Below, piece by piece: positions 1 to 64,000 of a stretch of 64,000 nucleotides of DNA. The notes beneath the pieces were generated by a model. That model did no database searches and was not told the origin of the DNA. It saw nothing but the letters and a program-made list of their open reading frames with translations. The stretch comes from Mycobacteroides saopaulense (GTDB taxonomy: Bacteria; Actinomycetota; Actinomycetes; Mycobacteriales; Mycobacteriaceae). Positions within the stretch are counted from its first letter, which is position 1; every line of letters starts with the position of its first letter. Location of the stretch: assembly GCF_001456355.1 (NCBI RefSeq), contig NZ_CP010271.1, positions 3,410,001-3,474,000 of the forward strand, in the 5' to 3' direction. The translations under genes were made by a program, and so were the position numbers.

Positions 1-1
1 G

Positions 2-2050
2 GACGTCTACGACATCGGAACCCTGGTGCGGTTGATGTCCGGCATCGAGCAGCGCCAGATCCGGATCGTGGAGGTGCAGACCGATGCACCCTCCCCGTTC
101 GCGGCCGCCCAATTGTTCAGCTATATCGGCGGTTTCATGTACGACGAGGACCGCCCGCTGGCGGAGCGGCGCGCCGCCGCCCTCTCGCTGGACACCGGAC
201 TGCTCGCCGAGCTCATGGGCCGGGTGGAACTGCGAGAACTACTCGACCCGGCGGTCATCGAGGCGACCGAACGACAACTGCAGCATCTGGCCGACGAGCG
301 CAGGGCGCGCGACTCGGAAGGCCTCGCCGATCTGTTCCGGCTCCTCGGCCCGCTTACCGCCGAAGAAATCACCGCGCGCTGCAGCGGCGTCGGCACCGTC
401 TGGCTCAACGAGCTTGTCGCCGCGCGCAGAGTGGTCCAGACCCACTACGGGCAACGCACCTGGTGGGCCGCCGTCGAGGACGTGGCACGACTACGTGACG
501 CACTCGGGGTCCCGGTACCGCCGGGTGTGCCCGCGGCCTTCACCGACATGACGGCCGATCCGCTCGGGGAGCTGCTGGGCCGATACGCCAGAACGCACGG
601 CCCGTTCACCACCGGCCAGGCCGCCGAACGCTTCGGCATCGGCGTCCGCGTTGCCGCCGACACGCTCTCCGCGATGGCTGCGCGCGGCCAGCTGATACGC
701 GGTGAGTTCACCTCTGATGCAACAGATTCCGAACAGTGGTGCGACGCCGAGGTCCTCCGCATTCTGCGCAGACGATCCCTGGCGGCACTGCGCGCGCAGG
801 TGGAGCCCGTCAGCACATCCGCCTTCGCGCGATTCCTGCCCGACTGGCAGTACCTCGATTCGAGCCTGCGCGGGGTCGACGGTGTCGCCACGGTCATCGA
901 CCAACTCGCCGGCGTCCCGATACCCGCGTCCGCATGGGAGCCGCTGATCCTGGCCCGGCGCGTTCGCGACTACTCACCGCAGATGCTCGACGAACTGCTG
1001 GCCTCCGGGGAGACGGTGTGGTCGGGACACGGCTCGATCACCGCACAGGATGGCTGGATCGCCTTGCACCCGAGTGGGGTTGCACCGGCCACGCTCGCAG
1101 CCGCCGATCCCGTCGTGCTCGATGAGGCGCATCGCGCGATCCTGGACGGTCTTGCCGCTGGCGGAGGGTACTTCTTCCGCCAGTTCGGGGAGGGCGCCAC
1201 CATGGCAGCGCTCTGGGACCTGGTGTGGGCCGGGCTGGTGACGGGCGACACCTTCGCTCCGGTCCGGGCGCTGCTGGGTACCAGCATCAAATCGCGCACC
1301 GCGCACCGGAACCGGCGAGCACCCAGATTGCGTGCCTACACCCCGATCCCCACCGCAGCGCCCGTGGACCCCGCGGTCGCCGGCCGCTGGTCGATGCTGC
1401 CCGAAAGGCTCGCAGACGGTACCGAGCGCTCGCACATGCAGGCCGAGCTGCTGCTCGGCAGGTACGGCGTGGTGACCAAGGGCAGCGTCGTCGCCGAGGG
1501 AGTCGCGGGCGGCTTCGCCTGGCTGTACAAGGTGCTCTCGACGTTCGAGGACAACGGACGCTGCCGCCGCGGCTATTTCGTCGAATCGCTGGGCGGCGCC
1601 CAGTTCGCCTCACCCACGACCGTCGACAGGCTGCGTGAGTACCTCGACACCGTCGACGACGGACGCAAGCCGTATCGGGCGACGGTGTTGGCGGCGACAG
1701 ATCCAGCCAACCCCTACGGGGCGGCGTTGGTGTGGCCGAAGACGGTCTCTGACTCCGGCCACCGGCCTGGGAGGAAGGCAGGGGCCCTCGCTGTGCTTGT
1801 CGACGGCGATCTGACGCTCTACATCGAGCGGGGCGGCAAGTCGCTGCTGAGCTTCGTGACCGATCCCACGGTGCTGCATGCCGCCGCGTTGGGCACGATG
1901 GAGCTGGTACGCGACGGCGCGCTCGACGGTCTGGTGATCGAGCGGGTCGACGGCAGATCGGTCTTCGACATCGGGGAATCCGCCGTGATCGCGGCCCTGC
2001 TGGAGGCCGGTTTCGCGCGCACACCGAAAGGACTGAGGGTACGCAAGTGA
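2..2050 (+). CDS. lhr: Lhr-family ATP-dependent helicase, C-terminal part (5' end outside window)
   Basis: The reading frame is open from base 2, so the gene starts upstream of the window and only about 682 C-terminal residues are present. This part matches the long C-terminal region of mycobacterial Lhr, a 3'-5' DNA translocase/helicase linked to DNA repair. The RecA-like helicase motifs lie outside. What is seen is the winged-helix-rich module of alternating short helices, including the stretch QRQIRIVEVQTDAPSPFA near the left edge. The stop TGA overlaps the GTG of the next gene, so at least three genes form one operon. In M. tuberculosis lhr (Rv3296) is followed by nei; here nei is replaced by two unrelated small enzymes. 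Confidence 0.88.
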   Translation, partial: DVYDIGTLVRLMSGIEQRQIRIVEVQTDAPSPFAAAQLFSYIGGFMYDEDRPLAERRAAALSLDTGLLAELMGRVELRELLDPAVIEATERQLQHLADERRARDSEGLADLFRLLGPLTAEEITARCSGVGTVWLNELVAARRVVQTHYGQRTWWAAVEDVARLRDALGVPVPPGVPAAFTDMTADPLGELLGRYARTHGPFTTGQAAERFGIGVRVAADTLSAMAARGQLIRGEFTSDATDSEQWCDAEVLRILRRRSLAALRAQVEPVSTSAFARFLPDWQYLDSSLRGVDGVATVIDQLAGVPIPASAWEPLILARRVRDYSPQMLDELLASGETVWSGHGSITAQDGWIALHPSGVAPATLAAADPVVLDEAHRAILDGLAAGGGYFFRQFGEGATMAALWDLVWAGLVTGDTFAPVRALLGTSIKSRTAHRNRRAPRLRAYTPIPTAAPVDPAVAGRWSMLPERLADGTERSHMQAELLLGRYGVVTKGSVVAEGVAGGFAWLYKVLSTFEDNGRCRRGYFVESLGGAQFASPTTVDRLREYLDTVDDGRKPYRATVLAATDPANPYGAALVWPKTVSDSGHRPGRKAGALAVLVDGDLTLYIERGGKSLLSFVTDPTVLHAAALGTMELVRDGALDGLVIERVDGRSVFDIGESAVIAALLEAGFARTPKGLRVRK

Positions 2051-2436
2051 AGGTGATCCGGTTCGACCACATCGTGATCAACTGCTCCGATGTGGAGACC
2101 ATGGCCGCCTGGTACGAACGTGTGCTCGGCATGGCGCGAGAAACCTTCGGGCCCGCGGGCCGCACCGCCCTGACGTTCGGCAGGCAAAAGATCAATCTGC
2201 GGCCCATCACGGCGACTCAGGACGAATGGTTCACCGGCGTCGCCGTCGCACCGGGCTCCGATGATCTGTGTTTCGTCACCGATGCTTCTCCGACCGAGGT
2301 TCGCGAGCACCTCGCGGCCTGCGGGGTGGACATCGAGCAGGGGGCGGTGACCAAGTTCGGCGCGCTGGGCGAGATGACCTCGCATTACTGCCGTGACCCC
2401 GACGGGAACCTCATCGAGATCGCGGTATACCCGTGA
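2047..2436 (+). CDS. VOC (glyoxalase/bleomycin-resistance fold) family protein
   Basis: This 129-residue protein begins VIRFDHIVINCSDVETMAAWYERVLG, the usual opening of a vicinal-oxygen-chelate domain: beta strand, metal-ligand His and helix. It ends with HYCRDPDGNLIEIAVYP, which carries the terminal metal-ligand Glu. One complete VOC module is present. The substrate cannot be told; relatives include glyoxalases, dioxygenases and fosfomycin or bleomycin resistance proteins. The start GTG overlaps the lhr stop (GTGA), and its own stop overlaps the GTG of the following gene, so all three are translationally coupled. Confidence 0.8.
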   Translation: MKVIRFDHIVINCSDVETMAAWYERVLGMARETFGPAGRTALTFGRQKINLRPITATQDEWFTGVAVAPGSDDLCFVTDASPTEVREHLAACGVDIEQGAVTKFGALGEMTSHYCRDPDGNLIEIAVYP

Positions 2437-3035
2437 GCAACAACCACTATCACTACCTCGCCTTCGGCCCCGAGGCGATCGCGCGGCAACGGGCCAACGG
2501 CAGCTACGTTGCCTACGGCACACACCTGGAGCGCCCGGACGACGGCCCCGATGATCTGGGAGCGCGGGAGTTACGAATGATCGCCGACGCGACACAGTTC
2601 TGCCTGAGCACCGTGACCCCGGCCGGATGGCCGTACCTGCAATACCGCAGCGGCCCTGCGGGATTCGTTGGCCACCTCGGCGGCAACACCCTTCGATTCG
2701 TCGATCTGCCCGGCAACAACCAATTCGTGACTCTGGGAAACCTCGCGGCCGACGATCGGTTGGCGATGTTCTTCGTCGACTATCCGCGCAAGCAGCGTCT
2801 CAAGGTGTTTGGCCGCGGCAGGGTGCATGAGGGTGAACGCCGGGAGATCGAAGTGGCGGTGGAGGCGTTCGACTGGAACTGCTCGCGCAGCATCATTCCC
2901 CGCTACGACCAGCAGTACCTCACCGAGCTCGGCAGGGCCTATCAGGAAAAGGCCGCCGCCAGGGAAGCCGAGCTGACCGCCGAAATCGAGCGGCTACGCG
3001 CGCGGGTCACCGAGCTCGAACAGCGGCCCAGCTGA
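2433..3035 (+). CDS. Pyridoxamine 5'-phosphate oxidase-like flavin-binding protein
   Basis: A 200-residue protein with the split-barrel FMN/F420-binding fold. The core FCLSTVTPAGWPYLQYRSGP followed by GFVGHLGGNTLRFVDLPGNN is typical of the PPOX family. After the barrel (about residues 1-165) comes a charged helix, about 166-198 (EKAAAREAELTAEIERLRARV), that looks like a short coiled coil. Family members are oxidoreductases or flavin carriers; no substrate can be assigned. The GTG start overlaps the previous stop by four bases. The gene is convergent with the pseudouridine synthase eight bases away. Confidence 0.78.
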   Translation: MSNNHYHYLAFGPEAIARQRANGSYVAYGTHLERPDDGPDDLGARELRMIADATQFCLSTVTPAGWPYLQYRSGPAGFVGHLGGNTLRFVDLPGNNQFVTLGNLAADDRLAMFFVDYPRKQRLKVFGRGRVHEGERREIEVAVEAFDWNCSRSIIPRYDQQYLTELGRAYQEKAAAREAELTAEIERLRARVTELEQRPS

Positions 3036-3042
3036 CAGTGCG

Positions 3043-3936
3043 CTACTGCCCCAGCACGCGCACCGACTCGTACCGAACATCCTTGCCGGTCAACGGGTCA
3101 CGGAAGGCCAGCGAGCGCGCCAGCAGCTGCAGCGGACGGGTGAAGTCGTCCGCTGCCACGTCGACCACCGCCGGATAGAGCGGATCGTTGATGATCGGGA
3201 CCCCCAGGCTGTTCATGTGTACCCGAAGCTGATGTGTCTGCCCCGTGTGCGGGATGAGCCGGTATCTACCCACCGTCTCCCGCTGGTCGATCAGCTCGAT
3301 ATGAGTCTCGGCGTTCGCCGGCCCCGGCTCCTCGCACGCCTGAAGTATGCTGCGTCGCTTGACGATTCTGCTACGCAAGGTCAGCGGAAGCGTGATGGCC
3401 GGATCGACGGGGGCCAACGCCTCATAAGTCTTGGACACCTGGCGGTGCGCGAACAACGCGTGATACGCCGAACGCACATCGCGGCGCACCGTGAACAACA
3501 ACACCCCCGCAGTGAGCCGATCGAGGCGATGCGCGGGCGCCAACTCCGGCAGGTCCAACATCTTTCGCAGCCGTACCAGCGCCGTCTCGGTGACATGGCG
3601 CCCCCGCGGCATCGTGGATAGGAAATGCGGCTTATCGACCACCAGGACGTTCTCGTCCCAGTGCAATACGTCGATGGCGAACGGGACGGGAACCTCCACG
3701 GCCGGTTCGCGATACGTGTACACCAGCGAGCCTGCCGACAACCGGGTATCGGCGGTGACGGTGGTCCCCATGGCGTCGACAACATCGCCTCGACTCACCT
3801 GATCAGCGGCCGCGGAGCCGAAACGGGAGACCAGCTCGTCCAGCACGGGTCCGTCTCCCCGGAGCCGAATGCGCACCGGGCCCAAGCCGTCTCGCACCGG
3901 TAGTGGTGGATCGGGAGCCCGTCTTCTCGGGCTCAT
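3043..3936 (-). CDS. RluA-family RNA pseudouridine synthase (Rv3300c-like)
   Basis: A 297-residue protein with an N-terminal S4-like part (about 20-80) and an RluA catalytic domain. The motif AHRLDRLTAGVLLF contains the catalytic Asp of the family HRLDxxTSG signature. VVDKPHFLSTMPRG and HTGQTHQLRVHM are further conserved RluA blocks. It isomerises uridine to pseudouridine in rRNA or tRNA; the target site cannot be told from sequence. It lies 10 bases downstream of glpD on the same strand, as in M. tuberculosis, where the Rv3300c gene sits near glpD2. Confidence 0.87.
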   Translation of the reverse strand: MSPRRRAPDPPLPVRDGLGPVRIRLRGDGPVLDELVSRFGSAAADQVSRGDVVDAMGTTVTADTRLSAGSLVYTYREPAVEVPVPFAIDVLHWDENVLVVDKPHFLSTMPRGRHVTETALVRLRKMLDLPELAPAHRLDRLTAGVLLFTVRRDVRSAYHALFAHRQVSKTYEALAPVDPAITLPLTLRSRIVKRRSILQACEEPGPANAETHIELIDQRETVGRYRLIPHTGQTHQLRVHMNSLGVPIINDPLYPAVVDVAADDFTRPLQLLARSLAFRDPLTGKDVRYESVRVLGQ

Positions 3937-3946
3937 CGTCGGCGAC

Positions 3947-5716
3947 CTACTTCGACGGCGACAGCACGTCGGTCACCGGTTCGACGATGAACGAACGTGC
4001 TTCCGGCGCGGCCACCCGCAACGCATCCGCAGAGGCATCGTCGGGCTGGCGCTGCGAACGCACCTCGGCATCGACCCGGGCCCGGTAGGTATCCACCTCG
4101 CGGACAATGTCTTCCGCGGACCAGCCGAGCACCGGGGCCACCAACTCGGCGACCTCCTGCGCGCAGTCCACGCCGCGGTGCGGGTATTCGATGGCGATGC
4201 GCATGCGTCGGGCGAGGATGTCCTCCAGATGCAGCGCGCCCTCGGCTGCCACGGCGTAGAGCGCCTCCACCTTCAAATACATCGGCGCCTTGGCGATCGG
4301 TTGCAGCAGGCTGTGATCCGCGCCCGCACAGGCAAGCACCTCGCCGATCAGTGAGCCGTACCGGTCCAGCAGATGGCGCACCCGGTACGGATGTAGGCCA
4401 TAAGTCTCACCCACGTGCTCGGTCTGGTTGATCAGCGCGAAGTACCCGTCGGCGCCTAACAGCGGCACCTTCTCGGTGATCGAGGGCGCCACGCGCGCCG
4501 GAACGAATTCGCTTGCCATATCGATGGCATCGGCCGCCATCACACGATAAGTCGTGTACTTGCCGCCCGCGATGGCCACCAGACCCGGCGCCGCCACCGC
4601 CACGGCGTGCTCACGGGAAAGCTTCGAGGTGTCGTCGTCCTCCCCGGCCAACAGCGGGCGCAGGCCCGCATACACCCCGTCGATGTCGTTGTGCGTCAAG
4701 GGCGTTGCCAGCACCGTGTTGACCTTGTCCAGGATGTAGTCGATGTCCACCTTGGTGGCCGCTGGATGCGCCAGGTCGAGGTTCCACTCGGTGTCGGTGG
4801 TCCCGATGATCCAATGGTTGCCCCATGGGATCACGAACAGCACCGATTTTTCGGTGCGCAGGATGATCGCCACCTCGCTGACGATCCTGTCCCGCGGCAC
4901 CACGATATGTACGCCCTTGGACGCGGTCACCCGGAACCGGCCGCGCGTACGCGACAATGCCTGGATCTCGTCGGTCCATACTCCGGTGGCATTGACCACG
5001 ACGTGCCCGCGAACTTCGGTTTCGGCGCCGTTCTCGGTGTCGCGCACCACCACTCCGATGACGCGATCGCCCTCACGCAGCAGCGAGACCACCTGTGTGG
5101 AAGCCCGGACCACCGCGCCGTAGTGTGCGGCAGTACGGGCCACGTTCATGGTGTGACGAGCGTCGTCGACCACCGTGTCGTAATAGCGGATGCCGCCGAT
5201 GAGTGAGTTGCGTTTAAGTCCCGGTGCCAGCCGCAGCGCACCCGCACGGGTGAGGTGTTTTTGCGCGGGAACGGATTTCGCACCGCCCATCTGGTCGTAC
5301 AGGAAGATGCCGGCAGCCACATATGGCCGCTCCCACCAGCGGTTGGTCAGCGGGAACAGGAACGGCAACGGCTTGACCAGGTGCGGCGCCAGTGTCGACA
5401 GGGACAACTCCCGCTCACGCAATGCTTCCTGAACCAAACCGAACTCGAGCTGTTCCAGATAGCGCAGGCCGCCGTGGAACATTTTCGAGGAGCGGCTCGA
5501 CGTTCCCGATGCGAAGTCACGCGCCTCGACCAGGGCGACCTTGAGCCCGCGCGTGGCCGCGTCGAGGGCCGATCCGGCGCCGACGACCCCGCCGCCGATG
5601 ACGATGACGTCGAACTGCTCGGATCCCAGGCGCTCCCAGTTCAGCGAACGTGCCTGCGGTCCAAGGAACGTGTACGTAGGTCCACTCGATCCCGACGGGC
5701 TGGTTGCGTCACTCAC
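3947..5716 (-). CDS. glpD: Aerobic glycerol-3-phosphate dehydrogenase
   Basis: This 589-residue flavoprotein oxidises sn-glycerol 3-phosphate to dihydroxyacetone phosphate and passes electrons to the quinone pool at the inner membrane. The N-terminal FAD Rossmann motif is VIVIGGGVVGAG (about 37-48), followed by DAATRGLKVALVEARDFASGTSSRS and HGGLRYLE, the GlpD signature. IIGTTDTEWN and YAGLRPLL lie further on, and a C-terminal DAO-C helical domain follows. The length fits the family, and synteny points to glpD2 (Rv3302c). The start is GTG 5716, preceded by a GGGAG ribosome-binding site. phoY1, which lies between Rv3300c and glpD2 in M. tuberculosis, is absent. Confidence 0.93.
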   Translation of the reverse strand: MSDATSPSGSSGPTYTFLGPQARSLNWERLGSEQFDVIVIGGGVVGAGSALDAATRGLKVALVEARDFASGTSSRSSKMFHGGLRYLEQLEFGLVQEALRERELSLSTLAPHLVKPLPFLFPLTNRWWERPYVAAGIFLYDQMGGAKSVPAQKHLTRAGALRLAPGLKRNSLIGGIRYYDTVVDDARHTMNVARTAAHYGAVVRASTQVVSLLREGDRVIGVVVRDTENGAETEVRGHVVVNATGVWTDEIQALSRTRGRFRVTASKGVHIVVPRDRIVSEVAIILRTEKSVLFVIPWGNHWIIGTTDTEWNLDLAHPAATKVDIDYILDKVNTVLATPLTHNDIDGVYAGLRPLLAGEDDDTSKLSREHAVAVAAPGLVAIAGGKYTTYRVMAADAIDMASEFVPARVAPSITEKVPLLGADGYFALINQTEHVGETYGLHPYRVRHLLDRYGSLIGEVLACAGADHSLLQPIAKAPMYLKVEALYAVAAEGALHLEDILARRMRIAIEYPHRGVDCAQEVAELVAPVLGWSAEDIVREVDTYRARVDAEVRSQRQPDDASADALRVAAPEARSFIVEPVTDVLSPSK

Positions 5717-5832
5717 GACTACTCCCTTCCACGCCCATTACCGGGCCCCGGAGTTCCTTCCAGTGAGCCACGTTACCGGCCAGTAGCGCTCCCGTCAGTG
5801 ACGCACGCCGCTATCGCGCAAATCGCCGAAGG

Positions 5833-7248
5833 TCAGTCCAGGTCGTCGTGGGCAATCAACTGGCGCGCCGCCTCAGTCACCGAACCGGATAGGGACGGGT
5901 AGACCGACAGCGTCTGCGCCAGATCGTTCACCGAGAGCAGGTTCTGTACCGCGATGGCGATCGGCAGAATCAGTTCGGAGGCATTCGAGGCGACCACGAC
6001 ACCGCCGATCACCACACCGGTGGCCGGTCGGCAGAAGATCTTCACGAAACCGCGCTTGAGGCCGGACATCTTGGCACGCGGGTTCGTCTGCAGGGGCAGC
6101 GTGACCGTCCGCGCCGGCACCTCGCCATTGTCGATGGCGGCCTGGGATACGCCCACCGCGGCGATCTCGGGACGGGTAAAGACGGCCGCGGCAACAGTTT
6201 TCAGCTTGATGGGGCGCACCGCGTCGCCGAGCGCGTGATACATGGCGATGCGGCCCTGCATAGCCGCCACCGACGCCAGCGGCAGCAGGCCCGTGCAGTC
6301 GCCCGCGGCGTAGATGCCGGCCACCGAGGTGCGCGACACCCGGTCGACGGTCAGGTACCCGCCGGAGCCGAGGGTGATGCCGACCCGCTCCAGACCCAGG
6401 CCCGAGGTGTTCGGAACGGATCCGACCGTCATCAGCACATGGCTGCCCTCGACCACCCGGCCGTCGGCCATGGCAACCCGCACACCCGTGTCCGTTGTGG
6501 TGACCGAATCGGCCCGGGCATTCTTGACCAGCGTCACACCGCGCTCGGCCAGCGTGTCCTCCAGGACCAGGGCGGCATCCTCGTCCTCGTGCGGCAGCAC
6601 TCGATCCCGGCTGGCCACCACGGTCACCTGAACGCCCAGCTCGGTGTAGGCGTGGACGAACTCGGCACCCGTGACACCCGACCCCACCACGACCAGGTGC
6701 TCGGGCAGTTCCTCCAGGTCATAGAGCTGGCGCCAGGTGAGGATTCGTTCGCCGTCAGGGCGCGCGTGGGGCAGCACACGCGGGCTGGCACCGGTGGCGA
6801 TGAGCACCACATCGGCTTCCAGGATGGTGCTCGTCCCGTCTGATGCCGTTGCCTTGACCCGGTGAAATGCCATCCCGACCACGTGATCGACCAGCTCGGC
6901 ACGTCCGGCGATCAAGCGCACCCCGGCGCTGCGCAGACGTTCGGCGATGTCGGCCGACTGCTCGGAGGCAAGGCGTTTGACGCGGCTGTGGATCTGCGGC
7001 AGCGAAATCTTGGCGTGCTCCACGTCGATGTCAAAGCCCAGGTTGGGCGCGCGCCGCAGGTCGGTGCGCACACCGGTGGACGCGATGAACGTCTTGGACG
7101 GCACACAGTCGAAGAGCACGCAGGCACCGCCGATACCGTCCGAGTCGATCACCGTGACCTCGGTGGTGCTTCGCTCGTGGGCGGCGGCCACGAGCGCCGC
7201 TTCGTATCCCGCTGGTCCTCCACCAATGATCACGATGCGCGTTGCCAC
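5833..7248 (-). CDS. lpdA: LpdA-type NAD(P)H-quinone reductase / dihydrolipoamide dehydrogenase-like flavoprotein
   Basis: This 471-residue flavoprotein disulfide reductase-fold protein is the positional homologue of Rv3303c (LpdA). The start is GTG 7248, giving VATRIVIIGGGPAGYEAA with the FAD motif at residues 9-14; an upstream extension in frame is not conserved. A second dinucleotide motif VVVGSGVTGAEF and the FAD motif YAAGDCTGLLPLA follow. The region GGACVLFDCVPSK carries both Cys43 and Cys48 of the redox CxxxxC motif, whereas I recall M. tuberculosis LpdA having Ala at the first position. The C-terminal His-Glu pair of lipoamide dehydrogenases is absent (VYPSLSGS). It lies upstream of glpD with a 116-bp gap. 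Confidence 0.9.
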   Translation of the reverse strand: MATRIVIIGGGPAGYEAALVAAAHERSTTEVTVIDSDGIGGACVLFDCVPSKTFIASTGVRTDLRRAPNLGFDIDVEHAKISLPQIHSRVKRLASEQSADIAERLRSAGVRLIAGRAELVDHVVGMAFHRVKATASDGTSTILEADVVLIATGASPRVLPHARPDGERILTWRQLYDLEELPEHLVVVGSGVTGAEFVHAYTELGVQVTVVASRDRVLPHEDEDAALVLEDTLAERGVTLVKNARADSVTTTDTGVRVAMADGRVVEGSHVLMTVGSVPNTSGLGLERVGITLGSGGYLTVDRVSRTSVAGIYAAGDCTGLLPLASVAAMQGRIAMYHALGDAVRPIKLKTVAAAVFTRPEIAAVGVSQAAIDNGEVPARTVTLPLQTNPRAKMSGLKRGFVKIFCRPATGVVIGGVVVASNASELILPIAIAVQNLLSVNDLAQTLSVYPSLSGSVTEAARQLIAHDDLD

Positions 7249-7352
7249 GGGATCAAACCTACAAGTACCGACCCGCCGCGGCTTGCCATGGTGAAGGGAA
7301 CTTGCCACCATCCCTGCCGTCAACCACAGCACGGGACCATTAGGCTTGCCCC

Positions 7353-7829
7353 GTGCCGCTCTACGCCGCCTATGGCTCCAACATGCATCCCGAGCAGATG
7401 TTGCAGCGCGCGCCGCACTCTCCCATGGCTGGCACCGGCTGGTTACACGGTTGGCGGCTGACCTTCGGCGGTGAGGACATCGGCTGGGAGGGTGCGCTGG
7501 CCACCGTCGTGCAGGACCCCCACTCCAAGGTTTTCGTCGTCCTCTACGACATGACCGGAGCAGACGAGAAGAATCTCGATCGCTGGGAGGGTTCGGAGCT
7601 CGGCATCCACACCAAGATCCGCTGCCGGATCGACCGCGAGTCCTCCGACACCACCACCGACCCGGTGCTGGCCTGGCTCTACGTCGTCAATGCGTACGAG
7701 GGTGGCCTACCGTCTGCCCGGTATCTCGGCGTGATGGCGGACGCAGCCGAAATTGCCGGTGCACCAGATGATTACGTACACGGCCTGCGCACCCGGGCCT
7801 CGCGCAACATAGGTCCGGGAACAGCATAA
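7353..7829 (+). CDS. Gamma-glutamylcyclotransferase-like protein (Rv3304-like)
   Basis: A 158-residue protein starting PLYAAYGSNMHPEQM. The YGSN motif binds the substrate in the gamma-glutamylcyclotransferase (AIG2/GGCT) fold, and the later block VFVVLYDMTGADEKNLDRWEG holds the expected acidic residue. The family releases 5-oxoproline from gamma-glutamyl dipeptides or amines. The start GTG 7353 is chosen because the fold begins immediately; TTAGGCT about 10 bases upstream could serve as a -10 box. It is divergent from lpdA and convergent with the amidohydrolase pair, as Rv3304 lies between lpdA and amiA1 in M. tuberculosis. Confidence 0.8.
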   Translation: MPLYAAYGSNMHPEQMLQRAPHSPMAGTGWLHGWRLTFGGEDIGWEGALATVVQDPHSKVFVVLYDMTGADEKNLDRWEGSELGIHTKIRCRIDRESSDTTTDPVLAWLYVVNAYEGGLPSARYLGVMADAAEIAGAPDDYVHGLRTRASRNIGPGTA

Positions 7830-7906
7830 CTTTCCGCCGACACTCCGGTTTCTGATGCATCGGCCGGGTGGCCGACTCCAGACATGACGTATCGCGGAAA
7901 AGGGTT

Positions 7907-9079
7907 CTAGAGTGCGCTTTGTTCGACGAGATTGACCAGCGTCCGCACCCCGACACCCAGTGCCCGTTCGTCGATGTCGAAGTTGGGCTGGTGGATATCG
8001 AGCTGGGGACCCGATCCCGACCAAACACCCAATCGTGCCATCGCGCCTGGCACCTCTTCCAGGTACCAGGAGAAATCCTCGCCACCGCCGGACTGCGTGG
8101 TCTCTGCGAGTGCGTCCAGCCCGATGTCCTGAATCGCGCGCACGAAGATGTGCGTCGAGTCGGCCTCGTTGATGACCGGCGGAACACCGCGCCGATAGTT
8201 GAGGGTGTAGTCGATGCGCAACGGTGCCAGCAGCCCCTGGATCACATCGCGCACGGTGTCCTCCAGCGTGATCCACACGTCACGGCTGCCGGTGCGCACC
8301 GTGCCCGCCAGCGAACCGATCTGCGGGATGGCGTTGGCGGCCTGACCCGCGTTGACGGCACCCCACACCATGACGGTGCCCGCCCTCGGGTCGATGCGTC
8401 GGCTCAGCACTCCCGGCAGACCGGTGATGATGGTGCCGAGCCCGTACACCAGGTCGGCCGTCAGATGCGGCCGCGAGGTGTGCCCACCCGGGGAATGCAG
8501 CGTGACCTCGACGGTGTCCGCGGCCGAGGTGATCGCACCGGCGCGGATCGCCACCTTGCCCACCTCCAGGCGCGGATCGCAGTGCAGCGCAAAAATTCTC
8601 GTAACACCGGCCATCGCCCCGGTGGCCACCACGTCGATGGCGCCGCCGGGCATGACCTCCTCGGCGGGCTGAAAGATCAGCCGCACGCCCGAGGGCAGAG
8701 AGGGCGCCGAATTCAGGGCCATCGCCGCACCCAGCAGGATCGCGGTGTGTGCGTCGTGCCCGCAGGCATGCGCGACATTCGGCACGGTCGAGGAATAGGC
8801 CGCGCCGGTGCGTTCCTGCATCGGCAGGGCGTCCATGTCCGCGCGCAGCGCCACCCGGGGCCCGTCCTCGGGACCGAAGTCGCAGGTGACTCCGGTGCCG
8901 CCGGGCAGCACCTTCGGATTGAGTCCGGCCTCGGCCAGCCGCGCGGCGACGTACTCGGTGGTGGCGTGCTCCTGGCGCGCCAACTCGGGATGCGCGTGGA
9001 TGTGACGGCGCCACTGCACCAGCGAGTCCGTGTTCTCCGCGAGCCACTGCTGCGCTACGGCGGACAGCGATGCGCTCAT
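7907..9079 (-). CDS. amiA1: M20D-family amidohydrolase AmiA1
   Basis: A 390-residue zinc peptidase/amidohydrolase of the IAA-amino acid hydrolase/hippuricase type. HAHPELARQE, LRADMDALPM, HACGHDAHTAILLG and QPAEEVMPGGA are the conserved metal-binding and catalytic blocks in family order. Such enzymes cleave N-acyl amino acids or peptides in the cytosol; the true substrate is unknown. Its ATG overlaps the stop of the upstream paralogue amiB1 by four bases, so the two are translationally coupled. Synteny with Rv3305c supports the name. Confidence 0.88.
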   Translation of the reverse strand: MSASLSAVAQQWLAENTDSLVQWRRHIHAHPELARQEHATTEYVAARLAEAGLNPKVLPGGTGVTCDFGPEDGPRVALRADMDALPMQERTGAAYSSTVPNVAHACGHDAHTAILLGAAMALNSAPSLPSGVRLIFQPAEEVMPGGAIDVVATGAMAGVTRIFALHCDPRLEVGKVAIRAGAITSAADTVEVTLHSPGGHTSRPHLTADLVYGLGTIITGLPGVLSRRIDPRAGTVMVWGAVNAGQAANAIPQIGSLAGTVRTGSRDVWITLEDTVRDVIQGLLAPLRIDYTLNYRRGVPPVINEADSTHIFVRAIQDIGLDALAETTQSGGGEDFSWYLEEVPGAMARLGVWSGSGPQLDIHQPNFDIDERALGVGVRTLVNLVEQSAL

Positions 9080-10281
9080 ACCGTCACCGCCCTGCGCGCC
9101 AACCGGTCCAGCACCCTGGATCGCTCCGTCTCATCCTCGGCCAGCCGTATCACGGTGCGCGCCAACATCTTCGCTCCCTCAACCACTGCCTTGTCGGCAC
9201 CCGGTTCCCGGGCCGCCTTCTCGAAATCGGGCTGATGGATGACCGCCCCGCCCGAGTCGATGCCCACAACGGGGTGGATGCCGGGCAGCACCTGCGTCAC
9301 ATTGCCCATATCGGTACTGCCCAGGGGCACCGAGGCCTCGAACTCGGCGGGAACCGGCGTGCGGCCGAAGGACTCCATCTCCTGGCGGAAGACCTCCACC
9401 AGCCACGGATCCGGGGTCAACTCCAGGTAGGGCGGCGAAGACTCGACGAGTTCGTGGCTGCATCCGGTCGCCAACGCGCCCGCGGCGAAGCAGGCATACA
9501 CCTTCTCCTCCAGCGCGCGCAGGGAAGCCGACTCGACGGCGCGCATCGTGTACTGCATCGCCGCCCGGCCCGGGATGATGTTGGCCGCCTCTCCCCCTTC
9601 GGTGACGATGCCGTGGATCAGCTGCCCGGGAGAAAGATGCTGACGCAGCAGACCGATCGATACCTGGGCGACGGTGACCGCGTCGGCGGCGTTGATTCCG
9701 AGGTGCGGCGCGACCGCGGCGTGCGACTCCTTGCCGTGATAGGTGACCATCACATCGGTCAGCGCGAGCGAGCGGGCACCGGCGATATCGATCGGCCCGG
9801 GGTGCAGCATCACCGCCGTCGCGATGTCGTCGAAGGCGCCCGCCTTGAGGAGAAGTGCCTTGCCGCCGCCGTACTCCTCGGCCGGCGTACCGATAACCAC
9901 CACGGTGAGTCCGAGGGCATCGGCGACTTCGGCGAGCCCCAGCCCGGTGCCCACCGCGGAGGCCGCGATGATGTTGTGCCCGCAGGCGTGGCCGATCCCG
10001 GGCAACGCGTCGTACTCGGCGCAAACACCGATGACCAGCGGTCCGTCGCCGTAGGTGGCGCGAAATGCGGTGTCCATACCGCCCTGACCGGTGACGATCT
10101 CGAATCCACGCTCGGCGAGCAGGCGCTGGGTCTTCAGGGCACTGCGAACCTCGTGGAACGCCAGCTCGGGCTCGGCGTGGATGTCGTGCGACAACGCCAC
10201 CAGATCCGTCGCTGCGGTATCGACGACAGCGCAGGCGGCCTCGGCATGCGCGGCGGACGACGCTCCGGTGGTCAAGGGCAT
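9076..10281 (-). CDS. amiB1: M20D-family amidohydrolase AmiB1
   Basis: A 401-residue paralogue of the downstream amidohydrolase, first gene of the two-gene operon. It carries HAEPELAFHE, VCAEYDALPGIGHACGHN, GTPAEEYGGGK and the dimerisation lid found in M20D enzymes. It differs from AmiA1 by CAEYDALP in place of RADMDALP, a feature of the AbgB/p-aminobenzoyl-glutamate hydrolase-like branch. The substrate is not known. ATG 10281 lies back to back with deoD; the two promoters must overlap in about 40 bases. Synteny with Rv3306c supports the name. Confidence 0.87.
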   Translation of the reverse strand: MPLTTGASSAAHAEAACAVVDTAATDLVALSHDIHAEPELAFHEVRSALKTQRLLAERGFEIVTGQGGMDTAFRATYGDGPLVIGVCAEYDALPGIGHACGHNIIAASAVGTGLGLAEVADALGLTVVVIGTPAEEYGGGKALLLKAGAFDDIATAVMLHPGPIDIAGARSLALTDVMVTYHGKESHAAVAPHLGINAADAVTVAQVSIGLLRQHLSPGQLIHGIVTEGGEAANIIPGRAAMQYTMRAVESASLRALEEKVYACFAAGALATGCSHELVESSPPYLELTPDPWLVEVFRQEMESFGRTPVPAEFEASVPLGSTDMGNVTQVLPGIHPVVGIDSGGAVIHQPDFEKAAREPGADKAVVEGAKMLARTVIRLAEDETERSRVLDRLARRAVTV

Positions 10282-10317
10282 TAGATGAGTATCCCATCAT
10301 GGCTAGGCTCCGTAGCT

Positions 10318-11166
10318 GTGACCGATGAGCGGCTTACGCGAAGAGGCGACAACACCGATGAGCCTCTGGCTCCGGACAACGCAGCGGCTCTCGCGGCCGC
10401 GGAGATCGCGACCCGCACCGGTGTCGCGGCCCACCGTGTCGCGGTGGTTCTCGGGTCGGGCTGGGCCCCGGCCGCCGCGGAACTCGGAGATCCCACCTCC
10501 ACGATTCCGATGGCCGAGCTACCGGGATTCAGTCCACCGAGTGCGGCCGGACACGGCGGTTCGGTGCTGTCTGTGCCGATCGCCGGATCCAGCACGGACC
10601 GGATGCTGGTGCTGCTGGGCAGGATCCACGCCTACGAGGGACACGACCTGCGCCACGTCGTCCACCCCGTGCGCACGGCGTGCGCCGCCGGTGCGCGGAC
10701 GGTCATCCTGACCAACGCCGCCGGGGGGCTGCGCGAGGAGTACGTCGTGGGCCAACCGGTGCTCATCGGCGACCATCTCAACCTGACGGCCCGATCGCCG
10801 CTGGTCGGCGCGCAGTTCGTCGACCTCGTCGAGGCGTACTCGCCGCGATTACGAGCGCTGGCCCGCGAGATCGATGCCGACCTCGCCGAGGGGGTGTACG
10901 CGGGCCTGCCCGGTCCGCATTACGAGACCCCCGCGGAGATCCGGATGCTGCGCATCCTGGGCGCGGACCTCGTGGGCATGTCGACGGTGCACGAAACCAT
11001 CGCGGCACGCGCAGCCGGAGCCGAGGTGCTGGGGCTGTCCCTGGTGACCAACCTCGCGGCCGGAATGACTGGGGAATCCCTCAACCATGAGGAGGTGCTG
11101 GCCGCCGGACGGGCGTCGGCAACCCGCATGGGCCACCTTCTGAGCTCGGTGATTGGTCGGTTATGA
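10318..11166 (+). CDS. deoD: Purine nucleoside phosphorylase
   Basis: The enzyme splits purine (deoxy)nucleosides with phosphate to base and (deoxy)ribose 1-phosphate, in the cytosol. [11 protein letters not shown] is the phosphate-binding loop, [11 protein letters not shown] the second conserved block, and [19 protein letters not shown] and [12 protein letters not shown] are trimeric PNP signatures. The chosen start, GTG 10318, gives 282 residues. It sits 8 bases after TAGGCT (10304-10309), a typical leaderless arrangement; ATG 10285 in frame would add eleven poorly conserved residues. Its stop overlaps the ATG of pmmB, so salvage and sugar-phosphate isomerisation are coupled. Confidence 0.9.
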
Positions 11167-12785
11167 CTGAGTCTTCCCTGGCGGCGCAGACGATTCAGAA
11201 CTGGATCGACCACGACCCGGACCCCGAAACCGCCGCGGAGTTGCGCGCCTGTTCCGAAGAGGAGCTAGCGCAGCGCTTCTCCGAACCGTTGGTGTTCGGC
11301 ACGGCCGGCCTGCGCGGCCCCGTGCGGGGCGGCCCCAACGGGATGAACCTGGCCGTGGTGCTGCGCACCACCTGTGCGGTGGCCAAGGTACTCAAAGACA
11401 GGTGCCTGGGCGGCTCGACCGTGGTGGTGGGGCGCGACGCCCGGCACGGGTCCGAGAAGTTCGCGCAGGGTGCGGCCGAAGTCCTGGCGGCCGAAGGGTT
11501 CAAGGTCATCCTGTTGCCTCGCCCATTACCGACGCCGGTACTGGCCTTCGCGGTGCGACATGTCGATGCGGCGGCCGGCATACAAATCACCGCATCCCAC
11601 AACCCGCCCGCCGACAACGGATACAAGGTGTACTGGTCGGGCGGCGCGCAGATCATCTCACCCACCGATCGCGATATCGAATCAACAACAACCGCAGTGC
11701 CTTTCGCCGACCAGATTCCCCGAACTCCCGTGACCCCCGCCGATGACTCGCTGGTCGATGCCTACATCCAACGTGCCGCAACCGTGCGCCGCGGCTCCGG
11801 AGGTCTGCGTGTGGCTCTCACCGCGCTGCACGGAGTCGGCGGAGCCACCGCGCTGGCCGCCCTCAACGCAGCGGGTATCACCGACATCCACGTGGTCGAG
11901 GATCAATTCCAACCCGATCCGGACTTCCCCACCGTCGCGTTTCCCAATCCGGAAGAGCCGGGAGCCTCCGATGCGGTGTTGGCCCGGGCGGCCGAGGTCG
12001 ACGCGGATCTGGCCATCGCGCTCGATCCGGATGCGGACCGGTGTGCCATCGGCGTCCCCACCACGACCGGCTGGCGCATGCTATCCGGCGACGAAACCGG
12101 TTGGCTGTTGGGCGATTACATCCTCTCTACACAGCCACCTTCATCCACGCCGCCGGTGGTGGCCAGCACGGTGGTCTCCTCCCGCATGCTGGCACGCATC
12201 GCGGCCTCGCTCGGCGCCCGGCATGTGGAGACCCTCACAGGGTTCAAATGGCTGGTCCGGGCAGCAGATTTCGACCTCGTCTATGCATACGAGGAAGCCA
12301 TCGGGCATTGCGTGGACCCGGCGGCCGTACGCGACAAGGACGGTATCTCCGCGGCGATACTCGCCTGCGACCTGGTGACGCACCTGCGCGAGCTCGGCAC
12401 CACCGTGGAGGAAAAACTCGAGAATCTGGCGATCCGGCATGGGATCCACGTGACCTCGCAGGTGTCTCGGCGCACGGAATCAGTCGACGAGATCGCGGCG
12501 ATGATGACTCGCCTACGCCAGAACCTGCCCGCGGCGTTGTCGGGATTCCCGGTCACTGCAGAAGATCTACTGCAGCAGCGCGGTCAACAGCGCACCGATG
12601 CGGTGATTCTGTCCGGTGAGATCGGCGGATCGTCCATCCGGCTGGTCATCCGCCCGTCGGGAACTGAGCCGAAGGTCAAGTGCTACATCGAGGTTCGCGA
12701 ACCCGTGATCACCGACGCCACTGTCGCACGGATCTGGGCGGGCGTGGTGGTCTCCGAGTTGGAGGCATACGCCCACAATATTTAG
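11163..12785 (+). CDS. pmmB: Phosphomannomutase/phosphopentomutase-type alpha-D-phosphohexomutase PmmB
   Basis: A 540-residue four-domain phosphohexomutase. [20 protein letters not shown] holds the phosphoserine loop, [12 protein letters not shown] the magnesium-binding DxDxDR loop, and [10 protein letters not shown] and [14 protein letters not shown] the sugar- and phosphate-binding loops. The position directly after deoD, with a 4-bp overlap, suggests it converts ribose or deoxyribose 1-phosphate from PNP to the 5-phosphate, although annotation by synteny with Rv3308 says phosphomannomutase. Both are possible from sequence. Confidence 0.88.
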
Positions 12786-12794
12786 TGGGCAGAG

Positions 12795-13436
12795 TTACCT
12801 GGGACCGAATTGGCGGTCGCCCGCATCGCCCAGACCGGGCACGATGTAGGCGTCCTCGTTGAGGCCCTCGTCGATCGTGGCCGTAAACAGACGCACCGAC
12901 GCCGTCCGGCCGTACCGCGCGGAACACTCCTGAACCGCCGCAACCCCCTGCGGCGCCGCGACCACACACAAAATGGTGATGTCGACAGCTCCCCGCGCAC
13001 GCAACAGATCGAGCGTGTAAACCATCGAACCCCCGGTGGCAAGCATCGGATCCAGGACGAACACCGGCTGCGTGGACAGGTCGGCCGGCAGGGACTCCAG
13101 GTAAGGAGTGGGTTGCCACGTCTCTTCGTCGCGAGCCATTCCCACGAATCCGACCCGCGCCTCGGGGATGAGTGCGTGCGCCTGATCCACCATGCCCAGC
13201 CCCGCCCGAAGAACCGGAACCAGCAACGGAGGGCTGGCCAAGCGGAAACCCGCCGTCTCGGCGACCGGGGTGCGCACCACCGACGACTCCACCGGAGCCG
13301 ACCGAGTCGCCTCGTAGACGAGCATCAGCGTCAGATCCCGCAGCGCAGCGCGGAAAGCCGCGTTATCGGTGCCGGCATCACGCAGAGTGGTCAACCGGGC
13401 CGCGGCAAGCGGGTGCTCGACTACGTCCACATGCAT
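12795..13436 (-). CDS. upp: Uracil phosphoribosyltransferase
   Basis: This enzyme makes UMP from uracil and PRPP. The PRPP-binding motif is [13 protein letters not shown], and the uracil-binding tail is [30 protein letters not shown] is also conserved. At 213 residues it has a few more residues than usual near [15 protein letters not shown]. The start ATG 13436 lies six bases after TAGGGT read on the minus strand (13443-13448), indicating leaderless transcription. It is convergent with pmmB, nine bases away. Confidence 0.92.
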
Positions 13437-13529
13437 GAAGAAACCCTAAGGCAGCAAGCACGAATCCCCACGTTCCCAGGTGTGACGGGCGTCACTCTCT
13501 TCGTGACAGGGCGTTGTGCATCGGTACCG

Positions 13530-13557
13530 TTCCTGGCAAAGCCGATCCAGCTATGCT
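13530..13557 (+). promoter_or_regulatory. Candidate promoter of the T7SS-like cassette
   Basis: TATGCT at 13552-13557 fits the mycobacterial SigA -10 box, and TTCCTG at 13530-13535 is a weak -35 at a spacing of 16. Transcription would begin near 13564, leaving a leader of about 150 nt before the ATG at 13717. This is unlike the mostly leaderless genes around it. Confidence 0.5.
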
Positions 13558-13566
13558 GAACAGGTA

Positions 13567-13673
13567 ATACGACGGGGTGGCCACGTTGCCAAAAAATCTT
13601 TCAAAAAATTTGAGAAAGATGGAACCGAATCGCGACTACCCCCGTCGTATCCAATTACAAGGCAGAAACTGCC
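13567..13673 (+). promoter_or_regulatory. AT-rich multi-hairpin 5' leader (candidate cis-regulatory RNA)
   Basis: ATACGACGGGG (13567-13577) and CCCCGTCGTAT (13640-13650) are perfect 11-base inverted repeats that begin almost at the predicted transcription start. Inside the loop, ATCTTTC (13596-13602) pairs with GAAAGAT (13614-13620) around an A/T-rich core. A third hairpin GGCAG-AAA-CTGCC lies at 13661-13673. A strong Shine-Dalgarno GGAGGGG follows at 13708-13714. I do not recognise a known riboswitch family. It may be a structured leader or a protein-binding AT-rich operator. Confidence 0.5.
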
Positions 13674-13716
13674 CGAAACCGGGTGAGTAGCCGACCACCG
13701 AAGAGATGGAGGGGAC

Positions 13717-14043
13717 ATGGCAGACGGATTAGCAGCCGACACAGACATTCTGCGTGGCGTTGGCGGAGCTCAGCTGGGGATGGGCGGAACGCTCGCCGCC
13801 GTGGGCACCGCAGTCAGCATTTTTCCGGTCGCCGCACTGGCGCCGATCTTCGGTCCGATTGGCGCGCACTACCTCGGCGCATTCGCCGCGACCTCCGCCA
13901 AGCAAGGGATGGACGTCGGTCAGCTCGCCATGAGCGTCACCGAGTCCGGTGTCACCACCAATGTGGCGAGCAAGGGCTACGACGACGATGACGACAACAT
14001 CGGCAAGAACATCAGCGCCACCGTCGAGGGAATCGAGGCGTAA
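13717..14043 (+). CDS. EspC-like type VII secretion target protein
   Basis: A 108-residue protein starting MADGLAADTDILRGVGGAQLG. It resembles the small EspC/Rv3615c-type helical proteins (T7SS_ESX_EspC family) with Gly/Ala-rich helices. It contains Tyr88-x-x-x-Asp92 (KGYDDDDDN), a match to the YxxxD/E type VII secretion signal, in an unusual run of five Asp. No signal peptide is seen. It is the first gene of a cassette with an NlpC/P60 hydrolase two bases downstream. Inference: it is exported, possibly with its neighbour, by an ESX system encoded elsewhere. Confidence 0.68.
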   Translation: MADGLAADTDILRGVGGAQLGMGGTLAAVGTAVSIFPVAALAPIFGPIGAHYLGAFAATSAKQGMDVGQLAMSVTESGVTTNVASKGYDDDDDNIGKNISATVEGIEA

Positions 14044-14045
14044 CC

Positions 14046-15392
14046 ATGGTTGAGACAAGCCCAATCTCGCCCAGCCGTTTGTCCGAGGCTGTCAATACGA
14101 ACTACCCGAGCTTCGAGAACAACCCGTTCTCCGCGGGGCTGATCGGGCCGGCCATGGACATGGCAGGCACCGTCGGTAACGGCCAGTTCAAAGAGGGCCA
14201 GGACCCCAGCAAGATGCTGGAGGGTGGCATGCAGGTGATGCAGCAGGTCATGCAGCAGGGCATGCAGGCGGGAAGCCAACTCATCGGCACCTTCGCCGGT
14301 GCAGCGGCCCAGGCTCTGGGACAGTTCGCCGGCATGGCCGGACAGGCGCTCAGCAGCATGGCCACCCGCAGCGGCGCCATGGGCGCCAATGTCGGACAGG
14401 CATCCGAGTCCACCTCGCGGGCCAGCGCCCTGATCGGTGAAGCCCTCCAGGAGTTCCAACACACGTCCGAGGCGTTGACACCGTTGCTCTGGGTTCCGGG
14501 TGTTGCCGCGGAGCTGGCGGAAGCCGCCAGCCGCTGCACAGCGCGAGTCGCCGAGCACACCGCGCAGCTTGAAGGAGAACTGGCCGGACAAGCCGGCGAA
14601 CTCACCGGCATGGCGGGTGCCGACATGGGCAACCCGTCCACCCCCGCCTCCGGGAGTGTCCAGCCCGCGATGTCGGCCATGCAGGGCGGCCTCCAGGCCG
14701 GCACTCAGGCGATGTCCGGTGTCGCGAGCGGTGTCACCCAGACCATGAGCTCCATGGGTCAGGGCCTCGGCCAGATCCCCCAGGCCCTGACCGGCCTGCT
14801 CAGCGGTGGCGGCAGCGGTTCTGCCAGTGCGCTGGCGGGTGGCTCGGGCATGAGCGGCATCGCTGCCGGTGCGCTGGCCAACCCGTTCGGTGCGGGTAGC
14901 GGACACGCCTCCAGCACCGCGGGCGGCACCTCCTCCGGACTGGGCAGCTCCAACGCCAGTGCTGCCAAGATGCTGCTTGACCCACGCAGCATGGGCAAGG
15001 GCGCGCAGCTGTTCCTCCCGGATGGCAGCACCAGCCAGGCCCCGAACGCCGCCGCGGCGGAAGCCGTGCGCAAGGCGCTCAGCCAGGTCGGTGTGCCCTA
15101 CGAGTGGGGTGGCACCAAGCCCGGTGTCGGTCTGGACTGCAGTGGCTTGACCCAGTGGGCCTATGGCGAGTCCGGCGTCGACATCCCCCGCCTCGCGCAG
15201 GAGCAGGGCGTGGGCATCAAGGTGGACCAAGGATCTGTCATGCCAGGTGACCTTGCGGTGTGGGATGGCCACGTCGCCATGGTGATCGGCAACGGCATGA
15301 TGGTCGAGGCCGGTGATCCGGTGCAGATCTCCCCGATCCGCACCACCAACGCCGGGCAGGGATTCCATGGATTCTACCGACCCACTTCCTAG
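14046..15392 (+). CDS. NlpC/P60 cysteine peptidase with T7SS-like N-terminal region
   Basis: A 448-residue protein. The N-terminal half is Ala/Gly/Met/Gln-rich and probably helical (MQQVMQQGMQAGSQL about 65-80, then AGAAAQALGQFAGMAGQALSS). A low-complexity Gly/Ser linker follows, and a C-terminal NlpC/P60 domain from about residue 335. Catalytic Cys365 lies in GLDCSGLTQW and the His409 region is WDGHVAMVIGNG. The domain cleaves peptidoglycan stem peptides, typically D-Glu-mDAP. No Sec signal is present; YPSFE near residue 20 fits YxxxE. With the EspC-like partner, export by a type VII system is the likeliest route (inference). Hydrolysis could serve wall remodelling or antibacterial attack. 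Confidence 0.8.
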   Translation: MVETSPISPSRLSEAVNTNYPSFENNPFSAGLIGPAMDMAGTVGNGQFKEGQDPSKMLEGGMQVMQQVMQQGMQAGSQLIGTFAGAAAQALGQFAGMAGQALSSMATRSGAMGANVGQASESTSRASALIGEALQEFQHTSEALTPLLWVPGVAAELAEAASRCTARVAEHTAQLEGELAGQAGELTGMAGADMGNPSTPASGSVQPAMSAMQGGLQAGTQAMSGVASGVTQTMSSMGQGLGQIPQALTGLLSGGGSGSASALAGGSGMSGIAAGALANPFGAGSGHASSTAGGTSSGLGSSNASAAKMLLDPRSMGKGAQLFLPDGSTSQAPNAAAAEAVRKALSQVGVPYEWGGTKPGVGLDCSGLTQWAYGESGVDIPRLAQEQGVGIKVDQGSVMPGDLAVWDGHVAMVIGNGMMVEAGDPVQISPIRTTNAGQGFHGFYRPTS

Positions 15393-15720
15393 TTCAGGAG
15401 TGCCGCGGCCCGAGCCGCGTGCGAGCATCGATATGACCAATCGTGCTCGCACGCTGCGGGTCAAGGTTTCAGAATTCGGGCTGCCGCTTGAGGTTCACAT
15501 CGAACCCGACATGCTCAGTCGCGGCGCGTCGGCACTGGCACAGGAGATCAAGAACCTGTGCGAACTCGGTGCTGCGCGCTGCGGCGCAGCACGGCGCGAG
15601 GAGCTTGCCGAAAGCGGCATCCCCGACTACCTCCTCGACAAGATCGGTCTGGCGACGCCCGCCCAAGTCGCCGACATCGAGCTGCGGCAGTCCGAAGAGC
15701 AGATGGAACGGAGATCCTGA
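15367..15720 (+). CDS. Small EspH/EspD-like (DUF2694-like) protein
   Basis: A 117-residue protein from ATG 15367, which lies inside the last 26 bases of the hydrolase gene; ATG 15433 is an alternative start. Its core, LRVKVSEFGLPLEVHIEPDMLSRGASALAQEIKNLCE, has the pattern of EspH/EspD-type ESX-associated proteins: two strands, then a helix with ALAxEI. Such proteins act in the cytosol to support or stabilise secreted Esp partners. The resemblance is weak and rests partly on context, so the function is inferred. The stop TGA shares one base with the next ATG. Confidence 0.6.
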   Translation: MDSTDPLPSSGVPRPEPRASIDMTNRARTLRVKVSEFGLPLEVHIEPDMLSRGASALAQEIKNLCELGAARCGAARREELAESGIPDYLLDKIGLATPAQVADIELRQSEEQMERRS

Positions 15721-16061
15721 TGACCGAGCCTGACCTCACCTTCTTCCGGGCACTCGAACAGCAGTACCAAGAGACCATGACGCGGGCCCGTGCCGGGGGC
15801 CACATTCTGAACAGCGCCGTCGAGGAGTTGAAAGGCCTTCGCGGATGGGCTCGTTCGGCGCAGGGGCATGTCGAGGCGGAAGCCAACGGCAATGGTGCGC
15901 TGACCAACCTGCGACTGGACGATTCGGTCACCAAGCTGTCGCCGAAGATCGTCGGGCAGATCGTGGTGGCCACCGCAGCCGCGGCCGCGGGTCAGGCATT
16001 CGATCACCGTGAACGCGTGCTGGCGCAACTCCTGGTGGATTTGAAGAATCCGCAGCCGTAA
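15720..16061 (+). CDS. YbaB/EbfC-like (EspL-like) protein
   Basis: A 113-residue protein (ATG 15720, overlapping the preceding TGA by one base). It has a helix-strand-strand-helix layout: an N-terminal helix QQYQETMTRARAGGHIL, then RSAQGHVEAEANGNGALTNLRLDDSV, then a long Ala-rich helix. This is the layout of the YbaB/EbfC nucleoid-associated fold, of which EspL and other ESX-linked proteins are members. It closes the four-gene operon and is convergent with the FkbM gene 11 bases on. A chaperone-like role in secretion is an inference from ESX-1 homologues. Confidence 0.65.
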   Translation: MTEPDLTFFRALEQQYQETMTRARAGGHILNSAVEELKGLRGWARSAQGHVEAEANGNGALTNLRLDDSVTKLSPKIVGQIVVATAAAAAGQAFDHRERVLAQLLVDLKNPQP

Positions 16062-16072
16062 CCCATTTCGGG

Positions 16073-16822
16073 CTACAGACTCGCGCGGTCGCGATGTGAA
16101 TCGGTAAGAAACACTGTGTTTTTGGCGTCGCGCCAGTCGTGACCAAGTTGACCGTCGCGATACGTGTACGGTGCCAAACCTGCTGGCTGCAATAGCGAAA
16201 TCACCTCATCGGACGGGGTCTCGATGATCATCACCGGCCGCGACGCGGTGATGGTGGCGAGGCCTCCACGGATCACCGCGGCCTCCATCCCCTGCACATC
16301 GATCTTGATCACCTGAGGATCCAGGCCGAAGTCGTCGAGCCGGCGAACCGGCACCGGGTGGCGTTCGATCGTCAACTTGGATTCGTCGAATCCCGCCATG
16401 GTCTCCGGGTTGAGCCAACCGCGCGCTTCCTTTTCGTCAAGCGAGGCCAGACCGTCGTAGACGAAGCTGCGGTATCGCGGAACAAAGAGGTCAAAGGTAC
16501 CGTCCGCATCGGAGAGCCCGCAGCCGTGTACGCGCACGGCATCACTTTCGTATCTGCGCTTAAGCCGTTGGGCAAGAACGGCATTGGGCTCGAAGCTGAC
16601 AATCAGCTCCGGCGATGCCGTGCGTTGCAGCGCACAAATGCTCTGCCCCCAATTGCCTCCGATATCGACCGCCTGCGATATGGGTCCGATCCGGCTCAGC
16701 AGGTGGAATTCGGGGTCGATGCGCCATCCGAACAGACGGGTGCCCATGTTGTATGCACCGAATTTGAGAGGCCGCAGGAACGGCAGATAGGTTTGCGCCA
16801 ATCTCAGCGCTGGCATGCCCAC
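16073..16822 (-). CDS. FkbM-family SAM-dependent methyltransferase
   Basis: A 249-residue protein. AVDIGGNWGQSICAL is the SAM-binding motif I, VSFEPNA the acidic loop, and VIKIDVQGMEAAVIRGG the hallmark FkbM block. Members O-methylate sugars, polyketides or peptides. Rapid growers use such enzymes on cell-wall glycolipids, but nothing here shows the substrate. GTG 16822 lies six bases after TAGGGT on the minus strand, so a leaderless GTG start is likely; ATG 16816 is an alternative. The start region sits in a GCCCACGTGGGC palindrome. There is no glycolipid cluster around it. Confidence 0.82.
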   Translation of the reverse strand: MGMPALRLAQTYLPFLRPLKFGAYNMGTRLFGWRIDPEFHLLSRIGPISQAVDIGGNWGQSICALQRTASPELIVSFEPNAVLAQRLKRRYESDAVRVHGCGLSDADGTFDLFVPRYRSFVYDGLASLDEKEARGWLNPETMAGFDESKLTIERHPVPVRRLDDFGLDPQVIKIDVQGMEAAVIRGGLATITASRPVMIIETPSDEVISLLQPAGLAPYTYRDGQLGHDWRDAKNTVFLTDSHRDRASL

Positions 16823-17193
16823 GTGGGCACCCTAGTCGAACCTCGATGCCCCGCCGCACCAACAGCCGGGTACCCGGACCAGTGTCTTGAGGTGCGTCGC
16901 GAATCTTCTAGAGCCGCAGTCGCACCTACCGACCCCTCGTATGCGCATCAGTAGGTGCTCGCGGCGACCAAGACGATGCGCTTGTTTGCGGCCGGGTGGC
17001 CGCGGACATAGCGCATCCACACTGCGGGCACGGCCCGAAGACACAGGGTCCGTACTTAGCCCGCCGATCGCGGGAGCGAGCCGAAAATATCGCGTCTGAC
17101 CTGCTCTTCGCAACCTTTTCGGGATACTCGACACAATGCTGCACACCCTCGGCAAACCGATTGCCGCGCACACGCCGCTGATAGCATCCGAAT
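16823..17193. other. 371-bp intergenic gap with two outward-facing promoters
   Basis: The left edge holds the leaderless promoter of the FkbM gene (minus strand) and the right edge TAGCAT (17182-17187) for the gene at 17194. Between them I find no open frame with recognisable protein similarity, no tRNA and no clear repeat. Short frames across it have no conserved motif and run into stops. Confidence 0.5.
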
Positions 17194-18168
17194 GTGGCAC
17201 GCGAGTGGCTTCTCCTGGAAACCCTCGGCAACGAGCCAACGGTGATTGCCTCGGGCAATCAGCCGCGGAACATGGTTCCGCTCAGCGCATTCCTTCGCCG
17301 CAATCGGAACCTCGGCCTGATTCGCAGGGTTATCGCCGCGGCGACAAAGGCAAACAAGGCAGCCACCATCGGTCCACCTGATTCGGACTCGGTGATCGAC
17401 GTACGTCCCGTCGCCATGCCCGACGGGCGAGTGCACGGGGTATGGCTTTGGGCAGGAGCAACGCACCCACCCGCCGATCCTCCCGCCGAGGGCGGTGCGG
17501 TGGTCCTCAACGCCGATACCGGGGCCCTGCACATGAGCGACGGTGCCGCCCTGGCCATGGGGATGGGCGCCAACGAGCCGCACGCCGAAATCAGCATGCC
17601 CGAGCTGTACCGCTATCTCTCGCCCAACCCGGGCGAAACGGACGTCCTGGGGCTCATCGTCACCGCGACGGAAGGCATGACGTACAGCGCCACGTGGCCC
17701 GGCGTGGACAGCGACGGCACTCCCACGCTGTGTCACTTCGCAAGCCGACTAGTTCTAGAACCCAACGGGGACGGTGTCCCCGAGCGCCTGGGGCGCGCGA
17801 TCAACCTCCGCGTGGGCAGGCCAGCACCGCCGGTTCCCCTACTGGAGCAACAGGTCCTGGAGGCCGCCGCCGAACCGGGCGCCTATCGTGCGTTGGTCAT
17901 GATCGCGTCGCGCAAGTTGATCAAATGGATCGATCCGCCCGCCCCGGAATGGCATTGGGAGTTCGATCCCTTGGGCCGCCCCAAGATTCACCCGGACGAC
18001 CAAGCGAATCTGAACTTCATGATCGATAATTCCGTGTTCGGCACCACCGAGGCGGTGATCAGGTTTCGCTGCCATGACGACAGCTGGGAATCGTTGCACT
18101 GCTCCACCCAAGTGGTCCGGCTCAACGAGAACGCGACCGTCGCACTCGTCACCCATCGGCGTCGCTAG
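17194..18168 (+). CDS. DUF5593-type (PAS/GAF-like) protein, paralogue 1
   Basis: A 324-residue protein starting with GTG 17194, exactly six bases after TAGCAT (17182-17187), hence probably leaderless. The opening (M)AREWLLLETLGNEPTVIASG with RNMVPLSAFLRRN belongs to a mycobacterium-restricted family of unknown function (DUF5593, with a following PAS/GAF-like segment from about 100). A second conserved block, LLEQQVLEAAAEPGAYRALVMI, lies near 215. No catalytic residues are evident; a sensory role is only suggested by the fold. The next gene is a tandem paralogue. Confidence 0.7.
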   Translation: MAREWLLLETLGNEPTVIASGNQPRNMVPLSAFLRRNRNLGLIRRVIAAATKANKAATIGPPDSDSVIDVRPVAMPDGRVHGVWLWAGATHPPADPPAEGGAVVLNADTGALHMSDGAALAMGMGANEPHAEISMPELYRYLSPNPGETDVLGLIVTATEGMTYSATWPGVDSDGTPTLCHFASRLVLEPNGDGVPERLGRAINLRVGRPAPPVPLLEQQVLEAAAEPGAYRALVMIASRKLIKWIDPPAPEWHWEFDPLGRPKIHPDDQANLNFMIDNSVFGTTEAVIRFRCHDDSWESLHCSTQVVRLNENATVALVTHRRR

Positions 18169-18229
18169 CCGCCCCATCCAGGGTGGGACGAGGCCCCGCG
18201 AGTTCGCCCAAAATTGCTAACATCCGCGG

Positions 18230-19228
18230 ATGTCGCGCGATTGGATGCTGCTAGAGACCTTGGGCGAGGAACCCACGGTGATAGCCATCGGATTGCAGGC
18301 ACGCAACATGGCGCCGCTCGAATCCGTGCTGCGCCGCAATCGACACCGGCCCCTGATCGAGGCGGCGATCGCCGACTGCCGACGCACGGGTGAGGCCACG
18401 GTGGCCTTCACACCAGCACGCGACCGCGTGGTGCACGTGCATCCGATATCCATGGGGCGCGCGCATATCCACGGCGTCCAGGTGTGGTTCGGACCGGCAG
18501 ACGCCGAGCCGCCCCGACGGCCCGTCGCCGGGGCGTGCCTGGGCAACCTGGATACATCGATCACGACGCTCACCCCGGGGTACTTCGAGGTGATGGGTTT
18601 CGATCCGCACAACAGATCCGAAAAACAAGCCATTGCCGAAGGCCTTGCTCCGGTGTTGCCGAGTCCGAGCAATGCCGAATTGATGGCCAACGTGGTGAAC
18701 CCCGAACTTGAGTCGACTTTTTGTGGCACATGTCTGGCCGCCGACTATCAGGGAAACACCCTGCAAGTTCACTACGCCGGACGAGCGTCCAAGGAAACCG
18801 ATGCAGCGGGAGCGGTGGCCCGTATCAACCGAGTCCTGTGCACTCGCGTGGAGAACAGTCCCCACCAACCTCAAGTCGGATTGGCACAGCAGATCCTGGA
18901 GGCTGTCACCACCCCCGGCGTACACCGGTTACTGATCAATGTCGACACCTTCGCCGTCCTCAAATGGATTGACGAGCCGTTCCCCGACCTGGCGTGGCAT
19001 TACGACCCCGATCGGCCCGAGAGCGTCCATCCCGAGGATGCGGCCGTGGCGAAGAACATGCGCGAGGAACTGCGGGCGGGATCAACTGCCGGAACCCTGC
19101 GGCTGCGCGCCGTTTCCGGCGGATGGCTGCGGCTGCATGCCAGCGGCACGAAATTTGCCTTGCGCGACAACGCCTTTGCCGCTCTGGTCAGGCTCACTGC
19201 AGCCCCGGAAACGGATGCCGACTCGTAG
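18230..19228 (+). CDS. DUF5593-type (PAS/GAF-like) protein, paralogue 2
   Basis: A 332-residue protein, colinear with the preceding gene: MSRDWMLLETLGEEPTVIAIGLQARNMAPLESVLRRNRH at the start and QQILEAVTTPGVHRLLINV, KWIDEPFPDLAWHYDPD in the C-terminal half. The two clearly arose by tandem duplication but have diverged widely. TAACAT (18218-18223) lies six bases before the ATG, so this copy has its own leaderless promoter and is not simply co-transcribed. Function is unknown. Confidence 0.7.
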   Translation: MSRDWMLLETLGEEPTVIAIGLQARNMAPLESVLRRNRHRPLIEAAIADCRRTGEATVAFTPARDRVVHVHPISMGRAHIHGVQVWFGPADAEPPRRPVAGACLGNLDTSITTLTPGYFEVMGFDPHNRSEKQAIAEGLAPVLPSPSNAELMANVVNPELESTFCGTCLAADYQGNTLQVHYAGRASKETDAAGAVARINRVLCTRVENSPHQPQVGLAQQILEAVTTPGVHRLLINVDTFAVLKWIDEPFPDLAWHYDPDRPESVHPEDAAVAKNMREELRAGSTAGTLRLRAVSGGWLRLHASGTKFALRDNAFAALVRLTAAPETDADS

Positions 19229-19323
19229 GCCGCCGCAACATGACCGGCTTGTGTTGCCACGCTCACGCCGATTCTGGCGGTGGGTCTTTCCCTCGGGCGG
19301 TGCCTTCTGGCTAGGCTTGCCGC

Positions 19324-20670
19324 ATGGCTGCTGACATCGTTCCCATCGAACTCGGGCTCACAGAGGGTGACGTGGTCACCCTGTGGGCCCCTCGGTGGCG
19401 CGACGCCGGAGACGAGTGGGAGGCGTTCCTCGGCAAGGACGACGATCTGTATGTGTTCGAGTCGGTCGCCGATCTGGTGGCCTTCGTGCGGACCGACAAC
19501 GACAACGACCTGGTCGATCACCCTGCATGGTCGACGCTCGGTGCGCTGTCGGCCGACGAGCTCGAGCCGGACGACGACAATCGCTACGACTTGATCGGCG
19601 TACCCGAGCTGGTTGCCGACAAACCCACCGAGGACGCCGTCGACACCCTGCGCGCCACCCTGGCGATCGTGGCCTCCATCGGCGCGGTCTGCGAGTTGGC
19701 ACCGATCAACAAGCTCATCAACGGCAACCCGGTGCTGGGCACACTGTCGGCCGGGGCCGAAAGCTTCACGGGTAAAGATGGATTGAAGCGGTGGAACCAG
19801 ATCGGTGCCATCGTCGGCAAGTCCTGGGACTCGGTGGTCGACGCCATCGACGAGATCGCCGCGACACCGGATGTCGATGAAGAGCTCTCCGCGGCAGCCG
19901 ACGCCGAGCTGCTTGCCGCCGCCGAGAATGCCGTCGACAACGAGGACGACATCGAGGACGACGACGAACTGGATCTCCTCGACGAGCAGTCCGACAACGA
20001 AGCCTCCGAGGACGACGCGGACGACGCGGACGAGTCCGACGATGAAGATGAAGATGAAGACGAGGACGACGCCGAAGGCGAGGATGAGGACGCAGCGGAC
20101 GACGATCTGGTTCTCGGCGGTGACGAAGATTTCTGGCTGGAGGTCGGTATCGACCCGATCCAGATGATCACCAACTCGGGAACGTTCTACACGCTGCGCT
20201 GCTACCTCAACGACGAGCCGATCTTCTTGGGGCGCAACGGAAGAATCAGCGTGTTCGGCTCCGAGCGGGCACTGGCCCGATACCTTGCAGACGAGCACGA
20301 TCACGACCTCGCCGACCTGAGCACCTATGACGACATCCGTACCGCCGCCACCGACGGCTCGCTGCGGATCGACATCACCGACGACAACATCTACGTGTTC
20401 ACCGGACTCGCCGACGACCTGGAAGACGGCATCGACGAGGTGGACCGCGACCAGCTGGAGCTGGCGGTGGAGCTGCTCACCGACGTCGCCGAATACTCCG
20501 AGGACGACAGCGTCGACGCGGAGTTGGACAGCGATACCCCGCTGGGCAAGTTGGTCGGGCATCTCCTCGAACCGGACAAGCACGACGAGCCACAGGGCCC
20601 GTTCGCGGATGCCGCCGAACGCTGGCGGAATCTGGAGCGCGCGATGGAGGCACGGCTGCGGCGCGAGTAG
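19324..20670 (+). CDS. Conserved acidic protein (Rv3311 homologue)
   Basis: A 448-residue protein found across mycobacteria. The N-terminal domain begins DIVPIELGLTEGDVVTLWAPRW; a central segment (about 190-265) is an almost pure Asp/Glu tract; the C-terminal domain follows. The N- and C-terminal domains look like ancient duplicates: DLYVFESVADLVAFVRTDNDNDL compared with RISVFGSERALARYLADEHDHDL. No signal peptide, membrane segment or catalytic motif is seen. Acidic tracts of this kind mimic nucleic acid or bind cations or basic proteins, but nothing specific is known. TAGGCT (19312-19317) six bases before the ATG indicates leaderless expression. Confidence 0.8.
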   Translation: MAADIVPIELGLTEGDVVTLWAPRWRDAGDEWEAFLGKDDDLYVFESVADLVAFVRTDNDNDLVDHPAWSTLGALSADELEPDDDNRYDLIGVPELVADKPTEDAVDTLRATLAIVASIGAVCELAPINKLINGNPVLGTLSAGAESFTGKDGLKRWNQIGAIVGKSWDSVVDAIDEIAATPDVDEELSAAADAELLAAAENAVDNEDDIEDDDELDLLDEQSDNEASEDDADDADESDDEDEDEDEDDAEGEDEDAADDDLVLGGDEDFWLEVGIDPIQMITNSGTFYTLRCYLNDEPIFLGRNGRISVFGSERALARYLADEHDHDLADLSTYDDIRTAATDGSLRIDITDDNIYVFTGLADDLEDGIDEVDRDQLELAVELLTDVAEYSEDDSVDAELDSDTPLGKLVGHLLEPDKHDEPQGPFADAAERWRNLERAMEARLRRE

Positions 20671-20694
20671 TGCCGCCGGCCGTCGCCCACACCG

Positions 20695-21783
20695 CTAGCC
20701 GATCAGCACCGCGTAACCGGGCTTGATCACGTCGTCGATGATCTCCAACCGCTCGTTGAACGGGATGAAGGCCGATTTCATGGCGTTGATGGTGAATCGC
20801 TGCAGATCGCTCCAGCCGTAGCCGAACGCCTCGACGAGGCGCAGCATCTCCTGGCTCATCGAGGTGTCGCTCATCAGCCGGTTGTCGGTGTTGACCGTCA
20901 CCCGGAACCGCAGCCGCGCCAGTAGGTCAAAGGGATGGTCGGCGATGCTGTCGACCGCGCCCGTCTGCACATTCGAACTCGGGCACAGCTCCAGCGGCAC
21001 GCGCTTGTCGCGCAGTAGTGAGGACAGTCGCCCAAGATGCGCCGAGCCGTCGGGATCGATGTCGATATCGTCGACAATGCGCACCCCGTGGCCCAGCCGG
21101 TCGGCGCCGCAAAAGGCGATCGCCTCGTGGATAGAGGGCAACCCGAATCCCTCACCTGCATGGATGGTGAACCGGGCGTTGGCATTCCGCATGTACTCGA
21201 AGGCGTCCAGGTGGCGGCTCGGCGGATAGCCGGCCTCGGCTCCGGCGATGTCGAACCCGACGGCGCCGCGGTCGCGGAACTTCACGGCGATTTCGGCGAT
21301 CTCCCGTGACCGTGCGGCATGCCGCATCGCGGTGACCAGGGTGCGTACCTTGATGCGCTTGCCCGCGGCGCTGGCCTGCCGCTCCCCGTCTGCGAATCCG
21401 GCCAGCACGGCGTCCATGACGTCGTCGAGGGTCAGTCCCGCGTCGATGTGCAGCTCGGGCGCGAAACGCACCTCGGCGTACACCACACCGTCGGCGGCAA
21501 GATCCTCGACACATTCGGCCGCCACGCGGTGCAGCGCGGAGGCCGTCTGCATGACCCCCACGGTGTGCGCGAAGGTCTCCAGGTACTGCTCTAGGGAGCC
21601 ACTGTCGGCGGCGGTGCGGAACCACGACGCCAGCGCCGCCTCGTCTTCGGCCGGCAGGTTCTCGTACCCGGATTCGCGGGCAAGCTCAAGAACGGTGCCG
21701 GGTCGCAGACCTCCGTCCAGATGGTCATGCAGAAGCGCCTTGGGAGCCTGGGTGATTGACACCAAATCAAGTTCGGCCGTCAC
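20695..21783 (-). CDS. add: Adenosine deaminase
   Basis: A 362-residue zinc enzyme converting adenosine and deoxyadenosine to inosine forms. [10 protein letters not shown] supplies the first two zinc His ligands, FTIHAGEG the third, GHGVRI the catalytic His region and [10 protein letters not shown] the metal Asp. The GTG start overlaps the deoA stop by four bases. It is the last gene of a cdd-deoA-add operon for nucleoside salvage, and its product feeds the purine nucleoside phosphorylase encoded at 10.3 kb. Confidence 0.93.
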
Positions 21784-23069
21784 ACCGGAAGTCTATCGAT
21801 GATCAGTGGCCTGGCGGTGGGTGCCGCACCGACAGCCCATCCGCCGTCCAGCGCAGCGAGCGCGGCGGGCATACGTTCGGGCGTGTCGGTGTACAGCGTG
21901 AACAGTGGTTCGCCTGCGACAACCGGCTCGCCCGGCCGCCGGTGAATGCGCACCCCGGCACCGTGCTGCACGACTTCTCCGGGACGGCTACGTCCGGCGC
22001 CGAGGCGCCACGCGGCGACCCCGACAGGCATCGCGTCGATGCGGTGCATGACGCCGCTGACGGGCGCGAGCACGGTCTCCTGACACCGCCCGAGACGCAG
22101 CGGTACCGAAAGGTCGCCGCCCTGCGCGTGGATCATCGCGCGGAACACATCCATCGCCGTGCCGTCGGTCAACGTCGCGACCGGGTCCTTGCCGTCGATG
22201 CCGGCCGCGGCCAGCATGTCGCGGGCCAGAGCCACGGTGAGTCCGACAACGTCATCGGGCCCGCCACCCGCCAGCACCTCGAGCGATTCCTGCACCTCGA
22301 CCGCGTTTCCCGCGGTGGCGCCCAGCGGCGTATCCATCGCGGTCAGCAGGGCGCTGGTGGTGACGCCGTGCGCGGTACCCAGATCGACCATCGCCGAGGC
22401 CAATTCGCGCGCCTGCTGTTCGGACTTCATGAAGGCACCCGCGCCCACCTTGACGTCCAGAACCAGTGCGGCCGTCCCCTCGGCCAGCTTCTTGCTCATG
22501 ATCGAGCCCGCGATGAGCGGTATCGATTCGACGGTGCCGGTGATGTCCCGCAGGGCATACAGCTTTCGATCAGCGGGTGCCAACGACGCTCCCGCGGCAC
22601 AGATCACCGCCCCGACCTCGGAAAGCTGCTGACGTATCTCGTCATTGCTCAGGTCGACACGGATTCCCGCGATGGACTCGAGCTTGTCGAGGGTGCCGCC
22701 GGTGTGCCCGAGACCGCGGCCGGACAGCTGGGGAACCGCCGCCCCGCAGGCGGCTACGACGGCGACCAACGGCAGGCTGATCTTGTCCCCCACTCCGCCC
22801 GTGGAGTGTTTGTCGACGGTGGGGCGGGCCAGACCGCTCAAGTCCAGCCGTTCGCCGGAGGCCAGGATCGCCGCGGTCCACGCCGACGTCTCGCCGGTGT
22901 TCATGCCCCGCAGGTAGATGGCCATCAGCAGGGCTGCCACCTGCTCCTCCCCGATGTCACCGCGGGTGTACTCCCCGATCAGCCATTCGATGGCGCCCGG
23001 GCTCAGCTCTCCGCCGTCACGCTTGGTGGCGATGATCGAGGGCATGTCGAACGAGTATGTGTTTGCCAT
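21780..23069 (-). CDS. deoA: Thymidine phosphorylase
   Basis: A 429-residue pyrimidine nucleoside phosphorylase. The signature [16 protein letters not shown] binds phosphate, [18 protein letters not shown] is the second family block, and the C-terminal lobe [18 protein letters not shown] region is present. It cleaves thymidine or deoxyuridine to base and deoxyribose 1-phosphate. Its ATG overlaps the cdd stop by one base and its stop overlaps the start of add, so the three genes are tightly coupled. Confidence 0.92.
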
Positions 23070-23467
23070 CAGATGCGCCCCCGGTCCAAGTCGTCGGGAC
23101 CGAAGGCTTCCGGCAGCAGCTCCGTAAGACGTCGTGGGGCCTCGCGATGATCGATGAGTAGGTCAGGCCCACCGTGCTCAAGAAGTAGCTGGCGACATCG
23201 GCCGCACGGCATCAGGGGCTCACCGCGGGAATCGACACAGGACAGCGCCACCAACCGCCCGCCCCCGGTGGAGACCAGGGCACAGACCACAGAACACTCC
23301 GCGCAGAGACCTAGGCCATATGAGACATTCTCCACATTGCAGCCGACGACCACCCGACCGTCGTCGACAAGCGCGGCGGCACCCACCGGATACTTCGAAT
23401 ACGGCGCATAGGCGTGCTTGGTCACCGCATATGCCTTGTCCCGCAGGTCATTCCATGCGATTGTCAT
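23069..23467 (-). CDS. cdd: Cytidine deaminase
   Basis: A 132-residue tetrameric-type cytidine deaminase. NVENVSYGLGLCAECS holds the catalytic Glu and first zinc Cys, and MPCGRCRQ gives the other two Cys ligands. YAPYSKYPVGAA is the N-terminal substrate loop. It deaminates cytidine and deoxycytidine to uridine forms. It is the first gene of the cdd-deoA-add operon and is divergent from sdhC. A GGAGG-like site (GGAGGTCTCCGG on the minus strand) precedes the ATG. Confidence 0.92.
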   Translation of the reverse strand: MTIAWNDLRDKAYAVTKHAYAPYSKYPVGAAALVDDGRVVVGCNVENVSYGLGLCAECSVVCALVSTGGGRLVALSCVDSRGEPLMPCGRCRQLLLEHGGPDLLIDHREAPRRLTELLPEAFGPDDLDRGRI

Positions 23468-23623
23468 GATCCGGAGACCTCCTTGTCGACCCCATGAGAG
23501 TCACATCGGCTCGCCATTTGCTCGTGCAAGGTTTACCTAACTTACTTTGGAGTACGGCGCATTTCGACGCTTTTTCACCCTCACGCGATTTCGGCGCCAC
23601 CTCGGAATGGGTTTAGAGTTCGC

Positions 23624-23752
23624 ATGACGGTTCGCCGACCACCGTTGGGCCATCGGTTGCGCGTCATGGACGCCCCCATTCACCGCGCCGTGTGGCCCCA
23701 GTCCACCATTGGTGTTGGAGGCCAGCTTGACAAGCGTGACAGGCGAAAGTAA
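23624..23752 (+). CDS. Possible 42-codon upstream ORF overlapping the sdhC start
   Basis: TAGAGT (23614-23619) resembles a -10 box and is followed four bases later by ATG 23624. This opens a 42-residue, Arg/Pro-rich frame that ends at TAA 23750-23752, out of frame with and 26 bases inside sdhC. It has no recognisable similarity. It could be a leaderless upstream ORF that modulates sdhC translation, or chance. Spacing to the ATG is shorter than ideal. Confidence 0.25.
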   Translation: MTVRRPPLGHRLRVMDAPIHRAVWPQSTIGVGGQLDKRDRRK

Positions 23753-24128
23753 TCGCCTCAAGCGATCGCTATACCGTGGTGATCCAGGAATGTGGTCCTG
23801 GGTCCTGCATCGCATTACCGGTGCCACGATCTTCTTCTTCCTTTTTGTCCACGTCTTGGATACCGCTCTCGTCCGGGTGAGCCCCGAGGCCTACAACTCG
23901 GTGATCGAGACCTATAAGACCCCGATCGTCGGGCTGATGGAACTCGGCCTGGTAGCCGCGGTTCTGTACCACGCGCTCAACGGCGTCCGGGTCATCCTCG
24001 TCGATTTCTGGTCCAAGGGCCCGCGCTATCAGCGACTCATGCTGTGGATCATCGCCGGCGTCTGGTTCGTGGTGATGGTTCCCGCAGTGACCCGGATCCT
24101 CATGCACATGGCGGAGCGTTTCCTATGA
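23727..24128 (+). CDS. sdhC: Succinate dehydrogenase cytochrome b556 subunit
   Basis: A membrane subunit of about 133 residues with three hydrophobic helices (about 20-45, 65-90, 100-125). SLYRGDPGMWSWVLHRITG is the conserved entry, and YHALNGVRVILVDF holds the haem-ligand His region. It anchors SdhAB and helps pass electrons to menaquinone. TTG 23727 is preferred because GGAGG (23717-23721) lies five bases upstream; in-frame TTG/GTG codons further upstream have no ribosome site. It overlaps sdhD by four bases. Confidence 0.87.
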   Translation: MTSVTGESNRLKRSLYRGDPGMWSWVLHRITGATIFFFLFVHVLDTALVRVSPEAYNSVIETYKTPIVGLMELGLVAAVLYHALNGVRVILVDFWSKGPRYQRLMLWIIAGVWFVVMVPAVTRILMHMAERFL

Positions 24129-24631
24129 GCGACCCTAAGACTTCCTCTAAGACATCGGCACAAACCGGCCCCAACGCGAGCGCCCGGGCCAGCGGCCGCC
24201 CCGCCCCCGTGCTGGAGCGCAACTACGACCGACCTGCCGCACTGGACAATCCACGTGCACCCCGGCGTGGATCGGGTATGCCCAACTTCGAGAAGTACGC
24301 ATGGATTTTCATGCGGTTGTCGGGCATCGTCCTGATCTTCCTGGCCCTGGGCCACCTCTTCATCATGCTGATGTGGGACAACGGCGTGTACCGCCTCGAC
24401 TTCAACTTCGTGGCGCAGCGCTGGGCGAGCCCGTTCTGGCAGACCTGGGACCTGCTGATGCTGTGGCTGGCGCAACTGCACGGCGGTAACGGCATGCGCA
24501 CGATCATCGCCGACTACAGCCGCAAGGATTCGACTCGGTTCTGGCTCAATTGCCTACTGGCACTATCGATCATCTTCACGGTCGTGCTCGGCACCTACGT
24601 CCTGCTGACCTTCAACCCGAACATCGGTTAG
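24125..24631 (+). CDS. sdhD: Succinate dehydrogenase hydrophobic anchor subunit
   Basis: A 168-residue protein with a long polar N-terminal tail rich in Ser/Thr/Pro (about 1-50) and three membrane helices (about 57-80, 98-122, 138-162). QLHGGNGMRTIIADYSRK matches the conserved haem and quinone region of mycobacterial SdhD. The N-terminal tail looks longer than needed for the anchor. The ATG overlaps the sdhC stop (ATGA), placing it in the sdhCDAB operon. Confidence 0.9.
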   Translation: MSDPKTSSKTSAQTGPNASARASGRPAPVLERNYDRPAALDNPRAPRRGSGMPNFEKYAWIFMRLSGIVLIFLALGHLFIMLMWDNGVYRLDFNFVAQRWASPFWQTWDLLMLWLAQLHGGNGMRTIIADYSRKDSTRFWLNCLLALSIIFTVVLGTYVLLTFNPNIG

Positions 24632-24645
24632 GGGCGATTTCCACA

Positions 24646-26433
24646 ATGACTGAAAGTCTTCGCGCAAGCGGCTCATCCATGATTCAGGAACACCGGTACG
24701 ACGTTGTCATCATCGGCGCGGGCGGAGCGGGTATGCGCGCCGCCGTGGAGTCCGGGCCCCGGGTTCGCACCGCGGTGCTGACCAAGCTGTACCCGACGCG
24801 CAGCCACACCGGCGCCGCCCAGGGCGGCATGTGCGCCGCGCTGGCCAATGTCGAGGAAGACAACTGGGAGTGGCACACCTTCGACACCGTCAAGGGCGGC
24901 GACTACCTCGCCGACCAGGACGCGGTGGAGATCATGTGCAAGGAGGCCATCGACGCCGTCCTCGATCTCGAGAAAATGGGTATGCCGTTCAACCGGACAC
25001 CCCAGGGCCGAATCGACCAGCGGCGCTTCGGTGGTCACACCCGCGACCACGGTAAGGCCCCGGTGCGCCGAGCCTGCTATGCCGCGGACCGCACCGGGCA
25101 CATGATCCTGCAGACGCTGTACCAAAACTGCGTCAAGCATGATGTCGAGTTCTTCAACGAGTTCTATGCGCTGGACATCGCACTCACCGAGACGCCTAAC
25201 GGCCCGGTGGCCACCGGTGTCGTCGCCTACGAGCTGGCGACCGGCGATATCCACGTGTTCCATGCCAAGGCAATCGTTTTCGCCACCGGCGGCTCGGGAC
25301 GCATGTACAAGACCACCTCCAACGCACACACCCTGACCGGTGACGGCCTGGGCATCGTGTTCCGCAAGGGACTTCCCTTGGAGGACATGGAGTTCCACCA
25401 GTTCCACCCGACAGGTCTGGCCGGGCTCGGGATTCTGATCTCCGAAGCCGTGCGTGGCGAGGGCGGCCGTCTACTCAACGCCGACGGCGAGCGGTTCATG
25501 GAGCGCTACGCCCCCACCATCGTCGACCTGGCACCTCGCGACATCGTCGCGCGGTCAATGGTTCTCGAGGTGCTCGAAGGCCGCGGCGCCGGGCCGAACA
25601 AGGACTACGTCTACATCGACGTGCGCCACCTCGGTGCCGACGTCCTGGAAGCCAAGCTGCCGGACATCACCGAATTCGCGCGTACCTACCTGGGTGTGGA
25701 CCCGGTCACCGAGCTGGTTCCGGTGTACCCCACCTGCCATTACGTGATGGGCGGCATTCCGACCAACATCAAGGGACAGGTGCTGCGCGACAACGACAAC
25801 GTTGTCCCCGGCCTCTACGCCGCCGGCGAGTGCGCCTGCGTCTCGGTGCATGGCGCGAACCGCCTGGGCACGAACTCGCTGCTGGACATCAACGTGTTCG
25901 GTCGCCGAGCCGGTATCGCCGCGGCCGAGTACGCCGAGGCCCACGACTTCATCGACCTGCCGGAGACCCCGGCGACGATGGTCACCGAGTGGGTGGCGGA
26001 CATCCTCTCCGAGCACGGCGACGAGCGGGTGGCCGACATCCGTACCGAGCTGCAGCAGTCGATGGACAACAACGCCGCGGTGTTCCGCACCGAGGACACC
26101 CTCAAGCAGGCCCTCACCGATATCCACGCACTCAAGGAGCGGTACAGCCGAATCACGGTGCACGACAAGGGCAAGCGCTACAACAGCGACCTGCTCGAGG
26201 CCATCGAGCTGGGCTTCCTACTTGAACTCGCCGAGGTGACAGTGGTGGGTGCGCTCAACCGCAAGGAATCGCGTGGCGGACATGCGCGCGAGGACTATCC
26301 CAACCGCGACGACACCAACTACATGCGACACACCATGGCGTACAAGCAGGGTGCTGAGCTGCTGTCCGACATCCGGCTGGACTACAAGCCCGTTGTCCAG
26401 ACCCGGTACGAGCCGATGGAACGGAAGTACTGA
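24646..26433 (+). CDS. sdhA: Succinate dehydrogenase flavoprotein subunit
   Basis: A 595-residue catalytic subunit oxidising succinate to fumarate. VVIIGAGGAGMRAA binds FAD, PTRSHTGAAQGG carries the His of covalent flavin attachment, and HQFHPTGLAGLG, GANRLGTNSLLD and HAREDYPNRDD are active-site and C-terminal blocks. ATG 24646 is chosen; ATG 24679, at MIQEHRYD, would match the shorter start of the M. tuberculosis protein and is a real alternative. Synteny is with Rv3318 (the Sdh2 set). Confidence 0.95.
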   Translation: MTESLRASGSSMIQEHRYDVVIIGAGGAGMRAAVESGPRVRTAVLTKLYPTRSHTGAAQGGMCAALANVEEDNWEWHTFDTVKGGDYLADQDAVEIMCKEAIDAVLDLEKMGMPFNRTPQGRIDQRRFGGHTRDHGKAPVRRACYAADRTGHMILQTLYQNCVKHDVEFFNEFYALDIALTETPNGPVATGVVAYELATGDIHVFHAKAIVFATGGSGRMYKTTSNAHTLTGDGLGIVFRKGLPLEDMEFHQFHPTGLAGLGILISEAVRGEGGRLLNADGERFMERYAPTIVDLAPRDIVARSMVLEVLEGRGAGPNKDYVYIDVRHLGADVLEAKLPDITEFARTYLGVDPVTELVPVYPTCHYVMGGIPTNIKGQVLRDNDNVVPGLYAAGECACVSVHGANRLGTNSLLDINVFGRRAGIAAAEYAEAHDFIDLPETPATMVTEWVADILSEHGDERVADIRTELQQSMDNNAAVFRTEDTLKQALTDIHALKERYSRITVHDKGKRYNSDLLEAIELGFLLELAEVTVVGALNRKESRGGHAREDYPNRDDTNYMRHTMAYKQGAELLSDIRLDYKPVVQTRYEPMERKY

Positions 26434-26434
26434 G

Positions 26435-27217
26435 ATGACTGCGGTTATCGAGAAAGCCGAAGCGGGCGACCCGCCGCTGCCTCCGATCCCCGAGGGCGCG
26501 GTCATGGTCGATCTGAAGATCCAGCGGTTCAACCCCGAGGACCCCGACGCCGCGGGCTGGCAGACCTTCCGGGTGCCCTGCCTGTCGACGGACCGGCTGC
26601 TGAACCTGCTGCTGTACGTGAAGGGCTACCTGGACGGCACGTTGACCTTCCGCCGGTCCTGCGCACACGGCGTGTGCGGTTCGGACGCCATGCGGATCAA
26701 CGGCGTGAACCGGCTGGCCTGCAAGGTTCTGATGCGCGATCTGCTGCCCAAGAACCCCAAGAAGACGCTCACCATCACCATCGAGCCCATCCGCGGCCTC
26801 CCCGTGGAGAAGGACCTCGTGGTCAACATGGAGCCCTTCTTCGACGCGTACCGCGCCGTGAAGCCCTTCATGATCACCAGCGGCAACCAGCCGACCCGCG
26901 AGTACATCCAGAGCCAGACCGACCGCGCACGCTTCGACGACACCACCAAGTGCATCCTGTGTGCGTGCTGCACCACCAGCTGCCCGGTGTTCTGGAGCGA
27001 CGGAAGCTACTTCGGTCCTGCGGCGATCGTCAATGCGCACCGGTTCATCTTCGACAGCCGCGACGAGGCTGCCGCCGAGCGTTTGGACATCCTCAACGAC
27101 GTCGACGGGGTGTGGCGCTGCCGTACCACGTTTAACTGCACGGACGCCTGCCCTCGGGGTATCGAGGTCACCAAGGCCATCCAAGAGGTCAAGCGCGCCC
27201 TGATGTTCGCGCGCTAG
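26435..27217 (+). CDS. sdhB: Succinate dehydrogenase iron-sulfur subunit
   Basis: A 260-residue electron-transfer subunit. The 2Fe-2S motif is SCAHGVCGSDAM with a distal Cys in NRLACKV. KCILCACCTTSCPVFW and FNCTDACPRGI carry the ligands of the 4Fe-4S and 3Fe-4S clusters. The start ATG 26435 is one base after the sdhA stop; an upstream in-frame extension lies wholly inside sdhA and is not conserved. An intrinsic terminator 15 bases downstream ends the operon. Confidence 0.95.
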   Translation: MTAVIEKAEAGDPPLPPIPEGAVMVDLKIQRFNPEDPDAAGWQTFRVPCLSTDRLLNLLLYVKGYLDGTLTFRRSCAHGVCGSDAMRINGVNRLACKVLMRDLLPKNPKKTLTITIEPIRGLPVEKDLVVNMEPFFDAYRAVKPFMITSGNQPTREYIQSQTDRARFDDTTKCILCACCTTSCPVFWSDGSYFGPAAIVNAHRFIFDSRDEAAAERLDILNDVDGVWRCRTTFNCTDACPRGIEVTKAIQEVKRALMFAR

Positions 27218-27232
27218 AACGCACTGCCTACA

Positions 27233-27274
27233 CCGCCGGGTGTGAGCACCAATGCTCGCGCCCGGCGGTTTTTT
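27233..27274 (+). terminator. Intrinsic terminator of the sdhCDAB operon
   Basis: CCGCCGGGTGTGAGC pairs with GCTCGCGCCCGGCGG around a short loop and is followed directly by six T (27269-27274). This is the clearest rho-independent terminator in the window. Confidence 0.9.
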
Positions 27275-27292
27275 CTATGCCCGCGCGCGCTC

Positions 27293-27319
27293 TGTCACAC
27301 ATCCGAGTGCTGCCTCGTC
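27293..27319 (+). promoter_or_regulatory. ECF41-type sigma-factor promoter
   Basis: TGTCACA (27293-27299), sixteen bases, then CGTC (27316-27319) is an exact match to the promoter pattern described for ECF41 sigma factors. The start codon of the decarboxylase-like gene follows eight bases after CGTC, giving a leaderless or nearly leaderless transcript. The cognate ECF41 factor is encoded by the facing gene. Confidence 0.8.
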
Positions 27320-27327
27320 ATACGGAT

Positions 27328-27921
27328 ATGACCACATCACGTATCGAGCCCGTCCCCCCGCAACACGCCTCACTGCTCACCCGGGTCATGTACCGGATGA
27401 CCAAGCGTCGTTTCGGTCAAGTGCCCGAGCCCTTTACCGTCATCGCCCACCATCGCAAGCTGATGGTCGCCGCGGCGCTGCACGAGCAGATGCTGGGCAG
27501 CGCATCCACCGTCCTGCCGGCCAACGTGCGGGAACTCGCGGTGTTCTGGACCGCCCGCACGGTCGGCTGCTCATGGTGCGTCGACTTCGGCTCCATGCTC
27601 CAGCGTCTGGACGGCTTGGATGTCGAGCGCCTCAAGGCCATCGACGACTATGCGACCTCACCGCTGTACACCGATGACGAGCGCGCCGCCATCGCCTACG
27701 CCGACGCCATGACCGGAAATCCGCACGACATCACCGACGAGCAGGTCGAAGATCTGCGGCAGCGATTCGGCGACGCCGGGGTGATCGAGCTGTCCTATCA
27801 GATCGGCGTCGAGAACATGCGCGCCCGCACCTATGCGGCGCTCGGCATCACCGAGCAGGGCTTCAATTCCGGTGACGCCTGCCGGGTTCCGTGGGCCACC
27901 GAGGACGCGTCGGACGTCTAG
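27328..27921 (+). CDS. Carboxymuconolactone decarboxylase/AhpD-like protein
   Basis: A 197-residue all-helical protein. TVGCSWCVDFGSML contains the CxxC of the AhpD/CMD family, usually a peroxidase or redox centre. IEPVPPQHASLLTRVMYRMTKRRFG matches the group of CMD-like proteins linked to ECF41 sigma factors (the COE set: carboxymuconolactone decarboxylase, oxidoreductase, epimerase). Start ATG 27328 fits the ECF41 promoter; an upstream extension to 27277 would run through that promoter. It is convergent with the sigma gene, sharing a CTAG at the stops. Confidence 0.85.
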   Translation: MTTSRIEPVPPQHASLLTRVMYRMTKRRFGQVPEPFTVIAHHRKLMVAAALHEQMLGSASTVLPANVRELAVFWTARTVGCSWCVDFGSMLQRLDGLDVERLKAIDDYATSPLYTDDERAAIAYADAMTGNPHDITDEQVEDLRQRFGDAGVIELSYQIGVENMRARTYAALGITEQGFNSGDACRVPWATEDASDV

Positions 27922-28826
27922 GCGCTGCGCAGCGGCGTGCCGGCGAACTTGTCGGGATTGCTCACATCCCAGACCGCCAGCACCTGCCCGTCGCGCACGG
28001 TGAACGCGCTCACCCGGGGCAGCACCGGTCTGAAATTCGGATCGGTGTCTGTCTCGGTCAGGTACATGCCGAACTGCCCGTTCACCAGCGCCGGATTGAT
28101 CGCCTGCGTCATCTGTGGGCCGTAACGCTCCATCAGCCCCAGCAGGAAACGCGCCACCTTGTCGGGGCCGTGGATGACCCGTACCGCCGTCGGCGCCTTG
28201 CCGTCGGAATCTCCGGTCATCGTCACCTCCGGATGCAGCAGCCGCACAACGGCTTCCACACTTCCGGACATGAGGGCCTCCAGCAGCTTGCCCACCACCT
28301 CGTTGTGTTCGCCATCGGCCACCGGTTCCGGGGTAGCGGTCACCGCGCGGCGCGCACGCGAAGCGAGTTGCCGAGCGGCCGCGTCGTTGATGCCGAGAAT
28401 CTCGGCAATCTGTTTGAACGGCACCGAGAATCCGTCGTGCAGGACGAAGGCCACGCGCTGATCGGGTGCCAGTCGGTCCAGCACCACCATGGCGGCGAAG
28501 CGGGCGTCCTCGCTGGCCACCAGCGCGGCAAGCGGGTCACTGCCATCCAGTCCGGTGACGACCGGCTCCGGAAGCCATTCCCCCACATAGGTTTCCCTGC
28601 GATATACGGCCGATCGCAACCGATCCAGCCCGAGCCTGGACACCACGGTGGTGAGCCAGGCCGGCAAGTCCTCGATCTCCCCGGACGCGGAATGCCAGCG
28701 CAGCCAGGCGTCCTGGACGATGTCCTCGGCGTCGGCGACGCTACCGGTGAGCCGATAGGCCACGGCTTGCAGACGCGGGCGCAACGCCTCGAACTCATCG
28801 GTACGCTCCCGGACCTGGCCTGCCAT
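27918..28826 (-). CDS. ECF41-group RNA polymerase sigma factor (SigJ-like)
   Basis: A 302-residue extracytoplasmic-function sigma factor. Region 2 (about 13-80, AVAYRLTGSVADAEDIVQDAWLRW), then the linker motif WLPEP, region 4 (about 125-180, AFVLHDGFSVPFKQIAEILGI) and a C-terminal SnoaL-like extension of about 120 residues ending SNPDKFAGTPLR. WLPEP, the degenerate DSDGK and NPDKF are the ECF41 hallmark motifs; the extension replaces an anti-sigma factor and tunes activity. The start is ATG 28826; GTG 28829 is possible. The target promoter lies beside the facing gene. Confidence 0.9.
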   Translation of the reverse strand: MAGQVRERTDEFEALRPRLQAVAYRLTGSVADAEDIVQDAWLRWHSASGEIEDLPAWLTTVVSRLGLDRLRSAVYRRETYVGEWLPEPVVTGLDGSDPLAALVASEDARFAAMVVLDRLAPDQRVAFVLHDGFSVPFKQIAEILGINDAAARQLASRARRAVTATPEPVADGEHNEVVGKLLEALMSGSVEAVVRLLHPEVTMTGDSDGKAPTAVRVIHGPDKVARFLLGLMERYGPQMTQAINPALVNGQFGMYLTETDTDPNFRPVLPRVSAFTVRDGQVLAVWDVSNPDKFAGTPLRSA

Positions 28827-28860
28827 CACTTCAGCCTATGCCTGCCCCTAGGGTGAGCCT

Positions 28861-29874
28861 ATGGCCAAGCCGTCGATCGATCCCGTCCGCTGGCAGCCTC
28901 CCGGTATACGGCCGCTATCCCTGAATCCGCAGCCACTGCCACCGCTGAGCATCGTGGCGTTGCCCGGTCACGCCCCCGAGGACGTGGTGGCCGACGCTGC
29001 CGGGAACATCTGGGCGGGCGTGGCGGACGGCAAGATCCTGCGCATCACGCCCGATGGATCTGAGGTGGCGCATGTCGCCACCACCGAGCACCCGCCCCTG
29101 GGCCTGCACATCGCACGCGACGGCCGAGTGCTGATCTGCAGCCGCGACAAGCTGCTGGCCCTGGACCCTGCGTCGGCGGATATCGAGCCACTGGTCACCA
29201 AGGTGGATGGGCCGCCGCTCGTCTTCTGCTCGAATGTCACCGAATCTGCCGATGGCACAATCTATTTCAGCGAGTCGACGGCGCGTTTCCCGTTCGAGCT
29301 GTTCATGGCCGCGATCCTGGAGGGGCGCCCCACCGGACGAGTGTTCCGCCGCGATCCGGACGGGACCGTGACGACCATTGCCACGGGACTGGCGTTCACC
29401 AACGGGGTCACCCTGACCGCCGACGAGTCCGCTCTGATCATCGCCGAGACAGTCGGCCGCAAGGTGAGCAGGTACGCGCTCACCGGCCCCGATGCCGGCG
29501 CCCTGACGCCGATCCTGGAAGAGATTCCGGGCATGCCCGACAACATCAGCACCGGCGCCGACGGCCGCATCTGGGTCACCCTGGCCAGCCCGCGCAATGC
29601 GCTCGCCGAATGGCTGCTCCCCCGCACTCCGGCGATTCGGAAGGTCCTGTGGCAGCTGCCCGACGCTCTGCTTCCGAGTACCGACACCGATCCGTGGGTC
29701 ATCGCGGTGAACCCGGAGACCGGCAGCGTGGTGGCCAACATCCGCGGCAAATCCCGGGATCTGCGCACCGTCACCGGCGTCGTGGAGTCAGGTGGCCGTC
29801 TCTGGTTCGGATGCATCGGATCATCGGCCGTCGGGCACATCAGCCTGGCCGATATCGCCCCCTCGGGTCATTGA
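28861..29874 (+). CDS. SMP-30/gluconolactonase-like beta-propeller protein
   Basis: A 337-residue protein of the strictosidine synthase/SMP-30 propeller family. [69 protein letters not shown] and [20 protein letters not shown] are successive blades. [20 protein letters not shown] holds the usual metal-ligand Asp-Asn. It is probably a lactonase or esterase acting on an unknown substrate. TAGGGT (28849-28854) lies six bases before the ATG (leaderless). It is divergent from the ECF41 gene, 34 bases apart. Confidence 0.83.
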
Positions 29875-29947
29875 ACTAGCAAGTCACATCCGACACAGCC
29901 GTAACATCCCCCAGTTCAGGGCGGCATTCGCTTACTGTGACGAAGCG

Positions 29948-31234
29948 ATGACCACCCGGACTTCAGTGCCACAGTGCCGCCAGGCCATGCGATCAGCCGC
30001 GACTCGTCTCGCCGCTGCCACCGCCGCCGGGCTGATCGTCGCCGCCCTCCCGCTGAGCACGCCGCCCGCCAGCGCCGAGCCCGGATTCACCCCGCCGGAC
30101 ACCAGCGGCTGCCCGTACAAGGTGGTCACCCCGCCGGCGGTCGACACCTCCGAGGTCCCCAAGGCCGGTGGCGACCCACCCGCGCCCCTCCCGGTGCCCG
30201 CCAAGCCCATCGGCGGCCAGATGCTGGGCAGCTGCGACGTGATCACCCCCGACGGCGCCGGACCGGTACCGGGCGACATTTCCGCGGAATCCTGGATGAT
30301 CGCCGATCTCAACACCGGAAACGTCGTGGCCGCCAAGGACCCTCACGCCCGGCATCGGCCCGCCAGCGTCATCAAGGTGCTGATCGCCATGGAATCCATC
30401 AACAACCTGAACCTGAACCAGGCGGTGGTGGGCACCCAGGACGACGCGAACAGCGAAGGCACCAGGGTCGGCGTCGACGTCGGCGGGACCTACACGGTCC
30501 GGCAGCTGCTCACCGGTCTGCTGATGAACTCGGGCAACGACGCTGCGCACGCGCTGGCGGTTCAGCTCGGCGGTATGGACGAGACCGTCGCCAAGCTCAA
30601 CGACATGGCGCAGAAACTGGGCGCGCGGGACACCCGCGTGGCCACCCCCTCCGGCCTGGATGGCCCCGGCATGAGCACCTCCGCCTATGACCTCGGCCTG
30701 TTCTACAAATACGCGTTCGCCGACCCCACCTTCGCCGACCTGGTATCGGCTCCCAAGGCCACCTTTCCCGGACACCCCGCCAAACCCGGTGAGCCCGACG
30801 ATCATCCGCCGTACGAGATGACGAACGACAACAAGCTGCTCTACAACTACCCCGGCGCGCTCGGCGGCAAGACCGGATACACCGACGACGCGCAGCAGAC
30901 CTTTGTCGGTGCCGCCGAACGCGACGGCCGCCGGCTGGTGGTCACCATGCTGCGCGGTACACGTCTACCGATCGCTCCCTGGGAACAGGCTGCCCACTTG
31001 CTGGACTACGGATTCTCCACTCCCCGCGACGCCTCGATCGGCAAGCTCGTCGACCCCGACCCGTCGCTGTTGACCAAGCCGCATGCCGACAACACGGGCA
31101 CTCCGCAGGCCGCGGGCCTCACCGCCGACGCGGTGAACAGCGTCCCGGTCCGAGTGGGTGTCACGATCATCGGCGCGATGATCGTGTTCGGCCTCATCCT
31201 CGCGGCACGGTCACTCAATCGCCGCCAGGCTTAA
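29948..31234 (+). CDS. dacB1: D-alanyl-D-alanine carboxypeptidase (penicillin-binding protein)
   Basis: A 428-residue secreted serine peptidase trimming peptidoglycan stem peptides. The Sec signal spans about 1-41 (hydrophobic [18 protein letters not shown]). The catalytic SxxK is in [13 protein letters not shown], SxN in [11 protein letters not shown] and KTG in [12 protein letters not shown]-terminal membrane helix ([19 protein letters not shown]) anchors it. The start ATG 29948 is chosen because upstream in-frame sequence overlaps the previous gene. Synteny is with Rv3330. Its stop overlaps the facing YihY stop in TTAA. Confidence 0.92.
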
Positions 31235-32259
31235 TCGCCGCCACGCCCCAGCCACGAAATACCGATCGCACCAAGGGCTCCCGCCCCAAAGGCGGCGAGA
31301 ACACCCAGTTTCGATGGACGCTCGACGGTCTCGACGCGCGTGGTGATGACCACCGGCTCGGGCGGCGGCACGTACACGAACGGCCTGTTCTCGTCGGACG
31401 TGGCGGCCCAGGCTGTGGCGTACAGCAGCAGCCGGGCAGTGATGTAGGCGAACACCATGATGCCGAGCACCGGACCGAACGTGGAGCCCGCCGGGCCATG
31501 CATGATCACGCTCAAATAGATCGAAGCGACCTGCTTGAACAGTTCGAACCCGACCGCCGCGATCAGCCCGGCGCGCACCGCACTCGAGAAGGGCAGCCGC
31601 TCCCTGGGTAGTCGCGCGATCATCCAGGTGAACAGTGCCCACGACAACACGGTCGCTATCGCTATCGTCACGACCTTGAGCAGAACCGCCGGCACCGAGA
31701 CGTCATGCAGGCCGATCCACCCCAATATTCGCAGGATGGTTTTCTCGTTACCGACGGCGGTCACCGCGATGGTGAGGGCCAGCGCCACGAAGGTCGAGCC
31801 CAATGCCAGCAGATCCGACAGCTTGCCCTGTACGAAACCTTCCGACTCGTTTGGCGGCTGCTCCCACATGGCAGAGAGCGCCGCCCGCACATTCGCCATC
31901 CAGCCCAGCCCGGCCCACGCCGCGGTCGCCAGACCGGCGATGCCCAGGCTGGTACGCGAAGCAATGGCCGTGTCCATCAAATTGATTAGCTGGTTACCCA
32001 CCTCGCCCGAGATGGCGCCACTGATCCGGCCGCGTAGCTCCGCAATTGTGTCCGGCCGCCTGGACAACACAAAACCCATGACCGCGAACGCGACCATCAT
32101 GAGCGGAAACAGCGCAAAGACGGTGAAATAGGTGATTCCGGCGGCGAAGAAGTTGCCGTTTACCTTCTGGTAGCGCTCCTGCATCCGCATGATGTGGTCG
32201 AACCAGGGAAATCGTGCACGATAGCGGTCAAGAATTCCGGGCTTGTCGTCTTCGGCCAC
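31231..32259 (-). CDS. YihY/BrkB-family inner membrane protein
   Basis: A 342-residue protein with about six membrane helices. [29 protein letters not shown] and [46 protein letters not shown] are the family blocks. The C-terminal tail (about 275-342) is a periplasmic or cytosolic extension ending in a further hydrophobic stretch, [20 protein letters not shown]. The family is called virulence factor BrkB or ribonuclease BN-like in old annotations, but its function is unknown. Synteny is with Rv3335c; trpS follows upstream 22 bases away. Confidence 0.85.
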
Positions 32260-32281
32260 TCTTCACCACCTCAGTTGTTCG

Positions 32282-33364
<1,083 letters not shown>

Positions 33365-34192
33365 CTAGTGCAGCCGGTACTCGACGGTCACCGGCGCGTG
33401 GTCGGACCAGCGGAGCGCATAGGCATCGGCCCGCTCCACCCGCGCCGCGTGCGCGCGCCGCCCGAGATCACCGGTGGCCAGGTGATAGTCGATGCGCCAG
33501 CCCGCGTCGTTGTCGAAGGCCTTACCGCGCCACGACCACCAACTGTATGGCCCGTCGACATCCGGATGCAGCAACCGGAAACTGTCGACCCAGCCGGCCT
33601 CCAGCAGCGAGGCGACCCATGCTCGCTCCTCCGGCAAGAACCCTGCCTTTTTCTGATTCGCCTTCCACGCCTTGATGTCTCGCTCGGTGTGTCCGATGTT
33701 CCAATCGCCGCAGATCACCGTGTCGCGCCCACTGGCAGCGAGCGCGGCCATCCGGGTACCCACGGCCGCCATGAAACGCTCCTTCTCCAGCTGGCGCTCG
33801 GTACCCGCCTCACCGGTGGGCAGATAGATGCTCGCCACCGTCAGGTCGCCGATCTCGGCCTCCAGATACCGGCCGGATTCGTCGAACTCGCCACCGTCGG
33901 CCTCCAACGCCGACCTGTTCGATGCGGTAGGGACCCGGCTGAGGATCCCCACGCCGTTGCGCCCCTTCACACTCGATGAGGCGCTCACCACATGCCACCC
34001 CGCGGTAAGCGCCGGGGCCAGCGCCTCCAGCAGCTGCTCCTCCTCCGCGCGGACCTCCTGCAGACACACGATGTCGGCGCTCGTCTGCTCCAGCCAGGGC
34101 AACAGTCCGCGGTTCTCCGCGGAGCGTTCCTTGACGGCGGCACGAATGCCGTTGACGTTGATGGTGGTGACGGTGATCTTCTTCGCGCTCAT
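33365..34192 (-). CDS. Exodeoxyribonuclease III (AP endonuclease)
   Basis: A 275-residue exonuclease III/AP endonuclease-fold protein. ITVTTINVNGIRAA (start), VCLQEVRAEEE (metal Glu), VICGDWNIGHTERDI (catalytic Asp-Asn), DYHLATGDLG and WSDHAPVTVEY (catalytic His) are all present. It cuts DNA at abasic sites and removes 3' blocks in base-excision repair. ATG 34192 is preferred; a longer frame adds 25 residues without similarity. It may be the functional XthA, though the M. tuberculosis xthA lies elsewhere (Rv0427c). Confidence 0.88.
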   Translation of the reverse strand: MSAKKITVTTINVNGIRAAVKERSAENRGLLPWLEQTSADIVCLQEVRAEEEQLLEALAPALTAGWHVVSASSSVKGRNGVGILSRVPTASNRSALEADGGEFDESGRYLEAEIGDLTVASIYLPTGEAGTERQLEKERFMAAVGTRMAALAASGRDTVICGDWNIGHTERDIKAWKANQKKAGFLPEERAWVASLLEAGWVDSFRLLHPDVDGPYSWWSWRGKAFDNDAGWRIDYHLATGDLGRRAHAARVERADAYALRWSDHAPVTVEYRLH

Positions 34193-34257
34193 CGATCGCC
34201 GACGATAGCCGAGCGGTGTGACAGAGCCGCTGGGGAGAAGAGTGCCGACACTGCTAA

Positions 34258-34300
34258 GTTGACGCAAAAGTCGGTAATGTCAACGCCGCTGTTGACGCAA
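34258..34300 (+). repeat. Direct repeat GTTGACGCAA before the hydrolase gene
   Basis: GTTGACGCAA occurs at 34258-34267 and again at 34291-34300, a centre-to-centre spacing of 33 bases or about three helical turns. TAATGT at 34275-34280 between them could be a -10 box. It may be a regulator-binding pair for the gene at 34313. Confidence 0.45.
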
Positions 34301-34312
34301 TGAGGAGGACCC

Positions 34313-35191
34313 ATGTTGGAAGCCGTCTTGTCGAAGTCGTCGAGCAGGCGCGCCCCCATCGAGATGGGTGAGGGCGAGCCCGTTCTGCTCCTCCATCCGT
34401 TCATGCTGTCGCAGTCGGTCTGGGAGACCGTCGCCGAGCAGCTCGCCGATGCCGGATACGAGGTGTTCGCGCCGACGTACCCCGGCCACAACGGCGGTGG
34501 CCCGATGCCCAAGTTGCCGCCGTTCTCGCAGCGCTCGGTCGACGTGTACCTCGATCAGGTCGAGCAGATCATGGACCAAAAGGGCTGGGAGACAGCGCAC
34601 CTGGTGGGCAACTCGCTCGGCGGATGGATCGCCCTGGGCCTGGCGCAGCGTGGCCGCGCCCGCAGCGTCACGGCCATCGCCCCGGCCGGCGGCTGGACCA
34701 AGTACTCGCTGTTGAAGGCCGAGATCGTGGTGAAGTTCGCGGCCATGCTTCCCTGGTTGGCATTCTCGAGGCTCCTGGGCCGTCGCGCGGCGGGCCTACC
34801 GTTCGTGAAATTCGCCACCGCCCGCACCCTGTGCGGCGAGACCGAGGCACTGAGCCTGCCGGACTTCCACAGCATCTTCGAGGACATCACGCACTGCCCT
34901 GCCTATTTCGCGTCGCTGACGTCGATCCTGCCGGCGCCGGGCCTGGAGAACCTGAACACCATCTCGGTGCCCGCACAGTTGGTGTTGTGTGAGAAGGACG
35001 AGATCGTGCCGCCGGGCCGGTTCGGCAAGCTCATCGGCCAGGGCCTGCCCGCCGACGCACGACGGATCACCTTGGCGGGCATGGGACATGTGCCCATGCT
35101 GGAGGCGCCGGGCCAAGTCACCGAGGTGATCACCGACCTGATCGATCCGCTGGTCGCGGCCAAGCGCAGCGCGGCCTCCGACGCCGTCTAG
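34313..35191 (+). CDS. Alpha/beta-hydrolase family protein
   Basis: A 292-residue cytosolic hydrolase. LLLHPFMLSQSVWETV forms the oxyanion region, AHLVGNSLGGWIALGLA the nucleophile elbow (Ser in GNSLGG), LVLCEKDEIVPP the catalytic acid and GMGHVPMLEAP the catalytic His. A helical lid lies at about 140-210. The substrate is unknown. A strong ribosome site, GAGGAGG, lies four bases before the ATG. In M. tuberculosis this place, before icd1, holds the fragments Rv3337/Rv3338; here the gene is intact. Confidence 0.85.
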   Translation: MLEAVLSKSSSRRAPIEMGEGEPVLLLHPFMLSQSVWETVAEQLADAGYEVFAPTYPGHNGGGPMPKLPPFSQRSVDVYLDQVEQIMDQKGWETAHLVGNSLGGWIALGLAQRGRARSVTAIAPAGGWTKYSLLKAEIVVKFAAMLPWLAFSRLLGRRAAGLPFVKFATARTLCGETEALSLPDFHSIFEDITHCPAYFASLTSILPAPGLENLNTISVPAQLVLCEKDEIVPPGRFGKLIGQGLPADARRITLAGMGHVPMLEAPGQVTEVITDLIDPLVAAKRSAASDAV

Positions 35192-35206
35192 ACCCCTCGA
35201 CAACGT

Positions 35207-35263
35207 CGACACGCCACGTTCTGCGCGTCCCTCTCGGGAAACGCGTCAGAACGCGGCGTGTCG
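35207..35263. terminator. Large imperfect intergenic hairpin between convergent genes
   Basis: The left arm 35207-35228 and right arm 35241-35263 are inverted repeats (CGACACGCC-A/G-CGTTCTG, then CGCGT on both) with only one substitution and one inserted base. The loop is short. There is no T tract, so it may act as a rho-independent-like bidirectional terminator or be a dispersed palindromic unit. Confidence 0.6.
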
Positions 35264-35285
35264 GTTGAGGTGAAATCGAGGCGCG

Positions 35286-37532
<2,247 letters not shown>

Positions 37533-37712
37533 GGTCACTCCCGGCATCGTTGATCGGACTTGTTGGTCGGTCAAAATTTCAGGTACCCCGTGGGTCACAC
37601 GGATGCCCTATTCAGTATCACGTCGCCTCCGAGCCTAGGCGGGCGGACGGCGTGTGATCGCGCTCCCATATGCGCTTGGACTACCTGGTGGCAACCATTC
37701 GGTGAATTGCGA

Positions 37713-37718
37713 TACGCT
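37713..37718 (+). promoter_or_regulatory. Candidate -10 box of the metC-metX operon
   Basis: TACGCT lies eight bases before the first base of the SAM-IV aptamer (37726), so the transcript would begin almost exactly with the riboswitch. Confidence 0.5.
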
Positions 37719-37725
37719 GCTAAGC

Positions 37726-37875
37726 GGTCATGAGTACCAGCGTCAAGCCCCGGCTCGCTGGTCGGCAACCCTCCAACCGCGGTGGGGTGCCCCGGGTGAT
37801 TGACCAGGTTGAGTAGCCGACTGAATCGTCGACAGGTTGTCGACGGAGCAATCGGCCACACGGCAAGCGCGGGTC
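37726..37875 (+). ncRNA. SAM-IV riboswitch
   Basis: The sequence from GGTCATGAGTACCAGCG to CGGCAAGCGCGGGTC follows the mycobacterial SAM-IV aptamer almost base for base, including AAGCCCCGG, CGGCAACCCTCCAACCG, GGTGGGGTGCCCCGGGTGA and GACCAGGTTGAGTAGCCG. SAM-IV binds S-adenosylmethionine and shares its ligand pocket with SAM-I. It stands before a sulfhydrylase gene, as in other mycobacteria. Binding of SAM should lower metC-metX expression. The variable stem at about 37820-37858 is longer than in the form I know. Confidence 0.93.
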
Positions 37876-37881
37876 CGATGG

Positions 37882-37908
37882 CGGGCCCCGAGAAGACAGG
37901 TTGGCCCG
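37882..37908 (+). promoter_or_regulatory. Hairpin between SAM-IV aptamer and leader ORF (candidate expression platform)
   Basis: CGGGCC (37882-37887) pairs with GGCCCG (37903-37908), the last six bases before the leader ATG. The loop holds AGAAGACAGG, the only purine-rich ribosome-site candidate. Formation of the stem would hide the ribosome site of the cysteine-rich leader ORF. Confidence 0.55.
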
Positions 37909-37989
37909 ATGAAGTATTCGTCACCCGGGGGTAAGTCCCTGCGTTCCTGTTGTCGGCACTGTCACTGTCGCTGTTGTCCCCAGCCCTGA
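37909..37989 (+). CDS. 26-residue cysteine-rich leader peptide upstream of metC
   Basis: ATG 37909 opens a 26-codon ORF ending at TGA 37987-37989, 32 bases before metC. The second half is SLRSCCRHCHCRCCPQP: Cys at 14, 15, 18, 20, 22 and 23, all encoded TGT. Six Cys in ten codons is far above chance. Poly-cysteine short ORFs are known in mycobacteria as cysteine-responsive attenuators of downstream sulfur genes. Here the ORF is not leaderless but lies within the mRNA, between the SAM-IV aptamer and the sulfhydrylase. Cysteine sensing by ribosome stalling is an inference. Confidence 0.65.
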   Translation: MKYSSPGGKSLRSCCRHCHCRCCPQP

Positions 37990-38021
37990 CTGCCGTACCC
38001 GACTACCCCCAGGAGAGCCCC

Positions 38022-39347
38022 ATGACCGATATCGACCCCACACAGTGGACCTTCGAGACCAAGCAGATCCACGCGGGCCAGTCCGCCGATGCCTCGACCA
38101 ATGCCCGAGCCTTGCCGATCTACCAGACCACCTCCTACGTCTTCGACGACACGGCGCATGCCGCGGCGCTCTTCGGACTGTCCGAAGAGGGCAACATCTA
38201 CACCCGCATCGGTAACCCCACTCAGGACGTTGTGGAGCAGCGCATCGCCGCCCTGGAGGGTGGTGTGGCCGCGCTGCTGCTGGCCTCCGGACAGGCGGCG
38301 GCGACGCTGGCCATCGTGAACATCGCGGAGGCCGGCGACAACATCGTGTCGAGCCCGCGCCTGTATGGCGGCACGTACAACCTGCTGCACTACACACTGC
38401 CGCGCCTGGGTATTTCGACCACCTTCGTCGAAGATCCCGATGATCTCGAGTCCTGGCGCCGAGCCATCACTCCGCAGACCAAGGCGATCTTCGCCGAGTC
38501 GATCTCCAACCCCCAGAACGACATTCTCGACATCGCGGGCATCTCGGAGATCGCACACGCGGCAGGCATCCCGCTCATCGTCGACAACACCGTCGCCACG
38601 CCCTATTTGATCCAGCCGCTGGCTCACGGTGCCGACATCGTGGTGCACTCGGCCACCAAATACCTTGGCGGGCATGGCAATGCAATCGGCGGCGTGATCA
38701 TCGACGGCGGCACCTTCGACTGGACACAGGGTCGGCATCCGGGCTTCACCACACCCGACCCGAGCTACCACGGGGTGGTCTTCGCCGACCTGGGCGCACC
38801 GGCCTATGCACTCAAGGCCCGCGTTCAGCTGTTGCGCGACCTCGGCCCTGCCATCTCACCGTTCAACGCATTCCTCATCGCGCAGGGTCTGGAGACGCTG
38901 AGCCTGCGCGTGCAACGCCACGTAGAGAACGCACAGCGCGTGGCCGAATACCTCGTGGCCCAGCCGGAGGTCACCCGCGTCAACTACGCCGGTCTGCCCA
39001 CCTCGCCCTGGTACGAGCGCGCGAAGGCACTGGCACCCAAGGGCGCCGGGGCCGTCCTGGCCTTCGAATTGGACGGAGGAGCCGAGGCGGCGACGACCTT
39101 CATCGATGCACTGACCCTGCACAGCCATGTCGCCAACATCGGCGACGTGCGCTCGCTCGTCATCCACCCCGCGACCACGACGCACGCACAGCTCGCCCCC
39201 GCCGAGCAGGTGGCCTCGGGCGTCACCCCCGGGCTGGTCCGGCTGGCCGTCGGCATCGAGGGCATCGACGACATCCTGGCCGATCTCGACGCCGGATTTG
39301 CCGCCGTACGTCGCCTCAAACAGCCCGCGGCGGTGGCATCATCGTGA
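38022..39347 (+). CDS. metC: O-acetylhomoserine sulfhydrylase (PLP-dependent)
   Basis: A 441-residue Cys/Met-metabolism PLP enzyme that makes homocysteine from O-acetylhomoserine and sulfide; called metC by synteny (Rv3340), MetY by activity. [17 protein letters not shown] and the PLP-Lys region [13 protein letters not shown] (Lys in ATKYLGGHG) are diagnostic, and [15 protein letters not shown] is the phosphate/ring-binding block. The start ATG 38022 is preceded by AGGAGAG. A longer in-frame reading upstream would read through the leader ORF in another frame. Its stop overlaps the GTG of metX. Confidence 0.94.
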
Positions 39348-40498
39348 CCATCGAACAGCAGCTTCCGGCTCCGAACGTCGCCCTCCCCCAGGGCGACGAG
39401 ATCGCCTATGTACCAATAGGTTCGATCACGCTGGAAAGCGGTGCTGTCATCGACGACGCGATCGTCGCGGTACAGAGCTGGGGGGAGCTCTCGCCGCGTC
39501 GCGACAATGTGGTGTTCGTCTGCCACGCACTGACTGCCGACTCCCACGTGGTCGGCGAAGCGGGCCCCGACCACATCACCGGCGGCTGGTGGGAAGGAAT
39601 CATCGGTCCGGGCGCGGCGATCGACACCGACCAGTGGTGCGCCATCGCCACCAACGTCCTGGGCGGCTGCCGGGGCACAACCGGTCCCACTTCCCTTGCC
39701 TGCGACGGAAAGCCCTGGGGTTCACGATTCCCCGAGGTCTCGGTGCGCGACCAGGTGAACGCCGACGTCGCCGCGCTCGCGCAACTGGGCATCACCGAGG
39801 TCGCCGCCGTACTGGGCGGGTCGATGGGTGGCGCACGCGCTCTGGAATGGGCTGTGATGCACCCGGATTCGGTGAACGCGGCACTGGTGCTGGCGGTTGG
39901 CGCGCGCGCCACCGGCGACCAGATCGGCACCCAGAGCACGCAGATCGCCGCCATTCAGGCCGATCCCGACTGGCAGGGTGGCGACTACCACGGCAGCGGA
40001 CGCAGCCCCGAAAAGGGACTGAACCTCGCCCGACGCATCGCGCACCTGACCTACCGCGGCGAGGTCGAGCTGGACACCCGGTTCGGCAACGACCCCCAGG
40101 TCGGCCCGGAAGGCCCCGAGGATCCGTGGGCGGATGGCCGATACGCGGTGCAGAGCTACCTGGAACATCAGGGCAGCAAGTTCATTCGGCGCTTCGACGC
40201 CGGCAGCTACGTCATCTTGACCGAGTCACTCAACCGGCACGACGTCGGTCGCGGCCGCGGCGGCGTCGAGAAGGCGCTGCGCGGCTGCCCGGTCCCGGTT
40301 GTCGTCGGCGGCATCACCTCCGACCGGCTGTACCCGCTGCGACTGCAAGAGGAATTAGCAGACCTGCTTCCCGGTTGTACCGGCTTGCGGGTGGTCGAGT
40401 CCGTGCACGGTCATGACGCGTTCCTCATCGAATTCGATGCGGTCAGCGAGTTGGTGCGGGAAACGCTGGCACTGGCCAAGGCAACACAGGCTTCGTAA
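39344..40498 (+). CDS. metX: Homoserine O-acetyltransferase
   Basis: A 384-residue alpha/beta-hydrolase-fold enzyme making O-acetylhomoserine, substrate of the preceding gene product. [15 protein letters not shown] is the nucleophile elbow and [14 protein letters not shown] the catalytic His region; [13 protein letters not shown] lies near the N-terminus. GTG 39344 overlaps the metC stop. It is named metA in M. tuberculosis (Rv3341). Both genes share the SAM-IV/leader control. Confidence 0.94.
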
Positions 40499-40521
40499 AC
40501 ACCGAACCTAGAGGAGCGCGA

Positions 40522-41259
40522 ATGCCGGAGGCACAAGCAGAGCCGTCGCTTTCGTTTGGTTCACAGGCCGCGGCCTACGAGCGGGGCCGCCCCTCCTATC
40601 CGCCGGAGGCAATCGACTGGCTGCTGCCGCCCGGGGCACACGATGTCCTGGATCTGGGTGCCGGCACCGGAAAGCTGACCACCCGCCTGGTGGAGCGCGG
40701 GCTCAACGTCATCGCGGTGGATCCGCTCGCGGAAATGCTTGAAGTGTTGAGCACGTCGCTCCCCGACACCCCCGCGCTGCTGGGGACCGCCGAGGAGATA
40801 CCGCTACCCGACAACAGCGTCGATGCCGTCCTGGTGGCGCAGGCCTGGCATTGGGTGGATCCCGAACGCGCCATTCCGGAGGTCGCCCGGGTGCTGCGGC
40901 CCGGCGGGCGGCTGGGGCTGGTGTGGAACGTCCGCGACGAACGCCTGGGCTGGGTATCGGACCTGGGGCACATCATCGGCCACGAGAACGCATCGGATTC
41001 GGCCGACGTCGGTGCGCTGCCCGCACCGTTCACCGGGCAAGAACGCCACCAGGTCGAGTGGACGAGTTACCTTACCCCGCAAGCACTTCTGGATATGGTG
41101 GCCTCACGCAGCTACTGCATCACCGCCCCCGAAGCCGCCCGCAAGAAGACGCTGCAGCAGGTCCGCGACCTGCTGGCCACCCACCCGGCACTGGCGCAGT
41201 CGACGGGCCTGGCGCTGCCGTACGTCACCGTGAGTATTCGCGCGACGCTGAACCAATAG
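40522..41259 (+). CDS. Class I SAM-dependent methyltransferase (Rv3342-like)
   Basis: A 245-residue methyltransferase. VLDLGAGTGKLTTRL is SAM motif I, VIAVDPLAEMLEVL binds the ribose, and VDAVLVAQAWHWVDPERAIPEVARVLRPGGRLGLVWNVRD is the Methyltransf_11 core. The opening SFGSQAAAYERGRPSYP is typical of this small-molecule group. The substrate is unknown. It lies 23 bases after metX with GAGGAG before the ATG and is likely in the same operon, as Rv3342 follows metA. Confidence 0.88.
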   Translation: MPEAQAEPSLSFGSQAAAYERGRPSYPPEAIDWLLPPGAHDVLDLGAGTGKLTTRLVERGLNVIAVDPLAEMLEVLSTSLPDTPALLGTAEEIPLPDNSVDAVLVAQAWHWVDPERAIPEVARVLRPGGRLGLVWNVRDERLGWVSDLGHIIGHENASDSADVGALPAPFTGQERHQVEWTSYLTPQALLDMVASRSYCITAPEAARKKTLQQVRDLLATHPALAQSTGLALPYVTVSIRATLNQ

Positions 41260-41326
41260 GCATAGCCCCAGATCGGGTGCCTCAATTCACAGAGACGAAC
41301 ATGCCCGGTGCCGCTACGGTGTACCC

Positions 41327-41995
41327 GTGCATACGGATCGCCGCCTCCTGGCTGCCCTCTTTGTCACCACCACACTCCTGGCCCCGGCACTCACCGGCTG
41401 CGGATCCGGTGGGCCGTCGTCGGACACCAAGAGCGAGTCCGAGTCCACCGCCACCGGGGCGCCGGCCGAGCGGCATACCCGGCAGTTCATTCCCGAGCTG
41501 GGCATCTACATCACCCTCCCGCATGACTGGGTGGCCTTCGCCGACGGGGTGCACAACAACAAGGGACTGGTGACCTACCAGGTGCGGCCCAAGTGGGAGT
41601 CGTCCGAATTCGCCCAGTACGTGCGCATCCGCAAGTTGACACCGTCCGACGACGCCCCCGAAGTGAAGGGCTGGTTGGCCGGGTCCAACGCCGACGCAGT
41701 GAGCGAGTTCGTCAAGACTCGTCAATCGAAAGTCACTGCGGACAAACGAGACTCATGGGATGGCCCCAACCTGGCCGGGGCCTCGGCAAGCCTGGAACTG
41801 GAGAAGCCGGTGGCCGCTGAAGGCAAGCCTCCGGCGGCCACCACACCGAAAATCTATGTGGCGTTCGTCGGGCAGGGCGATCAGCGCTGGCAGATCGCCA
41901 CGAGCAACACCGGCAGCCCCAGCGGTGAACCGTCGGAGCAGTTCTTCGGCGAGCAGGCCGACGCTATCGCGCGCTCGGCGCAGCTGCTCAAATAG
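41327..41995 (+). CDS. Putative lipoprotein
   Basis: A 222-residue protein with a lipoprotein signal: HTDRRLLAALFVTTTLLAPALTGCG, lipobox LTGC with the acylated Cys near 25. A Ser/Thr-rich linker follows, then a domain of about 170 residues (IPELGIYITLPHDWVAF, YQVRPKWESSEF, IYVAFVGQGDQRWQIATSN) that may resemble the LpqN-type lipoprotein fold; I am not sure of the family. GTG 41327 lies six bases after TACGGT (41315-41320), a leaderless arrangement. It is convergent with the DUF3017 gene. Confidence 0.78.
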   Translation: MHTDRRLLAALFVTTTLLAPALTGCGSGGPSSDTKSESESTATGAPAERHTRQFIPELGIYITLPHDWVAFADGVHNNKGLVTYQVRPKWESSEFAQYVRIRKLTPSDDAPEVKGWLAGSNADAVSEFVKTRQSKVTADKRDSWDGPNLAGASASLELEKPVAAEGKPPAATTPKIYVAFVGQGDQRWQIATSNTGSPSGEPSEQFFGEQADAIARSAQLLK

Positions 41996-41998
41996 CGC

Positions 41999-42328
41999 CT
42001 ACCCGGTGCCCAGCGGATCGATCGTCAACGCCAGGTAGACCATCGTCGCGGCGACGGCACTGAGGGCACCGACATCAAAGCTCTTGCTGCGCACCGCCAA
42101 TAGCCCCGCGGTCTCATCGGTGAGCACCAGCCGCAGCGCGGCCGCGACACCCACGGCGATTCCCACGACCAGTGCGCCGCGTCGCCAGCGATCGGCGATC
42201 ACCAATCCCAGCGCCACCAGGAACACGGCCGACACCACCAGGATCGGCCACTGCGCGCGGGCGAAGCGGCGGACGGCATCGAGCGCGGCCGTAAGAAGGC
42301 CGCGTGACTCCGGCTGCAGGGCTGTCAC
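41999..42328 (-). CDS. DUF3017-type small membrane protein
   Basis: A 109-residue protein with three membrane helices: [37 protein letters not shown] and [18 protein letters not shown]. The loop [17 protein letters not shown] is conserved in actinobacterial DUF3017 proteins, which lie beside folD as here (Rv3355c/Rv3356c). Function is unknown. The start overlaps the folD stop by four bases. Confidence 0.82.
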
Positions 42329-43179
42329 GAACGTTCCGCTCGCTCGATCACGTTGGTGAGCAAGAAGGCTCGGGTCAACGGGCCGACCCCACCGGGATTC
42401 GGCGACACATACCCTGCGACATCCCAGACGTCCTCGGCCACGTCACCGGTCAGCTTGTCGTCGACGCGGCTGACACCCACGTCGATGACCGCCGCGCCCG
42501 GTTTGACCATGTCCGCGGTCACCATATGGGGCACGCCGGCAGCCGCGACGATGATGTCGGCCTGCCGGGTCAGGGCGGCCAGATCACGGGTTCCGGTGTG
42601 GCACAGGGTGACTGTCGCGTTCTCCGAACGCCGGGTCAGTAGCAGTCCGAGGGGACGCCCCACCGTGACGCCGCGCCCGATCACCACGACGTGTGCCCCG
42701 TCGAGCTTGACGTCGTAGCGGCGCAGCAGATACACGATCCCGCGGGGCGTGCAGGGAAGCGGAGCCTCCTTGCCGAGCACCAGCCGGCCCAGGTTCGTCG
42801 GGTGCAGACCGTCGGCGTCCTTGTCGGGATCGATGCGCTCCAGCGCCTCGTTCTCGTCGAGATGCTTGGGCAACGGCAGCTGCACGATGTATCCGGTGCA
42901 GTCCGGGTTGGCGTTCAGCTCGTCGATGGTGGCGCAAAGGGTGGCCTGATCGATGTCGGCGGGCAGGTCACGGCGAATCGAGTTGATGCCGACCTTGGCG
43001 CAGTCGGCGTGCTTGCCACGGACGTAGGCGTGCGAGCCTGGGTCATCCCCCACCAGGATGGTGCCCAGGCCCGGTGTCTTGCCCGCCGCCGTCAGCGCAG
43101 CGGCACGAGTGGCCAGCTCCACAAAGATCTCGTCGCGGGTGGCCTTACCGTCAAGTCGAGTCGCCGTTGCCGAAGTCAC
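42325..43179 (-). CDS. folD: Bifunctional methylenetetrahydrofolate dehydrogenase/cyclohydrolase
   Basis: A 284-residue enzyme interconverting 5,10-methylene-, methenyl- and 10-formyl-tetrahydrofolate with [29 protein letters not shown] contains the catalytic Tyr/Lys block (Lys of YVRxK is shifted to RGKH), [17 protein letters not shown] and [16 protein letters not shown] are the other signatures. The start is GTG 43179; 39 more in-frame codons upstream are Ser/Pro-rich and overlap the nitroreductase stop. Confidence 0.93.
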
Positions 43180-43201
43180 CGAGTCAGTATCCACCACGTG
43201 A

Positions 43202-43852
43202 TCACCAAGTGTCCCAGTGCAGGACGTCGGCGAGCGGCTGACGCTTGGCGAGCCGGAAGTCGGTGCCAACGGTGTAGGCGATGGGGAACAAACCACCCTG
43301 AGTCACCTTCTCGAAGGGGATGCCCAGAATGTCGGCGGTGCGCTGCTCGCCGTCGTCCATGAGGTGCAACGTGGTCCAGGCCGATCCCAAACCACGGTTG
43401 CGGGCCGCGAGCATGAAGCTCCACACCGCGGGCAGCAGCGATCCCCACGACGACGCCCCACCGACCACCGGCAGGTTGTCCAGGCGACCTTCGATGCACG
43501 GGATGAGGAAGAGTGGCGCCCGCTCGAAGTTCTCGGCGAGGTAGCCGGCCGAATCCACGACCTTCTCCTTGCGCTCTGCCCGGGTATCGCCCTCGGCGTA
43601 GGTGGCGCCCGCGCCCTTGGCGTACTTGTTCCAGCCCTCGCGGTAGATGTCGGCGATGGCCTTCTTCTTCTCGGCGTCCTCCACGATCACCCAGTGCCAG
43701 CCCTGATGGTTGGAGCCCGTCGGCGCCTGCATGGCGATGTTCAGGCATTCCTCGACAACCGCACGCTCGACGGGCTTGTCGAAGTCGAGGCGCTTGCGCA
43801 CCGAACGGGTGGTAGTCAGAACTTCGTCGGCCGACAGATTCAGGGAGGTCAT
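43202..43852 (-). CDS. Nitroreductase-family FMN oxidoreductase
   Basis: A 216-residue flavoprotein of the nitroreductase fold. [44 protein letters not shown] holds the FMN-binding Arg/Ser region, and [20 protein letters not shown] and [18 protein letters not shown] finish the FMN site. It reduces an unknown electron acceptor with NAD(P)H. ATG 43852 follows GGAGG-like CCTCCC read in reverse. It is the first gene of a possible nitroreductase-folD-DUF3017 unit and is divergent from the OYE gene. Confidence 0.87.
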
Positions 43853-43941
43853 GAAACGAACGTACATCCACCCGGTTGACCGAAAAGTAGGAGTCCGCAT
43901 CCAGAATTCGCGGCCCGATGTCGCGGCGTAATCTCCCGCCC

Positions 43942-45120
43942 ATGGGCAGTGACGCCGCTGGAGTTCCCGATGTGCTGGCGCCTGCGCGGCTCGGCCCCAT
44001 CACGCTGCGCAACCGGACGATCAAGGCGGCGACCTTCGAGGCCGCCTCCCCCGACGCCTTCGTCACCGACGATCTCATCGAGTATCACCGCAGGCCTGCC
44101 CTGGGTGGGGTCGGCATGACAACCGTCGCCTACTGCGCGGTGGCTCCCGAGGGACGCACCGAGTACGGCCAGGTCTGGATGCGCGAGGAGGCCATTCCCG
44201 GGCTGCGACGCCTCACCGATGCCATCCACGACACCGGCGCCGCGGTGTCGGCCCAGATCGGCCACGCCGGCCCGGTGGCCAACGCCCGATCCAACGGATC
44301 ACCTGCCCTCTCCCCGATCCGGTTCTTCAATCCGCTGGGCATGAAGTTCGCACGCCAGGCCAGCGCCTCCGACATCGAGGGCGTCATCGCGGCACATGCG
44401 AACGCGGCCCGACTGGCCATCGAGGCCGGGTTCGACGCCGTCGAAATCCATCTGGGCCATGGATATTTCGTGAGCTCGTTCTTGAGCCCGCTATTCAACC
44501 GGCGGGGGGACGAATACGGCGGCTCTTTGGCCAACCGCGCCAAGGTGGCACGCGCGGTGGTTCAGGCAGTACGCGAGGTAGCCGGTAACCGGCTCGCCGT
44601 GACCGCGAAGCTGACCATGACCGACGGCATTCGCGGTGGCATCCCCATCGAAGAATCGCTGCAGACGGCCACCTGGTTACAGGAGGACGGCGGGCTTGAC
44701 GCCCTGGAGCTGACCGCGGGCAGCTCCCTAGTCAATCCCATGTACTTGTTCCGTGGCGACGTGCCGATCCGTGAGCTCGCCAAGGGCTTCCCCAAACCGA
44801 TGGGGTGGGGCGTGCGCCTGACCGGAAAGAAGTTCTTCCGGTCGTACCCCTACCGCGACGCGTTCTTGCTCGACGATGCCCGCCGCTTCCGTGCCGAACT
44901 GGACATGCCGCTGATTCTGCTGGGCGGCATCACCGGCGGCGAGTCGATGGATCTGGCGATGGCCGAGGGATTCGAGTTCGTCGCCATGGGCCGCGCGCTG
45001 TTGGCAGATCCCGACCTGGTGAATCGAGTGGCGGCCGATCGGGAGGCTCATTCACGGTGCACCCACTGCAATCAATGCATGGCAACAATATTCAGCAAAA
45101 CTCACTGCGTGCTGACCTAG
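43942..45120 (+). CDS. NADH:flavin oxidoreductase (Old Yellow Enzyme family)
   Basis: A 392-residue TIM-barrel FMN protein. LGPITLRNRTIKAATFEAA is the OYE start, VSAQIGHAGPVA and FDAVEIHLGHGYFVSSFLSPLFNRR the substrate His and loop region, and LLGGITGGESMDLAMAEGFEFVAMGRALLADPDLV binds FMN phosphate. The C-terminal CTHCNQCMATI resembles the Fe-S Cys cluster of larger dienoyl-CoA reductase-like enzymes, but the following domains are missing. ATG 43942 lies seven bases after TAATCT (43929-43934). Its 3' end overlaps the convergent HxlR gene by 29 bases. Confidence 0.87.
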   Translation: MGSDAAGVPDVLAPARLGPITLRNRTIKAATFEAASPDAFVTDDLIEYHRRPALGGVGMTTVAYCAVAPEGRTEYGQVWMREEAIPGLRRLTDAIHDTGAAVSAQIGHAGPVANARSNGSPALSPIRFFNPLGMKFARQASASDIEGVIAAHANAARLAIEAGFDAVEIHLGHGYFVSSFLSPLFNRRGDEYGGSLANRAKVARAVVQAVREVAGNRLAVTAKLTMTDGIRGGIPIEESLQTATWLQEDGGLDALELTAGSSLVNPMYLFRGDVPIRELAKGFPKPMGWGVRLTGKKFFRSYPYRDAFLLDDARRFRAELDMPLILLGGITGGESMDLAMAEGFEFVAMGRALLADPDLVNRVAADREAHSRCTHCNQCMATIFSKTHCVLT

Positions 45121-45514
45121 GCTGCGGCGCCGGCGGCTGACCAGCATCGTGTGTGTCTCGGTTGCGCACGATGTGCGCGACGTGGCGCTCGGCCCACAAC
45201 CTCAACTCGTCAATGGGCTGACGCAGCGAACTCCCCAAATCGGTCAGTTCGTATTCCACCTTCGGCGGCACAGTCGCGTACGCCGTGCGTACCACCAGCC
45301 CGTCACGCAGCATCGACCGCAACGTCGAGGTGAGCACCTTGCCGGTGATGCCGCCGATCCGCTCACGCAGCACGGTGAACCGCAGCGGGCCATCAGCAAG
45401 CGCCGCCACCACCAACACCGTCCACTTGTCCCCAATCCGGTCCAGCACGATCCGGGTGGGGCAATCCGGATCGAGTGCGTTTCCCACCCAGGCGGGCTGT
45501 GATGAGTCATACAT
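45092..45514 (-). CDS. HxlR-family winged-helix transcriptional regulator
   Basis: A 140-residue regulator. CPTRIVLDRIGDKWTVLVVAALADGPLRFTVLRERIGGITGKVLTSTLRSMLRDGLVVR is the HxlR DNA-binding domain, with the N-terminal Cys (DPDCPTR) that senses electrophiles or thiol stress in relatives such as HypR and QorR. It is divergent from an NAD(P)-binding protein gene with a palindromic site in between, the usual layout for control of an oxidoreductase. Confidence 0.9.
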   Translation of the reverse strand: MYDSSQPAWVGNALDPDCPTRIVLDRIGDKWTVLVVAALADGPLRFTVLRERIGGITGKVLTSTLRSMLRDGLVVRTAYATVPPKVEYELTDLGSSLRQPIDELRLWAERHVAHIVRNRDTHDAGQPPAPQPRSARSEFC

Positions 45515-45530
45515 GAGAACACTCCATTAG

Positions 45531-45553
45531 TTACTTTGAGGTACCAAGTTACC
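45531..45553. promoter_or_regulatory. Candidate HxlR operator
   Basis: GTTACTT (45531-45537), nine bases, then AAGTTAC (45547-45553) form a near-perfect inverted repeat (one mismatch). It lies 17 bases before the HxlR start and 50 before the divergent gene, so one site could control both. Confidence 0.7.
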
Positions 45554-45602
45554 AATAGATATTTTTGGGGAGTTCACACCGTTGGAGGAAGGACCGATTC
45601 TC

Positions 45603-46196
45603 ATGAAGATCGCAATATTTGGTGCCACCGGCATGGTCGGGTCACGTATCGCCGCCGAGCTGCGCGCCCGCGGGCATGCGGTGACGGGGTACAGCCGGCG
45701 GGGCGGCGAGCAGACCCAGCCGGGGACGCTTGCCGATGCCACCCTGGTCGAGGACGTGGCTGCCGGGCATGACGCCGTCGTGTCCGCGATAGGCCCGAGC
45801 CGCTCCGGGGGCGCCCCCAGCGAGTTCGTCGACGCGATCACCACCGCCGCCGCGAATGTGCACGGCACGCGGCTCTTCGTCGTTGGTGGTGCAGGCTCAC
45901 TGCTGGACGACGGGAAGCGCCTGGTCGATTCACCGGAGTTCCCCGATTCATACCGTGCCGAGGCCCTCGCTCACGCCTCCGCTCTGGAATCCCTCGAACT
46001 GTCCGACCAGGATGTCGACTGGGTCTACCTTTCACCCGCGCCGCTGATCGAACCGGGCGAGCGCACGGGTTCCTATCGCGTGGCCGGCGATTCCCCGGCA
46101 GGTCCATCCATCTCTGCCGAGGATTTCGCCGTGGCCGTGGCCGACGAACTCGAACGACCCACGCACCGACGGGTGCGGTTCACGGTCGCCAACTGA
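45603..46196 (+). CDS. NAD(P)-dependent atypical short-chain reductase (NmrA/YwnB-like)
   Basis: A 197-residue Rossmann protein. MKIAIFGATGMVGSRIAAELRARGHAVTGYSR is the NAD(P)-binding start; LFVVGGAGSLLDDGKRLVD and VDWVYLSPAPLIEPGERTGSYR are family blocks of the NAD(P)H-binding group that lacks the SDR catalytic Tyr-Lys. It may be a quinone or flavin reductase-like stress enzyme. The ATG is preceded by GGAGGAAGG. Control by the divergent HxlR protein is inferred. Confidence 0.82.
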   Translation: MKIAIFGATGMVGSRIAAELRARGHAVTGYSRRGGEQTQPGTLADATLVEDVAAGHDAVVSAIGPSRSGGAPSEFVDAITTAAANVHGTRLFVVGGAGSLLDDGKRLVDSPEFPDSYRAEALAHASALESLELSDQDVDWVYLSPAPLIEPGERTGSYRVAGDSPAGPSISAEDFAVAVADELERPTHRRVRFTVAN

Positions 46197-46200
46197 CACG

Positions 46201-46229
46201 GAGACGCCGTGGCCCTCCCGCGGCGTCTC
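46201..46229 (+). terminator. Hairpin after the reductase gene
   Basis: GAGACGCCG (46201-46209) and CGGCGTCTC (46221-46229) form a perfect 9-bp stem five bases after the stop codon. There is no T tract, as in many mycobacterial terminators. Confidence 0.6.
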
Positions 46230-46250
46230 GCCAGTGTTTCTACTGCATAA

Positions 46251-46281
46251 CCTGTGAACTTCTGCCCCGGCACCTGTGAAC
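46251..46281 (+). repeat. Direct repeat CCTGTGAAC upstream of the FHA-ABC gene
   Basis: CCTGTGAAC occurs at 46251-46259 and 46273-46281, 22 bases apart or two helical turns, about 40 bases before the probable -10 box TACAGT (46320-46325). It is a possible activator site. Confidence 0.4.
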
Positions 46282-46333
46282 CTCCGGCGCGGGAGGGCCG
46301 ACCGCCCGCCGCGACCCGATACAGTCGGTGGCG

Positions 46334-48907
46334 ATGACTGGTCGGGAAGCACCCACTCTCACCGTGGTATTCGATGGTGACGAACGAAAGTTCGCACCCG
46401 GGCACGACATCCATATCGGCCGCGATATCCACGCCGATGTACGCATCACGCACCCGTTGGTGTCGCGTATTCACCTGATAATCAGGTTTGTCGACGGCAA
46501 ATGGATCGCCGAAGACCAGCGCAGCCTCAACGGCATCTTCGTCAACGGCCGCCAGGTCGGTTGGGTCGAGGTCCGCGATGACACCGTGATCAACCTGGGT
46601 GATCCAGGCGGTCCGCGGCTGACGTTCGCGCTCGGCGGGCTGGGTGGCGAGACACAGCTCGGGATCGCTCCCCCGACTATGCGCGGTTACCTGTCCGGAC
46701 CGCAGCAGGTGCAACAGACCGGTGTGCAGCAGCCGTATCAAAGCGCACAGCAGCACTACCCCACCGGCGGCTACCAGTCTGCTCCGCAGACATACAGTCA
46801 GCCGCCCAGCCAGCAGCATCCGTACGGAGCTCCGCCCTCGGGCCCGCCGACCTATGGGACGCCCAGTACCTCGGGACCCACCCGGCCGCGTCAGCAGTAC
46901 CCGTCAGGACCCACTCCGGTGCCCGCGTCCTACTCCAACGAGCCGGTGGAACCCTTCGGTACCCGTGCGATGCGCGCGCTCGGCATCGGTGGCGCACCGA
47001 AGCCGAGCCCCGGGGCGATCACCGTCGGCCGCGCCCCCGACAACACCATCGTCGTCAATGACGTGCTGGCCTCCCGTCACCACGCATTGTTGCTCCCGAC
47101 CGCCGGTGGCCTGGAGATCCAGGACCTGCACACCATCAACGGCACCTTCGTCAACGGTGTCCAGGTCGAGCAGTCGTTGCTCCACGAGGGCGACACCGTC
47201 ACCATCGGTAACGTCGACCTCGTTGTCCAGGACGGGACGCTCGTCAAACCCACGACGGCCACCCGGGTCGGTGGCCTTGAGGTGCAGGGCATCGACTTCA
47301 CCGTCGAGGGCGGCAAGAAACTGCTCGACGACATCAGCTTCTCGGCCGGGCCCGGCTCGCTGACCGCCGTGATCGGCCCTTCGGGCGCCGGCAAGTCCAC
47401 GCTGGCCCGCCTGATCGTCGGCAACACCCAGCCGTCGGCCGGCAAGGTGTCGTTCGAAGGGCACGGCGTGCACGCCGAGTACGCCGTGATGCGAAACCGC
47501 ATCGGCATGGTGCCCCAGGACGATGTGGTGCACCCGCAGCTGACCGTCAGCCAGGCCTTGCATTACGCCGCCGAGCTGCGACTACCGCCGGATACCACCA
47601 AGGAAGACCGCGAGCAGGTGGTGTCCCGGGTTCTTGAGGAACTCGAGATGACCAAGCACGCCGAGACCCGGGTCGACAAGCTGTCCGGCGGACAGCGCAA
47701 GCGCGCCTCGGTCGCGATGGAGCTGCTGACCGGGCCGTCCCTGCTGATCCTCGACGAGCCCACGTCCGGTTTGGATCCCGCGCTGGACCGTCAGGTGATG
47801 AGCCTGATGCGCCAACTCGCCGATGCGGGCCGCGTGGTTGTGGTGGTGACGCACTCGCTGACCTATCTGAGCTACTGCGACCAGGTGCTGCTGCTGGCCC
47901 CCGGCGGCAAGACGGCCTACTGCGGCCCGCCCCGCAGCATCGGTCAGGAGATGGGCACCACCGACTGGGCCGACATCTTCGCCAACGCCGCGGCCGATCC
48001 GGATGGCGTGCACCAGGCGTATCTGTCACGGCATCCCGCCGCGAACAAACCCGTCACCGCGGCGACCCCGCCAGGCGATCTGGGCAAGCCGCCCAAGACC
48101 AGCCTGCTACGGCAGGTCTCCACGGTGGCACGCCGCCAAGGGCGGCTGATCCTGGCGGACCGCGGGTACTTCATCTTCCTGGCGCTACTGCCGTTTGTCC
48201 TTGCCGGACTGGTGTTGTCGGTACCCGGCAGCGCCGGTTTCAATGTGGCACTGCCCGACAACCCGAACGAACCAGGGCTGCTGCTGGCGCTGACCAACCT
48301 GGGCGCGAGCTTCCTGGGTCTGGCGCTGACCATCCGCGACCTGATCGGCGAACGGGTGATCTTCCGCCGAGAACAGGCGGTGGGCCTCTCGGCCACGGCC
48401 TATCTGCTGGCCAAGATCATCACCTACTGCGGGGCTGCCATCGTGCAGTCGGCCATCATGACCGCCGTCATCGTGATCATTCGCGGCGGACCCACACAGG
48501 GTGCGGTGCTACTGGGCAGCGCCAACTTCGAACTGTGGGTGGCCGTCGCGGCGACCGCTTGCGCGGCCACCGTGCTGGGTTTGGTGCTGTCCTCGCTGGC
48601 CACCTCGGCCGAGCAGGTGATGCCGATGCTGGTGATCGCCACCATGACGCAGATCGTGTTCAGCGGTGGCCTCATCCCGGTGACGGGACGGGCCGGGCTG
48701 GAACAACTTTCGTTCCTGTTCCCGTCTCGCTGGGGCTTCGCCGCAACGGCCGCCACCTGCGACCTACGCAAGCTGGTGCCGGTGGGCCCGCAAGACGAGC
48801 TGTGGAACCACGATGCCGGAACCTGGCTGTTCGACATGGGCATCCTGGCGCTGCTCTCGCTGGTGATGGCCGGGTTCGTGCGCTGGCGCATCCGCCTCAA
48901 GGGCTGA
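46334..48907 (+). CDS. FHA-domain ABC transporter, ATPase-permease fusion (Rv1747-like)
   Basis: An 857-residue exporter half-transporter. The first FHA domain is at about 10-95 (IHIGRDIHADVRITHPLVSRIHLII, SLNGIFVNG). A Gln/Pro/Thr-rich linker spans about 110-215. A second FHA domain lies at about 225-300 (ITVGRAPDNTIVVNDVLASRHHALL). The ABC ATPase follows (Walker A GPSGAGKST, signature LSGGQRKR, Walker B LLILDEPTSGLD), then an ABC2-type permease with six helices (about 600-855). In M. tuberculosis, Rv1747 FHA domains bind phospho-Thr made by PknF; no kinase gene is adjacent here. ATG 46334 lies eight bases after TACAGT. Confidence 0.92.
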   Translation: MTGREAPTLTVVFDGDERKFAPGHDIHIGRDIHADVRITHPLVSRIHLIIRFVDGKWIAEDQRSLNGIFVNGRQVGWVEVRDDTVINLGDPGGPRLTFALGGLGGETQLGIAPPTMRGYLSGPQQVQQTGVQQPYQSAQQHYPTGGYQSAPQTYSQPPSQQHPYGAPPSGPPTYGTPSTSGPTRPRQQYPSGPTPVPASYSNEPVEPFGTRAMRALGIGGAPKPSPGAITVGRAPDNTIVVNDVLASRHHALLLPTAGGLEIQDLHTINGTFVNGVQVEQSLLHEGDTVTIGNVDLVVQDGTLVKPTTATRVGGLEVQGIDFTVEGGKKLLDDISFSAGPGSLTAVIGPSGAGKSTLARLIVGNTQPSAGKVSFEGHGVHAEYAVMRNRIGMVPQDDVVHPQLTVSQALHYAAELRLPPDTTKEDREQVVSRVLEELEMTKHAETRVDKLSGGQRKRASVAMELLTGPSLLILDEPTSGLDPALDRQVMSLMRQLADAGRVVVVVTHSLTYLSYCDQVLLLAPGGKTAYCGPPRSIGQEMGTTDWADIFANAAADPDGVHQAYLSRHPAANKPVTAATPPGDLGKPPKTSLLRQVSTVARRQGRLILADRGYFIFLALLPFVLAGLVLSVPGSAGFNVALPDNPNEPGLLLALTNLGASFLGLALTIRDLIGERVIFRREQAVGLSATAYLLAKIITYCGAAIVQSAIMTAVIVIIRGGPTQGAVLLGSANFELWVAVAATACAATVLGLVLSSLATSAEQVMPMLVIATMTQIVFSGGLIPVTGRAGLEQLSFLFPSRWGFAATAATCDLRKLVPVGPQDELWNHDAGTWLFDMGILALLSLVMAGFVRWRIRLKG

Positions 48908-48923
48908 TTTTCCCGGGCTGGGC

Positions 48924-49478
48924 CTAGCCTCCGTGCACGTCCAACCCATGAGCGGCGGCGAATGCGATGGCCTGGGGCAGATCGACTTTCGCGGCGATCA
49001 GGGCGGCGGTGGTCCATAACGTCGGGTCGACCCGGGCACCGCGCAGATCGGCGCCGTCAAGCTTGAGGTTCTGGGTGCGGGCGCCGGTGAAGTCGGCACC
49101 GTGCAGGTTGGCCTTACGCATGTCGGTGCCCACCAGGTTGGCCTCGCGGAAACGGCAATCCGACAGGTCCATCTCGCGCAGATCGAGCCCGCCGAGCGAC
49201 GACAGCGTGAAGTCGGTTTCGGTGAACTTCGACGGGCGCACCCGGCAATCGGTGAGTGTCGAACCGAGCAAGCTGCACTGCCGGAACTCCGAATGCCACA
49301 GCGAGGTGCGCCGGAAGGTGCAGTTACGGAAGGCCGAGCCGACATGCAGCGACTCCGTGAGATTGGCTCCGCTGAAGTCACACTCGGTGAAAACCACACG
49401 CTCGGTGTGCAGTTCGCGGAGGTCCTCGTCGTAGAAGGTCTCTGCCGTGATCTCTCGGTCAGTCCAGTGCTCGGCCAT
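48924..49478 (-). CDS. mfpA: Pentapeptide-repeat DNA-gyrase-binding protein MfpA
   Basis: A 184-residue right-handed quadrilateral beta-helix. Repeats of A(D/N)LXX type run through most of the chain: FTECDFSGANLTESLH, FRNCTFRRTSLWHSEFRQCSLLGS, DLREMDLSDCRFREANLVGTDMRKANLHGADF. The C-terminal dimerisation helix region is AIAFAAAHGLDVHGG. The protein mimics B-DNA, binds gyrase and lowers fluoroquinolone susceptibility. Colinearity with Rv3361c is close. ATG 49478 gives the family length; two more Met codons upstream are alternatives. The neighbouring mfp conservon genes of other mycobacteria are absent here. Confidence 0.92.
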   Translation of the reverse strand: MAEHWTDREITAETFYDEDLRELHTERVVFTECDFSGANLTESLHVGSAFRNCTFRRTSLWHSEFRQCSLLGSTLTDCRVRPSKFTETDFTLSSLGGLDLREMDLSDCRFREANLVGTDMRKANLHGADFTGARTQNLKLDGADLRGARVDPTLWTTAALIAAKVDLPQAIAFAAAHGLDVHGG

Positions 49479-49531
49479 GACTGCCATCATGCCGCTCGGG
49501 TGCGACGGGTGGCCGTGCGCGTGCGGGTCGC

Positions 49532-49882
49532 TCAGGCGAAGCTGCCGGAGCGCTGGTGCAGCCCGAATCGCACGCCTTGATCGTCCTTGCAGAAGACGAA
49601 GCGTCCGAAGCCCGGCTCCTCCGGCCCGGGATCCTCCGCCTCACCGCCGAGTTCACGAACGGTCAGGACGGCCGCGTCAATGTCGGGCACCCCGAAGAAC
49701 ATGTCGATCCGGCGGTCCTCGTCGTCACCGTGCAGTCCGCCGTTGATACCACCCGTTTCGAGCCAGGCCTGCCCACCCTCGCCCATCGCGTGTGGCGCCC
49801 AGGCCAGGAGCCCCTGGTAGAACTTCTGTGCACGTACCGCATCGGGCACTCCGATCTCGAAGAAGGTCGGTTCGCCGGTCAT
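49532..49882 (-). CDS. VOC-family (glyoxalase-like) protein
   Basis: A 116-residue single VOC domain: PTFFEIGVPDAVRAQKFYQGLLAW at the start and GFGRFVFCKDDQGVRFGLHQ at the end. The metal His/Glu positions are only partly conserved. A good ribosome site, AGAGAGGAATT, precedes ATG 49882; a long in-frame extension upstream reads back across the AraC gene and is not real. It lies 42 bases downstream of an AraC-type regulator on the same strand, which may control it. Confidence 0.83.
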   Translation of the reverse strand: MTGEPTFFEIGVPDAVRAQKFYQGLLAWAPHAMGEGGQAWLETGGINGGLHGDDEDRRIDMFFGVPDIDAAVLTVRELGGEAEDPGPEEPGFGRFVFCKDDQGVRFGLHQRSGSFA

Positions 49883-49923
49883 CGTGAATTCCTCTCTGCC
49901 GAATGTGTGTGACGGCAGCGACG

Positions 49924-50829
49924 TTAGGCCCGCGATGTGCCCTCGTCTTGTACAAATGTTTCGCAAATACCCGGATCGTGTATGCCAGGAAGGTCCGCGT
50001 ACCGCAGCGCGGCCAACTCCGTCGGTGAGCACCCCGCGAACATCCTGAAATCGCGGTTGAAGTGCGCCTGATCGAAATAGCCGCACGCCAATGCGATCGA
50101 GGCGAGCGATCGATGACCCGGCGCGGCCAGCAGCGTCATCGCCCGACCAAAGCGAAGCACACGTGCGGCCGCCTTGGGAGTCAGACCGACTTGGCCGCAG
50201 AAGCGCTTCGCCAATCGAGCGCGACTCCAACCGGTCTCGGCCACTATCTCGCCGACAGACGCCGTTCCATGGGTTTGGCTCAGCAGTCGCCACGCCCAGG
50301 CCACCTCGGGGTCGGGCTCTGGGCCATTTGCCGCCGCGCGCGCCAACATCGAATCCAGCAGATCGAATCGGAGAGACCAATCATTTTGCGCCGCAAGTCG
50401 TTCGGGTAGGTGCCGACCCTCGTCGCCGAACAGGTCTTCGAGACTGACCGCACGATTGCTGATATCGCTCATCGGCAGACCGGTCATCCGGTACATCCCC
50501 AGCGGCGTCAACCGCACTTCAAGGCAGTGTTGCATTCCCGAATGCAAGGTAGCAGTGGGCCCCTGACACGCACCGGCACCGAATGACTGCCACATCCGCG
50601 GAGACTGCGTGTCCGCGGCATCGGTGACCAGCAGCGGATCGCCGAACTCGATAATGAGCACCGGGTCGACACCGGCAACCTCGCGACGGTCGACGGGTTT
50701 GTCGGAGTACTCGCGGAACTCGGTGTATTCGTGCACAATCCCGGCCAGTGTGGCGTCGACCGATCGGGTCACCGACTCCCACCCCACATCACCGGCAGCC
50801 CCGCACTGGTATGTCACCGGGCTGCCCAT
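49924..50829 (-). CDS. AraC-family transcriptional regulator
   Basis: A 301-residue regulator. The N-terminal two-thirds is a ligand or dimerisation domain of the DUF6597/XylR-N-like type (YSDKPVDRREVAGVDPVLIIEFGDPLLV, LEVRLTPLGMYRMTGLPMSDI). The C-terminal HTH_18 domain includes SVGEIVAETGWSRARLAKRFCGQVGLTPKAAARVLRF and ACGYFDQAHFNRDFRMFAGCSPTEL. The ligand is unknown. The VOC gene downstream is the likeliest target. The start is uncertain between ATG 50829 and TTG 50847. Confidence 0.87.
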   Translation of the reverse strand: MGSPVTYQCGAAGDVGWESVTRSVDATLAGIVHEYTEFREYSDKPVDRREVAGVDPVLIIEFGDPLLVTDAADTQSPRMWQSFGAGACQGPTATLHSGMQHCLEVRLTPLGMYRMTGLPMSDISNRAVSLEDLFGDEGRHLPERLAAQNDWSLRFDLLDSMLARAAANGPEPDPEVAWAWRLLSQTHGTASVGEIVAETGWSRARLAKRFCGQVGLTPKAAARVLRFGRAMTLLAAPGHRSLASIALACGYFDQAHFNRDFRMFAGCSPTELAALRYADLPGIHDPGICETFVQDEGTSRA

Positions 50830-50950
50830 GGCTCCATCGTGCCCCAACCGCAGGGGCAGGGAAACCGTGATCTGTGTTCCGAGTCGGACATCCCTTCCCT
50901 CCGAATGGGATCGAGCTACTCAGAACCTGCCTCAACATAGAGTGTCGGAC

Positions 50951-51187
50951 GTGAGGGCGCCGGATCCCGAGTTCTATGTGGCCTTGATGGCGGCGGTGAG
51001 CGGAGGCATCTGCATATTCGCAGAACCACGCGAGAGCGTTCTCCAGAAATGGCTCTATTGGGCGGTCGCCCCGCTAGTCGCCATCGTATGTATCTCACTA
51101 GCCCTCAAGAGCGTGGTCGCAGGATTGGGGCTTGGAGTCTTCGTGGTGTTGTTTCTTGCCATGGGGTACTTCCGATACAAGCTGTAG
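50951..51187 (+). CDS. Small hypothetical membrane protein
   Basis: A 78-residue protein from GTG 50951, seven bases after TAGAGT (50938-50943). It has hydrophobic stretches FYVALMAAVSGGICIFA (weak), WAVAPLVAIVCISLALKSVV and GLGLGVFVVLFLAMGYF, ending in a basic YRKL-type tail (FRYKL). No family is recognised. A longer in-frame reading upstream overlaps the AraC gene on the other strand and is unlikely. Confidence 0.55.
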   Translation: MRAPDPEFYVALMAAVSGGICIFAEPRESVLQKWLYWAVAPLVAIVCISLALKSVVAGLGLGVFVVLFLAMGYFRYKL

Positions 51188-51233
51188 CACCCCGTCGCGT
51201 CGAACACTGCACGCCTTGCCGCAAGATAGTGGG

Positions 51234-51713
51234 GTGTTTCGCGTGATATTCCATGAGCCACGGATCGCTCCCAACACCGGGAACGCGATCCGGATGGTGG
51301 CGGGCACCGGGTGCGAGCTGCATCTGGTGCAGCCGCTGTTCGATCTGTCGGAGGCCAAGGTCCGGCGCGCCGGCCTGGACTATCACGACATGGCGTCGGT
51401 GACGGTCCACGAGAGTCTTTCCGCTGCTTGGGAATCACTGAGACCACAGCGGGTGTATGCCTTCACCGCGCATGCCGACGTCAGCTACACCGATATCGCC
51501 TATCAGCCGGGCGATGTGCTGCTGTTCGGTCCCGAGCCCACCGGCCTGGACCCCGAGGTCCTGGCCGATCCACACGTCACCGAGAAGGTACGCATCCCGC
51601 TGCTGCCCGGGCGTAGATCACTCAACCTGTCCAATGCCGCGGCCATCGCGGCGTACGAGGCTTGGCGTCAGCACGGATTCGCAGGGCAGGCGGTTTCCAC
51701 GCCGCCGAGATGA
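51234..51713 (+). CDS. trmL: tRNA (cytidine(34)-2'-O)-methyltransferase
   Basis: A 159-residue SPOUT-class methyltransferase. VIFHEPRIAPNTGNAIRMVAGTGCELHLVQPLFDL is the family start, DVLLFGPEPTGLD forms part of the knot, and IPLLPGRRSLNLSNAAAIAAYEAWRQ is the SAM-binding trefoil knot. It 2'-O-methylates the wobble base of tRNA-Leu. GTG 51234 is chosen; GTG 51246 is an alternative. Its 3' end lies in an intergenic palindrome, and it is convergent with dnaE2. Confidence 0.88.
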   Translation: MFRVIFHEPRIAPNTGNAIRMVAGTGCELHLVQPLFDLSEAKVRRAGLDYHDMASVTVHESLSAAWESLRPQRVYAFTAHADVSYTDIAYQPGDVLLFGPEPTGLDPEVLADPHVTEKVRIPLLPGRRSLNLSNAAAIAAYEAWRQHGFAGQAVSTPPR

Positions 51714-51764
51714 CATCCATGCTGGTCGCTACCCGCAATTCACCAGCGCCAATGTCATCTCGGC
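51704..51764. terminator. Intergenic hairpin between trmL and dnaE2
   Basis: The left arm 51704-51726 (GCCGAGATGACAT then GCTGGT) and right arm 51742-51764 are inverted repeats with a 4-base internal mismatch. The last bases of trmL lie in the left arm. There is no T tract, so this is a candidate bidirectional terminator or dispersed palindromic unit, like the hairpin at 35207. Confidence 0.6.
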
Positions 51765-51770
51765 AGGGGG

Positions 51771-54700
51771 TCAACGGAAGTCCCGCGAGGTGGACCGAAT
51801 CCGAAGATCCAATGGCCGCAGCTGGTCGGCCACCACGGAAATGGCGCCGCTGGCGTTCTGGACCTGGCCGCGGATGATCAACGCCTGCGCGCTCACCGCC
51901 AGCTTGCGGTGGCGCGCCCACAGGCCCACCGAGCACACCACGTTCACCATGCCCGTCTCATCCTCAAGGTTGATGAACGTTACCCCGGCAGCCGTGGCCG
52001 GTCGTTGACGGTGGGTGACCGCCCCCGCCACCAACACCCGCGACCCGTCCGGAACGTCGAAGAGCCCCTTGGCCGGAACAACACCCAACTCGTCGAGCCG
52101 CTCCCGAAGGAACTGGGTGGGGTACGCGTCGGGGGTGACCCCGGTGGCCCACACGTCGGCGGCAGCCTGTGTCACCTCACCCATCGCCGGAAGTTCCGGA
52201 ATCCGTGAGGACACCCCGACTCCGGGCAGTCGATCAGGGCGTTGCGCGGCCGCAGCGCCCGCCACCCACAGCGCCTCACGCCGCGACATGCCGAAGCAGC
52301 TCAGCGCCCCTCCGGTGGCCAGAGCCTCGACCTGTGCCGTGGTCAGCTGGATGCGGCCGGTCAGGTCGAGCAGGGAGGCGAAGGGACCATGCATTTTTCG
52401 TTCCTCGACAATCGCCTTCGCCAGATCGTCTCCGATATGGCGAACGGCGCCCAGGCCGATCCGCACCTCCAGCCCTGCGTTCTCCAACGTCGCATACGAC
52501 AGGCTGGCGTTCACATCGGGGCCGTGCACGGTGACACCGTGCCGACGCGCATCGGCCACCAGGGACTGCGGCGAGTAGAAGCCCATGGGCTGTGCGCGTA
52601 GCAGGGCCGCGCAGAACGCGGCAGGATGATGCAGCTTGAACCAGGACGAATAGAACACCAGCGAGGCGAAGCTCTGCGCGTGACTCTCCGGGAAACCGAA
52701 ATTGGCAAAGGCGTAGAGCTTTTCGTAGATCCGATCGGCCAGCTCACCGGTGATGCCGTGCAGGTCCCGCATGCCCTCGTAGAACCTGGCCCGAAGGCGC
52801 TCCATCCGTTCCGGTGAGCGTTTGGACCCCATGGCCCGGCGCAGCTGATCGGATTCGGCGGGACTGAAGCCGGCCACATCCACCGCGAGCTGCATCAGCT
52901 GCTCCTGAAACAGCGGCACCCCCAGGGTCTTGTCCAGCGCGGCCGCCATGGAGGGATGGTCGTGCTTCCAGTCTTTGTCGATCTTGTTGTACCGCCGTAT
53001 GTATGGATGCACCGATCCGCCCTGGATGGGCCCGGGCCGGATCAACGCCACCTCCACCACCAAGTCGTAGAAACACTTGGGCTTCAACCGGGGCAGCGTG
53101 GCCATCTGAGCGCGCGACTCCACCTGGAACACCCCCACCGAATCGGCACGGGCCAGCATCTCGTAGACCGCCTCCTCCTTCAGGTCGATGTGAGCCAGGT
53201 CTACCGCGATGCCCTTGTGCTCGCGGACCAGGTCGATGCAATAGTGCAGTGCCGAGAGCATGCCGAGCCCGAGCAGATCGAACTTGACCAAACCCACTGC
53301 CGCGCAATCGTCCTTGTCCCATTGCAGCACGCTACGGTTCTCCTTGCGCGCCCATTCGACAGGCACCACATCGGCCAGCGGGCGATCACAGATGACCATG
53401 CCACCCGAATGGATGCCCATGTGCCGGGGAAAATTCTTGATCTGCTGAGCCAGGTCGATCACCTGCGGCGGAATGCCGTCGACCTCCGCCGCATCGGCCG
53501 TACCGCCCCAGTGCCCGAGCTGCTTGCTCCAAGCGTCCTGTTGCCCCTGCGCGAACCCCAGGGCTTTGGCCATGTCTCGCACGGCCATTCGCCCACGGTA
53601 GGTGATCACGTTGGCCACCTGCGCCGCGTACTCACGGCCGTACTTGTTGTAGACGTACTGGATGGCCTGTTCCCGCTCGTCCGATTCGATATCGATGTCG
53701 ATGTCCGGCGGCCCATCGCGAGCCGACGACAAGAACCGCTCGAACAACAGCCCGTTGGCCACCGGGTCCACATTGGTGACACCGAGCGCGTAGCAGACCG
53801 CCGAGTTGGCGGCGGAGCCACGCCCCTGGCACAGGATGTCGCTGCGACGGCAGAACTGGGTGATGTCGTGCACCACCAGGAAGTAGCCCGGAAAATTCAG
53901 CTGCGCAATGATTTCCAGCTCGCGCTCGATTTGAGCGTAGGCTTTCTCCGCGCCCACCCGGGGACCGTATCGGCGTGCGGCACCTTCCAGAGCCAGGTGC
54001 CGCAACCAGCTGTCCTCGGTGTGACCGGGCGGAACATCGAACGGCGGCAACTGCGGAGCGATGAGCCGCAGGTCGAAGGCGCACGCCTCTCCCAGCTCAG
54101 CGGCTGCCGTCACCACCTCTGGGCAGTGAGAAAACAACCGCGCCATCTCATCGCCGGAACGCAGATGTGCCCCTCCCATCGGAGCCAGCCAGCCCGCCGC
54201 GTCATCGAGGCTCTTGCGTGCCCGCACCGCCGCCATCGCCATGGCCAGGCGGCCGCTCTCGGGTGTGGCGAAATGCGCTGCCGTGGTGGCGATGACGCCG
54301 AGACCGAACCCCGGAGCCAGCACGGCAAGCTCTGCGTTGCGCTCATCCTCGTCCGGGTGGCCATGTCTGCTGAGCTCGACGCTGACGCGATCGGCACCAA
54401 ATCGGTCGACCAGATCCGCCAGCGCCCGCTTGGCCGCGACGGGCCCGCCGTGGGCAAGCGCCCGTCGCACGTGCCCCTTGCGGCATCCCGTCAAAACGTG
54501 CCAATGCCCTCCTGCCGCCTCGGCGAGCACATCAAGGTCGTAGCGCGGCTTGCCCTTTCGATCTTTGGCGGTTCCGCCCGACAGGTGCGCGGCCGCCATT
54601 TGTCGCGACAACCTCCGATACCCCTCCTGGCCGCGCGCCAACACCAGCAGATGTACCGAGTCCTCCGTGTTGCCTTGCCCGCCAAGGGATAGCTCCGCCC

Positions 54701-55052
54701 CGAACACGGTAGGCAGGCCGAGTTCCTTGGCGGCTTCCGCGAAACGGACCACCCCGTAGAAACCGTTGTGGTCGGTGATGGCCAGCCCCCTGAGATCCAG
54801 GCGCGCGGCCTCCTGCGCCATCTCCTCCGGCAGGCTGGCACCGTCGAGAAAACTGAACGCCGAATGCGCGTGTAACTCCGCATAGGGCACCGTCGACCGT
54901 CCGCGTTCCCGAGTGGGTGGCTCATAGGGCAGGCGCTTTCGACTCCACGCCGGACCGTCCCCACCGTCGCCCGGCGGGGCATGAGGATTGAGGCGCCCAT
55001 CGAGCACCCGCTCCATTTCCGCCCATGTCGGGGGACCATGCGACCAACCCAC
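51771..55052 (-). CDS. dnaE2: Error-prone DNA polymerase III alpha subunit DnaE2
   Basis: A 1093-residue C-family polymerase for damage-induced mutagenesis and translesion synthesis. The PHP domain (YAELHAHSAFSFLDGAS, about 52-250), the palm with metal motif PDIDIDIESDERE, fingers (about 620-800) and a C-terminal OB domain are present. The C-terminal beta-clamp/tau tail of DnaE1 is shortened, as usual. GTG 55052 lies six bases after TACACT on the minus strand (leaderless), with a perfect SOS box just upstream. It works with ImuA' and ImuB; the imuB 3' end is at the right edge of the window. Confidence 0.95.
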   Translation of the reverse strand: MGWSHGPPTWAEMERVLDGRLNPHAPPGDGGDGPAWSRKRLPYEPPTRERGRSTVPYAELHAHSAFSFLDGASLPEEMAQEAARLDLRGLAITDHNGFYGVVRFAEAAKELGLPTVFGAELSLGGQGNTEDSVHLLVLARGQEGYRRLSRQMAAAHLSGGTAKDRKGKPRYDLDVLAEAAGGHWHVLTGCRKGHVRRALAHGGPVAAKRALADLVDRFGADRVSVELSRHGHPDEDERNAELAVLAPGFGLGVIATTAAHFATPESGRLAMAMAAVRARKSLDDAAGWLAPMGGAHLRSGDEMARLFSHCPEVVTAAAELGEACAFDLRLIAPQLPPFDVPPGHTEDSWLRHLALEGAARRYGPRVGAEKAYAQIERELEIIAQLNFPGYFLVVHDITQFCRRSDILCQGRGSAANSAVCYALGVTNVDPVANGLLFERFLSSARDGPPDIDIDIESDEREQAIQYVYNKYGREYAAQVANVITYRGRMAVRDMAKALGFAQGQQDAWSKQLGHWGGTADAAEVDGIPPQVIDLAQQIKNFPRHMGIHSGGMVICDRPLADVVPVEWARKENRSVLQWDKDDCAAVGLVKFDLLGLGMLSALHYCIDLVREHKGIAVDLAHIDLKEEAVYEMLARADSVGVFQVESRAQMATLPRLKPKCFYDLVVEVALIRPGPIQGGSVHPYIRRYNKIDKDWKHDHPSMAAALDKTLGVPLFQEQLMQLAVDVAGFSPAESDQLRRAMGSKRSPERMERLRARFYEGMRDLHGITGELADRIYEKLYAFANFGFPESHAQSFASLVFYSSWFKLHHPAAFCAALLRAQPMGFYSPQSLVADARRHGVTVHGPDVNASLSYATLENAGLEVRIGLGAVRHIGDDLAKAIVEERKMHGPFASLLDLTGRIQLTTAQVEALATGGALSCFGMSRREALWVAGAAAAQRPDRLPGVGVSSRIPELPAMGEVTQAAADVWATGVTPDAYPTQFLRERLDELGVVPAKGLFDVPDGSRVLVAGAVTHRQRPATAAGVTFINLEDETGMVNVVCSVGLWARHRKLAVSAQALIIRGQVQNASGAISVVADQLRPLDLRIRSTSRDFR

Positions 55053-55058
55053 CCCGCC

Positions 55059-55064
55059 AGTGTA
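55059..55064 (-). promoter_or_regulatory. -10 box of dnaE2
   Basis: TACACT on the minus strand ends six bases before the GTG start, so the transcript should begin at the start codon. Confidence 0.7.
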
Positions 55065-55080
55065 TCGAACATTTGTTCGA
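55065..55080. promoter_or_regulatory. LexA SOS box
   Basis: TCGAACATTTGTTCGA is a perfect palindromic mycobacterial SOS box (TCGAAC-N4-GTTCGA). It abuts the dnaE2 -10 box, so bound LexA would block polymerase directly. Confidence 0.95.
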
Positions 55081-55124
55081 TTATCTGCCGTGCGAAATTT
55101 TGAGTCAGCAAGGTAACTAACTAG

Positions 55125-55139
55125 ATACATACTATGTAT
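55125..55139. promoter_or_regulatory. Perfect AT-rich palindrome upstream of the dienelactone-hydrolase gene
   Basis: ATACATA-C-TATGTAT is a perfect 15-base palindrome 64 bases before ATG 55204. It has the form of a TetR-family operator, and a TetR gene lies directly downstream of the hydrolase. Confidence 0.65.
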
Positions 55140-55203
55140 GCTGGTGTCGTCAGAACACGCCCGATAGGCGACAAGCACCTCGCCCGAGAACCCGGAGAAG
55201 CGA

Positions 55204-56181
55204 ATGCCACACCACGGCAACTACACACCCGAAAAGGTCACCTTCCCCTCGCATGGCGAGGACATCGTCGGTGTCGTCCACCGCCCTCACGGCGACGGCC
55301 CCTTCCCTGCCGTTGTCCTGCTCGGCCCCTATTCGTTCGAGAAGGAACAAGCTCCGATCCACTACGCCACCCGGCTGGCCGACGAAGGCTTCCTGGCTCT
55401 GGCGTTCGACCCACGCACCGTGGGTGAGAGCGGCGGCACCCCACGGCGCCTCGAGAACCCGAAGATGAAGAACGAAGATGCCGTCGCCGCCATCGACTAC
55501 CTACTGACGCGCGACGACGTCGACGCATCGCGCGTCTTCGGCGCAGGCATCTGCCAGGGCGGGCCCGAGATGTTGGACATCGCCTCGTACGACGACCGGA
55601 TCAAGGCTGTCGCAGCGGTAACCGGCTACTACCGCGATCGCGAAACCGACCTGTTCATGATTGCCGCCGGTGTCAGCGAGAACCCGTTCGACCCGGCAAC
55701 CGCGCCCACCACCGAACAGCTGGAAGCACTCCTGGAGGCCAGGCTTGAACGGGCCCGCGATGCCAAGGCACGCTATGAGGACACCGGCGAGGTCATCTAC
55801 GCACCCTTGGTTTCCCCCGACCTCGGTGACCCGGTCGCCGGGTCCGACGCCGGGCTACCCGGACCGTTGGTGTGGAGCTGGTACGGATCCTGGACGCTCA
55901 AGGGCTGGGAAAACCGCTACGCCATCATGAGCGACCTGGACCATTTCGACTACACCACCGTGCCCGGCGCCGCCGCGCTGCACAAGCCCGCGCTGGTCGT
56001 CCACTCCGACACCTGCATGAACCCGGCAGCGGCACGACGGCACTTCGAATCGATTCCCACCGCCGACAAGAAGCTCATCTGGGAGAACGGCACCAACCAC
56101 TTCCAGTACTACGACCAGCCCGACATCGTCGACCGCACCGTCGGCCATATCGCCGACTGGTTCAACAGCCACCTGGCCTGA
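55204..56181 (+). CDS. Dienelactone hydrolase-like alpha/beta-hydrolase
   Basis: A 325-residue hydrolase. PFPAVVLLGPYSFEKEQ forms the oxyanion strand, VFGAGICQGGPEMLDIAS the nucleophile elbow with Cys in GICQGG (typical of dienelactone hydrolases), ALVVHSDTCMNPAAARRHFESI the catalytic Asp and ENGTNHFQYYDQPDIVD the His. The substrate is unknown; relatives act on lactones or xenobiotic esters. GGAGAAG precedes the ATG. It is divergent from dnaE2 and followed by a TetR regulator, which probably binds the palindrome at 55125. Confidence 0.85.
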   Translation: MPHHGNYTPEKVTFPSHGEDIVGVVHRPHGDGPFPAVVLLGPYSFEKEQAPIHYATRLADEGFLALAFDPRTVGESGGTPRRLENPKMKNEDAVAAIDYLLTRDDVDASRVFGAGICQGGPEMLDIASYDDRIKAVAAVTGYYRDRETDLFMIAAGVSENPFDPATAPTTEQLEALLEARLERARDAKARYEDTGEVIYAPLVSPDLGDPVAGSDAGLPGPLVWSWYGSWTLKGWENRYAIMSDLDHFDYTTVPGAAALHKPALVVHSDTCMNPAAARRHFESIPTADKKLIWENGTNHFQYYDQPDIVDRTVGHIADWFNSHLA

Positions 56182-56266
56182 CGGGGGGCGCACCGGCAGG
56201 GATCAGCCGCTGCCCTGGCCGGTGCGCTGCCGAAATGATGTGGAGGGCTACCTCTACGCTCATGAC

Positions 56267-56836
56267 ATGCCGCCCGATGCCTCCGCGACCAAGAAGCGGC
56301 TGCTCGATGCCGCGTTCGCGGAGTTCGCCGAGCACGGGCTGGCCGGGGCGCGCGTCGACCGGATCGGAGCGGCCGCGGAGGCCAACAAGCGTCTGCTGTA
56401 CGTCTACTACACCAACAAGGAAACGCTGTTCGACACCGTCGTCGCGCATTCCATACAGCGAATGTCGGACGCCGTTCCGTTCACTCCCGACGATCTACCG
56501 GGATACGCGGGCGCCCTGTTCGACCACCTGATCAAGCATCCCGAACACCTGAGACTCGCCACCTGGGCCCAGCTGGAACGGCCCCTCGCAGGCCCCGCCG
56601 AGACCGCCGCCTACGCCGCCAAAGTCGAAGCCATCGCCCAGACCGTGCCGGCGGCCGATGTGGAGCCGGCCGATATTTTGGCCCTCACCCTCGGGCTGAC
56701 CACCGCCTGGCTGGGCGCATCTCCGGCCCTGCGCGGCCTCGCCGACTCCGAGCCCTTCTCTCCCGAACGGCTGTCCGCTCATCGCGCCGCGCTCATCGCA
56801 ACCGTCGAGGCCCTGGTCGGCGTCGCCGCACGATGA
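56267..56836 (+). CDS. TetR-family transcriptional regulator
   Basis: A 189-residue regulator. ATKKRLLDAAFAEFAEHGLAGARVDRIGAAAEANKRLLYVYYTNKETLFDTVV is the TetR DNA-binding domain (about 6-62); the rest is an all-helical ligand domain ending in a TetR_C-type tail. ATG 56267 lies six bases after TACGCT (56255-56260), fitting leaderless expression. Its stop overlaps the ATG of the next gene. The palindrome before the hydrolase gene is the likeliest operator. Confidence 0.9.
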   Translation: MPPDASATKKRLLDAAFAEFAEHGLAGARVDRIGAAAEANKRLLYVYYTNKETLFDTVVAHSIQRMSDAVPFTPDDLPGYAGALFDHLIKHPEHLRLATWAQLERPLAGPAETAAYAAKVEAIAQTVPAADVEPADILALTLGLTTAWLGASPALRGLADSEPFSPERLSAHRAALIATVEALVGVAAR

Positions 56837-57588
56837 CCACCTCTGACGCCGCATTCCTCGGTTCCGTCGCCGATCATCTGGCGGCGCTTCCCTCGGTCGA
56901 AGCGGTGACTCTGGGCGGCTCCCGCGCACAGGGAACCCACCGCCCGGACAGCGACTGGGACCTGGCGATCTACTACCGTGGCACGTTCAATCCCGAGAAC
57001 CTGCGCCAGATCGGGTGGGAGGGCGAGGTCTCCGAAACCGGCGCATGGGGCAGCGGAGTATTCAACGGCGGCGCCTGGCTACACATCGAAGGCCGCGGTG
57101 TCGATGTGCATTACCGCGACCTGGCGGACGTCAAGGAACAACTGGTGCGCGCGGAGCGCGGCGAGTTCCACATTGAGCCGCTGATGTTTCACCTCGCGGG
57201 AATCCCCAGCTACCTGGTGGTGGGCGAGCTCGCCATCAACAAGGTGCTACACGGCATCCTTCCGTGTCCGGATTATCCTGCGGCGCTTCGTGAATCAGCA
57301 CCCGATGTGTGGTCGGCACGCGCCGCACTGAACCTGCACTACGCCCAGGAGAACCATGCACCGCTCGGCCGGGTGGCCCAGTGCGCCGGGCTGCTGGCGG
57401 TGGCAGCCTTGGAGTACGCCCATGCGGTGCTGGCCGCGCGCGGCGAATGGGTGACCAACGAGAAGAGCCTGCTCGACCGCGCCGGATTGTCCGGCGTGCA
57501 CACGATTCTCGCCGGCCTGTCACCCGACCCGGAAACGTTGATCCGAGCCGTCCGCGAAGTTCGCGACCTTGGTGAAAGCAGCGATTAG
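56833..57588 (+). CDS. Nucleotidyltransferase-fold protein
   Basis: A 251-residue protein. VTLGGSRAQGTHRPDSDWDLAIYY is the classical GS-x(n)-DxD nucleotidyltransferase motif (pol beta superfamily, as in aminoglycoside adenylyltransferases). VDVHYRDL gives the third acidic residue. The C-terminal half is helical, like the DUF4111/kanamycin nucleotidyltransferase C domain. It could modify a small molecule, but no substrate is shown. The ATGA overlap couples it to the TetR gene. Confidence 0.8.
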   Translation: MTTSDAAFLGSVADHLAALPSVEAVTLGGSRAQGTHRPDSDWDLAIYYRGTFNPENLRQIGWEGEVSETGAWGSGVFNGGAWLHIEGRGVDVHYRDLADVKEQLVRAERGEFHIEPLMFHLAGIPSYLVVGELAINKVLHGILPCPDYPAALRESAPDVWSARAALNLHYAQENHAPLGRVAQCAGLLAVAALEYAHAVLAARGEWVTNEKSLLDRAGLSGVHTILAGLSPDPETLIRAVREVRDLGESSD

Positions 57589-59246
57589 CCGACGATCTTC
57601 GCGCGGAACGGACCGCCCACGCTGTTGAAGAGCAGATCCCCGTTGGGCATGCCTTCGATCAGCGCATAAGCACCGTTACCCAGGTTTGATTGACCGAATA
57701 TGGTGCGGTGCACGGTTTCTCCCGTCTTCCAATCCAAGCCGGTGACTTCCCAGCCGTCGGCCTTGGTGTAGCCGTTGAGGAAGACAACGCCCGAGCTGGT
57801 GGAGACCGCCGGCACCATGGACGTCGACACCACGTCTCCCCTGGCCCACGCCGAGGCCCAATGATGCTCCTTCGGGTCCCATTCGAATCGTTGCACACCT
57901 TGTGGCGCCGGGGATACCGGGCCGTTGGCCAACACATCGACCAGCCGGTCCGGAGCTCCGCCGGCGCCGATGTTCTGCACCACGAAGGCCCCATAGCCGT
58001 TCACCACCACCGACTGCTCACTCTGGATGAACTCCGGCAGTGGATCCTTGAGTCCTGCGGTGACCTGGATCTGGTCGGCGATCCGGTTGGACTTGGCTCC
58101 CGGCTTCTGCTGGAACCCATCCGGGATCTTGTTGCGCCAGAAGGCAACCAACTTCATCCTGTCGGCACCATCGGTGATGACCACCAGCTCGTCGGAGTCT
58201 TTTCCGAAGCCCATCAGGGTCGGCGTGGACCCCGTGCCGATACCGAACTTGACCGCCGGGGGCTGCCGCCCGAAGTCGTAGGGGGACGACCACGCGCCAT
58301 CTGCCTCGTCGGTCGACAGCTTCGATCCCGTCCAGACGATCTTGCGCATCAGCTTGTCCGAGGCCACGTAGACGCCATTCTTGTCGTCCACGGCAATCGA
58401 ATTCGACACGGTCTCGTCGTCGCCCAACCGGACCTGTTGGATGGGCGGAGCATCGAGGTCACGGTCGAGAACCGCTAACGACCGGTTTGACTGCACCAGC
58501 AGATGTCCGTCATAGGTCATCGATACCCCGACGATGCTCTCCGGGATGCCGAGTGTCGTCATACCGGTGCCCAGATAGGGCTTGAAGTCGTAGGTCTTCT
58601 CGACCTTGATGCCCGCGGCCGGATTGTCCTTGTCCTCAAGTCCGAACTTGAGGATCTCAGCGTTCTGCGTCACGTAGTAGAGCTCATTGTCCTTGTCGAC
58701 CGCGCCGTATACGCCGTTGGTGAGCCGCTTCCAGGTGGCCCCACCCCAATGATCCCGGATGGCGCCTTCGATCTGCTCGACGCTGTCGAACTTCTGATTG
58801 AGCACCAGATCGAGGTCCTGCGCCGAGATAAGTGGCACCCCTGGGGTCTCCAGCGCAGCCACCTGACGGAAACCACCGTTGGACACATCCACGTACCGAA
58901 CCCCCGAGGACGAGCTCACCCACATGTACTGCGGTGACGTGGAGGCCATGGTGATGATGTTGACCGGGCCACCGGGCACGCGGGGCATCACAGACGGGTC
59001 GACGTGGAAGGTCCCCCGCGGGATGGGATCGGCGAAGCTGTCAGTCTGCGCGGAGTCGATGTGGGTGATGCCGTACTTGTCCGCCGAGAGATACGGGTTA
59101 CGTGCCGGCCCGTCAGCGCGGGTGCTCTCGGGTACCGCACCCGGTCCCGAATCGTGTGCGGTCTCGGTGCCGCAGCCCGCCAGGACAAGTAGCGCCGAAC
59201 AAGCGATGGCCGCCCGGCCCCGTGTCCAGCCCTGTTTCCGCTTCAT
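57585..59246 (-). CDS. Lipoprotein with beta-propeller-like repeats
   Basis: A 553-residue lipoprotein. The signal ends RAAIACSALLVLAGCGTE with lipobox LAGC. The rest has repeating strand-loop units (SNSIAVDDKNGVYVASDKLMRKIVW, VGVSMTYDGHLLVQSNRSLAVLDRD, LVVITDGADRMKLVAFW) resembling an eight-bladed propeller. Family and ligand are unknown. ATG 59246 is chosen with GGGAGC before it; an in-frame extension of 29 residues lacks support. Its stop overlaps the nucleotidyltransferase stop. Confidence 0.78.
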   Translation of the reverse strand: MKRKQGWTRGRAAIACSALLVLAGCGTETAHDSGPGAVPESTRADGPARNPYLSADKYGITHIDSAQTDSFADPIPRGTFHVDPSVMPRVPGGPVNIITMASTSPQYMWVSSSSGVRYVDVSNGGFRQVAALETPGVPLISAQDLDLVLNQKFDSVEQIEGAIRDHWGGATWKRLTNGVYGAVDKDNELYYVTQNAEILKFGLEDKDNPAAGIKVEKTYDFKPYLGTGMTTLGIPESIVGVSMTYDGHLLVQSNRSLAVLDRDLDAPPIQQVRLGDDETVSNSIAVDDKNGVYVASDKLMRKIVWTGSKLSTDEADGAWSSPYDFGRQPPAVKFGIGTGSTPTLMGFGKDSDELVVITDGADRMKLVAFWRNKIPDGFQQKPGAKSNRIADQIQVTAGLKDPLPEFIQSEQSVVVNGYGAFVVQNIGAGGAPDRLVDVLANGPVSPAPQGVQRFEWDPKEHHWASAWARGDVVSTSMVPAVSTSSGVVFLNGYTKADGWEVTGLDWKTGETVHRTIFGQSNLGNGAYALIEGMPNGDLLFNSVGGPFRAKIVG

Positions 59247-59366
59247 CAGCCCGCTCCCATGCTGAGCCCAGTTAACACCAGAATTATTGTCGGAGAACAT
59301 ATTTAGTCGGCGACAGCGATGCGATGCTAACACTCAGGACCACGCGACGGACATGGAACCGTCACA

Positions 59367-59897
59367 TCATTGATAGAGCGAAGCCTCGTCCACCAGGCCG
59401 AACAGTCTCTCGACGACATCCCGCGCGGCCTCGGTATCCAGCCCCACGATCCGCAGCTCGCCTTGATCGGCCCGCACCACGACCGTCGCCAGCCCCAGCG
59501 ATCGCGACAGCGGGTCTTGTCGTAGTTCCACGGTCCGCACCAGCGCACACGGGATGACCCAGAAAGACCTGAGCCACAATGTCTTCGACGCGATATACAA
59601 CAGGCTGTCGTCCAGGACGCCCCACCGGTATTCCCGGTAACGCTGCAGCGGCCGAAGCACCACCCACGCCACCGCACACGCGATGCACAACAACCCCAGC
59701 GCGCCCACCACGTGCTCCAACGGGGTGCTGGCATGGGCGGGCAACGCGGTCACCGCCCACACTGCCGCGACGACGACAACCAGGGGGATGCTCGCCAGTG
59801 CGTAGTGGATGGCCCAAAGCACCGGCGCCGATCTGCTGGCACCGAGCCCCGGCGGCGCGATCGGCACCACAGGCTCGGTCGACACCGTATCGATCAC
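59367..59897 (-). CDS. PH-domain membrane protein (YdbS-like)
   Basis: A 176-residue protein with two membrane helices (ALASIPLVVVVAAVWAVTAL and VVGALGLLCIACAVAWVVL) and a bacterial PH domain (about 90-176): RYREYRWGVLDDSLLYIASKTLWLRSFWVIPCALVRTVELRQDPLSRSLGLATVVVRA. Such proteins occur in the YdbS/YdbT group, role unknown. GTG 59897 lies two bases after the stop of the upstream membrane protein, so the pair forms an operon. Confidence 0.75.
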   Translation of the reverse strand: MIDTVSTEPVVPIAPPGLGASRSAPVLWAIHYALASIPLVVVVAAVWAVTALPAHASTPLEHVVGALGLLCIACAVAWVVLRPLQRYREYRWGVLDDSLLYIASKTLWLRSFWVIPCALVRTVELRQDPLSRSLGLATVVVRADQGELRIVGLDTEAARDVVERLFGLVDEASLYQ

Positions 59898-59899
59898 CG

Positions 59900-60355
59900 C
59901 TACTTCCCCACCGCCGGAGCGAACCGGATCATCCACACCTGCCGTGTCGCAATGGCCGCAAGCACGAACACCAGCACCGCGGTCGGCGACCAGACGATCG
60001 TACGGTCGAGGCCACCGAACGCATAGACGATCAAGCCCAACGAAACGAACGGCATGACCACCGACACCACGGCGGTCCACCGCCGAACGACGGCCAACTC
60101 GACGACGGCCGCGATCACCACGGCACAGAAGGCGATCCATGCGATCACGCCCACCAACTGCACGGCGGCGGGCTCGAACGGCACATAGTCGGCGTACCGG
60201 CGCGGCATGCCGTCGGTCAGCGGAGTGTAGGCGGTCCACCCGTAGTCCCAGCCCTGCGGGTTCAGCCCCCGGTTCACCAAGGCGGCAACCACGAACACCC
60301 ACCAGGCAGTGTTGCCTGCGGTCCGGGCAGCACTGAACACCTGGATACGCGACAT
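59900..60355 (-). CDS. Four-helix membrane protein of unknown function
   Basis: A 151-residue protein with membrane helices at about 15-32 (WWVFVVAALVNRG), 60-83 (LVGVIAWIAFCAVVIAAVVEL), 90-110 and 118-138. The first loop is periplasmic and aromatic (QGWDYGWTAYTPLTDGMPRRYADYVPF). I do not recognise the family. The start is ATG 60355 or ATG 60373. It is upstream of, and coupled to, the PH-domain gene, and divergent from acrA1. Confidence 0.65.
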   Translation of the reverse strand: MSRIQVFSAARTAGNTAWWVFVVAALVNRGLNPQGWDYGWTAYTPLTDGMPRRYADYVPFEPAAVQLVGVIAWIAFCAVVIAAVVELAVVRRWTAVVSVVMPFVSLGLIVYAFGGLDRTIVWSPTAVLVFVLAAIATRQVWMIRFAPAVGK

Positions 60356-60484
60356 TCCTGGAGTATCCCCCATGGCTAACTCTGCCCTGACGAACTTGTC
60401 ACACATCGTTGACGAAATACCCCAAAACGGCAACGATGTGTCCAAACGGGCCGATAAGCGGCCTAACAGTCTCAGGGGTAGCAC

Positions 60485-62497
60485 GTGAAATACATCGTCA
60501 CCGGCGGCACCGGATTCATCGGACGGCGGATTGTGACCCGAATCCTGGAGACCCAGCGGGGGGCCGAAATCGCCGTACTGGTGCGACGCGAGTCCCTGGC
60601 CCGCTTCGAGAAACTCGCCGAGCAGTGGGACGACCGCGTGCAGCCGCTGGTGGGTGACCTCACCCAGCCCGATCTGGGCCTGCCCACCGAGGGCGATCCG
60701 GTCACCGCCGATCACATCGTGCACTGTGCTGCGATCTACGACATCACCGTCGACGACGAGGCACAGCGCGCCGCCAACGTCGAGGGGACGCGTTCGGTCA
60801 TCGGTCTGGCCAAACGCACCGGCGCCACCCTGCACCACATCTCCTCCATTGCGGTCGCCGGAAGCTACGAGGGCGAGTTCACCGAGGAGGACTTCGACGT
60901 CAACCAGGATCTGCCGACGCCGTACCACCAGACCAAGTTCGAGGCCGAGTTGTTGGTGCGCTCCGAACCCGGTCTGCGCTACCGGATTTACCGACCCGCC
61001 GTCGTCGTCGGCGATTCCAAGACCGGCGAGATGGACAAGATCGACGGCCCGTACTACTTCTTCGGGGTCTTCGCCAGGCTCGCCAAGCTCCCCCGGTTCA
61101 CACCAATGATGTTGCCCAAGGCCGGGCGCTCCAACATCGTTCCGGTCGACTACGTCGTCGACGCGACCGTCGAGCTGATGCACCAGGACGGACGGGACGG
61201 ACAGGCCTTCCACCTGACCAATCCCGAGGTGACCTACCTGCGTGATATCTACTCCGGCATCGCCGCCGCAGCCGGTCTGCCGCCCGTGCGCGGTTCACTG
61301 CCCCACGCGGTGGCCACTCCGTTCCTGCGGGCACGCGGCACGCTCAAGGTCTGGCGCAATATGGTGGTCACCCAGTTGGGCATCCCGCCCGAGGTCATCG
61401 ACATCACCGAGATCATGCCCACCTTCGTCTCCGAGGCGACGCAAGAAGCGCTGCGTCCCAGTGGAATCACCGTTCCGCCGTTCGGTAGCTACGCGGGCAA
61501 GCTGTATCAGTACTGGCGCAGAAACCTGGACCCCCAGCGGTATCGCCGCGATGATCCCGCCGGACCGCTGGTCGGCCGGCACGTCATCATCACCGGCGCC
61601 TCCAGCGGCATCGGCCGCGCCGCGGCCATCGCGGTCGCCCAGCGCGGCGGCACCGTCTTCGCCGTGGCGCGCGATGTCGCGGCCCTTGACAGTCTGGTCG
61701 CAGAGATCCGGGAGGACGGCGGCAAGGCGCATTCGTTCCCCTGCGATCTGACCGATTACTCGGCCGTCGACGACACCGTGAAGAGCATCCTCGGACAGTT
61801 CGGGCATGTCGACTACCTGGTGAACAATGCCGGACGCTCCATCCGCCGCTCAGCGGTGAACACCGTCGATCGATTCCATGACTACGAACGCGTCATGGCG
61901 ATCAACTACTTTGGCGCCGTCCGGTTGGTGTTGGCGCTTCTTCCCCATTGGCGGGAAAGGAAATTCGGCCACGTGGTCAACGTGTCGACGGCCGGTGTGC
62001 AGACCCGTAACCCCAAATATGCGTCGTACATCCCGACCAAGGCGGCGCTGGACGCCTTCTCCGATGTGGTCGCGACCGAGACGGTATCGGATCACATCAC
62101 CTTCACCAACATCCATATGCCACTGGTGAAGACCCCGATGATTCAGCCTTCCCACAAGCTGAACGTGGTGCCCGGGCTGACCCCCGAACATGCCGCCGCC
62201 ATGGTCATTCGCGGTCTTGTCGAGAAGCCGACCCGGATCGATCACCCCATGGGGACCTACGCCGACATCGGCAGATACATGACCCCGAAATTGACTCGGC
62301 GGATCATGCACCAGATGTACCTGGCGTACCCCGATTCTCGCGCCGCCCGAGGTCTGGAGCCCGTCGACGAACGCCGGGACGTCTCGACCTCTCGCCGTCG
62401 CCCCAAGGCGGCCAAGCGCGTTGCGGCCGTGTCGAAGCTGCGCGTTCCGCGCCCCGTCAAGAAGGCGGTGCGCCTGATCCCCGGAGTGCATTGGTGA
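60485..62497 (+). CDS. acrA1: Fatty acyl-CoA reductase-type bifunctional SDR protein (AcrA1)
   Basis: A 670-residue fusion. The N-terminal extended SDR/male-sterility-like reductase domain (about 1-350) has [22 protein letters not shown] and [10 protein letters not shown] (catalytic Tyr/Lys YHQTK). The C-terminal classical SDR domain (about 365-625) has [25 protein letters not shown] and [10 protein letters not shown] basic tail ends it. The protein reduces long-chain acyl-CoA in relatives (Rv3391). GTG 60485 is the start. Downstream cmaA1, present in M. tuberculosis, is missing and replaced by an amine-oxidase remnant. Confidence 0.88.
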
Positions 62498-62684
62498 CCT
62501 CCCGGGCCGCCCGGATACCCGCCTCGATCGCCCCTTCGAGATAACCCGCGTGATCGCTTGCCGTTTCGGTGCCCGCCCAGTGGATGTCGCCGACCGGCAC
62601 CGACTGTAGCGGCATGAACCATTCGGGAACACCGATATCCCGGGTAGGGCGGTGCTCTACGGCTTGTCGAATCCGCCTGCGGAG
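62457..62684 (-). pseudogene. C-terminal remnant of a flavin amine oxidase
   Basis: On the minus strand a 75-codon frame open from 62684 to the stop at 62457-62459 encodes [25 protein letters not shown] and then [13 protein letters not shown]. This is the FAD-binding C-terminal signature of flavin monoamine oxidases ([10 protein letters not shown]-EGAIxSG). The frame is closed upstream by TAG at 62685 and no start or N-terminal FAD domain is present; iunH occupies that place. The remnant overlaps the last 41 bases of acrA1. It appears to be what is left after a deletion. Confidence 0.8.
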
Positions 62685-62708
62685 CTAACTGCCGGTAGGT
62701 TGACGTCC

Positions 62709-63740
62709 ATGGTTCCCGTTTTTGCCGACGTCGATACCGGAGTGGACGACGCACTGGGATTGATCTATCTCCTCGCTAGCGAGGGTGTGGAGATCGTCGG
62801 CATCGCCTCTACTGCGGGCAATGTCGCGGTGGACCATGTCTGCGCGAACAACCTGGGCCTGCTGGAGTTATGCAAGGCACCACAGATCCCTGTCGCCAAG
62901 GGTGTCGCCGAGCCGTTGAGCGCGGCCCTACGCACCGCGGAAGACACCCACGGCCCCACCGGGCTAGGGTATGCCACACTGCCGGACACCGCGCGCACGC
63001 TCACCGAGTACGACGCGGCCGAGGCCTGGGTGAAGGCCGCACACGCACATCCCGGTGAGTTGGTGGGCCTGGCCACCGGCCCGCTCACCAATCTGGCACT
63101 GGCCCTACGTACCGAGCCCGAGTTGCCCAGACTCCTCAAACGACTCGTGATCATGGGCGGTTCCTTCGACTACCCGGGCAACACCACACCGGTGGCCGAA
63201 TGGAATGTGGTGGTGGACCCGGGTGCCACGGCGGAGGTGTACGCCGCCTGGGGAGCCGCTGGCGTACAAGAGCTTCCGATCGTGTGCGGGCTCAATCTCA
63301 CCGAGACGATCGCCATGACGCCGGAGCATCTGACCAAGCTGGCCGAGACCGCAGGCGCCACCACCACCCCGCTGTCGGTCTTGGACCTTCCGTCCAGCCG
63401 CTCGGCGGCGAGCAACTCGCTGCTGCGGTTCATCGAAGACGCGGCGCGTTTCTACTTCGAGTTCCACATGAAGCAGGACGAAGGCTTCTTGGCCCACATG
63501 CACGATCCCTTTGCCGCCGCGGTGGCACTGGATCCGTCACTCGTGCAAACCCGTTCCGCAACTGTCGATGTCGAGCTGACCGGCGATCTGACGCGCGCCA
63601 TGACCATCGCGGACTGGAAGGGCCAGTGGGGCCAGAAGCCCAACGCGCAGATCGCGGTGGAGACCGACCCCGAAGTGTTCTTCGGGCGGTTCATCGAGCG
63701 GGTGGGTGCGTTCGCGCGAAAACTCGACGGAGCCAGCTGA
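62709..63740 (+). CDS. iunH: Inosine-uridine-preferring nucleoside hydrolase
   Basis: A 343-residue nucleoside N-ribohydrolase. VPVFADVDTGVDDALGLIYLL is the calcium-binding DxDxGxDD motif; LTNLALALRTEPEL, IMGGSFDYPGNTTPVAEWNVVVDPGAT and MHDPFAAAVALDP (terminal calcium Asp) complete the active site. It releases free bases from nucleosides, fitting the salvage genes at 10-13 and 21-23 kb. ATG 62709 lies seven bases after TAGGTT (62696-62701). Synteny is with Rv3393. Confidence 0.92.
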   Translation: MVPVFADVDTGVDDALGLIYLLASEGVEIVGIASTAGNVAVDHVCANNLGLLELCKAPQIPVAKGVAEPLSAALRTAEDTHGPTGLGYATLPDTARTLTEYDAAEAWVKAAHAHPGELVGLATGPLTNLALALRTEPELPRLLKRLVIMGGSFDYPGNTTPVAEWNVVVDPGATAEVYAAWGAAGVQELPIVCGLNLTETIAMTPEHLTKLAETAGATTTPLSVLDLPSSRSAASNSLLRFIEDAARFYFEFHMKQDEGFLAHMHDPFAAAVALDPSLVQTRSATVDVELTGDLTRAMTIADWKGQWGQKPNAQIAVETDPEVFFGRFIERVGAFARKLDGAS

Positions 63741-63750
63741 CTTCCGCCCG

Positions 63751-64000
63751 TCATTCATATACGCCCTCCACATACCAACGCTGCCTGCGGAAGTGCAGGA
63801 GCAGCGCCCGGCCCCCGCCTTTGTCTTCCAGCAGCACCTGCGCTCGCGCCGCCACCGAAACCTCCCGCTCCTCCCACCATCTCTCGTCGATCGGCCATGG
63901 CCCGGCCCACCAACTCAATTCCCAGCGGCCATCGCCGCGACGAACCCTGGCCGGTTCCCCCGAAAACATGCCCCGCCCGGTCACCGTCACCGGCGCTCCG
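63751..64000 (-). CDS. imuB: ImuB (Y-family polymerase-like mutasome protein), C-terminal part
   Basis: The frame is open to the right edge, so the gene starts outside the window and about 82 C-terminal residues are seen. WELSWWAGPWPIDERWWEEREVSVAARAQVLLEDKGGGRALLLHFRRQRWYVEGVYE matches the tail of mycobacterial ImuB (Rv3394c), which bridges DnaE2, ImuA' and the beta clamp in SOS mutagenesis. It is convergent with iunH, ten bases apart. The polymerase-like domain and clamp motif are outside the window. Confidence 0.88.
   Translation of the reverse strand, partial: GAPVTVTGRGMFSGEPARVRRGDGRWELSWWAGPWPIDERWWEEREVSVAARAQVLLEDKGGGRALLLHFRRQRWYVEGVYE

Follow-up and report, generated by a model that had tools for sequence, protein, structure and literature searches.

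In a poly-Cys attenuator, a stalled ribosome frees the ribosome site of the next gene, and the leaderless attenuators of this kind in mycobacteria were reportedly the subject of work by Canestrari in 2020. A ligand-sensing RNA and an amino-acid-sensitive leader peptide occur together in the Salmonella mgtA leader with MgtL, a system that differs from the one considered here in its unrelated RNA, in its signals (Mg2+ and proline) and in its enterobacterial hosts. In the available passages on the mycobacterial poly-Cys attenuators, a sulfur gene is preceded by a short open reading frame (ORF) that contains a run of Cys (Shell 2015, PMC4633059; Seliverstov 2005, PMC1262725), and in those of the latter study no conserved RNA structures are reported for the methionine-pathway operon. 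According to the accessible text of a further report, a SAM-IV riboswitch lies ahead of an O-acetylhomoserine sulfhydrylase gene in M. avium (PMC3774663). The M. tuberculosis ppe2 B12 riboswitch (PMC11260477) and pe20 Mbox (PMC12810186) are similar in logic, as the riboswitch acts first on an upstream ORF (uORF); the available passages of both papers give no description of these uORFs as sensors of amino acids.

Here we analyze a 64,000-nucleotide stretch of Mycobacteroides saopaulense DNA (the window), in which a first reading of the letters (the original prediction) had placed a SAM-IV riboswitch and a Cys-rich leader ORF in tandem before metC and metX. The locus is like the SAM-IV riboswitch family (RF00634) in its full-length match and in having the gene type found downstream in M. 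avium, and differs from it in the place of the expression platform, which in the window and in most of 40 other long leaders defined below covers a leader ORF instead of the enzyme start. It is like the leaderless poly-Cys attenuators in its short Cys-run ORF before a sulfur gene, and differs from them in that the ORF is leadered as judged by a promoter motif, stands behind a riboswitch, matches no NCBIfam leader family and precedes a methionine-pathway operon. In the titles, abstract openings and passages of the literature searched (including PMC9094748, PMC13236596, PMC8632094, PMC7790235, PMC8079986, PMC9232105, PMC3890552 and PMC2965389), we found no description of SAM-IV paired with a Cys leader ORF; an earlier mention is possible. 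We propose a two-step relay, from the SAM riboswitch to the Cys-rich leader ORF and from there to the sulfhydrylase, and give this reading a probability of about 0.6.

Anatomy of the leader

RF00634 was the sole Rfam family to match above a gathering score anywhere in the window. The match, on the forward strand, scored 99.7 bits (gathering score 38) and ran from model position 1 to 116; the near-canonical aptamer of the original prediction at 37726-37875 is thereby borne out by a covariance-model match over its whole length, and SAM would be the ligand of this predicted aptamer. The ORF that follows translates as MKYSSPGGKSLRSCCRHCHCRCCPQP, with six Cys at codons 14, 15, 18, 20, 22 and 23, every one of them TGT. 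Its 26 codons and its Cys codons were predicted correctly to the base, as were the 32 bases between its stop and the start of the next gene at 38022 and all other coordinates, so that the original observation is confirmed.

None of the NCBIfam Cys-rich leader families NF042933, NF042934 and NF042936 matched the window ORF at E values up to 1. A scan of 37560-38120 found none of the intrinsic terminators that a classical transcription attenuator would have between the leader ORF and the gene; the single terminator-like match in that range (37926-37941) lies inside the ORF and has a poor T tail, and shuffled sequences gave 0.3 ± 0.5 such matches. The same bases can form a short hairpin just 5' of the Cys codons, which also appears when the ten near leaders described below are folded to a consensus. 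Downstream, two genes stand in the position and order first given for metC and metX. The name metC did not survive, because the match of this gene to NF005872 (829.3 bits) exceeds the cut-off of 703 and makes it a sulfhydrylase of the MetY type. By the name of this model, the enzyme converts sulfide to homocysteine and cysteine; it shares 98% identity with its counterpart in M. chelonae, the nearest named relative among the best 80 of at least 522 enzyme loci.

Table 1. Features of the leader and the genes that follow it (window coordinates), with related sites outside the genus in the last line
Feature	Position	Strand	Remarks
-10 box TACGCT (TANNNT)	37713..37718	+	starts 13 bases ahead of the first base of the aptamer; sequence reading
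SAM-IV riboswitch aptamer	37726..37875	+	RF00634, 99.7 bits, full length
Possible ON-helix 5' arm GGGUCCG (aptamer 3' tail)	37871..37877	+	helix in 64/65 leaders, both classes
CGGGCCC, possible ON-helix 3' arm; first six bases alternatively OFF-hairpin 5' arm	37882..37888	+
Candidate leader-ORF ribosome site ACAGG	37896..37900	+	within OFF-hairpin loop; resemblance only
GGCCCG, possible OFF-hairpin 3' arm, adjoins ATG	37903..37908	+	hairpin of the original prediction
Cys-rich leader ORF, 26 codons	37909..37989	+	Cys codons within 37948-37977; sequence reading; kept in 10/10 genomes read as Mycobacteroides
UUCCUG (codons 12-14), possible mask of enzyme ribosome site	37944..37949	+	ten-leader consensus fold
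Sulfhydrylase ribosome site AGGAG	38011..38015	+	sequence reading
"metC", bifunctional O-acetylhomoserine/O-acetylserine sulfhydrylase (MetY type)	38022..39347	+	NF005872, 829.3 bits, cut-off 703; PF01053
metX, homoserine O-acetyltransferase	39344..40498	+	NF047917, 594.6 bits, cut-off 475; start overlaps the preceding stop
RRHxDLxRVxSALC-type sites	L120, L186, L208, L212, L219, L220, L223, L225, L230, L234, L235, L239

The tandem in relatives

Relatives were collected by a protein search of genome contigs, from which the best 80 of at least 522 enzyme loci were taken, a sample biased to near relatives. Rfam placed a SAM-IV aptamer upstream of the enzyme in 64 of these 80 loci, which together with the window gives 65 leaders. 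Spacing between the end of the aptamer and the start of the enzyme was bimodal: 24 leaders measured +39 to +48 (the short class), 41 measured +108 to +186 (the long class), and the gap between was empty. The leader ORF of the long class starts at +34 to +42 in 31/41, i.e., about where the enzyme itself starts in the short class (24/65). To place these ORFs, a mechanical rule took the first ATG 3' of the aptamer (GTG in one leader). By this rule at least one Cys was present in 39/41 ORFs of the long class and at least two in 34/41, corresponding to 33 and 28 of the 35 distinct peptides. The rule misplaced the start in two leaders (L047 and L072); with both corrected by eye, the counts become 40/41 and 36/41. 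The 35 distinct ORFs, with the starts of the rule kept here and in the shuffles, contain 94 Cys among 699 residues, compared to 29.1 ± 5.7 (maximum 47) in 500 dinucleotide shuffles.

The leader peptides are unlike one another (MCCCRR, MRASLHPLTRCCCR, MRSPHMCHCR and MCTYPAPSDRLMCRLVFRC are examples), and 29/41 of the long class have Cys among the last four residues. Cys-poor ORFs exist, with no Cys in M. gordonae (L040) and one in several others. Among the 16 loci without SAM-IV, judged by eye, there was no clear Cys ORF just 5' of the gene; incidental frames with at least two Cys occur in four of them. A further sample, made up of 24 members of the genus, which includes the window's own genome and overlaps the first sample, comprised 11 long and 13 short leaders when L001 is counted as short (+44, same frame) and not at the +65 of the nearest-start rule; at least one Cys was found in 11/11 of these long leaders and at least two in nine. 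Closer to the window, we searched the DNA of 396 genomes of the genus, themselves a subset of a larger group. Of these, 257 gave a match; ten matches, with the window's own genome among them, were strong, at E values no worse than 2.9e-39, and the next best stood at 6.2e-11. These ten were read as Mycobacteroides by similarity, and all retain the Cys ORF, with five to seven Cys each. The Cys codons are thus kept among relatives, in 10/10 genomes read as Mycobacteroides and in most long leaders elsewhere. The original prediction had named loss of the Cys codons under a kept aptamer as evidence against itself; in part this was encountered, as 24/65 leaders are without a leader ORF, yet in those the enzyme start stands at about the position of the ORF start. 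These comparisons give good support to a conserved relay from the SAM-IV riboswitch to the leader ORF.

The predicted expression platform covers the next start site

In 64/65 leaders (not in L041), a helix of 6-8 pairs is possible between the 3' tail of the aptamer and a segment shortly downstream, i.e., GGGUCCG with CGGGCCC or CGGACCC. The same segment has an alternative pairing partner further on, in most cases at the next start site, and the start that is covered is that of the enzyme in the short class and that of the leader ORF in the long class. For the window, the original prediction had drawn a hairpin up to the ATG at 37909, and the pairing of CGGGCC (37882-37887) with GGCCCG (37903-37908) would form it; its view that the platform 3' of the aptamer covers the leader-ORF start is borne out by this possible pairing. 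We infer that the first pairing is the ON state and the second the OFF state. Over 55 distinct leaders, pair 4 of the ON helix is U-G in 32, U-A in 21 and C-G in one, pair 7 is G-C in 52 and A-U in one, and pair 8 is U-A in 10, C-G in six, U-G in two and A-U in one; two-sided changes in the helix are few. The ON-helix score was reached by 53/55 leaders compared to 21% of composition shuffles. The OFF pairing often comprises no more than 4-5 bases, and in L071, L072, L105 and L108 it is found at a distance from the start; the fold of 37862-37930 in the window is no more stable than its shuffles (z 0.01). Mainly because the same platform covers the ORF start in long leaders and the enzyme start in short ones, the riboswitch most likely acts on initiation of the leader ORF. 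The anatomy, the conservation and the shared platform of these predicted elements emerge from comparison of the leaders.

In the proposed relay, transcription would begin at the SAM-IV aptamer, and the direct target of the riboswitch would be the Cys-rich ORF. At low SAM, the tail GGGUCCG would pair with CGGGCCC and leave the ribosome site of the leader ORF open. We take SAM binding to occupy the aptamer tail through a pseudoknot with the P3 loop; CGGGCC would then pair with GGCCCG beside the ATG, and the leader ORF would go unstarted. With translation of the ORF under way, ribosomes short of Cys-tRNA would stall on the Cys codons, such that the RNA of the ORF could not mask the ribosome site of the sulfhydrylase. 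With ample cysteine, ribosomes would run off and the mask would re-form, with some expression by coupling.

The proposed cysteine step

The cysteine half of the relay is likely because the codon content of the ORF is Cys-rich. Stalling at these codons would favor the sulfhydrylase, a direction that we infer from known attenuators and from the reaction of the enzyme. In the consensus fold of the ten Mycobacteroides leaders, CAGGAG of the enzyme pairs with UUCCUG of the ORF, and the enzyme start codon pairs with codons 4-5; the UUCCUG-CAGGAG pairing occurs in 6/10 single folds and is absent from the minimum-energy fold of the window itself. A Cys stall was modeled by folding in 40/45 distinct leaders, five being omitted for having no Cys or a ribosome site that overlaps the ORF. 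Across the 40 leaders, the stall did not significantly free the enzyme ribosome site beyond shuffles (p = 0.09) and masking of the site did not exceed that seen in shuffles (p = 0.28); we therefore dropped the notion that Cys stalling frees this site as a general rule. For the window alone, 0.50 (relief) and 0.60 (masking) of the shuffles did as well. Stall and stop positions differed (p = 0.003); for the stall, this comparison used whichever of several Cys positions scored best, a choice in its favor. Folding is thus suggestive for the Cys step in the Mycobacteroides relatives and weak in the window. The interpretation given in the original prediction, in which SAM and cysteine would combine in AND/OR logic, is supported in part.

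If SAM gates the ORF and the sulfhydrylase follows by simple coupling, i.e., by termination-reinitiation or by protection from Rho, the Cys codons would be of minor importance. There are precedents in M. tuberculosis: in the available passages, the ppe2 B12 switch works via its uORF with evidence for termination-reinitiation (PMC11260477), and a uORF is under the direct control of the Mbox, where termination is Rho-dependent (PMC12810186). The spacing of the genes speaks on both sides, as 5/41 ORFs overlap the enzyme start by four bases, but 36/41 stop 30-93 bases before it, far for tight coupling. Coupling alone also sits badly with a Cys content about threefold over chance across genera in peptides that are otherwise unlike, and we regard it as unlikely, if a serious contender.

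A second alternative is that the ORF is untranslated and its TGT repeats are an RNA element. The hairpin inside the ORF (37926-37941) and UUCCUG both figure in the ten-leader consensus fold, as such an element would, and substitutions in the ORF among the ten genomes (10, 17 and 17 by codon position) show no third-position excess. Against this, the ORF lengths in the ten (66, 72, 81, 108 and 120 nt) are all multiples of 3 and the gaps to the enzyme, 29-36 nt, do not vary by threes, so the frame is kept only inside the ORF and not after its stop. Cys codons moreover take both forms, 75 TGT and 35 TGC in 38 distinct ORFs, in sequences that do not resemble one another, which makes an RNA element improbable. 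A preference for TGT as a signal was likewise rejected: the TGT/TGC ratio is 3/11 in five window genes, and nothing is drawn from it because sulfhydrylase genes of relatives show 11 TGT to 1 TGC.

The leader ORF looks leadered

The motif TANNNT starts 12-14 bases ahead of the aptamer in 64/64 loci, compared to 8/1550 control windows with TANNNT at 9-16 bases. No TANNNT starts 9-16 bases before the leader-ORF start in any of the 41 long leaders (0/41). Because the motif precedes the aptamer and not the ORF start, the leader ORF looks leadered, unlike the known leaderless poly-Cys attenuators, in which the transcript begins at the start codon of the ORF. The likeness to these attenuators that the original prediction invoked therefore holds for the short ORF with its Cys run ahead of a sulfur gene and, as judged by the promoter motif, would not extend to leaderlessness. 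We consider it highly improbable that the window ORF has a promoter of its own and works as a leaderless poly-Cys attenuator independent of the aptamer, which would then serve only some transcripts: the same genome does have matches to Ms4527A (54.8 bits) and Ms5788A (55.7 bits), both above the cut-off of 45, but the window ORF matches neither leader family and the promoter motif is at the aptamer. The Ms5788A leader of this genome has a TAAACT box just 5' of its GTG.

Other SAM-IV loci and the history of the leader

In a quick tree built from 81 enzyme sequences, in which 25/78 inner branches are weak and no root was inferred, the distribution of long and short leaders needs at least 10 changes. 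The SAM-IV leaders under the names Mycobacteroides, Rhodococcus, Aldersonia, Antrihabitans and Mycolicibacter are all long. On the simplest reading of these sequences, the long leader would be old and would have been lost several times. The window's genome has a second SAM-IV aptamer (L111, C1:430479-430623), directly 5' of a SufS-like class V aminotransferase and without a leader ORF. Second, weaker SAM-IV matches (53-81 bits) stand before unfamiliar genes in other genus genomes (L112 and L114-L117), perhaps in mobile DNA, and L113 and L120 are two divergent SAM-IV matches that lie no more than a few hundred bases apart.

SAM-IV was found in 130/200 genomes of the order; one genome from another family (G477) has eleven matches. 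Among 85 SAM-IV sites read outside the genus, 17 precede an enzyme-like frame, as judged by an N-terminal motif only, eight with a nearby Cys ORF and nine without. Four of the eight were found by rule (L168, L187, L191 and L207) and four by eye (L159, L167, L206 and L211), L167 having one Cys. At 12/63 sites outside the genus, SAM-IV is followed by an ORF whose start codon (ATG or GTG) stands at +27 to +45 and whose peptide closes with the motif RRHxDLxRVxSALC or one similar to it (Table 1). Five of these peptides were scanned: three scored above the cut-off of NF042934 (putative leader peptide), and the other two fell below the cut-offs of NF042934 and NF042936, the latter being their best match. 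Seven sites, i.e., six of the twelve and L213, were followed downstream, where transporter-like genes were seen by eye. Four proteins from three such sites were scanned, of which two are ABC permeases above the TIGR01726 cut-off whose best match is a cystine permease model, below its own cut-off; the others are a family 3 binding protein (PF00497) and a protein just under the SsuA family cut-off (160 vs 163.5). We see about even odds that these loci represent an old, general module of the Mycobacteriales, in which a SAM riboswitch targets a Cys-tRNA sensor to form a serial two-metabolite gate before sulfhydrylase and amino-acid or sulfonate transporter genes, and which would have collapsed repeatedly to direct control by loss of the sensor ORF.

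Discussion

In M. saopaulense and many of its relatives, one mRNA leader probably reads the supply of both sulfur amino acids ahead of a sulfur-assimilation enzyme. If true, the relay would offer a clear example of an amino-acid attenuator that is licensed by a metabolite riboswitch, and a single RNA would join the supply of methionine with that of cysteine. Natural matched controls for this arrangement exist among near relatives, some of which have the leader ORF behind the shared aptamer and some of which lack it. The comparison suggests that some SAM-IV riboswitches assigned to enzymes or transporters may act first on unannotated Cys leader peptides.
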